NCBI GenBank assembly: GCA_035651655.1
Contig: DASRFG010000001.1
Coordinates: forward strand, 94,001 to 158,000
DNA: 64,000 bases
Source of the DNA: Terriglobales bacterium
GTDB taxonomy: Bacteria; Acidobacteriota; Terriglobia; Terriglobales; Acidobacteriaceae
Reading direction: 5' to 3'
Below, piece after piece: positions 1 to 64,000 of this stretch. A program made the position numbers and the translations under genes. Every line of letters begins with the position of its first letter. Within the stretch, counting starts at the first letter, position 1. The notes beneath the pieces are model-generated. The model did no database searches, was not told the origin of the DNA, and saw only the letters and a list, made by a program, of their open reading frames with translations.

Positions 1-2
1 GT

Positions 3-338
3 GCACTGGCCAACCGCCCGGAGGAGCGCGAAACTCCCAACAACTCCACCGCCACTGGACTGGAGCCCCAGCCGGAACCGATGCCCCAGTCAGAAGTGTG
101 GGCGCGACGGCTGTCGCTAATTCTATTCATGCTGATTTGCCTCTTGCTGGGGACAGTTTTGGCGGTGCTTCCGTGGACGCTCTGGTGGTCGGAGAACAAC
201 CTGCTGTTTCGTTTTCCAGCGTTACGTTCGATAGCACTGAGCCCATTTGTGAAGGGAATTGTTTCGGGTCTGGGACTTATAGATGTCTGGATTGGAATCT
301 GGGAGGCAGTGCGAAACCGGGCTCCCCACCCCAACTAA
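3..338 (+). CDS. C-terminal part of a small membrane protein (5' end outside window)
   Basis: The reading frame is open from the left window edge, so the ATG at 81 is probably internal and the gene starts outside. The visible 111 residues are a polar, Pro/Glu-rich stretch followed by two hydrophobic segments (about residues 37-60 and 78-102 of the visible part), consistent with a small inner-membrane protein. I recognise no family. It ends 83 bp before the start of the LOG-family gene on the same strand and may share its transcript. Function unknown. Confidence 0.6.
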   Translation, partial: ALANRPEERETPNNSTATGLEPQPEPMPQSEVWARRLSLILFMLICLLLGTVLAVLPWTLWWSENNLLFRFPALRSIALSPFVKGIVSGLGLIDVWIGIWEAVRNRAPHPN

Positions 339-421
339 CGTGCTTGCTCTCGGCCACTTTTCCGCAGCAATCTCTGCCCCAGCGTGGAATTATTAATTAG
401 CTCTTGATTCGAGGAAATGCG

Positions 422-1345
422 TTGAAGACAAAGTCTGAGCAGCCAACTGACAAATCTCCTGAGAGACTCGCAACTCCGGCCTCGCTGCTTCATCGGGCGC
501 CGCTGGCCTACGAAAATAAGAATTTCCTGCATAGTCCGGACGGGCGCGCCCTGCGCATCCTCTCGGAATATTACGAGCCGCTGGCCCGCTTCCGCCGAGA
601 GCAGATACAGGACACGGTGGTTTTTTTTGGATCGGCGCGCTTTGTTAGTTTGTCCGCCGCGGAAAATGCGCTGGTGCTGCTGGAAAAACCTGGATCCGCG
701 CGGCCAGCCCCGCCTGAAGAGCAGACCAAAGTACAAAGGGCGCGGGCGGCAGTGGAGATGGCGCGCTATTACGAAGACGCCCGCCGCATGGCCTCTATGC
801 TCACCAACTGGTCTTTGCAGATTCCCGCCAAGCGCCAAAGATTTGTGGTCACCACCGGCGGGGGGCCGGGGATCATGGAGGCCGCCAATCTGGGCGCGCG
901 CGAGGCCGGCGGCAAGACGATTGGGCTCAACATTCGGCTGCCTTATGAACAAATGCCGAATCCTTACATTACTCCCGAGCTCAACCTCGAATTCCATTAC
1001 TTCTTCATGCGTAAGTACTGGTTTGCTTATCTTGCCAAAGCGCTGGTGATTTTTCCCGGTGGCTTCGGCACTTTTGACGAGCTGTTTGAAATTCTCACCC
1101 TGGCCCAGACAGAGAAACTTGCAAAGAAGATCCTGGTGATTATTTACGGCAAGGATTACTGGAGCCGGCTAATAAATTTTGATGCCATGGTGGAATCGGG
1201 GACAATCTCGCCCGAGGACTTGAATTTGTTTCGTATAGTTGACTCGCCAGAAGAGGGTTTTGAGTTTCTGCGCGACGGACTTACCAAATTCCATCTCGGC
1301 CCGCAGCGGCGGGAGACACCGGAAATCGCGAAAACGAGGCCGTGA
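422..1345 (+). CDS. LOG family protein (Rossmann-fold, lysine-decarboxylase-like)
   Basis: The 307-residue protein carries the two LOG-family signatures: GGGPGIMEAAN in the middle and PGGFGTFDELFE towards the C-terminus, the latter forming the nucleotide/phosphoribosyl site. Family members release free cytokinin-type bases from nucleoside 5'-monophosphates or act as AMP/purine nucleotide phosphoribohydrolases; the bacterial role is usually unknown. The long N-terminal extension (about 110 residues before the Rossmann core) makes it a long member. I chose TTG at 422 because GAGGA at 411-415 lies 6 nt upstream; an in-frame TTG at 404 lacks a ribosome binding site. The substrate cannot be told from sequence. 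Confidence 0.88.
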   Translation: MKTKSEQPTDKSPERLATPASLLHRAPLAYENKNFLHSPDGRALRILSEYYEPLARFRREQIQDTVVFFGSARFVSLSAAENALVLLEKPGSARPAPPEEQTKVQRARAAVEMARYYEDARRMASMLTNWSLQIPAKRQRFVVTTGGGPGIMEAANLGAREAGGKTIGLNIRLPYEQMPNPYITPELNLEFHYFFMRKYWFAYLAKALVIFPGGFGTFDELFEILTLAQTEKLAKKILVIIYGKDYWSRLINFDAMVESGTISPEDLNLFRIVDSPEEGFEFLRDGLTKFHLGPQRRETPEIAKTRP

Positions 1346-1386
1346 ACTATTGCCGGCAACGTACTTCAATTAGACGAGGTGGATGG

Positions 1387-1411
1387 TGTAGGGCGGACAC
1401 TCTTGTGCGCC
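1387..1411. repeat. REP-like palindrome (TAGGGC...CACTCTTGT family)
   Basis: An imperfect hairpin: GGCGGACA at 1392-1399, loop CTCT, TGTGCGCC at 1404-1411 (one mismatch). The same core (TAGGGC-R-G-R-CACTCTTGT) recurs at 52561-52577, which marks it as a dispersed palindromic repeat rather than a gene-specific site. It lies between the convergent LOG gene and the small membrane protein gene. Confidence 0.5.
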
Positions 1412-1421
1412 AAAACGCTGA

Positions 1422-1844
1422 CTATGCGGCGGGCCGAATTTCCTGACCGCCAGGTTTCGACTTCTGCTCCACCTGCTTCTCTACCCTCTTGATTTCTACT
1501 CTTTCCTTCTTGATGTCGAGCCGAAGATGGCCGTAGAGGCTCATGTATTGATTCGCGACCCACACCAGCGCCAAAGCAGCGATGAGGTAGCCACGCCAGT
1601 CCGGCAATAGCAGCTTGTAGCGGGTGATGGCCAGAAACAAGATGGTCACGTAGTTGCTGAAACAAAATTCGCAGGTGAATAAGAAGAAGAATTTTCGTCG
1701 TAAGACGGACGACGCCTGCTCGCTTTGGCGAACGCAATATTCCCTGGGTTCACGAAAGATTTCCTCGTGGGTAACGGTCCAGCTGATGGTGGCGATGGGG
1801 AGAGCCAGCAGGAAGAGCCAGATGATCTGGGCGGCGAGGGGCAT
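1422..1844 (-). CDS. Small membrane protein, unknown function
   Basis: The 140-residue protein has an N-terminal hydrophobic segment (about 1-20), a polar segment with three cysteines, a second hydrophobic block around the FTCEFCFSNYV motif, a third membrane segment (about 85-105) and a charged Lys/Glu-rich C-terminal tail that may be a short coiled coil. I recall similar CEFCFS-type proteins as conserved hypotheticals in Acidobacteria, without a function. ATG at 1844 has no clear ribosome binding site. The frame stays open upstream to 2120 into RHS debris, so the native 5' end may have been lost by insertion or rearrangement. Confidence 0.6.
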   Translation of the reverse strand: MPLAAQIIWLFLLALPIATISWTVTHEEIFREPREYCVRQSEQASSVLRRKFFFLFTCEFCFSNYVTILFLAITRYKLLLPDWRGYLIAALALVWVANQYMSLYGHLRLDIKKERVEIKRVEKQVEQKSKPGGQEIRPAA

Positions 1845-1892
1845 CAGGGATGAGATGCAGTTCCGGCGCAGGGGTGTGCCGCCCCCCCGGGG

Positions 1893-2039
1893 TTGGACCT
1901 GGTCGGCAAGATCAAGCAGGTCACCGACCCCACCCGGCACGTACGGCTCGCTTACGACAACATGGGACGCCTGACCGGCACCAGCACGCAGTCCTCGTTC
2001 CTGCCAGGGCTGACCTACAATGTGGTGTACAACTATGAC
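1893..2039 (+). pseudogene. RHS/YD-repeat protein fragment
   Basis: About 49 codons read as an RHS-repeat segment, with the typical AYDNMGRLT core followed by a LTYNVVYNYD strand. There is no start, no RBS and no continuation: the frame leaves the family at 2039, exactly where an opposite-strand RHS fragment begins. It is a relic of a large RHS/YD-repeat polymorphic-toxin-like or wall-associated protein gene. Confidence 0.6.
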
Positions 2040-2120
2040 ACCGGTCGCGGGATCGTAATACCGCATCCTGTACTCATAAATTGCAGTCTCGGACCACTGG
2101 AATTTCACAGTGGAAAGCAC
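2040..2120 (-). pseudogene. RHS core-motif fragment, inverted relative to its neighbour
   Basis: Read on the minus strand, this stretch gives YEYRMRYYDPATG, which matches the RYYDP-x-x-G motif that closes the RHS core before the variable C-terminus. It directly abuts the plus-strand RHS fragment at 2039/2040, so two RHS pieces face each other head to head. It is probably left over from an inversion or deletion in an RHS gene. Confidence 0.5.
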
Positions 2121-2253
2121 GCACTGGGGGCTTCATCGCGTCGCCATAGGCAATTCTTCCAATCCATCGGACCCGGCTGTCATCTGTGACTCTTGGGCGA
2201 ACACGAGCATCACGGTTCCGAAGCACTAGCGGAGATAGGCAGGGATCGAGAGT

Positions 2254-2988
2254 ATGCAAAAAAGCGTCAGGGTGGCGGTCACGATACTTTTTGGGCTCTT
2301 TGCTCTTCCCGCGCTGATATTCGGCTTCTATCTTGTCGCCTGCTCAGTCCGCATCCACACGACTGAGGTCTACTACGTCGAGTATCCGTATCTTGCCGTG
2401 GGTGCAGGCTTAGTGACGCTCGGAGCTGGCATTTTCTGCTGCGCTTTTTATGGTACATCGCGCAAGGGTTTTTACAGACTTCTTCTCCCTGTTGGAGCTG
2501 CACTCGGGTTGTCGATCCTCGTGTACATCCCAGATGGGATACCGCATGTGCACCGGAGCATGATTCAAGACTCTAACTACTTGTCGAGTGTCCATTCATT
2601 CCTTGGTGTTTGGCATGACGCCAACCACAGATTCCCAAAGAACGAGGCCGAGTTCTTGGATGCCCTGAGGAGGGGCCGCGAAATGTGGCAGAATCGTGTG
2701 AAATCGCCGCCCACGGAGAGCTGCTACTCTCAGAGAGGACATCGGATCCTTTACCAAATCGTTGTCGTAAACGATGCATCTGGGCCACGTTTGGACAATG
2801 TGTCGGATCGTCCGGGCGTGATCTACTACGCGGTTTCGAGTGACCAACAACAGTACTGGGTCACGATGACGGGGCTGCTCACAGACACATCCTCTGCCGC
2901 AACCCTGAAGAAGCTGATCGATCGACCGAACGAGAAGTTGCTGGTCGTTTCGCCGTCAGGCTACGACTACCCAAGTCCCGGGCACTGA
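2254..2988 (+). CDS. Membrane-anchored protein of unknown function
   Basis: The 244-residue protein has three N-terminal hydrophobic segments (about 7-30, 48-68, 74-93) followed by a soluble region of about 150 residues. The soluble part begins with a helix-rich stretch (HSFLGVWHDANHRFPKNEAEF) reminiscent of the post-helix region of pseudopilin-like periplasmic domains that often contain a YPxxxxEL-type stretch. That resemblance is weak. It stands alone between RHS debris and the convergent CRTAC1 gene. There is no strong Shine-Dalgarno before ATG 2254. Function unknown. Confidence 0.6.
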   Translation: MQKSVRVAVTILFGLFALPALIFGFYLVACSVRIHTTEVYYVEYPYLAVGAGLVTLGAGIFCCAFYGTSRKGFYRLLLPVGAALGLSILVYIPDGIPHVHRSMIQDSNYLSSVHSFLGVWHDANHRFPKNEAEFLDALRRGREMWQNRVKSPPTESCYSQRGHRILYQIVVVNDASGPRLDNVSDRPGVIYYAVSSDQQQYWVTMTGLLTDTSSAATLKKLIDRPNEKLLVVSPSGYDYPSPGH

Positions 2989-3177
2989 GGATCTGCCCGC
3001 TTTGCATGGTCAGTTGTGGATGGTTTACACGCAGAGGGGCGTAGTCTGAGGCGATCTTCTTAACCTAAGCGGAGGCACTGAAATTCGGTGACGTCCCTGA
3101 GAGCCTCCCCAGGGCTTACGCGCTGGGCCAAAAGCTATGCCGCCTTAGCGGGCTGGGTTCGTGCTCTCACCCAGACG

Positions 3178-5001
3178 TTATCTCAACCGCTGTGGATCAG
3201 CGGCCGTGATGCCGGGTGTGGGCAGCGGTTGCGATTGGCTGATTCCACGTCCCTCTACAATTGTATAAATGGCATCGGCTGCAACACTGCGTAGCGTTTC
3301 CACTTTGCCACTGGGCCAATTGACCTGCACAGAATCTATGGTGGTGTTGCCGCCCAAGCCGAAATGTAAACGCAAATCGTTTTGCGAAAGATAGCTCGAT
3401 CCGCCGTGCACTTCGTCCATTTGGACCATCTTTCCGGTGTGCACGGTCACACGCGCACCGACTGCGGCACGGTTGCTCTTGGTGCCGACCAGCTTCAACA
3501 ACACGCGATGGTTGCGGCTGTCGTTGTGATTCATCAGCACGGTTGGAGATCCGTCCATGTTCAGCACCACTACGTCAACATTGCCATTGTTGGTGATATC
3601 GCCGAGGGCGGCGCCGCGGCGCGACTGTGGTGGAAGGCCGGCGAGACCGGCGACACTTGAAACTTCATCGAAGGTGCTATCGCCGTTGTTTCTGTAGAGC
3701 AGCAGGGGCTGCCGATAAGGAGCGCTGCCGGGAACGGCGTCAATTTGCGGATAGACGTGGCCGTTGGCCACAAAAATATCGGGCCAACCGTCGTTGTCCA
3801 TGTCGAAAAAGGCGGTGCCCCATCCAACCAAAGGATAGCTGGCCTGGGCCAGCCGGGCCTTCCAACTGATGTCGTCAAAGCCCTCGACGCCGAGGTTGTG
3901 GTAGAGATTGTTCACCTGCTCCGCGAAGTTGGTGACGAACATGGAAAACCGGCCACTGTGATCGTAGTCGCCGAAATCCACCCCCATGGAGCCAACCGCC
4001 TGGCCATCGGGATCGAGGGCTGCGCCCATCAGCATGGCAACGTCGCTGAAGGTGCCATCGTGATTGTTGTGGTACAGATATTTGGGAGTGGAGTCGTTGG
4101 CCACGAACAGATCAGGCCATCCGTCGTTGTCGTAATCTCCCCATACCACACCCAGGCCATAGTATCCCGCGGGATCGCTGACTCCGGCTTTCTTGGAAAC
4201 TTCTTCGAAAGTGCCGTCCCCGCGGTTATGAAACAGCAGGTCGGTTTCACCGACCATGCCCCACGGGCCACACTGCACGGCTACCGCTTTGTAGCGGCAA
4301 AACTGCGCGCTGCCCGGCTCAGGAAGATGATCAATATCAACATGCACGTAGCGTGAGACGAACAGATCCACATTGCCGTCGCGGTCGTAGTCTGCCCACG
4401 CTGCGCCGGTGCTGAAGCCGCCGCCGCGCACGCCGGCTCTGTCGGTGACGTCCTCGAAGGTGCAATTGCCCTTATTGCGATAAAGCGCATTTCCGCCATA
4501 ACCAGTGACATAGAGGTCGAGCTGGCCGTCGTTATCGAAGTCGGCGACGGCAACTCCCATCCCCCAACCTTTGCGGCTGAGTCCGGCGGACTTGGTGATG
4601 TCGGTGAACTTGCCGTTGGGTTCCTGGTGATAAAGCGTCACCAAAGGATCGCCACCCTGGCGGTAGCGTTCGACGGTGGAACCATTCACGACGACCAGGT
4701 CCGGGCGACCATCATTGTCACAATCGAAAAGGCCGAGACCGCCGCTCATGGATTCAATTACGTAACGTTTATCGGGAGTGGCGATGTGGGGGGCCGTGAC
4801 GCCAAGTTCAGCCGCGACATCCTCAAACTTGGGCACCGGCACGGAACTGGCAGGCTTCTTCTTCCTTGCGGGGGGCGGAGGAGGTGCTTTGCCGACTACT
4901 GGCCCCGCCGCTGGCGGATTCGCGGGCGGCTTCTGGGCGTGCAACAGCGGCGAGCAGACGAGAGCAGCGAGAACCCAAAGGGCGACGGCAGCCATTTTCA
5001 C
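3178..5001 (-). CDS. CRTAC1 family protein: FG-GAP/VCBS repeats plus ASPIC/UnbV domain
   Basis: The 607-residue exported protein begins with a signal peptide (hydrophobic to about residue 20, Ala-x-Ala-type cut near LLHAQ) and a Pro/Lys-rich linker. At least six FG-GAP-like repeats with Ca-binding DxDxDGxxD loops follow (for example DCDNDGRPDLV, DFDNDGQLDLY, DMDNDGWPDIF), suggesting an integrin-alpha-like beta-propeller. The last 80 residues match ASPIC/UnbV (NRAAVGARV... WPSGKVE). Such proteins are surface or periplasmic, often encoded beside TonB-dependent receptors in Acidobacteria and Bacteroidetes, as here. The start is GTG at 5001 or ATG two codons later; neither has a strong RBS. Confidence 0.88.
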   Translation of the reverse strand: MKMAAVALWVLAALVCSPLLHAQKPPANPPAAGPVVGKAPPPPPARKKKPASSVPVPKFEDVAAELGVTAPHIATPDKRYVIESMSGGLGLFDCDNDGRPDLVVVNGSTVERYRQGGDPLVTLYHQEPNGKFTDITKSAGLSRKGWGMGVAVADFDNDGQLDLYVTGYGGNALYRNKGNCTFEDVTDRAGVRGGGFSTGAAWADYDRDGNVDLFVSRYVHVDIDHLPEPGSAQFCRYKAVAVQCGPWGMVGETDLLFHNRGDGTFEEVSKKAGVSDPAGYYGLGVVWGDYDNDGWPDLFVANDSTPKYLYHNNHDGTFSDVAMLMGAALDPDGQAVGSMGVDFGDYDHSGRFSMFVTNFAEQVNNLYHNLGVEGFDDISWKARLAQASYPLVGWGTAFFDMDNDGWPDIFVANGHVYPQIDAVPGSAPYRQPLLLYRNNGDSTFDEVSSVAGLAGLPPQSRRGAALGDITNNGNVDVVVLNMDGSPTVLMNHNDSRNHRVLLKLVGTKSNRAAVGARVTVHTGKMVQMDEVHGGSSYLSQNDLRLHFGLGGNTTIDSVQVNWPSGKVETLRSVAADAIYTIVEGRGISQSQPLPTPGITAADPQRLR

Positions 5002-5033
5002 GTTGAGACCATTCTAGAACGGGGTCTGGGACA

Positions 5034-5067
5034 ATAAAAAACCCTGGCCACCACATAGTGGCCAGGG
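5034..5067 (-). terminator. Rho-independent terminator of the TonB-dependent receptor gene
   Basis: A perfect 10-bp stem, CCCTGGCCAC at 5042-5051 and GTGGCCAGGG at 5058-5067, has a 6-nt loop. On the minus strand it is followed directly by a T-rich tract (TTTTTATT, 5034-5041). It lies 22 bp after the receptor stop codon and isolates it from the CRTAC1 gene downstream. Confidence 0.9.
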
Positions 5068-5088
5068 CAACGTCTTGATAAGCGACAG

Positions 5089-8000
5089 CTAGAAAATGAA
5101 CTTCAATCCGAGTTGGAGGATGCGCGAGAGGTGCGCACCGGACGCGTGAAGGAAACTCGAGCTCGAAAGGCAAGCTCCTCCAAAAGAGCAGTCCAGCGAG
5201 TCATTCCCAGTGCCGTTGTTTCCGCCCAGTGGCAACCAGGAGGTGTGGTTGAAAATGTTGAATGCCTCACCCCGGAACTCGACCGCAGCCCGCTCTTTAA
5301 TGTTAAAGCGCTTGAAAAGCGCCATGTCCACATTTGTACGGCTCGGATTAGTTAATGAGTTTCTGCCCGAGTTTCCAAATGTCAGACCCTGAGGCTGGGC
5401 GTATGCAGCCGGATTGTAGATTAACGGCCCCAAACTCGCCTGAGCAGCTGCTGCTTGATCGATTCCGGAACGTGGGTCGCCTACTCGATCGGCATAAGAT
5501 CCGGTTCCGGTACCGTTCGCCACCCCGGCGCTGTCACCGAAAACAGAGTTGGTTACGCTGAACGGTGTTCCCGTCTGATAACTCACAATGCCAGACCATT
5601 GCCAGCCGCCGAGTAGCGTGTTGGTGAGACCGGACCCCTTGAAAAAGGGAAGGTCATAAACGTAGCCGATGTTCAGGATATGTCGCTGATCAAAGTTGGA
5701 CGTCGCGCGAGTAAACGCAGGATTGAAAGAATTGACGAAGGTACCGTCAAACCGGTCTGAGGAATCGTCAATGGAATGAGAATACGTGTAGGCAAAATTG
5801 AGGTGAAGACCGCCCACCGTGTGGCGCAACGAGCTCTGGAAAGCATGGTAGACGGAACTGGCCTTGTTCTCGAGAGAGTTGATATCAGCGTACCCCCGGA
5901 ATGACCGGAAGAAGTTGGCGTCATCCCCACAGGCTACTCTAAGGTTTTGGAAAGCACGCATGCCGGGAGTTATGGCCACGCCGCTAGGGGTGGTGTTGGT
6001 TTTGCACACATTATCGGTGATGACCTCCCCTGGCTTGAACGGGTTGTCACTCAAGGGAACGGGGAGGAGCTGATTGAGATCAACCTGCCGGCCTAAGTGT
6101 GTGCCCTTGCTACCGACATACGAAACCGTCGCAACGGTATTCTTCACAATTTCGCGTTGAACATCCAGGTGCCACTGTTGTACGTACGGCCAGATGGCCT
6201 CTCGGGGTATAGAGTTTACGGTGAGTGGAAAAATGGCTCCTGCGGCACCAATGCCGTTGTACCCACTTGCTAGCAGTGCCCCCGAGGGACCAAAAGTACT
6301 AGCAATGTTGCTTTGAGTAGCAGCCAGAACGCCTGGAGGCGAATTTTCCAGGGACTCAGTGTTCGCTTCATTACCATTGGTCTGCTCAAAGAAGATCCCG
6401 TATCCACCTCGGATCGCAGTCTTGCCGTTCCCGGCTGGGTCAAAAGCAAAGCCAAATCGAGGCGCCGGATTGAACAAATGGCCCTCCATGCAGCCATCTG
6501 GCGCTCCGCTTACGCCGCATTGAACGATGCCGTCGAATCGGTCTTTGCCTCCTGTAAGGTTGAGCGACCCGTCAGCGTTCAGCGTCGGAGCTGTCGCGAG
6601 GTTGTACTTAGTCGGGTCAAAGTTGAAGGCATTGTGGTACCGCTCCTTATAGACACCGTACATGCTAATGCGCATACCAAGGTTGAGGGTCAGCCGATCG
6701 GTGACACGCCAGTCATCTTGGAAGTAGGGTTCCAGAGTCTTAGACCGGTTGTAATATTTTACTGCTCGGTTCTGCTGTCCAAATGAAGAGACGTTGCCCA
6801 TCAACAGATCGGCGAACGCGTTACCGCTACCGACCGTACTGTTGCTACCCCTAAACGTCAGAAATCCACCGACCCCACCTGGCCCTAATTCGCCGCCCAG
6901 TTCGTTCTTTTGACGAATGGCAGAGTAGGCGCCGAACTGAAGATTATGGCGGCCCACGATCTTGGTGACGTTATCGCGGAATGTGTATGAGGGATTCGAG
7001 TTGTATATGCCATTCGGAATGTACCCGGCATCGATTGCCAAGCTGCCGCCGCCATAAATGTCGCCGGCATCCTGCAGACTTATTCCAGGGATCACGCCGG
7101 ACCCGGTTCCGAACAACGTTCCCATAGTCATGCTTGCAGGGCGTTTCCAGGCATTAGGGTCGGGGAAGCCAGTGTTGAAAAGAATGATGTGGTCAGTGGT
7201 ATAGCTGAAGACGAACTCATTCAAGAGGGTAGGCGAAGCAGTGGCGGTCAAGCGCGCAACCACGCTTACGCCCGGGCCTTCGAAATTTGTGCCGATGGTT
7301 GGGAGATCGGTGCCGTTAGTCCACAGAGGCACCGCGGTTTGCGTATCCCACGAGTCATGAATGTAGTGGAACATCGCACGCACCTTGGAGTTAAAGTTAT
7401 GATCCACGCGCAACAACTCTTCCCGCCAATTGGTGGGCTGCACCGGCGCAAGGTTGAAGAAATTTCCAGGTGCATTGGGTTCGGGAATAAGGGGCAGAAG
7501 CAGAGCGCCATTAGGATTGATCGGGACCTTGTTCCCGGGGAAAGGAGTGGATGTGCCTGGAATGTGAGGGCACAATCCGTTTAGTGCCGGATTGCTGGAT
7601 GTACAAATATCGTTGAAATTGCCGGCGCGCTGCGCCACCGAGGGGACCTGAACGTTAAAGGTCTGCCCGGGAACTCGATCCTTACGCCACTCCTGCGACC
7701 AGAAGAAGAAGCTCTTGTCTTTCTTGGTATTGTAGACGCCGGGGATAAAAATCGGCCCCCCCACGTTATAGCCATAGTCGTTCTTCTTGTAAGTCGGTAC
7801 CTTGGACTGAAAATAGTTCCTGGCGTTGAAAGCCTCATTGCGGACGAACTCGTAGACGCTGCCATGAAAACCGCTGGTGCCCGACTTGATCTCAGTCTCA
7901 ACCGTGCCGGAGCCGTTACGTCCGTATTGGGCACCGTAGTTGGAGGTGAGGACTCGAACTTCCCCGATAGCGTCAATGCTGGGATAAACGTTCAAGGTGG

Positions 8001-8619
8001 CATTGCTGCCGTTATCCATATTGTCGCCACCGTCGAGCTCCCAGTTGTTGTACTCGGTGCGGCCACCATTGAAACTGAACGCCACATTGCCGTACACGCC
8101 GACTGTACCCTCATCCTGACCGGTCTGATTGCTAACTCCCGGAACTAATGTTGCGAGCTGAGTAAAATTCCGCCCATTGAGTTGAAGCTGAGTGATTTGC
8201 TTGCCAGTAACCGTACCAGCCAAGTCCGAAGATTGGGTTTCTACTTGCGCAATGTTCTGGCCTTCAACGGTGATCTCGGTTGAGGCCGCACCCACTTGGA
8301 GAGTCGCATCCGCGCGATTCTTTCCTCCAATCCGAAGAACAATCCCCTTGGCGGAGTAGTTCCGGAACCCGGAGGCGGAAATATTTAGGTCGTAGGCACC
8401 CGAGGGCAAGCCCCCCACCAGATAATCACCGTCAGAGTTGGTTTGTGTAGCGCGATTAATGCCACGCTCCGGACTACTCACTGTGACTTGAGCATTGGCG
8501 ACGCTGGCGCCGGATGGATCTTTCACACTACCCGTGATCTGGCCGGTGTCTTGTGCTAGAGCGGCGACGGACAACACCAGCAGCGTGACCAACAAACGCA
8601 ACCAACGATCAGATGTCAT
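5089..8619 (-). CDS. TonB-dependent receptor, Oar-like, with carboxypeptidase-regulatory domain
   Basis: The 1176-residue outer-membrane protein starts with a signal peptide (cut after VAALAQ), then a carboxypeptidase-regulatory-like beta-sandwich (GQITGSVKDPSGASV, about residues 25-110), a plug domain (QLQLNGRNF... ELDGGDNMDNG), and a very long beta-barrel ending in the terminal Phe of outer-membrane proteins (LKFIF). The large Acidobacteria/Myxococcus Oar-type receptors have this plan; substrates are unknown, and protein or peptide and oligosaccharide uptake have been proposed. ATG 8619 is chosen because GGAGGAG lies 6 nt upstream; the frame is open farther up without an RBS. It is transcribed divergently from a TPR gene and ends in a strong terminator. 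Confidence 0.92.
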   Translation of the reverse strand: MTSDRWLRLLVTLLVLSVAALAQDTGQITGSVKDPSGASVANAQVTVSSPERGINRATQTNSDGDYLVGGLPSGAYDLNISASGFRNYSAKGIVLRIGGKNRADATLQVGAASTEITVEGQNIAQVETQSSDLAGTVTGKQITQLQLNGRNFTQLATLVPGVSNQTGQDEGTVGVYGNVAFSFNGGRTEYNNWELDGGDNMDNGSNATLNVYPSIDAIGEVRVLTSNYGAQYGRNGSGTVETEIKSGTSGFHGSVYEFVRNEAFNARNYFQSKVPTYKKNDYGYNVGGPIFIPGVYNTKKDKSFFFWSQEWRKDRVPGQTFNVQVPSVAQRAGNFNDICTSSNPALNGLCPHIPGTSTPFPGNKVPINPNGALLLPLIPEPNAPGNFFNLAPVQPTNWREELLRVDHNFNSKVRAMFHYIHDSWDTQTAVPLWTNGTDLPTIGTNFEGPGVSVVARLTATASPTLLNEFVFSYTTDHIILFNTGFPDPNAWKRPASMTMGTLFGTGSGVIPGISLQDAGDIYGGGSLAIDAGYIPNGIYNSNPSYTFRDNVTKIVGRHNLQFGAYSAIRQKNELGGELGPGGVGGFLTFRGSNSTVGSGNAFADLLMGNVSSFGQQNRAVKYYNRSKTLEPYFQDDWRVTDRLTLNLGMRISMYGVYKERYHNAFNFDPTKYNLATAPTLNADGSLNLTGGKDRFDGIVQCGVSGAPDGCMEGHLFNPAPRFGFAFDPAGNGKTAIRGGYGIFFEQTNGNEANTESLENSPPGVLAATQSNIASTFGPSGALLASGYNGIGAAGAIFPLTVNSIPREAIWPYVQQWHLDVQREIVKNTVATVSYVGSKGTHLGRQVDLNQLLPVPLSDNPFKPGEVITDNVCKTNTTPSGVAITPGMRAFQNLRVACGDDANFFRSFRGYADINSLENKASSVYHAFQSSLRHTVGGLHLNFAYTYSHSIDDSSDRFDGTFVNSFNPAFTRATSNFDQRHILNIGYVYDLPFFKGSGLTNTLLGGWQWSGIVSYQTGTPFSVTNSVFGDSAGVANGTGTGSYADRVGDPRSGIDQAAAAQASLGPLIYNPAAYAQPQGLTFGNSGRNSLTNPSRTNVDMALFKRFNIKERAAVEFRGEAFNIFNHTSWLPLGGNNGTGNDSLDCSFGGACLSSSSFLHASGAHLSRILQLGLKFIF

Positions 8620-8759
8620 ATAAACTCCTCCACAGTTTTTGGGGCGCGCAGCGCGCGGCAAACTCGCGAGAATTTCTGAGTCACGGGCAAAAAGGAGAGG
8701 CACTGCATCGTTCTTGTCGCAATCCGGACACCAACTGTTTACAAATCGTTAACGCTGGA

Positions 8760-8788
8760 AGTATGTGGCATAAACTGTGTTGCTGCAA
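8760..8788 (-). promoter_or_regulatory. Candidate sigma-70 promoter for the receptor gene
   Basis: On the minus strand TTGCAG (8788-8783) and CATACT (8765-8760) are separated by 17 nt and lie about 140 nt upstream of the receptor start codon. Match quality is moderate. The 8620-8974 intergenic region holds no gene; besides this and the plus-strand promoter at 8920-8947 I see no other structure in it. Confidence 0.35.
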
Positions 8789-8919
8789 ATGATTAGCTGG
8801 CTCATGCCGAGGTAATTCGTTTCCATACAGTGAAAGCCTTCTGAAATTTCATAGAAACTACGATCGTAATACAGATTTTGGGAGAGCCGCCCAGGGGCTC
8901 GCGCCGGAAGCTTGTTCTC

Positions 8920-8947
8920 TTGACGCTAAGGGGTCCGCACGTAATAT
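8920..8947 (+). promoter_or_regulatory. Candidate sigma-70 promoter for the TPR gene
   Basis: TTGACG at 8920-8925 and TAATAT at 8942-8947 with a 16-nt spacer form a near-consensus promoter 27 nt before the ATG at 8975, which would give a short leader. Confidence 0.6.
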
Positions 8948-8974
8948 CGTGAAAAGGAAGCCGAGCCTGGGTCA

Positions 8975-10183
8975 ATGATCATATTCTGCCTCACATATTT
9001 GCTGCTAGCGATGCCCAGCTTGCAACTCACCCAATCAGGTAGCGCGAGTGGACTGCCCACAAGTTCTCCGACCAGTGCAAGTGAGGCAAAGACGAAGGCG
9101 CTCTATCTGAAAGGCGAGACCGCGTTACAAAAAGGGGACTTGAGTACTGCAGAGGGAGCATTCCAGGAGATCGTGGCCCATAACCCGGCCGATCCTGGGG
9201 CCAACGCCAATCTCGGCGTGATCTACATGCGACGACGGAATTGGCCATTGGCGCTGCGCTATCTTCAAACAGCGAGAAAGCTGGCGCCCAAAGTGCCGGG
9301 TATCCGGCTGAACATTGGGCTGGCTTATTACCGGCAAGGAAATTTCGCTTCTGCGGTTGCGCCGTTCCAGTCCGTGATCCAAGACCAACCCGACTCACTG
9401 CAGGCGCGCTACCTTTTGGGCCTCTGCTATTTCTTTACGAACCGACACAGCGATGCGATTGAGGCGCTCGATGGACTATGGCCGCAGGAGAATAGCAATC
9501 TGACGTACCTCTATGTGCTGGGAATCGCGGCGCACAAAGCAAAACGGGGCGAAATCGAGGACCGCGCACTCGGCCGCTTATTGGAAATTGGGCAGGATAC
9601 GCCGGAGTTTCATCTTTTGATGGGCAAGGCCTATTTGAATCGCCAGGAGGACGACAAAGCGATCGCCGAACTGGAGCAAGCTGCCAAGGTCAATCCCAAA
9701 CTGCCGTTCCTACACTTCAATTTGGGGCTGGCATTGCTTCGCAAGCAGAACTACGAGAGCGCTCGGGATGAGTTTCTTAAAGATGTTGCGGTGGAACCGG
9801 ATGTGGCTTTTAATTACGACCAATTGGGATTGGTTTATTCCTATCTTGGTCAAGATGCCGACGCCGAACGCAATTTTCAGGCCGCGCTGAAGCGTGACCC
9901 TCGCCTCACCAGTTCTCATCTGGGAGTGGCGAAGCTCTACCAAAAGAAGAGACAGTATCCCGCTGCATTAAAGGCGCTGGAAGAAGCCGGCAAGCTGGAT
10001 CCGAATAGCTACAACATCCATTACCTCAAGGGACAGGTGTTGCGGCACATGGGCAGAATGCAGCAGGCAAAGGTGGAACTCGACCTTGCTTCTCGAATGA
10101 TGAACACGCGGCGCAGCGAACGCCAACGTGAACTGAGTGGTGAGACTATTCCCGATCCGCAGCTCTCGGCACCACCGGAATAG
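8975..10183 (+). CDS. Secreted TPR-repeat protein
   Basis: The 402-residue protein has a hydrophobic N-terminus compatible with a signal peptide, a Ser/Thr-rich linker, and then about nine TPR helix pairs with typical A-x-x-N-L-G-x-x-Y patterns (for example GANANLGVIYMRR, IRLNIGLAYYRQG, LHFNLGLALLRK, FNYDQLGLVYSYLG). TPRs mediate protein-protein contacts. It is divergent from a TonB-dependent receptor, near a CRTAC1 protein. TPR, receptor and CRTAC1 genes recur together in Acidobacteria, so a shared outer-membrane role is possible (inference). The start rests on ATG 8975; AAGGAAG lies too far upstream to be a good RBS. Confidence 0.85.
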   Translation: MIIFCLTYLLLAMPSLQLTQSGSASGLPTSSPTSASEAKTKALYLKGETALQKGDLSTAEGAFQEIVAHNPADPGANANLGVIYMRRRNWPLALRYLQTARKLAPKVPGIRLNIGLAYYRQGNFASAVAPFQSVIQDQPDSLQARYLLGLCYFFTNRHSDAIEALDGLWPQENSNLTYLYVLGIAAHKAKRGEIEDRALGRLLEIGQDTPEFHLLMGKAYLNRQEDDKAIAELEQAAKVNPKLPFLHFNLGLALLRKQNYESARDEFLKDVAVEPDVAFNYDQLGLVYSYLGQDADAERNFQAALKRDPRLTSSHLGVAKLYQKKRQYPAALKALEEAGKLDPNSYNIHYLKGQVLRHMGRMQQAKVELDLASRMMNTRRSERQRELSGETIPDPQLSAPPE

Positions 10184-10366
10184 AACCAAGCTGGCGACGG
10201 CAGAATGCCCTGCGTCGCGGGAGGGGGTCTATCCTGGTTCTCCTTGGCTCCAGGCGCTTTCCGTGCAACTGCCCGGCAACGTTATGCGTCTAACTCACTG
10301 ACTCCACCCATCTCAAGCGCGGCCAGAACTGCAGGACCATCCTCGGTTCAGTTGTGAGGTAACCAT

Positions 10367-11407
10367 ATGAAATGCCGAGCCTTATCACTCCTTACCGTCC
10401 TCATCCTTAGTGTCAGTGCCTTTGCCGCGAATGACGACAAGAAAGACAGCAAGGACGACAGCCTGCCTAAAGAAGTTCAGAACGGCAGTCTGAAAGATGT
10501 GTCCGCCATCGGAAATCGCAATGTGGGATGCGGACGCGGTGTCGGCAATTGGTACAGCCTGGACAAGCAGATCGCCATGGGCAAGCAGTTCGCTCAGCAG
10601 GTTGAATCCTCGTCCAAGCTGGTGAGTGATCCTGTAGTGACGGAGTACGTGAATCGCATTGGGCAAAATCTGGTACGGAACTCCGATAGTAAGGTGCCAT
10701 TCACAATTAAAGTGATTGATTCCGACCAGGTAAACGCTTTCGCGTTGCCCGGTGGTTTCTTCTATGTGAATTCTGGACTGGTTCTGGCCGCTGATAACGA
10801 GGCCGAACTTGCCGGAGTAATGGCGCATGAGATTGCCCACGTAGCGGCGTGCCACATTGCGCGCGAACAGACGCGCGGGCAGCTGGCTAACCTGGCCTCT
10901 ATTCCGCTGATTTTTGTGGGAGGCGGAATCGGATATGCCATTCAGAATGCCGCCGGACTCGCCCTACCCGTAACCTTCATGAAATTCTCCCGTGGCTTTG
11001 AAGCGGAAGCTGACTACCTGGGCGTACAGTACATGTACAAAGCAGGATACGATCCGCAATCGTTTACTAGTTTTTTTGAGAAGATCCAGGCCCTGGAAAA
11101 GAAGAAGCCCGGATTTTTAGACAAGGCTTTCGATAGCCATCCCCAGACGCCGGCCCGGGCCGCCAAATCCCAAGAGGAGATCGCGAGCATCCTGCCGGCG
11201 CGCCAGCAATACATTGTGAACACCTCGGAGTTCGAGGATGTGAAGACGCGGCTCAACCAAATTGAAAACCGCCATAAGGTTGATAATCAGAAAGACAATA
11301 ATCGGCCGACGCTGCGAAGGGCGCAGCAGCAACCCGACCAGAAGAACCCGAGCGGGACCGATGATGGCCGGCCGACGCTCAAGCGACGCACCGACAGCGG
11401 AATGTAA
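10367..11407 (+). CDS. M48 family zinc metallopeptidase, exported
   Basis: The 346-residue protein has a signal peptide (cut near SAFAA, residue 20), a charged linker and an M48 peptidase core. The zinc site is HEIAH (His154, Glu155, His158), with the third ligand probably Glu212 in FEAEAD (ExxAD pattern). It resembles BepA/LoiP-type periplasmic proteases that handle outer-membrane assembly intermediates. The last 60 residues are a Gln/Asn/Arg-rich low-complexity tail with two RPTL(R/K) motifs. ATG 10367 follows GAGGT at 10356-10360. It stands alone and is convergent with the NRAMP-like gene. Confidence 0.9.
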   Translation: MKCRALSLLTVLILSVSAFAANDDKKDSKDDSLPKEVQNGSLKDVSAIGNRNVGCGRGVGNWYSLDKQIAMGKQFAQQVESSSKLVSDPVVTEYVNRIGQNLVRNSDSKVPFTIKVIDSDQVNAFALPGGFFYVNSGLVLAADNEAELAGVMAHEIAHVAACHIAREQTRGQLANLASIPLIFVGGGIGYAIQNAAGLALPVTFMKFSRGFEAEADYLGVQYMYKAGYDPQSFTSFFEKIQALEKKKPGFLDKAFDSHPQTPARAAKSQEEIASILPARQQYIVNTSEFEDVKTRLNQIENRHKVDNQKDNNRPTLRRAQQQPDQKNPSGTDDGRPTLKRRTDSGM

Positions 11408-11415
11408 GGTTGAAT

Positions 11416-11445
11416 GTGGTGCTCACACTATAAGTGCAGCACCAC
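11416..11445. other. Inverted repeat between convergent genes
   Basis: GTGGTGCT at 11416-11423 pairs with AGCACCAC at 11438-11445, with an inner CACT/AGTG pairing. It overlaps the last codons of the NRAMP-like gene. It has no T-tract on either side, so it is a possible but unproven bidirectional transcript end. Confidence 0.4.
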
Positions 11446-12735
11446 GCGGCCGAGGTATAACAGAGTTGCCGCGGCACAACCGCCAGCAGCGGCCCCTATC
11501 GCGAAGTTTTGCCAAACTGTATTCTTGGTGCGAACGATGCGGGTGTCGTTTGACACCACCAGAATAAAGGCTAACGTAGGGACTGTTAGTATTCCCGCCA
11601 GGATCATTGACCAATAGAGGGCTTTCACGGGGTTTATCGGGGTGAAGTTTGCGATGGTTGCGGCAATCATCGCTCCCGATATGAGCAGGTAGAACCTCTT
11701 GGCATGCCATGGAAACGAACTCAGTCCATATTCCCAGCCCAGGCTCTGAGCTACGTCATAACACATAGAACCCACAAGGACTGGAAGCGCAACCAACCCA
11801 GAACCGATAATCCCAAGCGCAAAAACAAACTTGCCGTAGCCGCCAACCGCGGGGCTCAGCGCTTCAGCCGCCTGGCGCGTGGTCATGTCAATCGGCTCCT
11901 TCAGGTGCAGCACCGACGCAGCGCAGACCATCACCGAGAAAAAGAGCAGCCCGCTGATCAGGGTCGCAGCATATGCGTCCGCTTGATGGGGCTCGTGTTC
12001 GGGATCGGTCCGTGAACTTGCCTGCCAAAGCAGAATGTAGGGAGTCAGTAATGAGCCGAAGATGGCAATCACTCCGTCCAGCAGGTGCCCGTTTTGGGGA
12101 AGATGGGGCACAAGACTATGCCACAGCAACTGAGAAATGCTGGGTTTCATGAGAATCGCCGCCAGTACATAGACGTAGAGGGGCAGTGAAAACCAGACCA
12201 GGGCCTGGGTGATTCTCCGGTAATCGCGGAAGATCAGGATGTACCACACTGAAAAGGCAATCGCGCCTACCAAGAAGGTCCTGGGCACATCAATAAATAT
12301 CGAAAATGCGTCAGACACTGCCATCAAATCGGCAATAATCACTGCCATACTGCTGGTGATGGTGAGGGCCGCCGCCACAATCGAAAGCTTTCGTCCGTAG
12401 TGCACACGCAGGAGATCGAATAAACCCTTACGGGTTTGAACGCCCACACGGGCTGTGACAGAGAAGATAGCGAGCAGGAAAGGGACGCAAAGCACAACCA
12501 GCCAAAGTAAAGAGAACCAAAAAGCCGCTCCAATTACGGTAGCAGTGACAACCGCCGAAGGATCGAGGTCAGATGCGCCGGTTACGATTCCCGGGGCGAT
12601 TCTGGATAACCACGCTCTCCATCCGCTCTGAGGCTTAGTCCCTGGAGGTTTGGTTTCTCCTTGAAAAGGGACGACTTTGCCACGGAGCTGAGAACTACCG
12701 TGCGCAGGTTTTCTTTGAGGTTTTCGCCAGTCCAC
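11428..12735 (-). CDS. NRAMP-family-like transporter, non-canonical
   Basis: The 435-residue protein has 10-11 hydrophobic helices and the NRAMP fold signature at TM1, but reads GASDLDPSAVVT where canonical metal transporters have DPGN. The TM6 region reads FGSLLTPYILLWQ, lacking the metal-coordinating Met-Pro-His. It is therefore a divergent member; the substrate could be Mg, another divalent ion or something else. The cytoplasmic N-terminus of about 40 residues is Lys/Pro-rich. The start is GTG 12735 without a recognisable RBS, so an internal start before the first helix is possible. Confidence 0.8.
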   Translation of the reverse strand: MDWRKPQRKPAHGSSQLRGKVVPFQGETKPPGTKPQSGWRAWLSRIAPGIVTGASDLDPSAVVTATVIGAAFWFSLLWLVVLCVPFLLAIFSVTARVGVQTRKGLFDLLRVHYGRKLSIVAAALTITSSMAVIIADLMAVSDAFSIFIDVPRTFLVGAIAFSVWYILIFRDYRRITQALVWFSLPLYVYVLAAILMKPSISQLLWHSLVPHLPQNGHLLDGVIAIFGSLLTPYILLWQASSRTDPEHEPHQADAYAATLISGLLFFSVMVCAASVLHLKEPIDMTTRQAAEALSPAVGGYGKFVFALGIIGSGLVALPVLVGSMCYDVAQSLGWEYGLSSFPWHAKRFYLLISGAMIAATIANFTPINPVKALYWSMILAGILTVPTLAFILVVSNDTRIVRTKNTVWQNFAIGAAAGGCAAATLLYLGRVVLHL

Positions 12736-13237
12736 GATCTAGGAATCCGTTCCATTTGCCGGCGCGATTGATATCCGGAATCAGAAAGACCTTCTGAGCC
12801 GGTGTTTGGCCCAGGACAATCGCTAATACGCACTAACAGCTAACCTTACGACGCATGAGAGCTGGTGCAGGTTGTCATCCACCCGGCGCGGGTGCGGACG
12901 CGCAAAAACCTGCCTCGCCAAGATGCCCCTGCAACACTGCTCCCCCAATGCTTCAGGACTCTCCAGGACGAGGCCCATGGCCCTTTTCCGCGTTGTTTTG
13001 CGCCCTATTTTTTCCACAAACACGGGTATCACCTGAGAACACCTTAGGTATACACCTTAGACGTTCTCTCGCAATCGTTTGTCTCTGGATTTCTTTGATT
13101 CTGAGGCATTTGGCGGATTGGTGTGATCCTGCAGAGATGTTACTTTCACCTACGTCAGGGTGGAAGCTTCGACCGTCAAACCTGCCGTCGCGCTCGACCG
13201 CCGCCAATTCCCGAACTACTACTTTTTAGGAGTCCTA
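12736..13237. other. 502-bp intergenic region without a convincing gene
   Basis: Short ORFs here lack RBS and family features and overlap on several frames. It contains the divergent regulatory space for the NRAMP-like gene and the secreted-protein gene at 13238. I see no tRNA, terminator or repeat, and no convincing promoter. Confidence 0.5.
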
Positions 13238-13984
13238 ATGAATTTTGCAAAACTGGTCGCATGGCTGCTGCTTGCGGTTTCTCCCAGCTTGGCTCAACTG
13301 ATCCCTAAGCCTCCCAGCAGCGCAAAGGTATTCAATGATGTCGATCAGATGAGTGGTTGGGTCGGCTGTGACAAGTGCGCCAATGGCGTGCGCGCAACTT
13401 TCTGGTTCAAGCAGAACGTCAGCAGCCCCTCGCTGGATGGGCGTTCGATGCTGGGCTATATCAAGGGCGGCTATAAGTTATGGGCCGACGATTTATTCGT
13501 AAAAGAGTTCGGCGATCAGAGAAACAAGAACCACATTCTGTGGAGCACGACCTTTAAGTGGAATGCGCCCAAGATCAGGCAGCCAAACGGAAGATATGTA
13601 GTCCAGGCGATTGAGTTCGACACCTTGTTTCTGGACAACGGGTACAAATACTGGTTCGGCACGCAGTGCGGCTATGCGCATGGCACTTGGGACCTCTGGA
13701 ACATGTCGGGCCGTTACTGGGAGCACCTATCCCTTCCTTGCCAGAAGTGGGCGCCGGGAAGCTGGCACAACGTGACGTGGTACCTGGAGCGGGACCCGGT
13801 TAAAAAGTACGTCCACTTCGTAACCCTCCAGGTCGATGGTAAGCAGTACTACATCAACCGCTGGATGCGCGCTGTGGGGGTAGCTGCCGGTCACAACTTC
13901 AAAGTGCAGTGGGAGCAAGACACGGATATGTACGGCGACCCATGGTACATGTGGGTTGACAAAATGAAGGTCACCCTCTGGTAG
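13238..13984 (+). CDS. Secreted protein, probable concanavalin-A-like beta-sandwich
   Basis: The 248-residue protein has a signal peptide (cut after PSLAQ, about residue 20) and a mature part rich in Trp, Tyr and alternating beta-strand patterns (ATFWFKQNV, VVQAIEFDTLF, HNVTWYLERD, HFVTLQVDGKQYYINRW). This is what I expect of a LamG/ConA-like jelly roll; two CxxC cysteines sit near the mature N-terminus (GCDKC). I recall several such lectin-like secreted proteins per acidobacterial genome, none with a known ligand. ATG 13238 is chosen for AGGAG at 13228-13232; the frame is open 26 codons upstream without RBS. A strong terminator follows. Confidence 0.75.
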   Translation: MNFAKLVAWLLLAVSPSLAQLIPKPPSSAKVFNDVDQMSGWVGCDKCANGVRATFWFKQNVSSPSLDGRSMLGYIKGGYKLWADDLFVKEFGDQRNKNHILWSTTFKWNAPKIRQPNGRYVVQAIEFDTLFLDNGYKYWFGTQCGYAHGTWDLWNMSGRYWEHLSLPCQKWAPGSWHNVTWYLERDPVKKYVHFVTLQVDGKQYYINRWMRAVGVAAGHNFKVQWEQDTDMYGDPWYMWVDKMKVTLW

Positions 13985-14034
13985 GTGACCGGGCAATAGG
14001 CGCGCCACATATCTGTTCTCCCTCCTAAGGAGGT

Positions 14035-14076
14035 AAAGGCGGGTTTCCCGAACGGGGATCCGCCTTTGCCTTTTAT
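14035..14076 (+). terminator. Rho-independent terminator after the secreted-protein gene
   Basis: AAAGGCGG at 14035-14042 pairs with CCGCCTTT at 14060-14067, with an additional CCCG/CGGG inner helix, followed by GCCTTTTAT. It lies 51 bp after the stop codon. Confidence 0.8.
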
Positions 14077-14238
14077 CTCGCTACCCTGACATCAAAAGCA
14101 GTGGGACAAAACGTCACGTGGCTATGCCCGGGGGACAGTTTGTCCCTTTGCCGACAACGGTATCTCCGACCTAAGTACCACATCCACAGCAAGTTACAGC
14201 TAATGGGAAGATTGGCCCCCCTCCTGCATTGTTAGGCA

Positions 14239-16101
14239 GTGAGACGGCGGCCTCATTTGCCGACTGTTATGCGGAGCAAGCACATTAAATTCGGAAATCT
14301 AGTCGGGCGGACGCTGACGGCAATCTTGATCGTCCTGCTGAGCATTACCTCGTTACACGGGAGTACGGTAAGCGACTCTACATCGGTGTCGCTAATCAAC
14401 GGCGCGAAGATATCACCCAAAGTTTCCTCAAAGATCTCGCCCGACCTCTTGGAGAGGATCCAGAGCGTAACTCTGGACACACGGATCAACATCATCGTCC
14501 GGTACCGGTGGGCTCCGCGGCAGGAGCAGTATGACAATGTTCGGGAGCACGGCGGGAGAGTCCACCGGCGTCTGCACTCGATCAAATCTGCGGCCCTGAG
14601 TCTTCCGGCGGGAGCCATCCTGATCCTGGCTAAGCAAGCGGAAGTCGAATACATCACGTTGGACCGCCCGGTTGCGATGTCATTGGATTACGTTACCAAG
14701 GCAGTGAATGCCGATATCGCCTGGTCCTATGGCCTCGACGGCAGCGGCATAGGTATTGCCATCATCGATAGCGGAGTTTACTCACATCCCGATTTGAACA
14801 CCGCCGATGGCAGCGGTTCACGCATTGTTTACAGCGAGAGTTTCGTTCCGAACGATGCCAACCCCGACGACGCCTATGGGCACGGGACTCACGTTGCCGG
14901 AATCGCCGCGGGAGATGGCCAGAGCTCTGTTAATGGCTATAAGGGCGAGTATCGCGGCATCGCTCCCAACGCAAACATTATCAATCTGCGGGTGCTGGAT
15001 GCGAACGGCAGAGGCACCGACAGCGGTGTAGTGTCTGCCATTCAGAGGGCAATCGAACTGCAGGCCCAGTTCAACATCCGCATCATTAATCTTTCTCTGG
15101 GACGCAGAGTCTTCGAGAGTTACACGCTGGATCCGCTTTGCCAGGCGGTAGAACAGGCCTGGAAGGCGGGCATCGTAGTGGTGGTGGCAGCCGGCAATTA
15201 TGGGCGTGACAATTCCCTGGGCACGCGAGGGTATGCGACGATCGCAGCGCCGGGAAATGATCCCTACGTGATTACTGTCGGCGCCACCAACACGATGAAC
15301 ACGTATTCCCGTGCCGATGACACCATTGCCAGCTACAGTTCCAAGGGCCCGTCATTGTTTGACCATGTCGTAAAGCCCGACTTGGTCGCGCCCGGAAACA
15401 CAGTGGTTTCGCTGGGTGATCCAGGAGCAACCCTGGAGAGTACATATCCCAAGCTCAACATCTTCCCCTGCAATGCATTTGGACAGTGCAACAGTACCGT
15501 CGGTCCTTCGCAGTACTTCCGTCTGAGCGGGACCAGCATGGCGACACCGGTTGTCTCAGGTGCTGCCGCGCTCATGATTCAACAGGACCCGACCCTTACA
15601 CCGGACTTGATCAAAGCCCGGATGATGAAGACGGCGTATAAGTTCTTTTCGAACTTCAGTGTGGGCATGGATCACTACGGCTATAGCTATAGCAGCCAGA
15701 GCGATCTTTTTACTTACGGTGCGGGCTATCTGGACATCCCTGCCGCGCTGAACAACAAGGACAGCGGCGCCGGATTGGCATTATCGCCTTACGTCGTGTA
15801 CAACCCAATCACGCACACAGTGACCTTGAAATACCCCAACACCGTGCCGCAGGGTACGTCCGTGCTGTGGGGAACCTCGGTGGTTTGGGGCACTTCAGTA
15901 GTGTGGGGAAGCAATATGTTCGTGGGCGCCTCCTCGGTCCTCTGGGGATCATCGGTGGTATGGGGCACGGATACCAACTCAGCCTTCAGCGTCATATGGG
16001 GAACCAGCGTCATTTGGGGCACAAGCGATACCTCGGCATTCAGTGCCGACGACGGCGATTGCCCGATTGATCCAGTTACGGGCCTGGCGGTGTGCCAATG
16101 A
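14239..16101 (+). CDS. Subtilisin-like serine protease (S8) with C-terminal WGTS repeats
   Basis: The 620-residue exported protease has a signal peptide/anchor (about 22-42), an I9-like inhibitor pro-region (about 80-145) and an S8 catalytic domain with Asp177 (IIDSGV), His215 (GHGTHVAG), oxyanion Asn320 (AAGN) and Ser433 (GTSMATP). After residue 535 comes a region of eight or so hexapeptide-like repeats (S-V-V/L-W-G-T), then an acidic Cys-containing tail. I recall this repeat type in Acidobacteria subtilases; its function is unknown, possibly surface anchoring. The start is GTG 14239 (TTAGG just upstream) or ATG 14269. The stop overlaps the next gene's ATG by 4 nt, so the two are translationally coupled. 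Confidence 0.9.
   Translation: MRRRPHLPTVMRSKHIKFGNLVGRTLTAILIVLLSITSLHGSTVSDSTSVSLINGAKISPKVSSKISPDLLERIQSVTLDTRINIIVRYRWAPRQEQYDNVREHGGRVHRRLHSIKSAALSLPAGAILILAKQAEVEYITLDRPVAMSLDYVTKAVNADIAWSYGLDGSGIGIAIIDSGVYSHPDLNTADGSGSRIVYSESFVPNDANPDDAYGHGTHVAGIAAGDGQSSVNGYKGEYRGIAPNANIINLRVLDANGRGTDSGVVSAIQRAIELQAQFNIRIINLSLGRRVFESYTLDPLCQAVEQAWKAGIVVVVAAGNYGRDNSLGTRGYATIAAPGNDPYVITVGATNTMNTYSRADDTIASYSSKGPSLFDHVVKPDLVAPGNTVVSLGDPGATLESTYPKLNIFPCNAFGQCNSTVGPSQYFRLSGTSMATPVVSGAAALMIQQDPTLTPDLIKARMMKTAYKFFSNFSVGMDHYGYSYSSQSDLFTYGAGYLDIPAALNNKDSGAGLALSPYVVYNPITHTVTLKYPNTVPQGTSVLWGTSVVWGTSVVWGSNMFVGASSVLWGSSVVWGTDTNSAFSVIWGTSVIWGTSDTSAFSADDGDCPIDPVTGLAVCQ
15853..16026 (+). repeat. Coding repeat: Trp-Gly-Thr-Ser hexapeptides in the subtilase
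   Basis: Imperfect 18-nt units encode T/S-S-V-x-W-G, in two clusters split by a SNMFVGA unit and a DTNSAFS spacer that recurs as DTSAFS after the last unit. The periodic aromatic/small pattern suggests a stacked beta structure. Confidence 0.7.
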
Positions 16102-16865
16102 AGACAAAGGCGGGAGTTGCGGGTTTTGACGGCCTAAGCAAAGTTTTTATAGGCGCGGTACTGGTATCGGGCACCGTTGTCCTCGGCGAAGCAATGCTGC
16201 TCAGAGGGTTTAGTCATCAGGCCTGGTTTATCTACATCGGCGTGATGGCGGTGGTTGCGTCCAGGTTTAAGGTCTCGTTACCCGGCCTGAATGGCAACAT
16301 GTCGGTAAATTTGCCGTTTATTCTGCTGGCAGTTGCCGTCCTCAGCTTTAGCGAAGCGGTAACCGTGGCGGCCTTGTCCACGCTGGTGCAATGCCTTCCG
16401 AGAGCTGGGAAGCGGTCCACAGCAGTTCAGGTAGCGTTCAATATGTGCAACATGATGAACGCGGTGGCACTCGGCTTTCTCGGGGTTGGACTTCTGACGC
16501 GCACAAATCTGCATGAAAAAGCAGTGATACTTGGAGTGACCGGCGCCATCTTCTTCCTCGCTCAGACAGTGCCGGTCGCGACCGTGATCTCGCTGACAGA
16601 ACACCTCAAGGTGCAGCGGGTTTGGCGAGAGGTGGCGAGTTTGACGCTGCCTTACTTCGTTCTGAGTGCTGGGGTGGCTGCAATCTCGCTCATGGCCATG
16701 CACACAACCCGGCCAAGCGCTGCAGATTACTTGCATTGGAGTATTCCGGCACTGGCGATGACGCTCATGTACTTCACCTACCGTTCGTTCCACCTGTACT
16801 TCAGGCCGGTAGCAGAGGCCGAGGTGAAACCTGCCCAAGCCATGGCCGCCATGGCGGGGCGCTAG
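16098..16865 (+). CDS. Polytopic membrane protein, stand-alone sensor-like domain
   Basis: The 255-residue protein has seven or eight hydrophobic helices and a cytoplasmic C-terminal tail. The segment KVSLPGLNGNMSVNLPFILLAVAVLS resembles, from memory, the conserved membrane module found N-terminal to HD-GYP or GGDEF output domains in Acidobacteria, but here no output domain follows. It starts at ATG 16098 inside the subtilase stop (ATGA overlap), so the two products are probably made together. Whether it senses, anchors or is processed by the protease is inference only. Confidence 0.65.
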   Translation: MKTKAGVAGFDGLSKVFIGAVLVSGTVVLGEAMLLRGFSHQAWFIYIGVMAVVASRFKVSLPGLNGNMSVNLPFILLAVAVLSFSEAVTVAALSTLVQCLPRAGKRSTAVQVAFNMCNMMNAVALGFLGVGLLTRTNLHEKAVILGVTGAIFFLAQTVPVATVISLTEHLKVQRVWREVASLTLPYFVLSAGVAAISLMAMHTTRPSAADYLHWSIPALAMTLMYFTYRSFHLYFRPVAEAEVKPAQAMAAMAGR

Positions 16866-17009
16866 ACAGCTCCCGCATAACCCGCAGTCATGGCAGGCGA
16901 CTTTACCGCCTATTTTCCTACCTAAAATTCACAGGGTTCCTCAGAAACCGGGAGAGGGGAATTCTGATATTGTTTTCGTAGCCCCCTTAGCAAGGGATCC
17001 CCAGATACT

Positions 17010-18188
17010 ATGCCTTTGGATGTGACCACGGTGGCACCCGGTCTTTTCCCTGAACTAGAGCGCACCGATGTGGCAACATCCAAGACGGGAGTCCTGCCTT
17101 CGCAGGACATAAGAGCTCTCATTGAGGCAGGGCGGGTTCGCGCGTACACCGAGATAAAAGAAGAGCAGATTCAACCAGCCAGCTTGGATTTGCGCATTGG
17201 AGAAGTGGCGCACCGTGTCCAGGCCAGTTTCCTGCCGGGCCCCTCCTGCACGGTTGAGCAGAAGATTCAAGATCTGCGGATGGCCAGAATTGATCTGACT
17301 AAAACATCGGTGCTGGAGACGGGCTGCGTTTACATTGTGCCGCTCATGGAGGAGCTAAATCTGCCGGCCAGCATCTCCGCCAGGGCAAACCCCAAAAGTT
17401 CCACCGGTCGGCTGGATATTTTTACGCGGCTGATTGCCGACTACGGAACTGAATTCGAAGAAGTCCCCGAGGGTTATACCGGCAAGCTGTACGCGGAGAT
17501 TGTTCCGCGAACCTTCGCCATCATCGTGCGGGCCGGCATGAGGCTAAGCCAGCTGCGTTTTCTGCGTGGCAATCCGCTTAGTGGCGATCGCGCAATTTAT
17601 GCGTTGGATGAGGAGAAATCGTTGGTGTATCTGGGCGATGAAAAGAGTCCCACGAAGGCTTTGATTGATCGAGGCTTGCGAGTTTCCGTGAATTTGCAGC
17701 CCCATGAACCGACGGAAGTGATTGCTTATAAGGCGAAGAGAAACGCTCCCGCCATTGATCTGGAGAAGATCAACTACTACTCGCCAGAAGAATTCTGGGA
17801 TGCAAAACGCCAGCCTAGCAAAAATCGGCTGATCCTTGATCCGGGAGACTTTTACATTCTGGCATCGAAGGAAAAAGTGCGGGTGCCACCGGAGTTCGCG
17901 GCGGAGATGGTGCCCTTTGACCCCTCAGTCGGTGAGTTCCGCATTCACTATGCAGGATTTTTTGACCCTGGATTTGGATACGGACTCAGCGACATCAAAG
18001 GGACGCCCGCCGTGTTGGAGGTAAGGGCGCACGATGTGCCGTTCCTCCTGGAAGATGGGCAGATCGTCGGCCGCCTTACCTATATGCGATTGTTGAGTCT
18101 GCCGGAGAAAATTTACGGAACCAACATCGGCTCATCGTATCAGCGGCAGAGCCTTACCCTCAGCAAGCATTTCAAGAAGACGAGTTGA
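17010..18188 (+). CDS. dcd: dCTP deaminase, two-domain form
   Basis: The 392-residue protein contains two dUTPase-fold halves (N-terminal half about 25-200, C-terminal half about 210-380), as in the long 2'-deoxycytidine 5'-triphosphate deaminases. The N-terminal half has QPASLDLRIG and ARANPKSSTGRLDIFTRLIAD, the substrate-binding and catalytic segment; the C-terminal half has FDPSVGEFRIHYAGFFDPGFGYG. It converts dCTP to dUTP for thymidylate synthesis. The first Met is taken as start; AAGGGA lies somewhat far upstream. It is transcribed alone and is convergent with the ECF sigma gene. Confidence 0.88.
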   Translation: MPLDVTTVAPGLFPELERTDVATSKTGVLPSQDIRALIEAGRVRAYTEIKEEQIQPASLDLRIGEVAHRVQASFLPGPSCTVEQKIQDLRMARIDLTKTSVLETGCVYIVPLMEELNLPASISARANPKSSTGRLDIFTRLIADYGTEFEEVPEGYTGKLYAEIVPRTFAIIVRAGMRLSQLRFLRGNPLSGDRAIYALDEEKSLVYLGDEKSPTKALIDRGLRVSVNLQPHEPTEVIAYKAKRNAPAIDLEKINYYSPEEFWDAKRQPSKNRLILDPGDFYILASKEKVRVPPEFAAEMVPFDPSVGEFRIHYAGFFDPGFGYGLSDIKGTPAVLEVRAHDVPFLLEDGQIVGRLTYMRLLSLPEKIYGTNIGSSYQRQSLTLSKHFKKTS

Positions 18189-18216
18189 CCCTCTCGGGCA
18201 GTTAATCCTCTCTCCC

Positions 18217-18888
18217 TTACCGCACCTCAGCCAGATCACCCCGCAACTTATGAGTAGCGCGGAACAGGATGTTCTTGGCGGTGCCCTCGCTGGTCTTTAA
18301 CATGCCGGCGACAGTGCGCAGCTTGAGCCCGTGATAGTGCCGGAGTTCAAATACCATTCTTTCGCGGGGGGAGAGTTTTGCCAGGGCGCGGCTGATGTAA
18401 CCGCGTAGCTCGTGGTTCATCAACTCACGGTCGGGATTGCTTCCGGGCCGGCGATCCGGAACGCGATCCATCACATCGCTTTCTTCACCATCGGGAGAGA
18501 CAGTGACCGTGACATGCTTCAGACGGTTCTGCCGCCGGCGTATGTAATCCAGGCACAAATTGGTCACGATGCGATAAACCCAGGTGTAAAACGAGCACTC
18601 AAAGCGAAAAGTGGAAAGATTCTGGTAAACGCGCAGAAATGCATCCTGATAAATGTCCTGGGCGTCGTGCTCCGAACCGGTGACATGCAGCGCGAGCCGG
18701 AGCACAGCCTGATCGTAGCTGCGCACCAGTTCTTCAAAGGCCGCAATATTCCCCGACTGCGCCTCGCGAACCAGCGAGGTGTGGTCCACGGGCACAGTGA
18801 TGTTCGGGTTGCGTGCTCGAGAAGATGCAAAGGGCACACCGGACATAGCCAGCGGGGTGGCCCTCGATTTGGCATCAGCAAGGGGCAT
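18217..18888 (-). CDS. ECF-type RNA polymerase sigma factor
   Basis: The 223-residue protein has a 35-residue N-terminal extension, then sigma region 2 (FEELVRSYDQAVLRLAL... DIYQDAFLRVYQNL... FYTWVYRIVTNLCLDYIRRR) and region 4 (ALAKLSPRERMVFELRHYHGLKLRTVAGML) with a helix-turn-helix. Regions 1.1 and 3 are absent, so it is an extracytoplasmic-function sigma. It starts 3 bp after the stop of the PP2C phosphatase gene on the same strand, so they are co-transcribed. No classical anti-sigma with a zinc-binding motif is adjacent; the phosphatase neighbour hints at phosphorylation-linked control (inference). Confidence 0.92.
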   Translation of the reverse strand: MPLADAKSRATPLAMSGVPFASSRARNPNITVPVDHTSLVREAQSGNIAAFEELVRSYDQAVLRLALHVTGSEHDAQDIYQDAFLRVYQNLSTFRFECSFYTWVYRIVTNLCLDYIRRRQNRLKHVTVTVSPDGEESDVMDRVPDRRPGSNPDRELMNHELRGYISRALAKLSPRERMVFELRHYHGLKLRTVAGMLKTSEGTAKNILFRATHKLRGDLAEVR

Positions 18889-18891
18889 ACG

Positions 18892-19824
18892 TCATCCGAC
18901 CGAAAGCGTTCCGGTCTCCTCCAGACGGTGTACGACCATCAAAGTAATGTCATCGGCACAAGGGTGACCGCCGGCGAAATCCTGGGCGGCTCCCAACACG
19001 GAAAACAGAATGGAGTCAGCAGACCGGGTAGTCGACTCGCTGACTGCAGACTTGCGGGCCGCGGCCACAAGTTGCGGTTGGTCAAAATTTTCGCCGTCAG
19101 CGTCGCGACATTCGACGATCCCGTCGGAATACCCCACTAGTGTGTCTGCATGGCTGAGCACAACGTGTCCGTTTGCGAACGGAACGCCGGGAACCGCGCC
19201 GAGCAAGGGTCCGCCGGTTTGCAACCATTCGGCGGTGCCGTCGCGGCGCAGAAGAAGCGGAGGGGGATGGCCAGCATTGCAATAGATAAGCTCACCGGTT
19301 GCTGCATCCAGCAGCGCCAGGAAAAGCGTGGTCATGGGTGGCTCTGGTTGCAGTGCTGATAGTTGCCGGTTCATTTCCGCGGCAATGGCCGCCGGGTCTG
19401 CTAGCGATCCGGCGAACAAGCGAATGAGCCCCATGATGTGAGCGAACCACATGCCCGCAAAGAAACTTTTGCCCGCAATGTCGCCGATCGCAAGCAGCAT
19501 TTGGTTTCCGACTTCAAAGCTGGCCAGCAAGTCGCCAGAGACCTGGTTTACAGGGAAGATCTCTCCCGCGATGTCGAAATCGGCGTGACGAAAATAACGA
19601 GGAGCACTCAGCTTGCGCTGCACTTGAGCGGCCTCTGCGACCGCGCGTGCCAAGGTATCGCGCTCGCTTCGCAGGGTGGTGAGTTCCGCCTCCAGCGCCT
19701 GATTGTGGTGGAGTAGCGTCTGCTTGTGAGCTGGGGATGCGGCCCCACGCCGCGCGACTCCCAGCGCTACTGATGAATGCTGCCGCGTGTACTGGATCCG
19801 CCGTTCCTGCAAAAATTCGCCCAC
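18892..19824 (-). CDS. PP2C/SpoIIE-type serine phosphatase
   Basis: The 310-residue protein has a short coiled-coil-like helix (about 35-70, TLLHHNQALEAELTTLRSERDTL) feeding into a PP2C SIGMA/SpoIIE domain with metal-binding acidic residues in AIGDIAGKS, LVGYSDGIVE and CADDIT. Such enzymes dephosphorylate STAS-domain anti-anti-sigma proteins or act as c-di-GMP-independent response outputs. GTG 19824 is preceded by GGAGGAA. It is directly upstream of the ECF sigma gene and downstream of an OmpR-type regulator. The only STAS protein in the window (26091-26495) lacks the target serine. Confidence 0.88.
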   Translation of the reverse strand: MGEFLQERRIQYTRQHSSVALGVARRGAASPAHKQTLLHHNQALEAELTTLRSERDTLARAVAEAAQVQRKLSAPRYFRHADFDIAGEIFPVNQVSGDLLASFEVGNQMLLAIGDIAGKSFFAGMWFAHIMGLIRLFAGSLADPAAIAAEMNRQLSALQPEPPMTTLFLALLDAATGELIYCNAGHPPPLLLRRDGTAEWLQTGGPLLGAVPGVPFANGHVVLSHADTLVGYSDGIVECRDADGENFDQPQLVAAARKSAVSESTTRSADSILFSVLGAAQDFAGGHPCADDITLMVVHRLEETGTLSVG

Positions 19825-19927
19825 TGCTTCCTCCGGCTAATTGCCGAGATTTACGGTGCCAGTTTATGAATCCAACGCAGTTGCTCGCTATCCAACTCTT
19901 GCTTTCAAAAACCTTGCTCGATTCTGA

Positions 19928-20608
19928 TCAACCTACAAATTTGTATCCAACGCCGTGAACTGTAAGGATGAATCGAGGTTCCTCCGGCTTGGCTTCCAGC
20001 TTCTGCCGCAGGCGGACAATATGCGCGTCCACCGTGCGAGTTGTGGGGAACTTGTCATAGCCCCAGACCTCTTCCAGCAAACGATCACGGCTGAGGGTCT
20101 CGCCGGGATGAGACAGAAAATACTTAAGCAGCTCAAATTCTTTCGCCGAAAATTCAAGCGGCTTTCCGGCGCGCAGGACCCGGCAGCTGCGCACGTTGAC
20201 GTCAACATCGCCGAAGGAATGATTCTCACCGCCTTTGGCGGCTCCCTGGCTGCGGCGAAGAACAGCTTTGACTCGCGCCAACAGCTCGCGGATAGAAAAC
20301 GGCTTGGTTACGTAATCGTCGGCGCCGAGTTCGAGGCCGACAACTTTGTCTACTTCCTGACCTCGGGCAGTCAGCATGATGATGGGCAACGAAGGGCGTT
20401 TGGCCTTGAGCTGCTTGCAAACGTCGAGCCCGCTCATCCGGGGCATCATGACGTCGAGCACAAGAATGTCCGGGGAATCTTTGAGCGCACGCTCCAAGCC
20501 ATCCACGCCGTCTCCCGCAGTAATTACTTCGTAACCTTCGTACTCGAAGTTGTCGCGCAAGCCGGCAACCATGTTTGGCTCATCTTCAACGATGAGAATT
20601 TTTGCCAT
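19928..20608 (-). CDS. Response regulator, OmpR/PhoB type
   Basis: The 226-residue protein has a receiver domain with acidic pocket (Glu8, Asp9) and phospho-acceptor Asp52 (LVLDVMMPRMSG), the conserved Lys in KPF, and a C-terminal winged helix (EFSAKEFELLKYFL... TVDAHIVRLRQKLE... GVGYKFVG) typical of OmpR. ATG 20608 follows AGGAGG/GAAGGGA; the frame is open upstream but enters the kinase gene. It lies 82 bp downstream of the histidine kinase gene, its likely partner. Confidence 0.95.
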   Translation of the reverse strand: MAKILIVEDEPNMVAGLRDNFEYEGYEVITAGDGVDGLERALKDSPDILVLDVMMPRMSGLDVCKQLKAKRPSLPIIMLTARGQEVDKVVGLELGADDYVTKPFSIRELLARVKAVLRRSQGAAKGGENHSFGDVDVNVRSCRVLRAGKPLEFSAKEFELLKYFLSHPGETLSRDRLLEEVWGYDKFPTTRTVDAHIVRLRQKLEAKPEEPRFILTVHGVGYKFVG

Positions 20609-20690
20609 TCCCTTCGACCTCCTGCCTTCCTGAGTAGAGCGGCCAGCCATGTTCACAGTTTCGGGCTTCGCGGTCACTGACTCACCGTTT

Positions 20691-22355
20691 CTATGCGGAT
20701 GCTGTCCTGGCATTGATGCCCTCCGAATCCACCGGCAAAACGATAGTGAACTTGCTGCCTTGGCCGGGCGCGCTCTCGACGGAAACATCTCCTCCATGAG
20801 CATGAACAATATGACGAACCAGCGAGAGTCCCAGACCGCTCCCTTTGGTTGTGTGAACCAGCGGATCGCCGACTCGGTAGAATTTCTCAAAAATCTTGTG
20901 CTGCTCAGATTTTGGAATGCCAATTCCGTGGTCAACCACTTCCAATTTGACGGAACCGTTTTCGCGATAGAGATTCACATTCAGGAATTTATCTTTCTGC
21001 GAGTACTTTAAGGCGTTGTTGACCAGATTCAACAAGGAGCGGGCAATCGCTTCGCGGTCGACTTTGACCGGAGGAACATCGTCTGCGATGTTCTCCTGAA
21101 ATGCGAAGCCGTTTTGCTCGATCTGGTAGCGATAAGATTCGAGTGTGTTGCGCACCAGCTCGGCGATATCGGTGTCGCGAAAGTCGTACTCTTTGCGGCC
21201 GGCCTCGATACGTGAAAAGTCGAGAATATTGTTGATCAGTGCGGTGAGACGCTCGCTTTCTTTGCGGATAATGCGGTAGTACTCCTCAAACTTCTCTTTG
21301 TTCGTGAGGCGGCCCATTTCCAAAGTTTCTGCATAGAGGCGTATCAGCGCCAGAGGAGTTCGCAGTTCGTGGGAAACATTGGACACAAAATCGGACTTGA
21401 GGCGGGCCAACGCCATCTCTTTGTTGACATTGCGATACGTCAGAACAATTCCTCCTGCCATCAATAGCGAAAGGACGGAGAGGATCAGAAACTCGGTACG
21501 TATAAAATGTTGGCCCAGTGCCGCCAGGGTGGTACCGCGTAACTTGATGCCGAGGATCATTCCCGGAAACGCTCCGTCGAGCGGCCGTTCTACTTCAGGG
21601 TAGCCGCCATCCCATTCTGCGGAGACTGCTGTCGGGGACGAATCGCCCTTCACGTGCACCATCATCACTGCATGATTTCTGTCCTGCCCGGCGTTCTCTG
21701 TTAAAAGGCTATTCAGCATCTCCGGGAAGAAATGATCACGCAGGAAGTCAGCGTCAAACGCCATGGCTCCAATCGAGGGGGTCACACCCGGTGATGGGGG
21801 CACAAGGAACCAAGCCACGGAAATATAGTGGTGTTTTTCGCCGCGGCTAACCATCATGTGGTCGAAATAGACTGGCAGCTTTCCCTTCTCATCCATCTTC
21901 TCGAATTCTTTGATCATGGATTCATAGCCGCCCTTAATCCATCCGGCAAGTTCTTGCACTTGCTCGCGCTCGGAACGAAATTCCGGATCGTTCATACGAG
22001 CCGGCTGGGAGCGGTAGACTAACCCACGTTCCGGGTTATAAACGAATAAGTGTGCTGCGAATGAATTTTTCTCCAGCAACTGGTCGAGAGAACTCTCGCA
22101 AGCCGTTCCTGGATTAGGAAACTGACGCCTGAGGCCATCAATCATGTCGAACGCTTTGTGATTGATCTGTTTTTCCGAGATGCCGAGGGTATGATAAAAG
22201 TCGCGTTGAAAAAGGGCTTCGATTCCGCTGTTGCGCTGAATGGACGCCAAATGAAGCACGCTGAAACCAATCAAACCGGCCGCGGGCAGTACGACGGCCA
22301 ACATCAACATCAGCACCATTCGGGTGGGCTGTTTCCCCGGCATCCGTTTCTTCAT
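20691..22355 (-). CDS. Sensor histidine kinase, membrane-bound
   Basis: The 554-residue protein has TM1 (about 12-38), a periplasmic sensor region of about 240 residues, TM2 (about 287-308), a HisKA dimerisation helix with phospho-acceptor His329 (SHELRTPL) and a HATPase with N box (NLVNNALKYS), G1 (DHGIGI) and G2 (GSGLGL). ATG 22355 is preceded by AGGAG at 6 nt; an in-frame ATG at 22385 has no such site. With the OmpR-type regulator it forms a complete two-component system at the head of the set that also holds the PP2C and ECF sigma genes. The signal is unknown. Confidence 0.94.
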   Translation of the reverse strand: MKKRMPGKQPTRMVLMLMLAVVLPAAGLIGFSVLHLASIQRNSGIEALFQRDFYHTLGISEKQINHKAFDMIDGLRRQFPNPGTACESSLDQLLEKNSFAAHLFVYNPERGLVYRSQPARMNDPEFRSEREQVQELAGWIKGGYESMIKEFEKMDEKGKLPVYFDHMMVSRGEKHHYISVAWFLVPPSPGVTPSIGAMAFDADFLRDHFFPEMLNSLLTENAGQDRNHAVMMVHVKGDSSPTAVSAEWDGGYPEVERPLDGAFPGMILGIKLRGTTLAALGQHFIRTEFLILSVLSLLMAGGIVLTYRNVNKEMALARLKSDFVSNVSHELRTPLALIRLYAETLEMGRLTNKEKFEEYYRIIRKESERLTALINNILDFSRIEAGRKEYDFRDTDIAELVRNTLESYRYQIEQNGFAFQENIADDVPPVKVDREAIARSLLNLVNNALKYSQKDKFLNVNLYRENGSVKLEVVDHGIGIPKSEQHKIFEKFYRVGDPLVHTTKGSGLGLSLVRHIVHAHGGDVSVESAPGQGSKFTIVLPVDSEGINARTASA

Positions 22356-22584
22356 CGCTTTCTCCTGCCCGAGGTTGCTCATCACTGCTACCGGGCCACA
22401 AGATAGTTGAAGTGTATTGCAGGTGTGTCACGAGCAAGTAAAAAGAAGTAAAAAATTGTAAACACCTGCGGGGATGTGCCGCTACGTTTAGTTTGCGAAA
22501 CTGGCTGAAATCACGGTGCGGGTAGGTGGGAACAAACCTATTAGCTGCTGCAGCTTACACGGCATGAGCTGCCCGGTGAGAGAT

Positions 22585-23835
22585 TCAGCTCCAGGGTGCA
22601 GTCCTGGAACCGACGGCACGCGCTAAAGCGGAACGTGAAGGTATCCAGGAAGGTATGCGGCGAAAACGTCGCAGCGGATCGAGCGCGCGGGTGCGCTGGT
22701 GCACGTCAAAGGCACGCAAGTATTGCCGAACGACCTGGGGCATAGTCATGCGCATGGCAGCGGAGAAATTCTGCTCCGCCATTTCGTGCTGCCGTTCCGT
22801 GGACAACAAGAGGTTGGTGAGAACTTCAGCCATGCTGCGTGTGTCGCCGGTCCGGTAGAAATCGATAGCCAGGTTCTCATCATCTGCCATCTCCCTGAAA
22901 TCGGGGATGTCTGCGCAGACAATGGGCAGGCCGTAGGTGCATGCGAGGTGGGCAACGCCACTCGATCCCGCGGCGGAGGAGTAGGGCATCACGGCAACCG
23001 ATGCCGTTTTGAAAAGTTCCGGAAGCTCATCCTCTGCCACGTAGCCGGTGAACACAATGCGCGGATCGTTCTTATATTTTTCTGCCACAGAGTTTACATA
23101 ACCGATTGTCTTGGGGTGATCGCCGCCCGCAATCACTAGTTGAGCGTTTGGAACCGCCGCAGCTATGGCAGGAAAGGCATCCAGAATCTGCTCCAGGCGT
23201 TTATAGGTACCCCATTTTCCGAACGCCAGAATGCGCTGTACCGGATTGCCGCGCAAAGACAGATCGGGGTGTTCCGGACAATTGGAGAAGATCCCATGAG
23301 GCCGCACGTGAATGTTCTTTCCGCGATATCTGTCACGTAAAGTGCGGCGGTAAGCAGGCAGCAGAACGGAGATGGAATTCGACATCAGCAGCAGCCGAGT
23401 TGCGATGTATCCGGCAGCGCGGTACAGCCGCGGATAGCGGATACCGGCCGCTTTGAGGTCAACGTAGTCAACCACCTGGTGCAGCGTGACGTGGGTGTAA
23501 AAGCCGTTAAGGCGCGTCAACAACGGGATGCAAATGCCGGCAAAGGTCTGGAGGGGCTTATCCCCAAAAGTTGCAAAGCCCAGGTTGAACCACACGACGT
23601 CAGGTTTAAGGGTGTGGATGTAGCGCAACAACCGGGCCGGGTTACGGAGAGAGTTGAAGGACCAGCAGCGGATCACGCTGAAGTCTTCCAGTTCAGGCTC
23701 GGGAGTGGTGAGCTCATCGGCCAGAATGGTAATACTGGTGAGAGGATTTTGGCGCAGCTCGCGTGCAATGTGATATCCGTACTCACTGAGCCCCTGCCGA
23801 CTAGGTGGAAATGTACTGATCAGGCAAATTTTCAT
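22585..23835 (-). CDS. GT4-like glycosyltransferase
   Basis: The 416-residue GT-B protein has an N-terminal acceptor domain (ISTFPPSRQGLSEYGYHIARELR) and a C-terminal donor domain (LAFGKWGTYKRLEQILDAF... VFTGYVAEDELPELFKTASVAVMPYSSAAGSSGVAHLACTYGLPIV). The usual Glu of the EX7E element is replaced in the SAAGSSGVAHL segment. It probably adds a sugar to a lipid-linked polysaccharide precursor in the cytoplasm. Its ATG overlaps the stop of the upstream GT2 gene by one base (TGATG), so they are coupled. It is the last gene of the minus-strand polysaccharide locus. Confidence 0.88.
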   Translation of the reverse strand: MKICLISTFPPSRQGLSEYGYHIARELRQNPLTSITILADELTTPEPELEDFSVIRCWSFNSLRNPARLLRYIHTLKPDVVWFNLGFATFGDKPLQTFAGICIPLLTRLNGFYTHVTLHQVVDYVDLKAAGIRYPRLYRAAGYIATRLLLMSNSISVLLPAYRRTLRDRYRGKNIHVRPHGIFSNCPEHPDLSLRGNPVQRILAFGKWGTYKRLEQILDAFPAIAAAVPNAQLVIAGGDHPKTIGYVNSVAEKYKNDPRIVFTGYVAEDELPELFKTASVAVMPYSSAAGSSGVAHLACTYGLPIVCADIPDFREMADDENLAIDFYRTGDTRSMAEVLTNLLLSTERQHEMAEQNFSAAMRMTMPQVVRQYLRAFDVHQRTRALDPLRRFRRIPSWIPSRSALARAVGSRTAPWS

Positions 23836-24566
23836 CAGGATCCCAACTTCAAGAACGCGTTGACCGAAAGTCTTCCAAGAAGTGAAAAGTAATCGAGCGC
23901 CACTTTCATGCTGGCTTTGCTTTTACCCGCGTAACGCAGGCCGAAGCGGAACGGAACCTCTGCCGCCGAACGCACACGGCCGCGGACCAGGATTTCCAGC
24001 AGAATCTTGAAGCCTTCAGGTTGCAAGGGAATACCCGCAACTGAATTCCGCCGAACCACGAAAAATCCGGAAAGCGGGTCCTTTACGCGAACAGTTCGCT
24101 TCAACAGAGGAACCGTCACCCACGTCCCCAAGGTAGAAACCAAACGCCGCAGCGGATTCCAACCGGCCACGCTGTTACTGTCTTCCTGGGCATAGCGGCT
24201 GCCGATTGCAATGTCGTTGCCTTCTTCAATGGCTGCGACTAGCTTGGGCAAGAGCTCGGGAGGGTGTTGCAAATCCGCGTCCATAACTCCTAGAAGGTCC
24301 GCATCCGTGTTCTGCCAGCCATAAATGACCGCGCCTGCCAAACCACGCTGTCCGCGGCGCACGAGTAACTTCACTCGGTGGTTACCGCGGGCGTAGTTTT
24401 GTACGACCTCTCCCGTGCCGTCGCGGCTGTCGTCGTCCACAACAATGATTTCGTAATCTATCCCCAGTGGATCAAGGCTGGCCTGCGCTCGCTGGAGAAG
24501 CACCTCGACGTTGCCCGCTTCGTTTAATGTGGGGATTACAAGCCCCAGTTTTTGCATTGAGTTCAT
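23835..24566 (-). CDS. GT2 glycosyltransferase, polyprenol-phosphate mannose synthase-like
   Basis: The 243-residue protein is a DPM1-type GT-A enzyme: IPTLNEAGNVEVLL, VVDDDSRDGT, and the metal-binding DADLQHPPELLP, with PLSGFFVVRR later. It lacks C-terminal membrane helices, as in short bacterial DPM1 homologues. It would transfer a hexose from a nucleotide sugar to undecaprenyl phosphate, giving the donor for a GT-C enzyme. A GT-C-like protein is encoded at 34659 in the same locus (inference). Confidence 0.9.
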   Translation of the reverse strand: MNSMQKLGLVIPTLNEAGNVEVLLQRAQASLDPLGIDYEIIVVDDDSRDGTGEVVQNYARGNHRVKLLVRRGQRGLAGAVIYGWQNTDADLLGVMDADLQHPPELLPKLVAAIEEGNDIAIGSRYAQEDSNSVAGWNPLRRLVSTLGTWVTVPLLKRTVRVKDPLSGFFVVRRNSVAGIPLQPEGFKILLEILVRGRVRSAAEVPFRFGLRYAGKSKASMKVALDYFSLLGRLSVNAFLKLGS

Positions 24567-24767
24567 TGCGAATCCTGCAGAGTTGCTTCGTCTGCATACT
24601 TAGGATGGAAGCCAGAGCAGCAGTGTTGGCTGAGCTGCGGCACAAAAAATAATTGGACAATTCCGCCCATATACGAGTTGAAAATGGTGTGGGAATGGTC
24701 GTCAGACCACGATTCTGCATCCAGAGTTGCTGGATTCTGTTTCTTGTAGAAGCGGCCCTGTGCGGAG

Positions 24768-25496
24768 TTACGCGGGAATTCGAGCCGCCACCGGAAGGTG
24801 GCGCTCCTCGGCGATGGGCGGAACCAACGTTCTGCGGGCAACAGTCCAAACTGCTGCTTTGGCTTGGGGCAGGGGCTGGGGAGCAATGATGGTCATGCCC
24901 AGCAGGGCTGCCATATCCAGATAAGTTCTGCGACAACGCTCCGCGAACTGAACCGGGTACTCTGGTTTCCGAAGGCAAGCCGCCGCAGGATCAGCGTCCA
25001 AAACCATCGCCAAGTCAGGCCGGGGCGCTAACCAGGCCAAGAAACGGATGTAGGCCCGAGCGATAGGGTTCCCCAGGGGAAGATTCGCGAGCTCATCATG
25101 CAAATAGCGGTCGAAGATAATTACGTCTACCCGCATTCTCAGCGCTCGTTTAACCGTCAGACGCAAATGAATGGCATCGAGCAGATAAAAGGCTGAACGA
25201 ACCAGGGAGAGATACCAGGCGCGCACGTTTTTATCGCGGCGCGCAACGGGACGCCCAGGTGCGCCGATGCCTTTCTCACTCTTAAAGACTTTGTGGGTAA
25301 CTCCTTCACGAATGCTCTTGAGAACGACCACGTCATCCCAAAAGGCGAGTCGGTAACTTTGCCGCCCGGAACGGGCGAGTTCGGATTCCAGGTGCTCGAT
25401 CTGGGTACTTTTCCCAGCGCCATCAATGCCGGAAAAACTGATCAGCACAGGGGAGCGTTGCCGTGAATCGCGGGTCTCCATCAGCTTTTGTCCCAT
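24768..25496 (-). CDS. Thymidylate-kinase-like P-loop protein in the polysaccharide locus
   Basis: The 242-residue protein opens with a P-loop (FSGIDGAGKSTQ) and continues with a TMK-like fold, including FDRYLHDE in the position of the DR(Y/F/W) motif. In polysaccharide loci such proteins are usually not nucleotide-metabolism TMKs; the substrate is unknown. ATG 25496 overlaps the upstream stop by one base (TAATG). The last dozen residues are encoded by a perfect palindrome (24782-24806), so the original C-terminus may have been replaced. Confidence 0.78.
   Translation of the reverse strand: MGQKLMETRDSRQRSPVLISFSGIDGAGKSTQIEHLESELARSGRQSYRLAFWDDVVVLKSIREGVTHKVFKSEKGIGAPGRPVARRDKNVRAWYLSLVRSAFYLLDAIHLRLTVKRALRMRVDVIIFDRYLHDELANLPLGNPIARAYIRFLAWLAPRPDLAMVLDADPAAACLRKPEYPVQFAERCRRTYLDMAALLGMTIIAPQPLPQAKAAVWTVARRTLVPPIAEERHLPVAARIPA
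24782..24806. repeat. Palindromic element forming the 3' end of the kinase-like gene
   Basis: GAGC (24782-24785), bulged C, GCCACC (24787-24792), tetraloop GGAA, GGTGGC (24797-24802), GCTC (24803-24806). It is a near-perfect hairpin with a GNRA-type loop, inside the coding region just before the stop. The 201-bp space after it (24567-24767) is gene-free. Confidence 0.6.
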
Positions 25497-26059
25497 TACC
25501 TCGCGCCCGGCGGCTTGGAGGGACTTCCTTTGGATAAGGCGACCACCGTACCGATTGCCACTCCTGCCCCGGCGATAGCACCCAACTTTATGAGGAACGA
25601 ACGAACCTGGCGCTGTTTGGCGGGAGCGATCGCCATTCCGGCCGGCTTGGATGCTGCTCCACCAGAAGTTTGCGCGGCTTGAGCAGCGGCGGTGCCGGCT
25701 GGCTCTTGCGGCTTCGATTGCTGCGCTGGATTTTGATCGTTGTTGGGAGTCTGGCCGTTCTGGGGCTGAACAGGCTTGGGTTCAGTACCATTGGGCTGAG
25801 CATTGCCCTGATCTCCACTACTTTGGCCAACCGCGCTCGGTTGATTGGCTGGGGAAGAGCTTGGGGCATCAGGCAAAGGCGCAGGTGGCGCTTCCGCCCG
25901 CGGCGCCGGTGGCACCTGTGCTTGCGTACCTTCTGCTTGAGCCGGGCTGGCTTGCGGGGCTTCCGTCTGACCAACCGCACAGACCAACTCTCCACTCGCC
26001 AGGATCAAACTCAAACCCAAGCTGACCGCTCGCAACGTCCACCTACTCTGAATTCTCAT
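25496..26059 (-). CDS. Secreted Pro/Ala/Gln-rich low-complexity protein
   Basis: The 187-residue protein has a signal peptide (about 1-30, SLILASGELVCAVGQ) and a long disordered region of Pro, Ala, Gln, Asn and Ser. It ends with a hydrophobic, Gly-rich segment (IKLGAIAGAGVAIGTVVAL) that may be a membrane segment, and a basic tail. ATG 26059 is chosen for AAGGTAAGGA just upstream and for the signal peptide. It is co-transcribed with the STAS gene (31-bp gap) and the kinase-like gene (1-base overlap). Possibly a surface or periplasm-spanning linker; no family recognised. Confidence 0.65.
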   Translation of the reverse strand: MRIQSRWTLRAVSLGLSLILASGELVCAVGQTEAPQASPAQAEGTQAQVPPAPRAEAPPAPLPDAPSSSPANQPSAVGQSSGDQGNAQPNGTEPKPVQPQNGQTPNNDQNPAQQSKPQEPAGTAAAQAAQTSGGAASKPAGMAIAPAKQRQVRSFLIKLGAIAGAGVAIGTVVALSKGSPSKPPGAR

Positions 26060-26090
26060 AGAAGTCCTTACCTTCCTGCGAAGGACGTGC

Positions 26091-26495
26091 TTACGCTGCC
26101 AGCTCATTGACACTGGGAGTCGGCGCAACCACCTTCCAATCTGGGTAGTTCCGCAGGGCGTTTGGCAAGAAGCCGCTGAAGCTGCGTACTGCGTCGGCGG
26201 CGTTGTCATACACCTCGAATAGGCGATCAGTGCGTGTAAGTTCGAGCACTACTGCCGCCTGGGGCGAGAGCGCGGCAAGCTTCAAATCGCCGTCGCGCTT
26301 CATGGCTTCACGCATGCACTGCAACAAAAGTTCGACGCCTGCAGCATCCATCAGACGCACGGCGGAAAAGTCGAACACGATCTGTGGCCGATCCGATTTG
26401 ACGAAAGGTTGAACTTCCCGCAGAAACTCCTGAGCATGCTTCAGGTTCAGCCGTTCCGGCATACGTTTCACAATTACAGGCCTACTGGTCCCCAT
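26091..26495 (-). CDS. STAS-domain protein without the phosphorylatable serine
   Basis: The 134-residue single STAS domain has IVFDFSAVRLMDAAGVELLL where SpoIIAA-type anti-anti-sigma factors have D-S/T-S-G. The phospho-acceptor serine is Ala, so classical switching by kinase and phosphatase is unlikely. ATG 26495 has GAGGAG directly upstream and overlaps the preceding gene by 14 nt. Sitting within a polysaccharide operon, it may act as a constitutive binding partner for a regulator or for the biosynthetic complex (inference). Confidence 0.85.
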   Translation of the reverse strand: MGTSRPVIVKRMPERLNLKHAQEFLREVQPFVKSDRPQIVFDFSAVRLMDAAGVELLLQCMREAMKRDGDLKLAALSPQAAVVLELTRTDRLFEVYDNAADAVRSFSGFLPNALRNYPDWKVVAPTPSVNELAA

Positions 26496-27759
26496 ATCTC
26501 CTCACGGCTGCCAGGTTGGCAGAAAAATCTTCACCTCCGGCGCACTGCGTAGTTGCTTGCAAGGCGGAGGAGTCGAGAGCGGGTGATAAGACCCGCACGG
26601 TTTGGTTGGAAGGCTGTTGGCGCGGCGCGGACGACAGCAACCCTCGAAGGAACTGCAATGGCAGGTAGGTCGCGAGTACGGCCGCACTTTCGATCGTACG
26701 CCACGGTGCGGAGGCGGTGAGAGCATCCACCAACCTGGGATCCGAAATTTCCACTTGTGCGTGCCGGTGTAGATGCACGATTTGCCGGAAGCCCACTACC
26801 ATGTGGCAGAAGTCGAGACCGGAACCCAGATACGTGTAGGGCATAATGCTCGCATCTTCAACCACCGTTCCGCAGTCCACTTCAGCGTGATGTTCCACTG
26901 CGGTCGCGCGGGTGAGGACTGCGGCGGCACGAATCTTTGCCCCAGGTCCTACGTAGCAGGGAGCGATCAAGCGCGCGCGCCGGTGAACATGCGCATGCTC
27001 TCCCAGCCAAATCCCTGGGCGAATTTCTTTGCCCGCGGGTTGCAGCGCGCAACGCTTCAGGAGCCCATCTTGGGCAAGCCGACGGAGGTCCTGAGGCGTT
27101 TCAAGAGGATTCATATAGCCTTGCATCAGGTAAGCAGCCGCCGGCGATCTGAACTTGGTCAAACGGCTACGAAACAGGCACGCGGCATCATTTCGCCGAT
27201 CGGAGTTAATGACTACTGCCTCAACCGTCTGGCGATCGTTGAACACCTGGGTGACGTGCTGCCTTTGGGAGACGTGGAACTGCAGCAGATCGGCGGGGTC
27301 AAATTCGGCATAAGCTCCGAGTCGGATAACGATTACGTTGTCTGCGCCTTCAGCGGCGTAGTCAGTGAAGACATCCTCGGCAGCAGCCCACGGATCAGCC
27401 GCGGCAGCCCACTTAGCGTCAGGTGCTTCGGCTTCACGGACCACGGGAGAGCCTTGCAAACGCTCTTCAAACAAAACGGAGATGGCTGAAATCCCTGCCC
27501 CGCGCAGACGATCTACCACTCGCTGCACCACCGACGCGCCAAGCACATCCATCAAGGCGATGGGCAATCCCACAAATTCTTCGGGGGAGGTTGGTATGGA
27601 GTACCCGTCGGCGGCGTGGGTGTTGGAGCTATGGCCATTGGAGCCATGGCCATTAGACCCATGTCCGTTAGACCCATGGCCATTAGAGGAGTGGCCGTTT
27701 GCGCCGTGGGCAGAACGCGCCGGGGGAGCACCGATGACGATTATGGCAGCTACATCCAC
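26482..27759 (-). CDS. Degenerate sugar nucleotidyltransferase with left-handed beta-helix and GHGSN repeat
   Basis: The 425-residue protein has the layout of a GlmU/RmlA-like enzyme: an opening VDVAAIIVIG strand, a GT-A-like domain (to about 240) and a hexapeptide left-handed beta-helix (about 255-350). The GxGxRL-x-P-x-T/K signature expected right after the first strand is absent. In its place is a low-complexity insert of GHGSN repeats (about residues 17-50). I therefore doubt it keeps pyrophosphorylase activity and suspect a structural or acyltransferase-type role. The start is GTG 27759 (GAGG 8 nt upstream) or GTG 27768. It overlaps the STAS gene by 14 nt. Confidence 0.72.
   Translation of the reverse strand: MDVAAIIVIGAPPARSAHGANGHSSNGHGSNGHGSNGHGSNGHSSNTHAADGYSIPTSPEEFVGLPIALMDVLGASVVQRVVDRLRGAGISAISVLFEERLQGSPVVREAEAPDAKWAAAADPWAAAEDVFTDYAAEGADNVIVIRLGAYAEFDPADLLQFHVSQRQHVTQVFNDRQTVEAVVINSDRRNDAACLFRSRLTKFRSPAAAYLMQGYMNPLETPQDLRRLAQDGLLKRCALQPAGKEIRPGIWLGEHAHVHRRARLIAPCYVGPGAKIRAAAVLTRATAVEHHAEVDCGTVVEDASIMPYTYLGSGLDFCHMVVGFRQIVHLHRHAQVEISDPRLVDALTASAPWRTIESAAVLATYLPLQFLRGLLSSAPRQQPSNQTVRVLSPALDSSALQATTQCAGGEDFSANLAAVRRYGDQ
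27625..27715 (-). repeat. 15-nt coding tandem repeat (Gly-His-Gly-Ser-Asn)
   Basis: About six imperfect 15-nt units encode GH(G/S)SN within the nucleotidyltransferase-like gene. The number of in-frame units could vary between strains by slippage. The 280-bp region upstream of the gene (27769-28048) has no gene and no clear terminator. Confidence 0.75.
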
Positions 27760-28048
27760 GCCAGCCACCTCGCGCCCGGGAACTCCCGCTCATTTTTTAC
27801 ATTGAAATTGATAGGGCCCAAAATCACAAAAGACGCTCCCAACAACCAGTAAGTAGCACATCGAAAAGGTTCGAAGAACGGGCCGAGTTACCGGGGAACT
27901 TCACCGCTGAACTCGCAGGCGACAGACCGCTCCTCCTATCATCTAGAACCTGCTCGCTATCAGCAGCTATTAAACAGATGCCTGGGTGGTTACTCACGTT
28001 GTCCTTCAGCAGTACACAAAATACACAGTTGATTTTGGGCGGAATTGG

Positions 28049-30073
28049 TCACTGAATTGCCGGTGTCTCCGTCGGTAGCTGGAGCAAGCGGTCCATGTCA
28101 GACTCGGGATCGTGAGCCAGGTGTCGCGCCTTATTCCGGGCATATCGCCATAAATTCCGCAAATTCGTCTTGTACCAGCAGCACTCATGCATGCGGGGAG
28201 AGAGGCCGCAGATAAATCGCAAGCGGGAACGCAGAAATTCCGGCGAAATCTGCATGGCGGCAGCTACCCGATGATTGCCCTCAATAATGGTGAACGGCCG
28301 GCTTTCAGCCTCAGCGATCAACAAAACTGAAGTGGCTGGCGAGTTTTGCCGCCGCAAAGCGCTGATGACTTCTTCCATCTTGGCATTGAACTGGCTGCCC
28401 CTGGCTTTGCTCCTGGCGGTACGAATTCGCTCTATCATGTCGGTAATATAAAAACTTCCGTTGGAGAACTTGCGCCACATGGCCCGCGGAAAGAAACGCA
28501 TGCGGGCGATTTCTTCCGGACCTAATTCCACTTCCCACCACTGAGTGTCGCCTGGCAGTTCGCGCCACATGCCCCCGCGACGGCGAAAGAGAAGAGCGCG
28601 GCGCAGCCGGTTCTGCTGGGGATTGCTCAGGTCGGGAGTTTCCACCACTGGAGTAAATTTCTGACGATCAGCGTCGAATTCGCGGTGGTGAAATTCATTG
28701 CGCAAGAATTCGGAGATCACTTCGTCCTCGGTCATTGCGCGCAGCTTGCGCATGGTGACGCGCGCCGGCACTATGAGTGGTTCCGGACGTACTCGTGCTG
28801 GGCTGCGCAGGAAAGGCAACGTAACCGTAACCAGCAGTACCGCCAGCATCACCAATTGCACCAATACAACTTGTTGAAGGGTATTGTGAAAAGCGAGAAT
28901 GCCAAGAACGATGGCGGCGCTGAACGCCAACTGAATCCAAGCGCTGTTAGCCAGCTTGCGCGACATTTCGTAAGTGATCAGGACAACACAGAGTGAATAA
29001 ACCCCGGTTGCCACCGCATAGAGAACCAACAAAGATGAGTAGAAGGCCAAGTCTCGATGCAGGAAGTCGGCGCCGAACACCGCGCGCCAAACCAGATTTG
29101 GAAAAAACGACAACAGCAATGCGAAGCTGCCGGTAATGAAAAGAACGATAGCCAGAGGAGCCGCCAGTATGCCTCGATCGTTCTGCTTGGCGGGGGTGGC
29201 GCCCGCCGAGATAGGAAACATCGCACTCACCACCGACCATGACGACATGTAAACCACGCGACCGACAAGGGCGGCCGCGGCATACAGGCCGGCTTGCTCG
29301 GGAGAGAAGAAATGTTTCACCAGAACAATGTCTATATTGTTGATGATCACCTGACCCACAAAGAAGACGATGGCCTGCATGACCTCGCGGAAGGAAGCCG
29401 GTATGCCGGGTTGGGGAGAGGCTTCCAGTTCGTGACCGGGGTGGGAAAATACGTAAGCGATGATCACCGAGGCTGATACCGCCGCAATGGCGCCGATCAC
29501 GCCCGTTCCCATCCGGATGAGAACCAGAGCGCCCCCCAGCTTGACCACGCCTTCGAGAACAAAATTGAGTGCCAGCTTGCGGAAGGCATATGTGCCCTGC
29601 ATTCCGCCCCGTCGCACCCCTAAAGGAATGTAGAAGGCGATCCCAACCGCCAGCAGGATGACCAGAATAGGAGAGCTAAGGTTCAGATAAACGGCTAATG
29701 GGCGGCTAGCCAAAATGAGCAATAAAGCAATCGTCGCTCCGAAGTACCAAGCGCGCCGGCGCAATGCCAAGTACACGGCAGCCTTGGCGCCGGGTGAGTC
29801 GTTGCGGGCTACAAACTTGGCGCATACCAACTGAAGCGTCAAAGTAATAGCTGAGAGCAGCATCAGCAGCGTGTATATGGCTGCCACTTCGCCGAATGCG
29901 ATTGGGCCCAGAAGGTGGGCAATGCCCACGTTATAGATCAGGTTCAAGAGCGCGACCATCCCGGACCCGACCAGCATGGTGAGACTTCCAGTCACGATGC
30001 GCTTTTGGGTCGCAGTGGGGTTCAGTTTCAACGCTGATCCGAACCGGTCGGCAATGGAAGTGAGTTGGGACAT
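28049..30073 (-). CDS. Oligosaccharide flippase (MATE/MOP) fused to a ParB-like C-terminal domain
   Basis: The 674-residue protein starts with a Wzx-type flippase of 12-14 membrane helices (about 30-440), which moves lipid-linked sugar units across the inner membrane. It continues with about 235 soluble residues not normal for Wzx. Within them, FTIIEGNHRVAAAMQI (about 570-585) resembles the ParB/Srx nucleotide-binding motif (I-x-x-G-x-HR-x-x-A). A basic RRRGG and aromatic-rich stretch precedes it. It starts 32 bp after the TPR/barrel gene stop, so they share an operon. Confidence 0.82.
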   Translation of the reverse strand: MSQLTSIADRFGSALKLNPTATQKRIVTGSLTMLVGSGMVALLNLIYNVGIAHLLGPIAFGEVAAIYTLLMLLSAITLTLQLVCAKFVARNDSPGAKAAVYLALRRRAWYFGATIALLLILASRPLAVYLNLSSPILVILLAVGIAFYIPLGVRRGGMQGTYAFRKLALNFVLEGVVKLGGALVLIRMGTGVIGAIAAVSASVIIAYVFSHPGHELEASPQPGIPASFREVMQAIVFFVGQVIINNIDIVLVKHFFSPEQAGLYAAAALVGRVVYMSSWSVVSAMFPISAGATPAKQNDRGILAAPLAIVLFITGSFALLLSFFPNLVWRAVFGADFLHRDLAFYSSLLVLYAVATGVYSLCVVLITYEMSRKLANSAWIQLAFSAAIVLGILAFHNTLQQVVLVQLVMLAVLLVTVTLPFLRSPARVRPEPLIVPARVTMRKLRAMTEDEVISEFLRNEFHHREFDADRQKFTPVVETPDLSNPQQNRLRRALLFRRRGGMWRELPGDTQWWEVELGPEEIARMRFFPRAMWRKFSNGSFYITDMIERIRTARSKARGSQFNAKMEEVISALRRQNSPATSVLLIAEAESRPFTIIEGNHRVAAAMQISPEFLRSRLRFICGLSPRMHECCWYKTNLRNLWRYARNKARHLAHDPESDMDRLLQLPTETPAIQ

Positions 30074-30105
30074 TGAGTGAACTGTCGGGAGATGCGCCTA
30101 AACGA

Positions 30106-33100
30106 TCAAAAGAGCGAGAGGCGAATCACTGGAACAATGCTGGTTGCGCTGCCACGGCCAGTAAAACCATAAAAGGTCTGCTGTTGTACACCCACCGAGA
30201 ACCGCAAAGGATAGGCGACCGGCACCTCGCCATCCACCGCGCTCAGCGTGTGTTGCACGGGCTTTACATATGAGACGAGAAATTCGCCTTGCACGTTGTC
30301 ATAGAGGTGAAATCCCGCGCCACGCGAAAGTGCAACTGCTCCCAAGACAGACCAGCGAGTATTGGGCCGGTACTCGAAGCGTCCCCAGGGCCGCAAAGCC
30401 TGAGCAATTGCGAATCTATTGTCCTGCACGCGCCATGCACGTAAGTAGTCAGCCAACACGCTGGCGGTGAATCTCTCGCCGAATTTTCTCCGAAGACCAA
30501 TGCCGGCACTGGTCTGGTAGTACTCACGCACCAGGGGCGGAAACTGTATGTCACGGACGGAGTATTCGGTAATAAGTGCTGTCTTTCCCCAGGGGCGGCC
30601 CACGGTGAATTGGAGAGTCGCAGTTTTGTCGCTCGAGCGTAGGGGGAGAGGGGAACGTGTGTAGGGACCAGCTTCACGCATTAAGTTGGCCCGTATCGAA
30701 ACCCAGTTGAAGAAGGAAGACGTAGAGAGATACAGGTATTGCCGGAACAAATTCTGGTTCATTGAGGTCGGAGCGCTGGTATCTCGCCGCAGAGTGAACT
30801 GCAGTCCTGGGTTGAAGACAATTTTGTTTGATCCGAGACGGAGCACAGGGTTTATCCCGCTATTGAAAGAGGTATCGAACGTGTTGCGATGCTGGATCAA
30901 TAGTGTGCTCGGGATTGAGACGGTTCCGTTCGCATTGCGCTCTTCCACGAAGCCGGTAATGGTAGGAAAGTTGCCGATATGGATCTTGTAGTCGGCGTCG
31001 GCCTTGGTTTCCCAGGAATGCCGCGGGGGTGGAAGGAGCGCGGGATTTCCCGTGACTCCCAATAACCGCGCGTCGAGCTGATAGATATTGATGTCTTCGA
31101 AAACCGGCGCCAGGGACATCTGGGAACCCACGCTCACGTTCTCGGTAATGGGTCGCCCTTCTTGCCCGGCAACGTCCAGCTCGGCACGCTGTGCATTTTC
31201 ATCCTCCGCTGCCAGACTGGTAGCGCGGGCAAAGGCCATCAGGGCGCGATTGCTGTTCTGCTGCTGCCGGTAGACATTGGCCTGCGCCATCATGAAGTCG
31301 TAATTGTGGTCGTAATCTGCAGAATTCCCCAGGCTGGCAAGCTGCGCCTCAGCATTCTGAGTTTGACCCTGAGCGAGATAGGTATTCGCCATTCCGATGG
31401 CAATAACGCTATCGTCAGCGCCGGCGGCCTTGGCTCGCTGAAAATACTTTTCGGCCAGATTGAAGTCGTGCATCTGCAGGAACAGTCCGGCAGCTTCCAC
31501 AAAATTGTCTGAGGTAACGGGGGCGGCCTCGCCTATGCGGGCCTCAGCAAAGGCAAGGCTGATCTGCTGGCGAGCATCGTCGAAATGTCCCTCACGCTGA
31601 AAGACCCGGGCAATCGCCAGACGAGCTTCAACGCGGTCTGCGGCAGGCGAGCTAAGCGCACGAGCGAAGCGGTCCATAGCCGCATTACGATCACCCAGTT
31701 CCAGCAGTGCATCGCCGCTGGCCAGCAACACGTCGGTCTGGTCACCCCCCGCGCGCTCGGCTGCTTCAATGTAGCGGAGGGTCTCCTCTCGCCTGTGTAA
31801 GCGGACATAGTTATGAGCCAGCTGGGCATAGATAAAAGGGTCGTCGGGAGAGAGCGCCAGCGCTTTGTTTAGTGTGTCAATGGAGTCGTTAAATCGGTGC
31901 AGACGGTACTGTGTGTCCGCGAGCGAAAGCTGGATCTCGAGGTTCCGCGGCTCGTAGTTCAGCGCCGCTTGATATTCCTTGGTCGCTTCGGCAAGCAGCA
32001 ACTGCTGGCGATATGCACCGGCCCGCGCCAGGTGCGTGGCTTTTGATTCGCCGAGCAGGCGTTCGGCCGTATTAGCCTGCTGCAGGGCCTGCTTGGGACG
32101 ATGCAGCTGCAGGTTGGCATACGCCATTCCCAAGTGGGCCTCGCCGTAGTCGGGCCGCAACTTGAGCGCGGTCTCAAAATCGCTCGCGGCTTGCTGTGCA
32201 TTTTGAGTGTCGTTGAATACAAAGCCGCGATTCACGTAGCCGGTGGCCATTTTGGAGTCCAGCTCCAGCGCATGGCTGAAATCGTCCACTGCTTTGGTCA
32301 GCAATCCGGCACGCGTGTGCACGTAACCGGAGATCAACCACAGATCTTTTTCCTTGGGCAGGATGGGCTTGTAGTGTTCCACCACGCGCAACGCGTCGTC
32401 GTAGCGATTCAGGTAAAACAAGTCGTAGGCCAGATACACCGGACCTTCGCGGTCCCGTGGCAATTTCTGAATTACCTGCCAACCCAATCGTGCTGACTCC
32501 TCGTACTTACCGGTCCAGGTGAGATAGCGCTCGTGCTCGCGCATCACCTCGGCATTGTTTTGCATTTCGCCTTTAGCGCGCTCCAGCCAGGACTGGGCCA
32601 GTGGAAGCTTGTGTGATTCCAGCGCCGCATTGGTACCGCCAGCAACGATCAGCGGATTTGTGGGCGCCAGTTTGTAGGCCTGCTCGTAACTCTGCAGCGC
32701 TTTGGCGAACTCACCGGTCCCGGTATACAGGTCACCCAATGCCAGGTACGGAACGTACACGTTGGGGTAGAGATGAACGGCGTTCAGAAAATACTTCTCT
32801 GAACCTTTGGTGTCTCCCATGTCGCGTAGGAGGTAGCCAGTTGAAATCAAGGCGAAGCGGTTATTGGGCTCGCGCTGCAAGACTTCCATGAACATTTGCC
32901 TGGCGGCAGGCTTATCTTTCAATCGCCAGAGCAGGTTTGCAAACTGCAACCGGATATTGTTGTTATTTGGATCGAGTGAGAGCGCTTCTTTCAGATCTCT
33001 ATCGGCGGACTGGAGGTCGTCATTGCTGTTTTCAATGGCCGCCCGCAAGCGCAGGAACTCCGGGCGGAGTGGCCCCGTAATTTGTAACTTGCCGACCTCG

Positions 33101-34347
33101 GCGGAAGCCAGACGGGCCTGTTGTTCGGCCGAAGTCTGGTCATTGGTATCACGATATAGCTGAGCAAGAGTCATGCGCAGCTCGATGGGATACAGCAAGC
33201 CTTCGGGCGCCCCCTCGGGAAGTTTCTCAAGGGCGGTCTGGTACTCGCGGATGGCCTCGGCAGGACGGTCCTGCAGCTGAGCGATGGTCCCCCGCACCGC
33301 GTGCACACGATAGTGATCCGGCTGCAGGGCAGCCGCGCGATCTATGAAAGTCTTTGCCTGGGAAAGATTATCGGCGCCGACTTGTGCCTGGGCAGCGTTA
33401 ATCTGCAACGCGAATTCTTGGGGGGCGGCGTTGGCAGCTTCCGCATAATACTGGGCGGCCTGTTGTTTGTTGCCGGCAAGCTGATAGGTGTAGGCCAGCT
33501 CGGCCACCAGATCAGGAGTGCGCGAACGGACCTTCTTCAGGGCCGCAATGGCTGAGTTGTAGTCTCCAGCCTCGCGATAGAACCCGGCGACAGCGCGCAG
33601 CACTTCGGGACTTCCAGGAGACCGGCGCTCCGCAGCCTGCAGCATTTGTTTAGCGCGCTCTGGCTGCTTGGTGCGCTGATACGCCTTTGCCAAGAGCACT
33701 TCCGCACGGGATGAAGGCTGTAACGCGTCCCCGCGCTGCAACAAAGGCAGCGCCTTTTGTGGCTCGTCCGTGTTGAGGAACAGTTCCCCGGCGAGCAACA
33801 GATCGTTCGCCCCGCGGGGATTGGCGGCGATCACTCTCATGAGCAGCTTCTTGGCCTCGTCGGAGTTGCCCATGCGGGCATATGTCTGAGCCAGACCTGA
33901 AAGTCCCTGAATGGACGAGGGCTTCAGCTGCAAGCCATGGTTATAGGCGTCTATAGAGGCCTGGTAACGACCGGCGACGCGAGCGGTATAGCCATAAAGA
34001 AACCAGAAATCGGGGTTCTGCGGCGCTGCCTGTGCCGCACGTTGCGCGAAGTCAGCCGCCTTGCCATTTTCGCCTCGGCGCATGGCGTCCTGGGCGGCGC
34101 GCGCTACCCGGGAGACCTGGATGCTCGAGCCCCAACCGATTCCCTGTGACTCGCGTGCCCATGGGGCTGGCTGGCCGGCGCTCTTGCCGCTTGGCGCGGA
34201 CCTGGGTGCAGACTTTTTGGCAGGTCTGGCGGGTGATGGCTTACTGGATTGAGTGGATTGACCATTAATCTCGAAGGTCTGCCCCTGCAGGCGGCCAAGT
34301 GCCAGCACCATTAGGGAACAAGTAATGATCGGGAACACTTTTCTCAA
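30106..34347 (-). CDS. TPR-superhelix/outer-membrane beta-barrel exporter, BcsC/PgaA-like
   Basis: The 1413-residue protein has a signal peptide (LRKVFPIITCSLMVLALG), a Ser/Pro/Lys-rich linker, roughly 25 TPR units (about 85-1060), and a final 340 residues of amphipathic strands ending in the outer-membrane terminal Phe (VIRLSLF). This is the plan of BcsC, PgaA and similar exporters that pull exopolysaccharide through the periplasm and out; no sequence identity to either is claimed. I chose TTG 34347 because GGTGATC (complement of the 16S 3' end) lies 2 nt upstream and the signal peptide begins there. It is the first gene of the minus-strand polysaccharide operon. Confidence 0.85.
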   Translation of the reverse strand: MRKVFPIITCSLMVLALGRLQGQTFEINGQSTQSSKPSPARPAKKSAPRSAPSGKSAGQPAPWARESQGIGWGSSIQVSRVARAAQDAMRRGENGKAADFAQRAAQAAPQNPDFWFLYGYTARVAGRYQASIDAYNHGLQLKPSSIQGLSGLAQTYARMGNSDEAKKLLMRVIAANPRGANDLLLAGELFLNTDEPQKALPLLQRGDALQPSSRAEVLLAKAYQRTKQPERAKQMLQAAERRSPGSPEVLRAVAGFYREAGDYNSAIAALKKVRSRTPDLVAELAYTYQLAGNKQQAAQYYAEAANAAPQEFALQINAAQAQVGADNLSQAKTFIDRAAALQPDHYRVHAVRGTIAQLQDRPAEAIREYQTALEKLPEGAPEGLLYPIELRMTLAQLYRDTNDQTSAEQQARLASAEVGKLQITGPLRPEFLRLRAAIENSNDDLQSADRDLKEALSLDPNNNNIRLQFANLLWRLKDKPAARQMFMEVLQREPNNRFALISTGYLLRDMGDTKGSEKYFLNAVHLYPNVYVPYLALGDLYTGTGEFAKALQSYEQAYKLAPTNPLIVAGGTNAALESHKLPLAQSWLERAKGEMQNNAEVMREHERYLTWTGKYEESARLGWQVIQKLPRDREGPVYLAYDLFYLNRYDDALRVVEHYKPILPKEKDLWLISGYVHTRAGLLTKAVDDFSHALELDSKMATGYVNRGFVFNDTQNAQQAASDFETALKLRPDYGEAHLGMAYANLQLHRPKQALQQANTAERLLGESKATHLARAGAYRQQLLLAEATKEYQAALNYEPRNLEIQLSLADTQYRLHRFNDSIDTLNKALALSPDDPFIYAQLAHNYVRLHRREETLRYIEAAERAGGDQTDVLLASGDALLELGDRNAAMDRFARALSSPAADRVEARLAIARVFQREGHFDDARQQISLAFAEARIGEAAPVTSDNFVEAAGLFLQMHDFNLAEKYFQRAKAAGADDSVIAIGMANTYLAQGQTQNAEAQLASLGNSADYDHNYDFMMAQANVYRQQQNSNRALMAFARATSLAAEDENAQRAELDVAGQEGRPITENVSVGSQMSLAPVFEDINIYQLDARLLGVTGNPALLPPPRHSWETKADADYKIHIGNFPTITGFVEERNANGTVSIPSTLLIQHRNTFDTSFNSGINPVLRLGSNKIVFNPGLQFTLRRDTSAPTSMNQNLFRQYLYLSTSSFFNWVSIRANLMREAGPYTRSPLPLRSSDKTATLQFTVGRPWGKTALITEYSVRDIQFPPLVREYYQTSAGIGLRRKFGERFTASVLADYLRAWRVQDNRFAIAQALRPWGRFEYRPNTRWSVLGAVALSRGAGFHLYDNVQGEFLVSYVKPVQHTLSAVDGEVPVAYPLRFSVGVQQQTFYGFTGRGSATSIVPVIRLSLF

Positions 34348-34388
34348 CGGATCACCATTGCAGGTATAGGTCTGCCGGCAGAACAGCA

Positions 34389-34404
34389 GGCAAGCAGCAT
34401 TCCA
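34389..34404 (-). promoter_or_regulatory. Candidate sigma-54 promoter for the polysaccharide operon
   Basis: Read on the minus strand, TGGAATGCTGCTTGCC has TGG and TTGC with the exact spacing of -24/-12 elements. The remaining consensus positions match only partly. It lies about 40 nt before the TTG start at 34347. The rest of 34348-34658 holds the divergent regulatory space and no gene. Confidence 0.3.
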
Positions 34405-34615
34405 ACTGCTCTGATGCAAACTGCCGATAAAACGGACGCTTAGGGAAAGTACAGCAGTGTGAATACCTACCTATGGAAGGCGGATACCCTTGTTGTGACT
34501 TCCGGTGCCACGGCCGCGGAGGGCATCGGAGCACCTGAAATCAGGAGCCACCAAGGAAAAGCGAAGCAAAGTTAATGGCACGGGCAGGTGAGTAGCTGGA
34601 AAACCCCGACCCCTG

Positions 34616-34631
34616 GTTTGGGAATCCAAAC
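34616..34631. promoter_or_regulatory. Perfect 6-bp inverted repeat before the GT-C gene
   Basis: GTTTGG (34616-34621), GAAT, CCAAAC (34626-34631), 27 bp before the TTG start at 34659. It could be an operator half-site pair or a leader hairpin; function unknown. Confidence 0.35.
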
Positions 34632-34658
34632 TGCTGCTCAGGATTTCGGAGGCTCCCA

Positions 34659-36407
34659 TTGGCTGCAACGTCCTACGCTGAACCCCAGCGACGCCTTATT
34701 CCGCTCTATGCAATTGTGCTCTTGGCCCTGGCGATACACGGCCCTTTGCTGTTCATGCAATTGCCGTCAAACTCGTTCGACAGTAATTTCCATATCTTTT
34801 TTGCCAGCCATTACGCCCAGCACTGGTGGAACCCGTGGAATGAGAAGTGGTTTGCGGGATTTTCACAGACCACCTATCCGCCCCTGGAGCACCAATGGAT
34901 GGCACTCGTCTCACACGTGGTCGGGTTGAACATGGCATACGCCATTGTGCAATTGATCGGCGTGCTGCTGTTGCCGGTCGGCATCTACCGTTTTTCCAAG
35001 CTGTGGGTGGACGAACGCTCAGCCAGTTATGCGGCAATAGCAAGCGTCTTCGTTGGAGCGCTCTCTTTCTTGCTGTATGAGGCGGGCCAGCTCTCAACCA
35101 CGATCGCGGCAGCGCTGTTCTTCAATGCGCTCCCGGATTTCTACGACTGGATACGCAGCTCAAAATTTCGTTCGCTTCTAAAAGGCGTCGCCATTAGCCT
35201 TGCCGGTGCTGCGGTCCACCACGTCACCTTGGTTTTTGGCGCAATTCTGTTTGCCCTCCCCGTGATCTGGCTTGCAGTGATGGATCGGAATGAACAACCG
35301 GCAACGTCTGTGGTGGCTGTATGGGCCCGTACCGCCGTATTCACGGCGCTGACAGCAATTGGCACAGGCATTGTTCTGCTTCCCTATTGGCTCGCGATTA
35401 TTCAGCACCCCATCAAACAGATTCCGATTCCTCACGCCAGCCGCTCCAACTTACTGACCGGGGGTTTGCTGGGAATCAACTATTTCCTAGTTCCCTATGG
35501 CGCGTTGCTGCTGGCATTCCCGTACATTTTTATTCGGGGTGGCCAGGTTCGCCGTTTGCGGCCTTTGCTGGTCGGATTCTGGATCACCTTCATTTTGGGA
35601 CTGGGCGGCACCACGCCAATGCCGAAATGGCTCCTGGGCCGCGCCTTCGACATCCTTACGTTTGAGCGCTTCACCTTTTGGGCGACGCTGCTGGCGCTAC
35701 CGTTTGTGGGATTGCTGACGACGGAAATGATCGCCCGCTACCGCAGAAAAGGGGCGTTGATCATGGCGCTGGGTGGTATCGGCAGTCTGGCACTCGCACT
35801 GGGTTGGTTGCCCATTAATCCGTATAAACCGGTCACCGGATTTGATGTAAAACCGGTGATTCAGTTCTTGAACCGCGACGGTCACGACCGCTACCGGTAC
35901 TTGACGCTCGGCTTCGGCAATGAGCTTTCCAAGGTAGGGACCTATACCGTAGCCAGCAGTGTGGATGGCGAGTACAACTCGGCGCGATTGCTGCCTGAGT
36001 TTACCCAGTATGGCACCGGCCAGCTGACGAGTGCGAAATACTACGGCACCGCGGGAATGGCATCGCTGCGCGCCATGCTCGAACACGCGAATCGTTACGG
36101 CCTCAAATATATTTTTGTGCGCGACCCGTACTATGACCCGCTTCTCGTTTTCGCCGGCTGGCGAAAGATAGACACCTTCGATAGCGGATTAATAACGGTG
36201 TGGTCGAAGGAGAGCGTTCCCCCCGCTCATCCCATTCCTTCGGATGCGATGCCTGCGCCCTGGCAGGGCGTGCTGTGGGGCACGTTGCCGATGGCCACCA
36301 GCATCTTCGCCATATTGTTCGTCCTGCTGTTGCCGGAGCGAAAGAGAGCGGCGGAGACGGTGGAATTTCCGGCGGGAGAGCCAATGTTTCTACGGGAGGC
36401 CCGGTAA
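34659..36407 (+). CDS. GT-C-like polytopic membrane protein
   Basis: The 582-residue protein has 10-12 membrane helices and a first periplasmic loop with DSNFHIFFASHY... WNEKWFAGFSQTTYPPL. Its Asp and the W-x-x-G-x-x-x-x-YPPL pattern are typical of GT-C sugar transferases using polyprenyl-phosphate sugars. The C-terminal 150 residues form a soluble periplasmic domain and are followed by a last helix. TTG 34659 is chosen for GGAGG at 34648-34652. It is divergent from the exporter operon and coupled to the next gene (TAATG). It would use the lipid-linked sugar made by the GT2 enzyme (inference). Confidence 0.78.
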   Translation: MAATSYAEPQRRLIPLYAIVLLALAIHGPLLFMQLPSNSFDSNFHIFFASHYAQHWWNPWNEKWFAGFSQTTYPPLEHQWMALVSHVVGLNMAYAIVQLIGVLLLPVGIYRFSKLWVDERSASYAAIASVFVGALSFLLYEAGQLSTTIAAALFFNALPDFYDWIRSSKFRSLLKGVAISLAGAAVHHVTLVFGAILFALPVIWLAVMDRNEQPATSVVAVWARTAVFTALTAIGTGIVLLPYWLAIIQHPIKQIPIPHASRSNLLTGGLLGINYFLVPYGALLLAFPYIFIRGGQVRRLRPLLVGFWITFILGLGGTTPMPKWLLGRAFDILTFERFTFWATLLALPFVGLLTTEMIARYRRKGALIMALGGIGSLALALGWLPINPYKPVTGFDVKPVIQFLNRDGHDRYRYLTLGFGNELSKVGTYTVASSVDGEYNSARLLPEFTQYGTGQLTSAKYYGTAGMASLRAMLEHANRYGLKYIFVRDPYYDPLLVFAGWRKIDTFDSGLITVWSKESVPPAHPIPSDAMPAPWQGVLWGTLPMATSIFAILFVLLLPERKRAAETVEFPAGEPMFLREAR

Positions 36408-37540
36408 TGAAGGTCGGAATTTTTCTCGCAATTTTGACTGTGCTTCTTGTGGTACTGGGCTTCGTTTTCCCGGTTAGCCAGTCCCCTTCGCTCACCATGC
36501 CCATGGGGGAAGCTCTTCCCGGCGTGGGCGCACCAACCAAGACTCCAGAACAAATGGTCCGCGCCCTGCTGGGTGACATAGCTCGCCACGACTGGGACCA
36601 TGCCTATGCGAAATTGGCCAACACTGGTGATGTGGATAAGGACTCGTTCATTCACGATCTAAACGGCAACTATGGCAGCCTGCGCACATATTCCAGCTTG
36701 GAAGGATCGCAAACGCGCGTGCTGAACGAGAACCCGCAGCAGTCATTGGTTCGAACCAGCATGCGTTGGTCAACCGCGGTCGGCCCCATCTATGACGTGC
36801 GCGACTTGAAGGTGGTGCGCGACGGCGAGGCATGGAAAGTGGTGTGGCCGTTAGAGAAGCAGGCCAAAGTTCCCCCACAGGTAATACCGGTAAATTACCT
36901 GCGCTGGGACATCATCAATCGGGGCGTGGATGACGACTGGGGAAGCCAGAACGTTGACTCACCGCAAGTGCGCATTGTCTCCATGAACGCTGTCCAACAC
37001 GGCGGCGACACCATCGTGATGGGCGAGATCGTGAATGAAGACACGGTTCCGGCGTTCATAGACGTAAACGCAATTCTGATCGGGAAAGACGGCTCGAACA
37101 TTGATGAAGAAGGCAGCTTCGATAACATCTCGCATACTTTGCTGCCAAAACAGGTCTCGCCGTTCCGCATAGACTTTCGCGGGATTAATCTGACCCAGAT
37201 CAAGAGTGTGCGCATGGATGCGCGCGCCATGCTGGTGCCAGCCTCGGCAGATCCCGTGATCGGCGTGCTCAGCCAGCATGAAGACAGCGACGCTCTTGGC
37301 CGCAAAGTGCTGCGTGGTGAACTGCTCAATGAGAGCGGACAAACCGTCAATATTGCCCAGGTTTTGGCTACCTACTACGACAATCAAGGCAAGGTCATTT
37401 GGGTCTCGAACGGATATGTGGATCGGGCACTATTGCCCCAGACGCCGGAACCTTTTGCAGTGCAGATGCCGGACACGATTGCCGGAAAAGTGCAGAACTA
37501 TCGGGTCACGGTAAATTACTACCTTCGGGAACGGTCCTAG
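36407..37540 (+). CDS. Membrane-anchored protein with two FxLYD-like beta domains
   Basis: The 377-residue protein has an N-terminal anchor (about 4-24) and an alpha/beta region (about 45-150, PEQMVRALLGDIARHDWDHAYAKL, NTF2-like in flavour). Two beta-sandwich stretches follow with the G-x-V/L-x-N-E pattern (VMGEIVNEDTVPAFIDVNAIL and LRGELLNESGQTVNIAQVLATYYDNQGK), reminiscent of FxLYD domains. ATG 36407 shares a base with the preceding stop, and GGGAGG lies upstream. Periplasmic location; function unknown, but co-expressed with a GT-C-like transferase. Confidence 0.7.
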   Translation: MKVGIFLAILTVLLVVLGFVFPVSQSPSLTMPMGEALPGVGAPTKTPEQMVRALLGDIARHDWDHAYAKLANTGDVDKDSFIHDLNGNYGSLRTYSSLEGSQTRVLNENPQQSLVRTSMRWSTAVGPIYDVRDLKVVRDGEAWKVVWPLEKQAKVPPQVIPVNYLRWDIINRGVDDDWGSQNVDSPQVRIVSMNAVQHGGDTIVMGEIVNEDTVPAFIDVNAILIGKDGSNIDEEGSFDNISHTLLPKQVSPFRIDFRGINLTQIKSVRMDARAMLVPASADPVIGVLSQHEDSDALGRKVLRGELLNESGQTVNIAQVLATYYDNQGKVIWVSNGYVDRALLPQTPEPFAVQMPDTIAGKVQNYRVTVNYYLRERS

Positions 37541-37545
37541 CCGAC

Positions 37546-38412
37546 ATGCGGATCACTCATTGGGGATGGCTGATTGCCGTAACTTTGTTTGCCGCCTATT
37601 GCCTGGAGGCAGCGGAATTGCGCGTGCCGCCGACGGTTCCGGCGGGAACCGAATTTTCCATTGCGACGAGCGGCAGTGGGAAGGCCACGTTTTATCTGGT
37701 CGGCCCAAGTTTTTCTGTGAAGCGCGAAGTTCGACTGGGCGATGAGATCCACATTCGCCCGGAAGAAATCCGCAGCGCGGGACGATATCTTGCTCTGGTT
37801 CGCGGCTCCGGAAACGATAGCAGCGCCAGCTTCTATGTGGTTGCAACCAACGCGGCGGACCTCAGCTTCCTGGCGCATCCTTCACGGGTGCCGGTGGCCC
37901 GGGGGAGCGGCATTTTGGGTGTGGTCTTCGTATTCGATAAATATAAGAACCTGGTTCGGCAGCCGGAAACGGTTGATTTTCGGCTGGCCGTGAAGGATGC
38001 GCCAGCGGTTTCACAGTCGGTACAGTCCCGCGATGGGGTGGCGTGGACAAGAATGAATTCCAGCCGCAAGGCCGGCAATGCTCAGTTTGTGGCCTCATTG
38101 CAAGGAGCAAACGAGAAACGTGTAATCCAGCAAGTGGCTTCTGATCCTTGCAATCTCCGCCTGAAGGCGCAGCGCTCGCCCAAAGGAATTGAGGTAGAAA
38201 CCGATCCGGTGCGCGACTGCACGGGGAATCCGGTTTCGGATGGGACGGTGGTAACTTTCACCGCAGCCGATAGCAGCGGAACGAGCACGGTAGACGCTCC
38301 CATCAAAAAGGGTGTGGCGCGGGCCACCTTGAAGACGGCGGGGCCCGCAACTATCTCGGTGGCCTCGGGGGTCGTCATGGGAAACGAAGTGCGGGTTGGA
38401 GGAGCGCAATGA
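37546..38412 (+). CDS. Secreted protein with Ig-like beta domains
   Basis: The 288-residue protein has a signal peptide (cut after EAAE, about 22) and beta-rich domains. The last about 80 residues (CTGNPVSDGTVVTFTAADSSGTSTVDAPIKKGVARATLKT) look like a Big_1/invasin-type Ig fold. It starts 5 bp after the preceding stop and overlaps the next gene by 4 nt (ATGA). It belongs to the four-gene plus-strand arm of the polysaccharide locus. Function unknown; probably periplasmic or surface. Confidence 0.7.
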   Translation: MRITHWGWLIAVTLFAAYCLEAAELRVPPTVPAGTEFSIATSGSGKATFYLVGPSFSVKREVRLGDEIHIRPEEIRSAGRYLALVRGSGNDSSASFYVVATNAADLSFLAHPSRVPVARGSGILGVVFVFDKYKNLVRQPETVDFRLAVKDAPAVSQSVQSRDGVAWTRMNSSRKAGNAQFVASLQGANEKRVIQQVASDPCNLRLKAQRSPKGIEVETDPVRDCTGNPVSDGTVVTFTAADSSGTSTVDAPIKKGVARATLKTAGPATISVASGVVMGNEVRVGGAQ

Positions 38413-38942
38413 ATTGGCCGCAGACCAGCAGGATTCATTGGGTTGGTTTGATCATCGGCCTTTTGCTACTGGCCGCAGTGGCGCGCTTGTACGGGGCTGC
38501 CCCAAACCCGCCACAGGTGCAGTTCATCACCGACAATATCGGCCCACGCCAGATTGAAGACGTGACCGCACGAAATATTCCGCGTGACTACGCGCGAGCC
38601 TGGCAGACGCTTGCCGCCGCGCTGGAGCAGAACCGCGCCGGAGTTTTAGACCAGTACTTTGCAGGATTCGCGCGGACGAAATTCGGGGACGCAATTGCCG
38701 CGCAGCAAAAGTCTGGTACCCGCACTCGCTACATTGATCACGGCCACAAGTTGACGGCCTACTTCTACTCTCCGGATGGCGGCGCCATGGAGCTGCACGA
38801 CACCGCACAATTGGAAATTCAAGTTCTCGATGGCAGCACCGTCCTCCACGATGAGCAAGCAACAATTCGTTACGTGACGCTTATGACGCCGGCAGCGGAC
38901 CGGTGGAACGTGCGTCTGCTGGAAGCTGTGCCGAACTTCTAA
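38409..38942 (+). CDS. Membrane-anchored periplasmic protein, unknown function
   Basis: The 177-residue protein has one N-terminal hydrophobic segment (about 11-28) and a soluble domain whose pattern (ARAWQTLAAALEQNRAGVLDQYFAG... VRLLEAVPNF) is compatible with an NTF2-like or Tim44-like cone fold, not certain. It is the last gene of the plus-strand arm, its start overlapping the upstream stop by 4 nt, and it converges on purF with a 9-bp gap. Confidence 0.65.
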   Translation: MNWPQTSRIHWVGLIIGLLLLAAVARLYGAAPNPPQVQFITDNIGPRQIEDVTARNIPRDYARAWQTLAAALEQNRAGVLDQYFAGFARTKFGDAIAAQQKSGTRTRYIDHGHKLTAYFYSPDGGAMELHDTAQLEIQVLDGSTVLHDEQATIRYVTLMTPAADRWNVRLLEAVPNF

Positions 38943-38951
38943 CTTCCGGAA

Positions 38952-40379
38952 TTACGGCTTGCTAATTTCGGCGGGTTGGATTTCTTCCACGTCCACCCAG
39001 TCGGTAGGATATTTCCCGGTGTAGCAAGCAGTGCAGTAGGTAGCTTTCTGCCCGTCACCGCAGGCGCGCTTCATTCCATCCAGCGACAAATAGGAGAGCG
39101 AGTCTGCGCCGATGTATTCGCGAATTTCCTCGATGGATTTATTGGCCGCAATTAATTGCCGCTTCGAAGGCGTATCCACTCCGTAGAAGCACGGCGAGAT
39201 GGTTGGAGGGCAGGAAATCCGCATGTGTACCTCGCGGGCCCCTGCGTTGCGAATCATGCGGACGATCTTGCGGCTAGTGGTGCCGCGAACGATGGAGTCG
39301 TCAATCAGGACGACTTTCTTTCCTTGAAGCACGCTCCGCACTGGGTTCAGCTTGAGCTTCACACCAAAATCGCGGACGTGCTGCTGCGGCTCAATGAAGG
39401 TGCGCCCCACGTAATGGTTACGAATAAGCCCAAAGCGGAATGGGATGCCGCTCTCCGCGGCAAAGCCCATGGCCGCGCTGACGCCGGAATCAGGCACCGG
39501 CACTACGATGTCAGCCTCGACTGGCGCTTCGCGTGCCAGCTCCCGGCCTAGAGACTCGCGGCTGATTTCGACGGCGCGCCCGAAGACGATGCTGTCCGGG
39601 CGCGAAAAGTAAACGTGCTCAAAAATGCAGGAAGATTGAGGAGCGGCGGGCGCATAGAACTTTGAATACACACCCTCAGGGCCGACCACTACCATTTCGC
39701 CCGGCTTCACCTCGCGTTCGTAGTCGGCGCCGATCAGATCGAAGGCGCAGGTTTCAGAGGCGAAGACGATTGTGTCCTGTCCGCCTTTTTCAGCGCGAAT
39801 GCGCCCCATGGCCAGCGGCCGAAATCCACGCGGATCGCGCACCGCGAAGATGCGGTCGGAGGTAATCATTACCAAAGAGAATGCGCCCTCGACCTGGCGC
39901 AGAGAATCCGCGATGGCTTCAGGAAGCGTCTGCTCTTTGGATTGAGCGATCAAGTGAACGATGACTTCCGTATCGCTCGTAGTCTGGAAAATCGATCCCT
40001 GATTCTCTAGCCGGTTGCGAATTTCTTGCGCGTTTACCAGGTTTCCATTGTGTGCCAGCCCGATTGTGCCCTTGTTGGAACGCGCCACGATCGGCTGTGC
40101 GTTAAGCAGGGCGGAACCACCGGCGGTGGAATAACGGGTGTGACCTATCGCCAAAGTGCCGTGAAGCGGAGCCAGGACTTCTTCGGTGAAGATATCGGCA
40201 ACCAGGCCCATGGCCTTGTGGAAGTGAAGAGTCACACCGTCAGAAGTGACGATCCCGGCCGACTCCTGGCCGCGATGCTGCAGGGCGTGGAGGCCGAGAT
40301 AGGCGAGCTTCTCCGCCTCAGGGTGAGCGTATATAGCAACCACCCCGCACTCGTCTTTATATTTATCAAGACCGCTCAA
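38952..40379 (-). CDS. purF: Amidophosphoribosyltransferase (glutamine PRPP amidotransferase)
   Basis: The 475-residue enzyme makes 5-phosphoribosylamine from PRPP and glutamine, the first step of purine synthesis. It has a 10-residue propeptide followed by the Ntn nucleophile Cys11 (KDECGVVAIYAH), the glutaminase domain (HALQHRGQESAGI, RYSTAGG), and the PRTase PRPP loop VVLIDDSIVRGTTS. Cysteines in SSCIF, SCPP and the C-terminal CTACYTGKYP match the B. subtilis-type enzyme with a 4Fe-4S cluster. The start is TTG 40379 with GAGGG 7 nt upstream; a stop codon lies in frame a few codons above. The RBS lies in the first unit of the purL-purF tandem repeat. Confidence 0.96.
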   Translation of the reverse strand: MSGLDKYKDECGVVAIYAHPEAEKLAYLGLHALQHRGQESAGIVTSDGVTLHFHKAMGLVADIFTEEVLAPLHGTLAIGHTRYSTAGGSALLNAQPIVARSNKGTIGLAHNGNLVNAQEIRNRLENQGSIFQTTSDTEVIVHLIAQSKEQTLPEAIADSLRQVEGAFSLVMITSDRIFAVRDPRGFRPLAMGRIRAEKGGQDTIVFASETCAFDLIGADYEREVKPGEMVVVGPEGVYSKFYAPAAPQSSCIFEHVYFSRPDSIVFGRAVEISRESLGRELAREAPVEADIVVPVPDSGVSAAMGFAAESGIPFRFGLIRNHYVGRTFIEPQQHVRDFGVKLKLNPVRSVLQGKKVVLIDDSIVRGTTSRKIVRMIRNAGAREVHMRISCPPTISPCFYGVDTPSKRQLIAANKSIEEIREYIGADSLSYLSLDGMKRACGDGQKATYCTACYTGKYPTDWVDVEEIQPAEISKP

Positions 40380-40776
40380 CAGTGTGCCCTCGCTATCCTC
40401 AGGTTAGGCCTTTGACCGCGCGGCGCGGCGGCCTTCGGGCCGCTCCGCTTCGTGCTCCAACACCGCTCAACCGTGTGCCCTCGACATCCTCGGTTAGGCC
40501 TTTGATCGCGCGGCGCGGCAGCCTTCGGGCCGCTCCGCTTCGTGCTCCAACACCGCTCAACCGTGTGCCCTCGCCCTACTCGGTTAGGCCTTTGATCGCG
40601 CGGCGCGGCGGCCTTCGGGCCGCTCCGCTTCGTGCTCCAACACCGCTGCTCAACCGTGTGCCCTCACCCTACTCGGTCAGGCCTTTGATCGCGCGGCGCG
40701 GCGGCCTTCGGGCCGCTCCGCTTCGTGCTCCAACACCGCTCAACCGTGTGCCCTCGCCCTACTCAGTTAGGCCTTT
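40371..40776. repeat. Tandem array of about 90-bp units with C(UUCG)G hairpins
   Basis: Four full units and one partial unit, spaced 90, 90, 93 and 90 bp (measured on the AGGCCTTT core at 40406, 40496, 40586, 40679 and 40769). Each full unit contains a GCGGCC-TTCG-GGCCGC hairpin (first at 40428-40443; the second unit has one stem mismatch). The array fills the whole purL-purF intergenic space and its first unit runs into the purF start. A plus-strand ORF through it exists only because the period is a multiple of three; I do not call it a gene. Confidence 0.92.
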
Positions 40777-40785
40777 ACCATGCTC

Positions 40786-43119
40786 TCAGCTCTTCTGCAA
40801 AATCTCCGGCACCAGCCGCTCTTCAGTCTCAGCGTGGAGCGCTCGATCGAGCGCCTCGCCCCAGGCCTCGCGCAGGTCTGAGATGTCCGCCGACACCACC
40901 ACCCTGCCGTCTACCTCAATCTCTAATTTTTCGGGAATTGTAACCCCGATGGAATGGGCCCTGACGCCATATTTTCTGGCTGCTTGTTGGATTCCCGCGA
41001 CATGCTCAGGGTCGCAGGAGAGAACTACCCGACTGGCATCCTCGCAAAACAGGACGCACTCAGCAGGCAGGCCGCCGGAACCCAATTCCAGTCTGGCGCC
41101 GACGAGATTCCGGAGCCCCGACTTCGCGCAGGCTACAGCCAAGCCGCCCTCGGAAAGATCGTGGGCGGAATCGATCAGGCCGTCGCGAACCAGCTCACCC
41201 AGGCATTTCTGCAGGGCAGCTTCCTTCTCCAGCTCCAAAGCCGGAGGGAAACCCCAAATCTCTCCCAGAACTTCTTTCGCGTACTCGGATGATCCAAACT
41301 CCGCCTGAGCATCGGTCACATCACCCGGCTCAGAACCACGAAGTAGAACTACGCTGCGGCCGGGCTGCTGAAAATGCATTCGGGCAATGCTGTCCACATC
41401 GTCAACAATTCCCACCACGCCGAGAACGGGAGTGGGATAGATTGCCTCTCCCAGCGTTTCGTTGTAAAAGCTGACGTTTCCGCCGGTGATCGGAATTTCC
41501 AGCTCTTCGCAGGCTTTGGTGATGCCGTCCACCACCTGCGAGAACTGCCACATGATCTCGGGCTTCTCGGGATTGCCAAAATTCAGGCAGTTTGTGGCAG
41601 CAACGGGAGTCGCTCCCGTGCAAGCGACGTTGCGAGCAGCCTCCGCGACCGCGTGCATGGCGCCAAGTTTGGGATCGAGATAGCACCAACGCCCGTTTCC
41701 ATCGAGCGCCATTGCCAGACCACGGCCAGTGCCCTTCAATCGGATGACGCCAGCATCTCCGCCTCCGGGGCCTTCGACCGTATTGGTCTGGACCATCGAA
41801 TCGTATTGCTCGTGAATCCAGCGTTTCGAACAGATATTCGGACTGGCCAGCAACTGCTTGAGTTCCGCGGTCAAGTTGGCTCGCTCGCCCAATAGCACCG
41901 CATCCGGCATTTCCCTCGGAACCGGCGGCTCCCAACGCTCCATTGGCCGGGCGTAAACCGGGGCGTCGTCGGTGAGAGCGTCATTGGGAATGTCGGCCAT
42001 CACTTCCCCGTGCTGCAACACGCGCATGCGGTTCTCTGCGATCACCTTCCCGACGACCACGGCGTCCAAACCCCATTTCTCGAAAACACGCAATACTTCC
42101 TGCTCGCGGCCTTTTTCAGCGACCAGCAACATGCGCTCCTGGGACTCGCTGAGCATGATTTCGTAAGCACTCATACCGGTTTCGCGCTGCGGCACGCGGT
42201 CGAGTTCAATCTCGAGTCCCACTTTGCCACGCGCTCCCATCTCGCAAGTCGAGCACGTCAGGCCAGCGGCGCCCATGTCCTGGATGCCAACCACGGCACC
42301 CGTTTCCATGGCTTCCAAACAAGCTTCCAGGAGCAACTTCTCGAGGAAAGGATCGCCCACTTGCACATTGGGCCGCTTCTGTTCTGAGGCCGCGCTAAAT
42401 TCCTCGCTGGCCATGGTGGCGCCATGGATGCCATCACGGCCGGTTTTCGCGCCAACATATATGACGGGGTTTCCCTCGCCAGCGGCCCGGGCGTAGAAGA
42501 TCTTGTCGCGACGAACCAGCCCAAGGGCGAAAGCGTTGACCAGGGGATTGCGGGAGTAGGAGCTTTCGAATTTAGTCTCGCCGCCAAGATTTGGCACGCC
42601 AAAGCAGTTTCCATAAGAGGCGATTCCGCTCACTACCCCTTCGAGTACTGAATGATTCTTGTGGATTGTGGAGTCGTCCTCAGTTGTGGCGGTACCGGAT
42701 TTTGAAATGGAACCAAAGCGTAGCGAATCCATTACCGCTACCGGACGCGCGCCCATGGTGAAGATGTCGCGCAGAATGCCGCCTACACCAGTCGCGGCAC
42801 CCTGAAACGGCTCAATAAAGGAGGGGTGGTTGTGTGACTCGATCTTGAACGCGCAGGCCCAGCCATCGCCAATGTCAATGATGCCGGCGTTTTCTCCCGG
42901 CCCCTGGACGACTCGCCGGCTGCGGGTTGGCAGGCGCTTCAGGTGAACGCGAGACGACTTATAGGAACAGTGTTCGCTCCACATCACGCTGAAGATACCT
43001 AATTCGGTCAGGCTAGGTTCGCGTCTGAGCAACTTTTGGATTTTTTCGTACTCCTCCGGCGTAAGACCGTGCTCGCGGACGACTTCGGGACTAATGGCAG
43101 AGGCGGTAACCGGGTTCAT
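40786..43119 (-). CDS. purL: Phosphoribosylformylglycinamidine synthase subunit II
   Basis: The 777-residue ATP-dependent synthase (small PurL of the PurLQS type) converts FGAR to FGAM in purine synthesis. Seen: [13 protein letters not shown] at the N-terminus, the catalytic [34 protein letters not shown], the GGIASYGN-type segment, and a second half with [12 protein letters not shown] and [11 protein letters not shown]. It needs PurQ and PurS, which are not in the window. ATG 43119 is chosen because the family motif begins about 18 residues later; the RBS is weak. It is upstream of purF on the same strand. Confidence 0.96.
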
Positions 43120-43229
43120 TGATTGGATCTCGGGGATATCTTTATTGTCGCATTGAACTGCCCAACTGGAAAGGGAGCAGCAAAACCCCTGCGGCGGTGG
43201 GCGCATCTGAACTGGTATGTAACGAGTTT

Positions 43230-43299
43230 CTGTCCCGGAGGTTACGGGACAGCCTCAGGAGAGCCGAAAAACTGCGGCTTTCCTGAGCCCCGTACGGGG
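43230..43299. other. Three consecutive hairpins upstream of purL
   Basis: CTGTCCCG/CGGGACAG (43230-43237, 43245-43252); a 13-pair stem CTCAGGAGAGCCG/CGGCTTTCCTGAG (43254-43266, 43275-43287, one G-T); and the 12-nt palindrome CCCCGTACGGGG (43288-43299). They occupy most of the space between the DUF2007 gene and purL. This could be a mobile palindromic element or a structured 5' leader of purL. Confidence 0.65.
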
Positions 43300-43321
43300 T
43301 TGATGCCGAGTTTCTGGGTGT

Positions 43322-43783
43322 TTATACCCGTTCTTCCTGATTTGCGGGATCTTCGGCAGGCTCCCCTGGTTTCTCCTTCCATTCATACCCGCAATCCTGG
43401 CATCTCCATCGCAGCCTCCTTGGGAATGGCAAAGGGAAAGAAAGCATTAGCCAGGAAAGAAACCTGACCCAACGATTGCGGTCACCGTAAGAGATCTTTA
43501 ATGAGTCGCACTCCGGACAGGTCGGCTGAAGGTAAAGTTCGCCTTCCTCACCAAAAATTACTGCCGGAATTCCCGAGCCGAGAAGTTCGGTGGCAATCTT
43601 GGCGTCTTTCTTGTGAACCTGAAGGCGCACCCCACCTACCGCATTGGCATACAGCCAATCCAACCGAACGATGTTCTCATTGGCCAGAAAGCAGGGAATG
43701 CCGACTGACTCTAATGAGCCCTTTGCGAGCCACGCCTCAGGCAGGTCGCGAAAGCTGGCGATAGTGACCAGGGGCTTTGCCAT
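43322..43783 (-). CDS. DUF2007-type domain plus zinc-ribbon protein
   Basis: The 153-residue protein has an N-terminal ferredoxin-like DUF2007 domain (LVTIASFRDLPEAWLAKGSLESVGIP, about 4-75), a family proposed to be involved in signalling, and a C-terminal pair of cysteine knuckles (CPEC near 89-92 and CQDC near 132) that should bind zinc. The tail is Glu/Pro-rich. It is followed by the three-hairpin element and purL on the same strand, and is divergent from selB with an 80-bp gap. Confidence 0.8.
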   Translation of the reverse strand: MAKPLVTIASFRDLPEAWLAKGSLESVGIPCFLANENIVRLDWLYANAVGGVRLQVHKKDAKIATELLGSGIPAVIFGEEGELYLQPTCPECDSLKISYGDRNRWVRFLSWLMLSFPLPFPRRLRWRCQDCGYEWKEKPGEPAEDPANQEERV

Positions 43784-43863
43784 CTCTCTTCCATTCTAAA
43801 GCGATTCGGCCGTGAAGATGCCCGACGGTGGCGCTTTCGGCGGATTGAGTACACTGTTGTGCG

Positions 43864-45759
43864 ATGAAGTCCGTAATCGTCGGCACCGCCGGCCATATTG
43901 ATCATGGGAAATCCGCGCTGGTGAAGGCGCTGACCGGCACCGATCCTGACCGGTTAGAGGAAGAAAAGCGACGCGGCATAACTATTGATATCGGCTTCGC
44001 GTATCTGGAGCTGCCCGACGCTGCAGGCGAGACGCTGCGACTCGGCTTTGTTGACGTCCCCGGACATGAGCGTTTTGTGCGCAACATGCTGGCGGGTGTA
44101 GGCGGGATTGACTTGGTGTTGCTGGTCATCGCCGCCGATGAATCCATCAAGCCGCAAACTCGCGAGCACTTTGATATTTGCCGGCTGCTTTCGATTCGAC
44201 GCGGGATCACCGTAATCACCAAGTCTGATTTGGTGGATGCCGATACCTTGGATGTGGTGCGACTGGAAGCGGAAGAGTTTCTGCGTGGATCTTTTCTCGA
44301 TAGCTCGCACGCGCCAATCGTCTCCGTAAGCGCAAAGACCGGCGCAGGTATTCCGGAACTCAAGCAGGCTCTGTCGAAGATCGCTGCTGCGGCGCAGCCC
44401 AAAGATTCCGAAGCCTTCGCGCGACTGCCGATCGACCGCGTGTTCGTAATGAAAGGCTTCGGGACTGTGGTGACCGGCACTCTGGTTTCAGGAAGGATTC
44501 AGAAGGAAGACGAGTTGGAAGTGTTTCCGAGCGGACGGCGGGTGCGGGTCCGAGGAATTCAAGTGCATGGCCGTCAAGCCAACGTGGCCACCGCAGGCCA
44601 GCGTACCGCGCTTAATCTCGCCGGCCTCACCACTGATGATCTGGCGCGCGGCATGGTTCTCGCGCCCCCGGACACCTTTCGCGCGACTTCTCGGATTGAC
44701 GTGTCGCTCTCGCTGCTGCCCTCGGCGCGTCCGCTGCGCGAGCGGGCTCGGGTTCACCTGCACGCTTATACCGCAGAAACCGTCGCCGAAGTTAACTTGC
44801 ATGGCGCCAAGCAGCTTGCGCCCGGACAATCCGGCTTTGCGCGATTGCGTCCCGCGCAGCCAATGTTGCTGCTGCCCGGGGACCGCTTCATCCTGCGCCA
44901 GTTTTCACCGGTGGTCACGATCGGGGGCGGGGTGGTGCTCGATGCGGCTCCCTTGCCGGGCAAATTAGCGCAGAAAAGCGGAACTGATCTCGAGATCCTT
45001 GCCAATGGCTCGCCTGCAGAAATACTCAGTGCTCGTGTGGCCCGGCGTGGCAAATCCGGGCTCGGGCTCGAGGACGTTGTCAACGAAACAGGGTGGCGAC
45101 GGCAGGAGATCGAAGCGACTGCGAAATCTCTAGACAAAAGCATTCGCCGCATCGGGAAAGTTCTGATATCGGCGGAAGGGTTCGATCAGGCCCGGGCAGG
45201 GGCGCTCGCCACCGTCAATGCATTTCATGCTGCCAATCCGCTGGTGGCGGGGATCAGCAAGGAAGAGCTTCGCGAGAAACTGCATCTAAGTTCGGAAGTT
45301 TTTCAGGGGGTTCTCGAAGCGCTGCTCCGCGACAAGAAGCTCGAGGCCACGGGCGAGCAGGTACGAGCCGCGGGGCGAGGCGTGGTGCTGCGCGACGAGG
45401 AGGCGGAATCGAAGCGCACCATCGAGCAGGCATTTTCGTCAGCAGGATTGAAGGTGCCGGCGTTAAAGGACGTGCTAGCCGGATTGCGAGTGGATCGTGT
45501 GCGCGCTCAGAAGATCGTCACCCTGCTTTTGCGCGATAAAGTGTTGGTGAAGATTTCCGACGACCTGGTTTTCCATCGCGATGCCCTGGATGATCTTCGG
45601 CGCCGCGTAATTGCACACAAAGCCAAATCCCCGAAGATGGGCGTGGCCGAATTCAAAGACCTCACCGGCATCACGCGGAAGTACGCCATCCCACTGCTCG
45701 AATACCTGGATCGCGAGCGCGTGACCCGGCGAGTAGCCGACGAACGGATAATACTTTGA
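43864..45759 (+). CDS. selB: Selenocysteine-specific translation elongation factor SelB
   Basis: The 631-residue factor delivers Sec-tRNA(Sec) to UGA codons marked by a SECIS hairpin. Its EF-Tu-like part has G1 [23 protein letters not shown] in switch [10 protein letters not shown] (G3), TKSDLVD (G4) and SAKTG (G5), then beta-barrel domains II/III. The C-terminal about 270 residues are winged-helix repeats (ending [35 protein letters not shown] region), which bind SECIS RNA. The IDIGFA switch and winged helices separate it from EF-Tu and initiation factors. selA, selC and selD are not in the window. Convergent with the selenoprotein gene. Confidence 0.96.
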
Positions 45760-45793
45760 TTGCCTATCGCGGCATCCGCCCTCGCGGGCCCAA

Positions 45794-45833
45794 GGCGAGC
45801 CACGCTCGCCAGCACAGGCGAGGGCGCCTGTGC
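45794..45833. repeat. Two perfect hairpins between selB and the selenoprotein gene
   Basis: GGCGAGC-CAC-GCTCGCC (45794-45810) and GCACAGGCG-AGGG-CGCCTGTGC (45812-45833) are 7-bp and 9-bp perfect stems, back to back. There is no T-tract on either side. This looks like a REP-type element that could also punctuate the two convergent transcripts. Confidence 0.6.
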
Positions 45834-45877
45834 CCACGTGAGTTGGGTGCATGCACTCATCGACTTACATAGGGCAA

Positions 45878-46405
45878 CTAAATCTTTTCCGGCGGAAATT
45901 CGAGCTCCAGCCCAAGTGGATCAGTAAATCGGTTGGTCAGGTTAACCACGCCGACCAGAATATCCAACTCAACAATCTCAGGGTCGGAGAAATGCTTCTT
46001 CAGGCCGGCGATGTCGCCGTCGCTGATCTCCCACGGTGTGCGCGTGAGCTTTTCGGCGAATGCCAGCGCAGCTTTTTCTTTGTCGCTGAAAGAAGCGGTA
46101 GAGGGGGTTTTTAGTGCCTTCCAATCTTCCTGGGTAAGCCCGGCGCGCTTCGACGAAGCGAGGTGGTGCTGCATTCAATACTGGCAGCGATTCAACATGG
46201 AAACGCGGATGTACACCATCTCGTAGAGGCGCTTCTCCAGTCCTCTGCCCACGCTGCTGTAAAAACTTAGGAAGTTCTTGAAGATCTCCGGTCGCTGAGC
46301 CAATGCTTTGTGAACATTGCCCGGCTTGCCCTTGAGCACTTTCTCGTAAATTTCTTTTACTTCGGGGTCGGCAGCGTTCGGTTCCACCAGCTTAATTCTT
46401 GCCAT
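45878..46405 (-). CDS. AhpD/carboxymuconolactone-decarboxylase-like selenoprotein (CxxU)
   Basis: One frame of 175 residues interrupted only by TGA at 46177-46175 (codon 77). Read through, the site is C74-Q-Y-U77-M-Q-H-H81, matching the AhpD pattern C-x-x-C-x-x-x-H; Glu62 lies 12 residues before Cys74, as Glu118 precedes Cys130 in mycobacterial AhpD. Both halves have CMD-family features (MARIKLVEPNAADPEVKEIYEKV and the C-terminal helices to LGVELEF-type end). A SECIS-like hairpin follows the TGA, and selB is 118 bp away. It is presumably a thiol/selenol peroxidase or oxidoreductase. ATG 46405 has GGAG 6 nt upstream. Standard callers would split it into two genes. Confidence 0.88.
46146..46177 (-). 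promoter_or_regulatory. Sec codon (TGA) with downstream bacterial SECIS-like hairpin
   Basis: After TGA (46177-46175) come 14 nt, then CGCTTC (46160-46155), loop GTC (46154-46152) and GAAGCG (46151-46146). The loop is 20 nt from the TGA and starts with G; I recall both as features of bacterial SECIS elements read by SelB. Confidence 0.75.
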
Positions 46406-46428
46406 CGTTAACTCCATGATTAGGCACC

Positions 46429-46434
46429 TATAAT
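46429..46434 (+). promoter_or_regulatory. Candidate -10 element for trmFO
   Basis: TATAAT, 22 bp before the TTG start at 46457, in the 51-bp space between divergent trmFO and the selenoprotein gene. No convincing -35 at 17 nt. Confidence 0.3.
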
Positions 46435-46456
46435 ACAAGACCGGGGAAGTCGAACC

Positions 46457-47806
46457 TTGCCATCGCGAGTGCAAATAATTGGCGCCGGTCTGGCCGGCTC
46501 GGAAGCCGCCTGGCAACTGGCTCGCAGGGGTGTGTCCGTTGACCTCTACGAAATGCGGCCGGTGCGCTCCACTCCAGCCCATCAGACCGGCGACTTTGCT
46601 GAGCTGGTGTGCTCGAACTCTCTCAAGTCCGAGAGCGAGAACACCGCCCCGTGGCTGCTCAAGGAAGAAATGCGCCGTGCCGGCTCGTTGCTACTTGAGT
46701 TGGCGCGTTCCGCCTCCGTTCCCGCCGGACACGCGCTGGCTGTGGACCGCACCGCATTCTCCGCGGCAGTTACCCAGGCAATTTCTGGCGAGCCGAACAT
46801 CCATGTGCACCGAGAGGAAGTCACGCGCATTGACGAAGCAGCCGGGACCACGATCATTGCGACCGGACCGCTCACCTCCGATGCGCTGTCGCAAGAAATC
46901 GCACGCCTCAGCGGCAGCACGCATCTTTATTTTTTCGATTCTATAAGCCCGATCGTCGAGGCTGACTCGATTGACCTTTCGCGCGTGTACCGCGCCGCCC
47001 GCTATGACAAGGGGACAGCCGATTACATCAACTGTCCCATGAGTAACGAAGAGTACGACCGCTTCTATGCCGCGCTGCTCGCGGCAGAGTCGGTGGAGGC
47101 TCGCGATTGGGAGAAGCTGAACTATTTCGAAGCGTGCCTGCCAATTGAAGAAATCGCCCGGCGTGGGCGCGACACTTTGCGATTCGGGCCCATGAAACCG
47201 GTAGGCCTCCGCGATCCCCGCACTGGGAAGCAGCCTTACGCCGTAGTGCAATTGCGGCAGGAAAACTTGCGAGCCGATTCGTACAACATTGTTGGTTTCC
47301 AAAATCATTTGAAGTTTGGTGAGCAGGCCCGCGTGCTGCGCCTCATCCCCGGGCTGGAGAACGCGCGCTTTCTGCGCTATGGACAGATCCATCGCAATAC
47401 TTACATCAATGCGCCTTCTCTGCTGCGCGAGACTTTGCAGATGAAGCTGCATCCGAATGTGCTCTTTGCCGGACAGATCTGCGGCGTGGAAGGCTACGTC
47501 GAATCAATTGCAACCGGACTCATGGCGGGGATGCATGCCGCGGCGCTAGCGCTTGGCGACGTGCCGGTTCCGCCCCCGCGTGCGACTGCATTCGGGTCTC
47601 TGGTGCGCTACGTCACACATGCTGATCCGCAGAATTTTCAGCCGGCAAACATCACATTCGATCTTCTGCCGCCGCTCGAAACAAAAATCCGCGACCGCGC
47701 CGAGCGGCATCGGCTGCAGTGTGAACGCGCGTTAGGGGAATTGCAAAGTTGGTTGGAGTCCCAACCGAATGTACCCTGTACTACAGAACGAGCAGTGTCT
47801 TTTTAG
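46457..47806 (+). CDS. trmFO: Methylenetetrahydrofolate-dependent tRNA (uracil-54-C5)-methyltransferase
   Basis: The 449-residue flavoprotein makes ribothymidine at tRNA position 54 using methylene-THF and FAD. Seen: the FAD-binding start VQIIGAGLAGSEAAWQLARRG, the TrmFO/GidA-type LYEMRP followed by THQTG-like TPAHQTGDFAELVCSNSLKS, the NCPM motif, and ICGVEGYVESIATGL near the C-terminus. Length is normal for TrmFO (about 440). The start is TTG 46457 with GGGGAAG 8 nt upstream; an in-frame GTG at 46469 is the alternative. Confidence 0.95.
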   Translation: MPSRVQIIGAGLAGSEAAWQLARRGVSVDLYEMRPVRSTPAHQTGDFAELVCSNSLKSESENTAPWLLKEEMRRAGSLLLELARSASVPAGHALAVDRTAFSAAVTQAISGEPNIHVHREEVTRIDEAAGTTIIATGPLTSDALSQEIARLSGSTHLYFFDSISPIVEADSIDLSRVYRAARYDKGTADYINCPMSNEEYDRFYAALLAAESVEARDWEKLNYFEACLPIEEIARRGRDTLRFGPMKPVGLRDPRTGKQPYAVVQLRQENLRADSYNIVGFQNHLKFGEQARVLRLIPGLENARFLRYGQIHRNTYINAPSLLRETLQMKLHPNVLFAGQICGVEGYVESIATGLMAGMHAAALALGDVPVPPPRATAFGSLVRYVTHADPQNFQPANITFDLLPPLETKIRDRAERHRLQCERALGELQSWLESQPNVPCTTERAVSF

Positions 47807-47937
47807 TCAGGGGACTCTCCTGCAGCTCCGAGGTCGATTAAACGTCATTCGTTGGCGAGTGAAACCGATTGACGGCCAGCCCGATTCAAAGTACCTTGCA
47901 GTCATCCCGCGGCGAAAAGGCAAGCAAGGAGTTTGTA

Positions 47938-49011
47938 GTGCCGACCTCCGCAGTAGATGCCATTAGCCCCGCGCTTCAGCTTGCCAAGGAACGGCTGTTC
48001 AGGCCATTCCGTTTTGCGCAATGGGCGCGGTTGGCGCTGCTCGGACTCGCGACCGGGGAAATCTCCAGCGCTGGCGGTTGCCCTAGTAGCAGCTTTCACG
48101 TACCCGCTCCTACAACCACCGGCAATGCTTCGCGAGAATTGCTGCCCTTAGCGGGAATTCTGAAGGGGATGGATCACGTTCATCTCGCGATTTTGATCAC
48201 GGGACTGATCGTAGCCGGTGCGATTCTTCTTCTGACGTTTCTATATATAAACAGTATCTCCCGGTTCATTCTTTTCGAGTGCGTGCTCACCGGCCGATGC
48301 TTACTGCGCGAAGGCTGGGAGAAGTGGCAGCCACAGGGCAGACGATTTTTCATTTGGCAGTTGCTGCTGGGATTAGTTGCACTAGGGGGACTGGTAGTTT
48401 TGATCGGCATTCCGGCCGGGATCGCGGGGCTGTTAGGGATGACGCGGCACTCCGCCGGACATGCGGTGGCGGCGGGGCTGGGAATGGTACTGGCCGTCCT
48501 GGTGGCCATGGCCTACATGCTGGTTCTTTTTGTGATAACCGTGCTGACCAAAGACTTCGTCGTACCTCAAATGGCATTGGAGCCGATCAGCGCAATGGAA
48601 GGCTGGCGCCGCCTGCTTCGCATGATGAAGAGCGAACGCGGGAGTTATGCTGGGTACCTTGGGATGAAGCTGGTGTTGGCCATCGGCGCCGCCTTCATAA
48701 TAGGAATCGCTACCGTCATCGTTTTCCTGATGGCACTAATACCCACAGGCTTGCTCACGGTTGTGCTTGTGCTCGTGTTCAAAGGCGCAGGCGTGACCTG
48801 GAATGTGTACACCATCACCGCTGCGGTCATCGCTGGGTGCTTGGTGTTCGCAGGAGCACTTTACGTGGTGGGGTTGGTATCAGTACCCGCGACCGTGTTC
48901 TTTCCCGCTTATTCCATCTATTTTCTGGCTGCGAGGTACCCTGCGCTCAATGCGGTGTTGCACCCTGCCCCTCCTCCGGTGCCGCCGCAGCTTGAACCAG
49001 CGGCCGGCTGA
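47938..49011 (+). CDS. Polytopic membrane protein, DUF-type, unknown function
   Basis: The 357-residue protein has a soluble N-terminus (ISPALQLAKERLFRPFRFAQWARLALLG) and six or seven hydrophobic helices, with a cytoplasmic loop PISAMEGWRRLLRMMKSERGSYAGYLGMKL between helices and a Pro-rich tail. This layout is like glycerophosphodiesterase-type membrane domains and DUF7544-like proteins, which lack a known function. GTG 47938 is chosen because AAGGAG lies 6 nt upstream; the frame is open to TTG 47869 without RBS. It converges on der with an 8-bp gap. Confidence 0.75.
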   Translation: MPTSAVDAISPALQLAKERLFRPFRFAQWARLALLGLATGEISSAGGCPSSSFHVPAPTTTGNASRELLPLAGILKGMDHVHLAILITGLIVAGAILLLTFLYINSISRFILFECVLTGRCLLREGWEKWQPQGRRFFIWQLLLGLVALGGLVVLIGIPAGIAGLLGMTRHSAGHAVAAGLGMVLAVLVAMAYMLVLFVITVLTKDFVVPQMALEPISAMEGWRRLLRMMKSERGSYAGYLGMKLVLAIGAAFIIGIATVIVFLMALIPTGLLTVVLVLVFKGAGVTWNVYTITAAVIAGCLVFAGALYVVGLVSVPATVFFPAYSIYFLAARYPALNAVLHPAPPPVPPQLEPAAG

Positions 49012-49019
49012 GGCTGTCG

Positions 49020-50477
49020 CTACTCGCGCCCGCGCGTTTTGATGCGAATTGGTGTGCCCACAAATCCAAACGCCTGCCGGATTTGATTCTCGACAAAACG
49101 CTGATAAGAGAAATGCAGCTTCACGGCGCGATCGGCGAACAATACGAATGTCGGGGGTGAAGTGGAAGCCTGGGTCATGTAATAAATTTTGATCCGCTTG
49201 GCTGCCGGAACCGAGGCCCGGTCGAAGTCAATGTGTTTGAGAAAGCGATTCATTTCGCCAGTCGGAATGCGCTTGCGGCGCTCCGCGGCGACAAGTTCCA
49301 AAGTGGGGAAGATTTTGTGGGTGTTCTTGCCGGTGCTAGCCGAAACAAAGATTACCGGTGCGTAAGCCAAAAACTTCAGTGAATCGCGGAGTTGGGCTTC
49401 GTAAACCTTGCGATCAACCGGCCGGTCCTGGCGCGGCATCTGGCGCCCACGCCAGGTGTGGGTGGCACCCTTAGCTTTAGTTTCGTCGGAATCCTGAGCT
49501 GCAGGTTTTCCCGCCACCAAATCCCATTTGTTGACCACAACAATAATGGAGCGGCCACTCTCATGGGCATAGCCGGCGATGGTAGCGTCCAGGGCGGTTA
49601 CGCCCTCGGTGGCGTCGATCACCAGTAGCGCAATATCCGCGGCTTCCAGGTGCTTGCGCGCCATCACCACTGAGAGCTTCTCAGCCATGAGCCGTGTCTT
49701 GCCTTTGCGGCGGATACCGGCGGTGTCAATGAAACGATAGCGCTGCGAACCACGCTGCACGATTTCGTCAACCGCATCCCGCGTGGTTCCAGGTACCGGG
49801 GAAACGATAGCTCGCGAGGAGCCTGTGAGCCGGTTCAGGAGCGTAGATTTGCCGACGTTCGGCCGGCCGATGATGGCAACTCTTGTCTCCCTCGGCGCTG
49901 CATCGGCAGATTCTGCCGTTTCTAGAAGTTCCTCTGTGCCCTCTGTGGTTATGTTTTGGTCTTCGGTTTTGGTTTGATCTTCCGGCAGCACCTCCAGGAT
50001 CGCATCCAGCAGCTCCGCCACTCCCCTGCCGTGCTCCGCGGAAACGGGGAAAAGATTGCGAATGCCCAGGCGTCGGAACTCCTCTGCTGCCGCCTCGATT
50101 TTGTCGGCATCCACTTTGTTCACTGCCAGGAACAATGGCTTTCCACCCCGTTGCAGGACGCGCGCCAGCTCCAGATCGGGTGCCGCGAGTTCCGTGCGAG
50201 CGTCCACCACCATCACTACGGCATCGGCCTCCTCCAGAGCTACCTTGGCCTGACGGAAGATCTCGGCGGGAATGTGCTCTTTCTCTTCGGGAATGATGCC
50301 GCCGGTATCCACCACGCGCATCGTCCGCCCACGCCAGTGTGCCTCGCCGTATAGGCGGTCGCGGGTTATGCCGGGCTCGTCACCGACAATGGCCCGACGG
50401 CGGCCGATAATCCGATTGAAGAGTGTGGATTTGCCGACGTTGGGACGGCCCACAATAGCGATGGTCGGCGTACGCAC
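49020..50477 (-). CDS. der: Ribosome-assembly GTPase Der (EngA)
   Basis: The 485-residue essential GTPase has two tandem G domains, each with GRPNVGKSTL(F/L)NR, DTGG/DTAG and NKVD/NKWD, plus a KH-like C-terminus (KIYYMTQASTSPPTFVLFAD... FGFVGTPIRIK); it matures the 50S subunit. Two insertions are unusual: a Glu/Thr-rich linker (about 175-200) between the G domains, and about 25 extra residues after NKWDLV in G2, part of which is encoded by a palindrome (49440-49455). The start is GTG 50477, just before the first motif; the upstream GAGGAG is 17 nt away, so the start is uncertain. Divergent from the helicase gene, 23 bp apart. Confidence 0.94.
   Translation of the reverse strand: MRTPTIAIVGRPNVGKSTLFNRIIGRRRAIVGDEPGITRDRLYGEAHWRGRTMRVVDTGGIIPEEKEHIPAEIFRQAKVALEEADAVVMVVDARTELAAPDLELARVLQRGGKPLFLAVNKVDADKIEAAAEEFRRLGIRNLFPVSAEHGRGVAELLDAILEVLPEDQTKTEDQNITTEGTEELLETAESADAAPRETRVAIIGRPNVGKSTLLNRLTGSSRAIVSPVPGTTRDAVDEIVQRGSQRYRFIDTAGIRRKGKTRLMAEKLSVVMARKHLEAADIALLVIDATEGVTALDATIAGYAHESGRSIIVVVNKWDLVAGKPAAQDSDETKAKGATHTWRGRQMPRQDRPVDRKVYEAQLRDSLKFLAYAPVIFVSASTGKNTHKIFPTLELVAAERRKRIPTGEMNRFLKHIDFDRASVPAAKRIKIYYMTQASTSPPTFVLFADRAVKLHFSYQRFVENQIRQAFGFVGTPIRIKTRGRE
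49440..49455. repeat. Palindrome inserted in-frame in der
   Basis: CTGGCG (49440-49445), loop CCCA, CGCCAG (49450-49455), followed by GTGTGGGTGG, which can pair with the loop flank. It falls inside the G2-domain insertion of Der that other family members lack. Confidence 0.55.
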
Positions 50478-50500
50478 TCGGATTATTATAGAGACTCCTC

Positions 50501-52504
50501 GTGTCCAGCCTTCCCCAGTCCGCGCCCTCCGCCATTGGACGGCCATCTCTCCACCAGTTCTTCGGCCCCGGCGGCCTGCTCTCCCGTACTCACCCAGCGT
50601 ACGAATTTCGTCGCGGACAATTGCAGATGGCCCAGGCCGTCGAGCAAGCGCTGAATGAAAAGCGGCACTTGATCGTCGAAGCAGGCACCGGCACTGGCAA
50701 GACCTTGGCTTACCTGGTGCCGGTGATTCGCTCAGGCAAGCGCGTAATCATCTCCACCGGAACGAAAAATCTGCAGGAGCAGCTCTTCCGCAAAGACATT
50801 CCGTTTCTCGAGAGCGCACTCTTCCCGGAAGGTGAAGCTCACCTGCGCGTCTGCTACATGAAGGGAAGAAACAACTATCTATGCCGGCAGAAACTCTACG
50901 ACCTCACCGGGCAGCCGGTGCTCAGCGGCCTGGAAGAAATCGAGCAATACCGTGCTATTGCAGAGTGGGAAAGAAGCACCGAGACCGGAGATCGCGCCGA
51001 GGTGGCTTCGCTGCCCGAGTCAAGCGCGTTGTGGCCGCGTCTGGACGCGCGCTCTGACAAGTGTCTGGGCCAGAAGTGCAGCCAGTTCGACCGCTGCTTC
51101 ATTACGGAAATGCACCGCCGTGCGATGGAAAGCGACATCATCATCGTCAATCACCATCTGTTTTTCGCCGATCTCGCCATCAAACAGTCGGCAGAAAACG
51201 CTCCTGATGCCGGCATCCTGCCGGATTGCGGTGCGGTGATCTTCGACGAGGCACACGATCTGGAAAATGTGGCTGGCAGCTACTTTGGCGTGACCGTCAG
51301 CAACTTGCGCTTTGAGGAACTCATTCGCGATGTAGAGTCATTTCTGCAGCGTCACAAGCTGGTTTCGGCAGGGCTTCTCAGCGCCACTCGCAGCCTTCGC
51401 GAGCGGTCACAGTTTTTCTTTTCCGTGCTGCCGCCGGGGGACGGCCGCTTCGCCTTCCAGAACCGCCGCGAATTTCTCGAAGAAAACGGGGACGAATTCG
51501 TTGCCTTGATGCAAGCACTCACTCGCCTCGGCTCCGAGCTCGAAGGCATGCGCGAAAAGCCGGAAGAAATTTTCAACTTTTCCCGGCGAATAGAGGAACT
51601 GCGCGTGCAGGTCTCGTTCGTGATGGAGTCCGAGGACCGCAACACCGTGTTCTGGATTGAGCGGCGGAGCTTTGGGCGGGAAGGCCGCAGCGGCCCGGCA
51701 AATGTATTCTTGCAGGCCACTCCCATCGATGTCGCGCCGATTCTGCGCTCCTGCGTCTTCGATAAGCTCGAGACCGCAGTGCTGACCTCGGCCACGCTGG
51801 CGGTCGGCCCTGGTTTTGAATACATTCGCCGACGGCTGGGAATCGAGCACGCCCGCGAACTGGTGTTGCCTTCACACTTCGATTATCCCAATCAGACTCT
51901 GCTCTACGTTCCGACCGATCTGCCCGATCCGCGCACTCCGCAGTTCGTAGGGCGCGCTACGGAGTGCATCCGCAGGTTATTAGAAATCACTCGTGGCCGC
52001 GCCTTTTGCCTGTTCACCAGTTACGCCCAGATGCGGGAAATCTATAACCGCCTATTGGGAGAACTGGAATATCCCATGCTCCTGCAGGGCGATGCTCCGA
52101 AAACCGCGCTGCTCGAAGAATTCCGGCTCACGCCCAACGCCGTGCTCTTCGCCACTGCTTCGTTCTGGCAGGGCGTAGATGTCCAGGGCGAACAGCTCAG
52201 CGCCGTCATCGTTGATCGTTTACCCTTTTCTGTGCCTAGCGATCCGGTGGTAGCCGCACGCGTGAGCTCGATTAACTCCGAAGGCGGCAATGCGTTTTAC
52301 GAATATCAGGTGCCCGCAGCGGTCATTACGCTGAAACAAGGCTTCGGACGACTGATCCGGTCACTCCACGATCGCGGACTGCTCGCTCTGCTGGACAATC
52401 GCATTGTGAAGAAATCATATGGACGCGTATTTGTGGAGAGTCTTCCAAATTACCGGCGAACGATGGACTTGGCGCAGGTGGAGCAGTTCTTCGGAGTGGA
52501 ATAG
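50501..52504 (+). CDS. DinG/XPD-family Fe-S DNA helicase
   Basis: The 667-residue superfamily-2 helicase has Walker A VEAGTGTGKTLAY, motif Ia STGTKNLQEQL, four cysteines between about 110 and 190 (CYMKGRNNYLC, CLGQKCSQFDRC) that can hold a 4Fe-4S cluster, DEAH box FDEAHDLEN, and C-terminal motifs (FTSYAQM, ASFWQGVDVQGEQLSAVIVDRLPF, QGFGRLIRS). It probably unwinds recombination or R-loop intermediates. It is YoaA/DinG-like without an exonuclease domain. GTG 50501 has no good RBS; a later start is possible. Confidence 0.93.
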   Translation: MSSLPQSAPSAIGRPSLHQFFGPGGLLSRTHPAYEFRRGQLQMAQAVEQALNEKRHLIVEAGTGTGKTLAYLVPVIRSGKRVIISTGTKNLQEQLFRKDIPFLESALFPEGEAHLRVCYMKGRNNYLCRQKLYDLTGQPVLSGLEEIEQYRAIAEWERSTETGDRAEVASLPESSALWPRLDARSDKCLGQKCSQFDRCFITEMHRRAMESDIIIVNHHLFFADLAIKQSAENAPDAGILPDCGAVIFDEAHDLENVAGSYFGVTVSNLRFEELIRDVESFLQRHKLVSAGLLSATRSLRERSQFFFSVLPPGDGRFAFQNRREFLEENGDEFVALMQALTRLGSELEGMREKPEEIFNFSRRIEELRVQVSFVMESEDRNTVFWIERRSFGREGRSGPANVFLQATPIDVAPILRSCVFDKLETAVLTSATLAVGPGFEYIRRRLGIEHARELVLPSHFDYPNQTLLYVPTDLPDPRTPQFVGRATECIRRLLEITRGRAFCLFTSYAQMREIYNRLLGELEYPMLLQGDAPKTALLEEFRLTPNAVLFATASFWQGVDVQGEQLSAVIVDRLPFSVPSDPVVAARVSSINSEGGNAFYEYQVPAAVITLKQGFGRLIRSLHDRGLLALLDNRIVKKSYGRVFVESLPNYRRTMDLAQVEQFFGVE

Positions 52505-52520
52505 TCGCCGCCGTAAGCTC

Positions 52521-52584
52521 GCGGACAGGAGTGTCCGCCTTATACAAGCATCTTAAGATGTAGGGCAGGCACTCTTGTTTGCCC
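52521..52584. repeat. REPIN-like pair of inverted palindromes
   Basis: GCGGACA-GGAG-TGTCCGC (52521-52538) and GGGCAGGCA-CTCT-TGTTTGCCC (52563-52584, two G-T pairs). The second carries on the plus strand the core that the first carries on the minus strand, and the core recurs at 1387-1411. Two REPs in inverted orientation are the REPIN arrangement moved by RAYT transposases; no RAYT gene is in the window. Confidence 0.6.
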
Positions 52585-52729
52585 GGCGCTGCAGCTTCAG
52601 TCTCACCTCGTTGGTCGGTTTGAACCCCATCGCTTGCTCGTTCCGCCCGCATGTCACAGCAGGTTACAATATAAGATTACTGACGCTAGGCGCGCGGCTC
52701 CTGTAGTTATGCGGGCCGCAGGGGAATCC

Positions 52730-53110
52730 ATGTTCGAAGTCACGGTGGAAGACACATTCGCCGCCGGCCACGCTTTGCGCGGCTACCGGGGAAAGTGTGA
52801 GAACCCGCACGGCCACAATTACAAAGTACGGGTGACCCTTGAGGGCGAAAAGCTGGATGGCATCGGCCTGCTCTTCGATTTTAAGGACTTGAAAGCGGTG
52901 ATGGCGGACATTATTGATCGGCTCGATCACCAGTATCTGAACGACATTGAGCCGTTCAAGGCGGAAAACCCTTCGGCAGAGAATCTCGCTCGATACTTTT
53001 ACCAGGAGACGAACGGCAAGCTGCGTTCCGTGGCAAATGGTCGCGTGCGCGTAAAAGACGTCATTGTGTGGGAAACGGATACCACTACCGCCAGATACTT
53101 TGAGGGTTGA
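52730..53110 (+). CDS. queD: 6-carboxy-5,6,7,8-tetrahydropterin synthase
   Basis: The 126-residue T-fold enzyme makes 6-carboxytetrahydropterin from dihydroneopterin triphosphate for queuosine/preQ0. Zinc ligands His14, His27 and His29 (TFAAGHAL, NPHGHNYKV) and catalytic Cys23 (GKCENPHGHN) are present, as are the DFKDLK and LDHQYLND segments. ATG 52730 with AGGGGA just upstream; other in-frame starts lack RBS. First gene of a que operon. Confidence 0.93.
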   Translation: MFEVTVEDTFAAGHALRGYRGKCENPHGHNYKVRVTLEGEKLDGIGLLFDFKDLKAVMADIIDRLDHQYLNDIEPFKAENPSAENLARYFYQETNGKLRSVANGRVRVKDVIVWETDTTTARYFEG

Positions 53111-53116
53111 GCGGGA

Positions 53117-53157
53117 GTCATGAGTCGTTCACTGATTGAATCATTGAATCAATGAGA
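53117..53157. repeat. ATTGAATCA-type repeat in the que intergenic gap
   Basis: Overlapping copies of TTGAATCA/TGATTCAA with flanking GAGTCGTTCA. A related stretch (TCAATGACTCGTTGATTCAATGG, 53963-53984) lies in the next gap, before queC. They share TTGATTCAATG and a CGACTC/GAGTCG flank, so they look like copies of one short dispersed repeat. Confidence 0.45.
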
Positions 53158-53224
53158 CATTGTGTCCCCTTCTGTTTAGTCAACGCTGAATGCCTCAATG
53201 AACCATTAATTCAATATAGTTCCA

Positions 53225-53953
53225 ATGCAGATCACGGAGATTTACAAGTCGCTGCAGGGTGAATCTTCCTACGCCGGTCTGCCCTGCATCTTTGTGCGGC
53301 TCACTGCTTGCAACTTGCGCTGCTCGTGGTGCGACAGCGAGTACACCTTTACCGGCGGCAAGAAGATGACCTTGGAAGAAGTCGAGCGGGAAGTGCATCG
53401 GCTCAACGGCGGCGCACCGGATTCGCCAGCAAATCCCAGCAACGGCACGCGCCACTCCACCAAGCTGGTGGAGATCACCGGCGGCGAGCCTATGCTGCAG
53501 GAGCGCGAAGTGGTTCCGCTAATGCAGCGACTGGTGGCCGATGGGTACACAGTACTGCTCGAAACCAGCGGCGAACGGCCGCTGGCGACCGTTCCCAAAG
53601 AGGTGATCAAGGTCGTAGATGTAAAGTGCCCGCATTCTGGCGCCGCAGATACCTTCCGGGAAGCAAACCTGGAGGCGCTTACGAGGCACGACGAAGTAAA
53701 GTTTGTGCTCAGTGACCGCACCGACTATGAATTTGCTCGCGCATTTATAGAGCAGCAGAATCTTGGCCGGCGAGTGGCGTCCGTGATCCTCTCACCCGCG
53801 TTCCGCAAGGACGCAACCGGAAGACGAGACAGCTCGCATTGCCTGCTCGATCCCCGCGAGTTGACGGACTGGATGCTGGCGGACGGCCTGCAAGCCCGCC
53901 TCGGATTGCAGTTGCATAAGTTCATCTGGGACCCGGCGGAAAAAGGAGTGTGA
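53225..53953 (+). CDS. queE: 7-carboxy-7-deazaguanine synthase (radical SAM)
   Basis: The 242-residue enzyme converts 6-carboxytetrahydropterin to 7-carboxy-7-deazaguanine. The 4Fe-4S cysteines are Cys29, Cys33 and Cys36 (TACNLRCSWC), after the substrate loop SLQGESSYAGLPCIFVRL; GGEPMLQ (SAM) follows. The Cx3CxxC spacing is the classic one. It belongs to the queD-queE-queC set. Confidence 0.94.
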   Translation: MQITEIYKSLQGESSYAGLPCIFVRLTACNLRCSWCDSEYTFTGGKKMTLEEVEREVHRLNGGAPDSPANPSNGTRHSTKLVEITGGEPMLQEREVVPLMQRLVADGYTVLLETSGERPLATVPKEVIKVVDVKCPHSGAADTFREANLEALTRHDEVKFVLSDRTDYEFARAFIEQQNLGRRVASVILSPAFRKDATGRRDSSHCLLDPRELTDWMLADGLQARLGLQLHKFIWDPAEKGV

Positions 53954-53981
53954 TGAAGAGCGTCAATGACTCGTTGATTCA

Positions 53982-54770
53982 ATGGTATTTAGCTGGGCAG
54001 CGGCTCGGCAGGAGATGACATCTAAGTTGTTGGACACTCGAAATATTGATACTAGGAAGGTTCCAGCTGATCCCAGGCATAAGGCCCGGGCTGTTGTGTT
54101 ATTGAGCGGCGGGATGGATTCCTGCGTTTGCGCCGCCTTAGCGGTTCGCGATTATGATGCTGCGGCGTTGCACGTCAGCTATGGGCAACGCACGGAAAAG
54201 CGGGAGCGGCAGGCGTTTCTCGCGATTTGCGATCGGCTGCGTATTCGCCAGCGGCTGATGGTACGAAATGACTCGTTGCACGCGGTTGGCGGTTCGGCGC
54301 TTACAGATCCTGATCTTGCCGTTCCAACCGCGAGTGAGGTGATTGGCGGCGAAATACCCATCACCTATGTGCCTTTTCGCAACGCGCATTTCTTGTCCAC
54401 CGCGGTGAGTTGGGCCGAAGTGCTGGGCGCGGAGAAAGTATTAATGGGCGCTGTGCAGCAGGACAGCTCGGGCTATCCTGACTGCCGCCCGGATTATTAC
54501 CAGGCCTTTAACGAGGTGGTACGAAGAGGTACGCGAGAGGGACGCATTGAAATTGCGACGCCGCTGATAGCCATGCGCAAATCGCAGATCGTGCGCCTGG
54601 GCCTTGAATTGGGCGCGCCCTTCGATTTAACGTGGTCTTGCTATAGCCGGGAAGACCGCGCCTGCGGGATCTGCGACAGCTGCGTTTTGCGGCTGCGCGC
54701 GTTTCAAAATGCGGGTGCGCACGACCCTATTCCTTACCTGGAACCGGCAGTTTCGGGCACAGGCGATTAG
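53982..54770 (+). CDS. queC: 7-cyano-7-deazaguanine synthase
   Basis: The 262-residue ATP-dependent ligase turns carboxy-deazaguanine into preQ0. P-loop [34 protein letters not shown] and the zinc site [15 protein letters not shown] are all present. The N-terminal about 35 residues are not family-typical. ATG 53982 lacks an RBS, and AGGAG sits directly before ATG 54015 (spacing too short), so the true start may be 54015 or a TTG just after. folE and queF are not in the window. Confidence 0.93.
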
Positions 54771-54837
54771 GCGCGAACCACACGAAGTTTGAGCGGACAA
54801 GAAAAGATTTATTTTTGAGGTTAGCCGGGAGGCTCAA

Positions 54838-55932
54838 ATGAAGCAGCGTTTATCAATATTGTTGGTGACACTGGTGATTGCGGCGCTGTGTGCTCCGTCT
54901 GCCTGGTCGCAAGCCACTGCCACGGTGAAGGGTGTTGCCAAAGACATGCAGGGACAACCGGTGGCCGGCGCCACGGTGAATTACGTCAATCAGGACACGG
55001 GTCAAAAGTACGACATTAAGACCAATAAGAAGGGTGAATTCTTCTCGCTGGGTATTGCTCCGGGCAAATACAAGATCAGCCTAATCAGCAATGGCCAGGT
55101 CTTGTTCTTTTTCAACGGAGTGCAGGTCTCACTGGGTAACGAAGAAAATGTTACCAACTTCGATCTGCAAAAGGAATCGGCAGACGCTAAGGCGCGCGGC
55201 CAGGCACAGATGACGCCTGAGCAGAAAGCAGCCCAGGAAAAGGCCCAAAAGGAAAATCTCACCATCAAGGCGCTGAACGAAAAACTGGCAGCCGCCACCC
55301 AGGCGCAACAGGCCGGTAACTTCGATCAGGCAATCGCGGTCATGAAAGAAGCAACGGCCATGGATCCTAATCGCGATGTCCTGTGGGCCAAGTTGGGAAA
55401 TGTATATAGCGACGCGGCAAAGAAGTCCGAAACAACTGACCGTCCTGCGGCAGCCCAGCTCTATGCGCAATCGGCTGAGTCCTATCAGAAAGCTCTTGCC
55501 TTGAAACCCAGCGGGGCTGTTTACAACAACCTGGGGCAGGCCTTGGCAAAGTCCGGCAAGACGGATGACGCGATCAAGGCTTACAACCAGGCAGCGCAAG
55601 TGGATCCCCCGAATGCGGCTATGTACTATTTCAATCTGGGCGCAACCCTGACCAATACCGGCAAAATAGATGATGCCGTGCAGGCCTTTGATAAGACGAT
55701 TGCCGCGGATCCCAACCGGGCTGAGGCTTACTATTGGAAGGGCGTTAATTTGCTGGGGAAAGCCACTCTGAAAGGCGACAAAATGGTGGCGCCCGAGGGT
55801 ACTTCGGAAGCTTTCAACAAGTACCTTGAGCTTCAGCCTACCGGCCCCTATGCTGAACCAGCCAAGCAGATGCTGGCTTCAATGGGCGCTTCGGTGGAAA
55901 CCAGCTACGGGAAGAAGAAGGCCAAGAAATAA
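54838..55932 (+). CDS. Secreted protein: carboxypeptidase-regulatory domain plus TPR repeats
   Basis: The 364-residue protein has a signal peptide (cut after AWSQA, about 25), a CarboxypepD_reg-like beta-sandwich (TVKGVAKDMQGQPVAGATV... GKYKISLISNG, to about 105), a Gln/Ala/Lys-rich linker, and five or six TPRs (about 150-330; NNLGQALAKSGKTDDAIKAY, FNLGATLTNTGKIDDAVQAF). The C-terminal tail is Lys-rich. ATG 54838 follows GGGAGG. It ends in a strong terminator. It resembles the TPR-plus-beta-domain proteins common in Acidobacteria; probably a periplasmic scaffold. Confidence 0.82.
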   Translation: MKQRLSILLVTLVIAALCAPSAWSQATATVKGVAKDMQGQPVAGATVNYVNQDTGQKYDIKTNKKGEFFSLGIAPGKYKISLISNGQVLFFFNGVQVSLGNEENVTNFDLQKESADAKARGQAQMTPEQKAAQEKAQKENLTIKALNEKLAAATQAQQAGNFDQAIAVMKEATAMDPNRDVLWAKLGNVYSDAAKKSETTDRPAAAQLYAQSAESYQKALALKPSGAVYNNLGQALAKSGKTDDAIKAYNQAAQVDPPNAAMYYFNLGATLTNTGKIDDAVQAFDKTIAADPNRAEAYYWKGVNLLGKATLKGDKMVAPEGTSEAFNKYLELQPTGPYAEPAKQMLASMGASVETSYGKKKAKK

Positions 55933-55964
55933 CAGCAGAGTTTGGCTTTTCTTTGGGTTTTTCT

Positions 55965-55991
55965 GGGACGGCAGTATGCCGTCCCTTTTTT
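55965..55991 (+). terminator. Rho-independent terminator after the TPR gene
   Basis: A perfect 9-bp stem GGGACGGCA (55965-55973), loop GTA, TGCCGTCCC (55977-55985), followed by six Ts. Confidence 0.95.
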
Positions 55992-56095
55992 AGTTCGGGC
56001 GGCCATGCACCGTCGTGTAGCGGCGAAAGGGTTTGCCCTATAGCCGCGCTGTGATTCTTAGGCTAAATTAGCGTTTCCCCCCAGATAAGCGACTG

Positions 56096-57376
56096 GTGTG
56101 TGAATGCCACGCCTTGCCCGGTCGAGTTCTCAAGGAGAAAGCCATCGCAACGCCAGCTCCAGCGCCCATGCCCGGAGTAGAACCGAAGACCACACCGGAC
56201 TCCACCGCTTCCACGAACGCCATTTTATCGGCCATGCTGCGGACCTCGAGCAAGGTAAGTGACCTGATTTTTTCTCCTGGCCGGCCGCCACAAGTAGAGT
56301 TGAGTGGAGAGCTCGTTGCGGTGAAAATCGCCGAGATTCCTCACCTCAGCGCCGAAGATACGCGGCGGATTGCAGGCGACCTTATCGGTAACAACAAAGT
56401 GGCACTGGCCAAGCTCCGCGAACAAGGGGCTTGCGACGTTTCGTACAGTCTTCCGGGAAAAGCGCGTTTCCGCGTGAATGTATTCATCCAGCGCGGCACC
56501 TGCGCCGTTGTAATGCGGGTGATTCCACACACAATTCCTACTCTTAACGATCTCAATTTACCTGCGCAGTTGGCGAAGATCGCGGAACTGAAGAATGGAA
56601 TCGTTCTTATCACCGGCCCCACTGGATCCGGTAAGTCTTCGACGATGGCGGCGATCTTGGACAAGGTCAACGAGCTGCATGGATACCACATCATCACCAT
56701 CGAAGACCCGATTGAGTTCTTGCATCCACACAAAAAGGCGACCATTCATCAGCGGGAATTGCACAGTGATACGCCGAGCTTTGCCCTGGCGTTGCGGGCC
56801 GCCCTGCGGCAGGCGCCAAAAGTAATCCTGGTGGGCGAGATGCGGGACAAGGAAACCATTGAGACCGCACTGGAAGCAGCGGAAACCGGCCACCTGGTGC
56901 TTTCAACCCTGCATACGATTGATGCCTCCAAGACGGTGGAGCGAATCATCGGAGTGTTCCCGGCGGCGGAACAGCAGACTATCCGCAATCGGCTGGCGAA
57001 ATCTTTTCGCTATATCGTTTCTCAGCGGCTGGTGCCTCGCAAAGACGGGGAGGGTCGGGTCGCCATTCTCGAAATCCTGGTATCGTCGCTACGCACGCGC
57101 GAGTACGTTGAAAAAGGCGAGCACGATGGCAAGACCCTTCTGGATGCGATGCGAGATGGCGGTCAGGAAGGCATGCAGTACTTTGACGGCGAACTGGAAA
57201 AGCTGATCCGGGCAGGCACGCTCGACATAGACACGGGAATAGCTTACTCGACCAATCCCGGCAATCTGACCTTACAATTGACCGACCTGGCAATGGCATC
57301 GCCAGACGGGGCGCAGCCAGCCGGGGCGCAGCCTGCCGCTAAGGAATCGGATACAGAATTAGAGATCGAGCCCTAG
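56096..57376 (+). CDS. pilT: PilT-type twitching-motility ATPase
   Basis: The 426-residue secretion ATPase has an N-terminal domain with SDLIFSPGRPPQVELSG, Walker A GPTGSGKSST, the Asp box IEDPIEFLH, Walker B VILVGEMRDKETI and a His box STLHTIDASKTVERI. It retracts type IV pili by hydrolysing ATP; the 45-residue Pro/Ala C-terminal tail is unusual. The start is uncertain: GTG 56096 has no RBS, while AAGGAG at 56132-56137 stands 6 nt before an ATC and ATG 56168 has none. It converges on the PBP gene with a 10-bp gap. Confidence 0.9.
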   Translation: MCECHALPGRVLKEKAIATPAPAPMPGVEPKTTPDSTASTNAILSAMLRTSSKVSDLIFSPGRPPQVELSGELVAVKIAEIPHLSAEDTRRIAGDLIGNNKVALAKLREQGACDVSYSLPGKARFRVNVFIQRGTCAVVMRVIPHTIPTLNDLNLPAQLAKIAELKNGIVLITGPTGSGKSSTMAAILDKVNELHGYHIITIEDPIEFLHPHKKATIHQRELHSDTPSFALALRAALRQAPKVILVGEMRDKETIETALEAAETGHLVLSTLHTIDASKTVERIIGVFPAAEQQTIRNRLAKSFRYIVSQRLVPRKDGEGRVAILEILVSSLRTREYVEKGEHDGKTLLDAMRDGGQEGMQYFDGELEKLIRAGTLDIDTGIAYSTNPGNLTLQLTDLAMASPDGAQPAGAQPAAKESDTELEIEP

Positions 57377-57386
57377 TTTCATCGGC

Positions 57387-59621
57387 TCAGTGAGCTTCTT
57401 CGTCTGCCGGACTGGTATCCGGCGTATCCAGCTTGCGCGCGACTGTACTCGGAGGGATGAAGGGCGGCGGTTGGAAATCCTGAGCCGGTCGGCCTTTCAG
57501 GGCCGTTTTCATGAAGTCAATCCAGATGGGCAGCGCGGCCATCGAGCCACTTTCCCGATTGCCGAGTGATCTCTTTTCGTCAAAGCCCACCCATACTCCA
57601 CAGGTGAGGGAAGGCGAGAACCCGACGAACCAGGCATCCGTGAAGTCATTTGTCGTGCCGGTTTTCCCGGCCAGCGGGTAGTTGAGCTGGCTCGCCTTTA
57701 CGCCCGTACCGTGCAAGACCACCTCGCGCAGCATGGCGGTCATAATCCGCGCCGTCCGTGAATTGATGGACTCCCGCACCTCGGGATAATTCTCTTCCAA
57801 CACGCGGCCGTCGTAATCGGTGACTTTAAGAATGTAGCGCGGGGTTACATGAACGCCGTCATCGGGGAACACGCTGTATGCGGAGGTCTGTTCGAGCGGC
57901 GTTACCTCCGCCGCTCCCAAGGCCACGGGCAAATACGCTGGTATTTGCGAACTGATCCCGAAGCGATGCGCATAATCAATGACCGTGTTCATTCCCAGGT
58001 GGTCTGCCAGCTTGAGTGCGGGAATGTTGCGCGATTGTGCCAGTGCCCGGCGGAGAGTGATATTGCCCTCGAACTTTTCGTCGTAATTGTGCGGGATATA
58101 TGGACCAGAGGGAGTGTTAAAAATGATCGGCGCATCTTCGATGGTGTCGTCCGGACTGGCGCCCTGATCCACCGCAGCCGTGTAAACGTATGGTTTGAAA
58201 GACGACCCAACCTGGCGCAATGCCTGGGTGGCACGATTGAACTTTGAAAGATCGAAGTCGCGCCCGCCAAACATGGCCTTAATGTCACCACTGGCATTAT
58301 CGAGGGCCACGAGTGCGCCTTGCGCTCCAGAGTCCTGCTCCAGACTCACCCGCGCCCGATCTCCCGAAGAAAGTGAAAGCACCTTCACGTAGGCGATGTC
58401 GCCCATGTGCAGCAAGGCGGGTATGCGGCGGTTGGTCCAGGCGGTATCTGCGGCGCTGAGTGTGGCAGTGTAATTGCCAAATTTCACGATTGCTGAGCGC
58501 AACGTGGTCTCGACGACGAGCGCATGCACGTAGCTGTCAGCGCTGATGCGCTCGTTCCAGTCTGGATGTTTGTAGCTCTCCAGATCCTGTCCCGCGCGCA
58601 GCACATTTTCAAGGTGCCCCTTCCATCCGTGTCGGCGTTCGTACGCGGCGAGGCCATCGAGTACTGCCCGGTTGGCTGCTCTCTGCAGGTCCACATTTAA
58701 AGTTGTGTACACATGCAATCCCGCCTGGTGGACCTGATCGGTGCCATATTTCTTCTCCAGATACCGTCGGACTTCCTCGACGAAGTAGGGAGCCAGCGAG
58801 TTGGGATCGCTCTGAACATTTAGGTTGAGCGGCGTGTTCTTGGCGGCGGTGGCTTGTGCGGCGGTGATCTTGCCATCCTCGAGCATTGCATTGATCACCA
58901 GGTTGCGCCGTCGCAAAGCGCGGTCCGGGTAATTGATAGGAGAGTAGGAAGTTGGGCCCTTCGCTAAACCGGCCAGCAATGCGGCTTCCGGAAGCGTCAG
59001 GTCCTTTGCGCGTTTGCCAAAATAAAACTCCGCCGCAGCTTCGAAGCCCCAGACTCCATGTCCTAAGGGAATCTGGTTGGCGTACATAGTAAAAATCTGT
59101 GCCTTGGTGAATCGCCGCTCGATCTGGATGGCGAGCATGGTTTCCTGCACCTTGCGGCGAAATTTCTGCTCGGGAGAGAGGAAGAGGTTCCGTGAGAGCT
59201 GCATGGTCAGCGTGGATGCGCCTTGTAACCTGCGGCCCGGAGTTAGGATGTCGCGATAGGCCGCCCCTAGGATCCGGCGCACGTTGACTCCCCAGTGCTT
59301 CTCAAAATTCTTGTCTTCAATTGAGATCACCGCCTGGTAGAGGACTCTCGGGAAGTCGTCGTAAGAGGCCACTACGCGGCGCTGTAGCGCGAATGACCCG
59401 ATGATGCGCCCCTGATCGTCGTAAAGATCGGTGATAGATATGGGACGGTAGTGCTGGAGCTCATCCACCTGCGGCAGATCAGTGGAATCAACGAACACGA
59501 GTCCGGCAGTGACTCCAGCCAACACCGAGGCCAGTACCAGCAAAGCCAAGACCACACGCCCTGCCAGCTTCCTCGGAGCCGCCACCGGCGTCTCGGGAAG
59601 ATCTGTGTACAGCACCTTCAT
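57387..59621 (-). CDS. Class A penicillin-binding protein (PBP1A-like)
   Basis: The 744-residue bifunctional enzyme polymerises and cross-links peptidoglycan. It has an N-terminal membrane anchor (about 20-45), a GT51 transglycosylase domain with SIEDKNFEKHWG, GASTLTMQLSRN and an ERRFTKAQI segment, and a transpeptidase domain with SxxK in GSSFKPY, SRN (AQSRNIPALK) and KTGTTNDF. A low-complexity Pro/Asp tail follows. ATG 59621. Confidence 0.94.
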   Translation of the reverse strand: MKVLYTDLPETPVAAPRKLAGRVVLALLVLASVLAGVTAGLVFVDSTDLPQVDELQHYRPISITDLYDDQGRIIGSFALQRRVVASYDDFPRVLYQAVISIEDKNFEKHWGVNVRRILGAAYRDILTPGRRLQGASTLTMQLSRNLFLSPEQKFRRKVQETMLAIQIERRFTKAQIFTMYANQIPLGHGVWGFEAAAEFYFGKRAKDLTLPEAALLAGLAKGPTSYSPINYPDRALRRRNLVINAMLEDGKITAAQATAAKNTPLNLNVQSDPNSLAPYFVEEVRRYLEKKYGTDQVHQAGLHVYTTLNVDLQRAANRAVLDGLAAYERRHGWKGHLENVLRAGQDLESYKHPDWNERISADSYVHALVVETTLRSAIVKFGNYTATLSAADTAWTNRRIPALLHMGDIAYVKVLSLSSGDRARVSLEQDSGAQGALVALDNASGDIKAMFGGRDFDLSKFNRATQALRQVGSSFKPYVYTAAVDQGASPDDTIEDAPIIFNTPSGPYIPHNYDEKFEGNITLRRALAQSRNIPALKLADHLGMNTVIDYAHRFGISSQIPAYLPVALGAAEVTPLEQTSAYSVFPDDGVHVTPRYILKVTDYDGRVLEENYPEVRESINSRTARIMTAMLREVVLHGTGVKASQLNYPLAGKTGTTNDFTDAWFVGFSPSLTCGVWVGFDEKRSLGNRESGSMAALPIWIDFMKTALKGRPAQDFQPPPFIPPSTVARKLDTPDTSPADEEAH

Positions 59622-59687
59622 TAGGATTCGGAAGTAGCGTCAGAATAGCATGGTGGGTTTACCAGGAGAATCACCGCGAGCATTCGG

Positions 59688-61031
59688 TCAGGGAACACGG
59701 GAGTACTCGGGAGCTTCTGGCAAGCGACGGCGGCGCCAGAGAAAATAAACCGGCAACCCGACCGCGACCACACTGAGCCCGATCACCGCATTGGCGCCGG
59801 CGGAGATGATGGCATTGATAACCAGCACCGCGGCTGCGAGCACGAAGAGCATCGGCGTCCACGGATATCCCGGCACGCGGTACGAACGCTCTACTTCCGG
59901 GTATTTGCGCCGATAGACGAAAACCGCTGCGGCCGCCAGCCCATAAAAAATCCAAGCCACGAACATGGCGTAGCCGATCAGTTCCTGGAATTTTCCCAGC
60001 CAAGCCAGAAAAATAGACCAGATTCCGAGCGCAATCACAGCAGTTGCGGGAGTGCGAAACCGCGGATGAACGTCCGCAAGCTTACGAAAGAACAGGCCGT
60101 CGTTTGCCATCGCATAAAACACTCGCGGCGCGGTCAGAACAACGCTGTTAGTAGCGCTGAATACAGAAATCAAAATAGTGAGCGCCACAATCTTGGCTGC
60201 GCCCGGACCTAGTACCGCTGAGATGGAAGCGGCGGCGATGGTCTCGGAGCGGCCTACCTTCTCTGGCCCCAGAGCGGCGAGATAACCAAGATTTGCCAGC
60301 AGGTAAACCCCAATCAGGAATATAACTCCGGAGAACATGGCCCGGGGAAAGTCTCTCTTAGGATTCACCGCTTCGCCCGCGCTATAGGTCACGAATTGCC
60401 AGCCTTCATATGCCCAAAAAACCGTGATCATTGCCAGTCCGAACTTCGAAAACAGCGATCCTGAAACAGTGGACGGCCAGAGAGAGGCAGGTATTCCCGA
60501 ATAGCCGCGGCCAAGCGCCAGCAGTACAGCGCTGATGCCAACAATCAAGAGGGCCTTGATCAGAGTTGTCCAGTTTTGTAGGTCTGAGCTCTTGCGAGTA
60601 CCCCAAACGTTCACCGCAGTGACCACGGCGATCATTGCCGAGGCGACTATCTTCGCTCCCAACGTACTTAGAGGAATTATTCTGCCGAGGTAGGCGCTGA
60701 ACGCGACCGCCAGTGCCGATACTTCGCCGCTGGCAATTGCCAGGAATAGGCTCCAGCCGTAGAGGAAGGCGGGAAGCGATCCAAAGGCGTCGCGAATATA
60801 GACGTAAACGCCACCGGCGGCGGGCCGGGTAACCGCCAGCTCCGCGTAAGTGAGCGCCCCCATCAGGGAGAGGATTCCGCCAAAGACCCACACCAGCGCT
60901 GCCGCGACCACCGAGTGGTCAACCTGATTCAGGATTCCGGCGGGAACCAGGAAAATTCCTGACCCGATCACGGAACCTATCACCAGCAACAGCAAATCGC
61001 GTAAGCGCAGGGTGCGGAGGAGTTCCGTCAC
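59688..61031 (-). CDS. APC-family amino acid permease
   Basis: The 447-residue protein has 12 hydrophobic helices and the APC signature GSVIGSGIFLVPAG in TM1 and a GGILSLMGALTYAELAVTRP stretch in TM2. It is LAT-like, without a periplasmic domain, and exports or imports amino acids by proton or antiport coupling; the substrate is unknown. The start is GTG 61031 with a weak RBS. 66 bp separate it from the PBP gene downstream. Confidence 0.92.
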   Translation of the reverse strand: MTELLRTLRLRDLLLLVIGSVIGSGIFLVPAGILNQVDHSVVAAALVWVFGGILSLMGALTYAELAVTRPAAGGVYVYIRDAFGSLPAFLYGWSLFLAIASGEVSALAVAFSAYLGRIIPLSTLGAKIVASAMIAVVTAVNVWGTRKSSDLQNWTTLIKALLIVGISAVLLALGRGYSGIPASLWPSTVSGSLFSKFGLAMITVFWAYEGWQFVTYSAGEAVNPKRDFPRAMFSGVIFLIGVYLLANLGYLAALGPEKVGRSETIAAASISAVLGPGAAKIVALTILISVFSATNSVVLTAPRVFYAMANDGLFFRKLADVHPRFRTPATAVIALGIWSIFLAWLGKFQELIGYAMFVAWIFYGLAAAAVFVYRRKYPEVERSYRVPGYPWTPMLFVLAAAVLVINAIISAGANAVIGLSVVAVGLPVYFLWRRRRLPEAPEYSRVP

Positions 61032-61096
61032 GGTCTGCGCATCATAGCTGCTGGCTGGAGAAGCCGCAATCCAGCTTTAGGACTTCAAGTCAGCCG

Positions 61097-61387
61097 CTAC
61101 GCAGCCAATTCGCCCGGTGCGACCTCGTCAACATAGCACCAGATCCAACGCTCGCCTGGCTCGGCTGAACGAATGAGCGGATGTCCAACCGCGTGAAAGT
61201 GCTTGGTGGCATGCCGGTTCTTCGATGAGTCACAGCAGCCGACGTGGCCACAGGTCAGGCACATTCGTAAATGGACCCAAGTGTCGCCGATCTTCACGCA
61301 ATCCTCGCACACGTGCTTCGTCGGTTTCGTGAGCTTAATTTCATCCAAGTGAGCGCATTCAGCCAGCTTCTTGATTGCTGTTGTCAT
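61097..61387 (-). CDS. UBP-type zinc-finger protein
   Basis: The 96-residue protein has the ZnF-UBP pattern: CxxC-type pairs in HVCEDC and RMCLTCGHVGCCD plus HATKHFHAVGHPL, ending with WCYVDEV. In eukaryotes this fold binds ubiquitin; in bacteria its partner is unknown. It is linked to the upstream PfpI-family gene by an ATGA overlap. Confidence 0.88.
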   Translation of the reverse strand: MTTAIKKLAECAHLDEIKLTKPTKHVCEDCVKIGDTWVHLRMCLTCGHVGCCDSSKNRHATKHFHAVGHPLIRSAEPGERWIWCYVDEVAPGELAA

Positions 61388-61947
61388 GCTGCTTGTCGTA
61401 CCTGCCCTTTCGTCCGGCTGAACAGGTCAATCATCCCCCGATTGAATGCCGGAATATCATCAGGGTTGCGGCTGGATACTATGTTGCCATCGGTCACGCA
61501 CTCCTCGTCCACCCACTCTGCACCCGCATTGCGCAGATCGGTTCTAAGCGACGGCCATGAAGCGATACGCTTGCCGCGGGCCGAGCCGGCTTCGATGACG
61601 GTCCAAGGGCCATGGCAGATCACCGCTACAGGCTTGTTGGCATCAAAAAATGCCTTCACAAACTCCACCGCTTTCGGCTCCATACGGAGTTTGTCGGGAT
61701 TCATGACCCCTCCCGGCAGCAAAAGCGCGTCAAAATTATCAGGTTTAGCTTTGTCCAGGTGGATGTCTACAGGAAACTCCTCGCCCCATTCGGTGAAGTT
61801 CCACCCCCGAACGCGCTGCTGCTGCGGAGACACCACGTATGTCTCAGCTCCTGCATCATTCAGTGCTTTCCTGGGTTTGACCATCTCCACTTGCTCGAAG
61901 CCATTCTCGATTAGAATTGCGACTTTCAAACCCTTAAGATTATCCAT
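61384..61947 (-). CDS. DJ-1/PfpI family protein
   Basis: The 187-residue class-I glutamine-amidotransferase-like protein has VAILIENGFEQVEM, LLLPGGVMNP and the nucleophile elbow AVICHGPWTV with its cysteine. Members are proteases, deglycases or glyoxalase III-type stress enzymes. It overlaps the UBP-finger gene by 4 nt. Gene order with the nitroreductase-like and dehydrogenase genes upstream suggests a redox/carbonyl-stress set (inference). Confidence 0.92.
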   Translation of the reverse strand: MDNLKGLKVAILIENGFEQVEMVKPRKALNDAGAETYVVSPQQQRVRGWNFTEWGEEFPVDIHLDKAKPDNFDALLLPGGVMNPDKLRMEPKAVEFVKAFFDANKPVAVICHGPWTVIEAGSARGKRIASWPSLRTDLRNAGAEWVDEECVTDGNIVSSRNPDDIPAFNRGMIDLFSRTKGQVRQAA

Positions 61948-61979
61948 AACACTCCTCCTGATTAGTTTTTCGAAACGCT

Positions 61980-62342
61980 TTATTCGATCTTTACAACCAC
62001 TGCAACATCGAATTTCGAATAGTATTTCTTCACGTCCGCCTCTCCATACTTCTTGCGGAATTTCTCAACGACGGACTTGACGATTTTGGGGTCGGTCACT
62101 GGATTGGCGTCGAATTCAGCTTGTACCCCCTCGGCAGAAATTCGGATTCGCCGGTTCTGAAGTACGTTCTTGTACCACTGTGTGTCTGAGCCTTTCACCG
62201 GCAATAGATACAACGTGTTCCCCTCAACTACGAACCACACCGGGTTAGAGATTCTACGGCCGGTCTTTCTTCCGACCACGCTGATTTCGATTTCCTCGGC
62301 CCGGGTGAGACGATCTTTGAGTTCTTCAGTTTTGGTTGGCAT
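61980..62342 (-). CDS. Deazaflavin-dependent nitroreductase-like (Ddn/FMN split-barrel) protein
   Basis: The 120-residue split-barrel protein carries EISVVGRKTGRRISNPVWFVVEGNTLYLLP, with GSDTQWYKNVLQNRRIRI, typical of the F420-dependent Ddn family. F420 genes are not in the window, so the cofactor could instead be FMN or heme. ATG 62342 is preceded by GGAGG at 5 nt; the frame is open 10 codons further. Confidence 0.8.
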   Translation of the reverse strand: MPTKTEELKDRLTRAEEIEISVVGRKTGRRISNPVWFVVEGNTLYLLPVKGSDTQWYKNVLQNRRIRISAEGVQAEFDANPVTDPKIVKSVVEKFRKKYGEADVKKYYSKFDVAVVVKIE

Positions 62343-62386
62343 CACGACCTCCATATTTCCGAGCTGCGGCATAGACCAGCAGCCAC

Positions 62387-63265
62387 TCAGAGTCCGGCGT
62401 TTCGCGCCGAGATCTGTGAAACCGCGGACCAGTCGGCGTCGGCCAAACCTTGCGCGACGGCGGCCACAAAATGGTCGTGCACAAGACTGGCCATGGGCAA
62501 AGGCGCCGCTGCTGCTTCCGCGGCAGCGATGACCAGGCGGTTGTCTTTCAATCCGAGTTGCAGTTTGAATCCAGCCGGTTCGAACTTTTGTTCAGTGATG
62601 AGAGCTCCGTAAGTTCGATAGATTGGGGCATCGAACAGAGAACCGGTCATAACTTCCAGGAACTTTTTCGCATCAACGCCCGATTTCCGGACCAATGCCG
62701 AGGCTTCTGCAAAGCTCTCAATGACGGTGCTGATCAGGAAATTTCCCGCTAATTTTGTAGTATTTGCTGCCGGAGGATTGTCGCTGATCACAAACGTCTT
62801 TTGTCCCATGACTTCGAACAAAGGGCGGCAGCGCTCGACCTGCTCGGATGGGGCGGCGGTGACAATAAAAAGTTTCGCGGCAGCAGCTGCATCGGGACGC
62901 CCGAAAACGGGCGCAGCAACATAATGCTGCTTGTTTTGCCGATGAGCGTCCACTAACCGCTGGGAAAGGGCAACACTGATCGTGCTCATGGAGACATGAA
63001 TGGCGTTCGCAGGGAGTGACTGAAGCACTCTGCCCGGCTCGAACACTACACCTTCCAGCGCGTGATCATCTGCCAACATGGTGATCAACACTTCCACCCC
63101 GGAGGCAGCGTCTGCCGGGGTCTCGGCGACCTTGGCGCCCAGCACCTTGAACTCTTCTGCGCGCTTGGGTGTCCGGTTGTAAACGGTGAGTGCGTGTCCC
63201 GCCTTAATGAGGTTGCGGACCATACCAGACCCCATGTTGCCCAAGCCGATGAACCCTACTTTCAT
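62387..63265 (-). CDS. NAD(P)-dependent beta-hydroxyacid dehydrogenase family
   Basis: The 292-residue protein has the dinucleotide-binding GFIGLGNMGSGMVRNLIKAGH, the substrate motif VAAPVFGRPDAAAAA (family consensus D-A-P-V-S-G-G has diverged), and the catalytic Lys in NTTKLAGNFLI. It is in the 3-hydroxyisobutyrate dehydrogenase/GLYR1 family; oxidation or reduction of small hydroxy acids or semialdehydes is likely. ATG 63265 is preceded by AGGAA. Confidence 0.9.
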   Translation of the reverse strand: MKVGFIGLGNMGSGMVRNLIKAGHALTVYNRTPKRAEEFKVLGAKVAETPADAASGVEVLITMLADDHALEGVVFEPGRVLQSLPANAIHVSMSTISVALSQRLVDAHRQNKQHYVAAPVFGRPDAAAAAKLFIVTAAPSEQVERCRPLFEVMGQKTFVISDNPPAANTTKLAGNFLISTVIESFAEASALVRKSGVDAKKFLEVMTGSLFDAPIYRTYGALITEQKFEPAGFKLQLGLKDNRLVIAAAEAAAAPLPMASLVHDHFVAAVAQGLADADWSAVSQISARNAGL

Positions 63266-63458
63266 TTCCTGTTATCTCCCGTCTTGAACTCAATTGGCGA
63301 ACACGCGCCTTCGCTGAACTGTAATGTTCTTTAGGTGAGATGCCCAGTAAAGAAAGATCGGCCCAATTTAATGGATGGACGCCATTACCAGCGTAGGTGT
63401 TGTAGCGTAAACGTGATCGGGGAAAAAGAAAAACCAGGTTCCACCGTGGTGATACACG

Positions 63459-64000
63459 TCAGTAGGACTTTTGCGGTAAGCAGTGGTCAACTGGAGCAGT
63501 CACATACGATCGGTCGAGCTTCGCCACCGAAGTACATCCCAGGAGCTTCAGCGTGCGTTCCATGTCCGAACGCACAATCTGAAGCGCGCGCGTGACCCCA
63601 GCCTCACCGGCAGCGGCCAGACCATAGGCATATGCCCGGCCCATGAGAACAGCCCGGGCCCCAAGGCAAACTGCTTTAATAATGTCGCTGCCGCGACGGA
63701 TCCCTCCGTCCATCAGAACCTCAACCTGGCCATTAACGGCCGCCAGAACTTCGGGAAGCACGTCCAGCGTGGCTGGAACTCCGTCCAGTTGCCGCCCGCC
63801 ATGATTTGAAACCACTACCGCCGCTGCGCCTTCATCCACCGCCCGCTTTGCATCTTCGCCCGTGAGCACACCTTTGACGACGATGGGTCCGGGCCACAAT
63901 TCGCGCAGCCATCGCAAATCCTCCCAGGTAACGGTGGAACTGGCGAGTGCCGCGCCGACGTCAGTCATTGGGAGCGGACCTGAACCAGGAAAAACTACGT
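63459..64000 (-). CDS. FMN-dependent alpha-hydroxy-acid oxidase/lactate dehydrogenase (partial)
   Basis: The visible C-terminal about 180 residues include IVVKGVLTGEDAKRAVDEGAAAVVVSNHGGRQLDG, VLMDGGIRRGSDIIKAVCLGARAVLMGRAY and the closing helix MERTLKLLGC. The SNHGG and DGGIRRG motifs bind FMN phosphate and substrate. The frame is open to the window edge, so the ATG at 63968 is internal and the 5' end is missing. Confidence 0.92.
   Translation of the reverse strand, partial: VVFPGSGPLPMTDVGAALASSTVTWEDLRWLRELWPGPIVVKGVLTGEDAKRAVDEGAAAVVVSNHGGRQLDGVPATLDVLPEVLAAVNGQVEVLMDGGIRRGSDIIKAVCLGARAVLMGRAYAYGLAAAGEAGVTRALQIVRSDMERTLKLLGCTSVAKLDRSYVTAPVDHCLPQKSY

Follow-up and report, generated by a model that had tools for sequence, protein, structure and literature searches.

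An AhpD-like gene on the minus strand of the 64,000-nucleotide stretch of DNA analyzed here (the window) almost certainly decodes an in-frame UGA as selenocysteine (Sec), as we infer from its reading frame, the codon itself, a downstream hairpin, the Sec machinery of the genome and a fold model.

Reading frame, active site and hairpin

The gene, identified by its frame, the Pfam CMD match and alignment, runs from 46405 to 45878 on the minus strand and encodes 175 residues followed by TAA, with a single in-frame TGA at codon 77 (46175..46177). The initial annotation had described two CMD-family halves in one frame with a single TGA between them, and the reading frame confirmed this arrangement; in the list of open reading frames the gene is divided into one piece up to the TGA and a 98-residue piece directly behind it. 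Based on the frame and the codons of homologues, the TGA replaces the second Cys of a C-x-x-C motif, which reads C74-Q-Y-U77. The partner thiol, Cys74 (46184..46186), is invariant in both alignments described below. Glu62 (46220..46222) lies 12 residues before Cys74 and His81 (46163..46165) four residues after U77, as had been proposed from the letters alone, and both were assigned from the frame and the alignment as proton-relay residues by comparison with PA0269 of Pseudomonas aeruginosa.

The predicted SECIS hairpin (46146..46160, minus strand), assigned by folding and homologue comparison, was present where the initial annotation had placed it. It reads CGCUUC-GUC-GAAGCG from 46160 to 46146, with a 6-bp stem and a 3-nt GUC loop (46154-46152) that starts 20 nt past the TGA. 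The constraints for bacterial SECIS elements given in the available text of PMC13188914 are a loop of 3-9 nt, an upper stem of 4-16 bp, a G in the first two loop positions, a distance of 16-37 nt from the UGA and an MFE <= -7.5. Compared by hand, the 3-nt GUC loop, the 6-bp stem, the spacing of 20 nt and the folding energy of -12.7 kcal/mol for 46128-46180 all fall within these limits. The folding energy itself was ordinary (z = 0.23), with 117 of 200 shuffles folding at least as well, and it was set aside as uninformative. The support for the hairpin therefore comes from homologue comparison, in which it covaries across distant TGA homologues.

In the proposed mechanism, the ribosome would reach the UGA, the downstream hairpin in the mRNA would recruit SelB with Sec-tRNA(Sec), and Sec would be inserted at the UGA in place of termination. 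The product would belong to the AhpD-like (peroxidase-related, CMD-fold) redox enzymes, with Sec in place of the catalytic Cys, the second of the C-x-x-C motif.

Codon 77 and the hairpin in homologues

Homologues were collected in two samples, which share some of their loci; the counts were kept separate and never added. For the first sample, 200 related genomes were searched and homologues at E<=1e-20 were obtained in 68 of them; together with three weaker paralogues from the genome of the window (the own genome), the 75 matches gave 78 loci. Homologues with Cys or TGA at codon 77, which the initial annotation had named as a check on its reading, were both found. The position was occupied by TGA in 47 of the 78 loci and by a Cys codon (TGC/TGT) in 27, the motif search having required C or U there, so that all kept loci are C or U by construction; the remaining four (L045, L051, L074 and L079) have no C-x-x-C/U at this place and were excluded from the C/U and hairpin counts. 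Each TGA locus has just one TGA within the matched region. The close clade around the window gene (L012-L040) contains 14 TGA and 15 Cys loci.

A stem of 6-8 pairs whose 3-nt loop reads GUC or GGC and begins 20 nt past the TGA was found in 45 of the 47 TGA loci, compared with a hairpin at this fixed place in none of the 27 Cys loci (Fisher 3.5e-18, kinship ignored). The TGA exceptions were L070, without such a hairpin, and L044, with the loop 3 nt earlier. Two Cys loci, L023 and L024, have 6-pair stems, but elsewhere. The judgement in the initial annotation that a chance stop at this codon was unlikely is borne out by these counts.

The covariation count covers 34 of the 47 TGA loci, which were chosen by us with some similar loci as well as L044 and L070 omitted. 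In this set, 91.5% of cells were paired versus 32-49% in slid controls, 58 cells were double-changed, 7 of 8 pairs were altered on both sides, and the covariation score was reached by none of 500 shuffles. One of the five covariation measures, the number of pair types, showed no excess (13 vs 13.3 in shuffles), and the outermost stem pair was open in 22 of the 34 loci. The stem was nearly invariant among the 14 close TGA loci, with too little variation to judge covariation; the 15 close Cys loci showed 53% pairing and no covariation signal. Synonymous differences were calculated for 12 of the 14 close TGA loci (L015 and L028 were omitted for length differences) and for all 15 close Cys loci. 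In the stem codons the synonymous difference pS was 0.07 in the TGA genes versus 0.73 in the Cys genes, and in flanking codons it was 0.65 and 0.88, respectively. The 89 codons past the TGA were stop-free in those 27 genes and the differences among them were mostly synonymous.

These comparisons bear on three other readings of the TGA, all of which were rejected on the homologue codons, the hairpin and the synonymous constraint. The first, in which the TGA is a normal stop or arose by recent nonsense mutation and leaves a pseudogene or a 76-residue fragment, would be in keeping with the role of TGA as a stop elsewhere in this genome, where selB ends with it, and with a relative (L168, described below) that is a decayed copy with a TGA and frameshifts. 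However, 47 loci carry TGA at the aligned codon and none has a second one in the matched region, purifying selection persists past the TGA, and the hairpin and the synonymous constraint track the TGA genes, which makes this reading very unlikely. The second reading, two coupled genes with a stop at the TGA and a restart at the adjoining ATG (TGAATG), draws on the window itself, where the TGA is directly followed by an ATG that starts a 98-aa open reading frame. Codon 78 is ATG in only 4 of the 14 close TGA homologues, however, the others having one TTG (a possible start) and nine CTG, CTT, CTC or ACC codons; as a restart would also leave the hairpin and the loss of an active-site residue unexplained, we regard it as extremely improbable. 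A sequencing or assembly error that turned TGC or TGT into TGA might be suspected in an assembly of 39 contigs, but the same TGA and hairpin occur in other assemblies and in the window the hairpin is intact, so that an error is scarcely credible. The decoding of UGA as Sec is retained as the preferred reading.

In-frame TAA codons were also observed in two TGA loci of the first sample, L025 (G013) and L066 (G010); in L025 the TAA precedes residue 21 of the match. They may reflect a later start, an error or decay.

The second sample was a scan of named genomes, which resulted in 74 loci: 70 from Acidobacteriota (e.g. Acidobacteriaceae, Terriglobia, Candidatus Sulfotelmatobacter and Candidatus Angelobacter), two from Planctomycetales and two from Dokdonia. 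The 70 acidobacterial loci comprise 12 TGA and 58 Cys loci; L171 and L172 read C-D-Y-C yet lie outside the motif search, and the distant L169 and L170 are not among the 58. A stem of at least 6 pairs at the fixed place was present in 11 of the 12 TGA loci versus 3 of the 58 Cys loci. The sole TGA exception, L168:5022-5489, is a decayed homologue with frameshifts and without the hairpin, near a selB match. The three Cys genes, L137, L141 and L145, have a 6-7-pair stem at the SECIS position, with CUC in place of GUC in the loop of L145. It is possible that these stems are leftover SECIS elements after a change from Sec to Cys, or they may have arisen by chance.

Selenocysteine machinery and gene neighborhood

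The own genome (4.07 Mb, 39 contigs, 99.8% complete) contains the complete Sec machinery, selA, selB, selC and selD; the three genes that the initial annotation had proposed to look for outside the window (selA, selC and selD) were all found. The gene for tRNA-Sec (selC, anticodon TCA) is located at C10:6064-6157, where it scored 66.8 bits against RF01852 (cut-off 47) and was also called by ARAGORN. Because the family model passes its cut-off at a second place too, where ARAGORN reads tRNA-Ile, the selC call relies on both programs. The match to selA reached 558 bits and that to selD 361 bits, selD having an in-frame TGA of its own in AAGUASK. The Sec-specific elongation factor gene selB (43864..45759, plus strand) matched TIGR00475 with 358.9 bits (cut-off 242.25) and ends with TGA, which is still an ordinary stop in this genome.

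Across the first sample, selA matches at E<=1e-60 were obtained in all 41 genomes that have a TGA form versus 16 of 27 homologue genomes with only other forms (Fisher 8.5e-6, kinship ignored). A hand count at the same threshold found selB in 40 of the 41 TGA-form genomes. One genome, G028 (L014, L085), has TGA forms and selA and no selB match at E<=1e-60, perhaps owing to an assembly gap.

At least eight Sec-type genes were recognized in the own genome, the window gene included: four CMD genes, selD and three formate-dehydrogenase-like genes. The three CMD paralogues, each with a CxYU motif and a TGA, are L042 (G000:C26:13075-13584; TIGR01926 84.1, above the cut-off), L043 (G000:C23:315708-316211; 58.1, below the cut-off) and L044 (G000:C24:18245-18631; 110.1, above the cut-off). 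The formate-dehydrogenase-like genes, L175, L176 and L177, lie outside the window on contigs C23, C17 and C1 of G000 and have their TGA in NQARIUH, NQARVUH and TQARVUH, respectively; they matched TIGR01591 in stretches only and below its cut-off, the best with 182.5 of 666 bits. A further CMD-like gene without CxxC, L045 (G000:C10:4438-4788), was observed ∼1.3 kb from selC. The hairpin was also built into a covariance model (R1) for a genome-wide search of the own genome for SECIS elements, a use for which the model was rejected: it listed three of the four selenoprotein genes of the CMD family and one match at E=4, and L044, selD and the formate-dehydrogenase-like genes were missing from its list.

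The selenoprotein gene is convergent with selB, which ends at 45759, and 118 bases separate the two. On the side opposite selB lies a GidA-family gene of the conserved neighborhood (46457..47806, plus strand; PF01134, 5.2e-97), which, with the support of the PF01134 match, is probably trmFO. The PurL-like gene beyond selB is presumably purL. The initial annotation had given the 118-bp distance correctly and had counted it in favor of Sec; as evidence for a selenoprotein, however, the nearness of selB was rejected because Cys homologues share it. In the second sample, selB lies within 350 bases of 48 of the 58 Cys loci and 8 of the 12 TGA loci, and within the fetched stretch (<=5 kb, often shortened by contig ends) a selB match was present for 52 of 58 and 9 of 12, respectively. 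The GidA-family gene is found on the other side of 11 of the 12 TGA and 48 of the 58 Cys loci, and a PurL-like gene past selB in 5 of 12 and 35 of 58. Counted by hand in the first sample, selB lies within 1 kb of the gene in 10 of the 14 TGA loci and 8 of the 15 Cys loci of the close clade. In the window (40786-47806) and in L099-L167, the CMD gene recurs between the GidA-family gene and selB, often with a PurL-like gene past selB, with Sec or Cys alike. Most likely, this gene order is of long standing in the clade and does not depend on Sec.

Predicted function, evolution and relation to known systems

With the TGA read as Cys, the window protein matched the Pfam CMD family (PF02627) with E=1.4e-15 and 57.5 bits against a cut-off of 23, and it scored 32.2 with TIGR00778, above the cut-off of 27.8. 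The score with the peroxidase-related subfamily TIGR01926 was 77.7, which is below the cut-off of 81.8 and leaves the protein outside this subfamily; a Cys homologue (L018) and a TGA homologue (L013) of the clade scored 76.8 and 71.5. The best NCBIfam model was NF053654 (E=3.4e-22 over residues 1-162), to which the protein does not belong, its 79 bits falling short of the cut-off of 310. An AlphaFold2 model of the protein had a mean pLDDT of 96.3, and its best fold matches in the PDB were the peroxidase-related AhpD-like proteins 2prr, 3c1l, 6k40 and 2pfx, with query TM-scores of 0.74-0.85.

The proton relay of PA0269 consists of Glu36, Cys48, Tyr50, Cys51 and His55, according to the consulted part of PMC3141380. 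All five positions are matched in the window protein by E62, C74, Y76, U77 and H81, and they are invariant over 32 aligned sequences (the window protein and 31 of the 74 named-genome loci) when Sec is counted as Cys. The other alignment with the relay residues covers 27 of the 29 close loci. From the relay described in PMC3141380, as far as its available text goes, Cys133 of Mycobacterium tuberculosis AhpD would be the catalytic counterpart of U77.

The protein would most likely cycle between a Cys74-U77 selenenylsulfide and a selenol/thiol pair, with deprotonation aided by Glu62 and His81, and would either reduce peroxides or act as a thioredoxin-like adaptor for a peroxidase. We consider such a peroxidase or adaptor role moderately likely; as to substrate and partner, we infer them from the family only. 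The peroxidase activity measured for PA0269 is described as weak in the part of PMC3141380 that was available. A selenoprotein with other CMD-fold chemistry, e.g. simple thiol-disulfide exchange or a reductive dehalogenation like that of Bmp8, is compatible with Sec insertion and competes solely on function. It is conceivable because the debrominase Bmp8 (6ohi, 6ohj) has the same fold and is among the sequence and fold matches, and in the consulted text of the PA0269 paper (PMC3141380) the substrate binding sites of AhpD-like proteins are said not to be known. The Bmp8 matches (18% identity) are weaker than those to peroxidase-related proteins, however, and the relay residues agree with PA0269, so that other chemistry appears less likely and the peroxidase or adaptor role is preferred.

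The tree of 29 rows requires at least four changes between Sec and Cys (bootstrap 3-6), and a tree of 72 rows, with L168, L171 and L172 left out, requires five. Well-supported branches force only one change, and an independent-pairs test found one pair on supported branches, which is too few for significance. Judged from the sequences, repeated switching between Sec and Cys in the clade is probable. The chances are about even that a distinct, mostly selB-linked subfamily of Terriglobales switched several times between Sec and Cys and stayed near selB, with leftover SECIS elements in some of the Cys genes. If so, the subfamily would form a natural series for dating when Sec was gained and lost and for measuring its catalytic benefit on close relatives. 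Within the clade, related proteins have either Sec or Cys at a single active-site position, and their genomes mostly retain the Sec machinery; such matched pairs make it possible to test why Sec is kept or dropped by bacteria.

AhpD-like selenoproteins with CxxU had been predicted in bacteria, as the initial annotation stated: according to the text available to us, 27 sequences from the Sargasso Sea were reported in 2005 (PMC1088965), and the group appears in reviews of 2022 (PMC9312934) and 2026 (PMC13188914). The remark that no acidobacterial example was known holds in part. From the accessible parts of the reports, selenoproteins of the phylum have been in print since 2006, when three families with four proteins were counted in Acidobacteria (PMC1794560), and three selenoproteins were reported for Occallatibacter riparius in 2025 (PMC12013277); the clade itself is unnamed in the literature searched, in which, with most subscription journals outside the search, no paper naming the clade or its link to selB was found. 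AhpD-like CxxU enzymes and acidobacterial selenoproteins are thus already known, and the acidobacterial clade described here is a well-supported addition to them. Gene callers that treat TGA as a stop split the gene, and the same is expected in other acidobacterial genomes with the TGA form.

Among known systems, the COG2128 (YciW)/TIGR01926 CxxU selenoprotein is, from the part of its description available, likewise AhpD-like, with Sec in the second position, a predicted SECIS downstream and Cys homologues, whereas the clade of the window lies just under the cut-off of 81.8 and mostly near selB in Acidobacteriota. NF053654 (GroundWater_YciW, YciW-related (seleno)protein) is the top NCBIfam model for the window protein, yet the protein is not a member. 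M. tuberculosis AhpD (1knc, 1gu9), as far as the partial sources describe it, has Glu, Cys, Cys and His at the corresponding positions 118, 130, 133 and 137, but it has Cys for Sec and His at the place of Tyr76, and the fold match is weak (E 0.7 or worse). PA0269 (PDB 2ijc, 2o4d, 7xw1), judged by the consulted text, shares the fold and the five proton-relay residues with the window protein, at 32-34% identity in the structural alignment, and differs in having Cys where the window protein has Sec.
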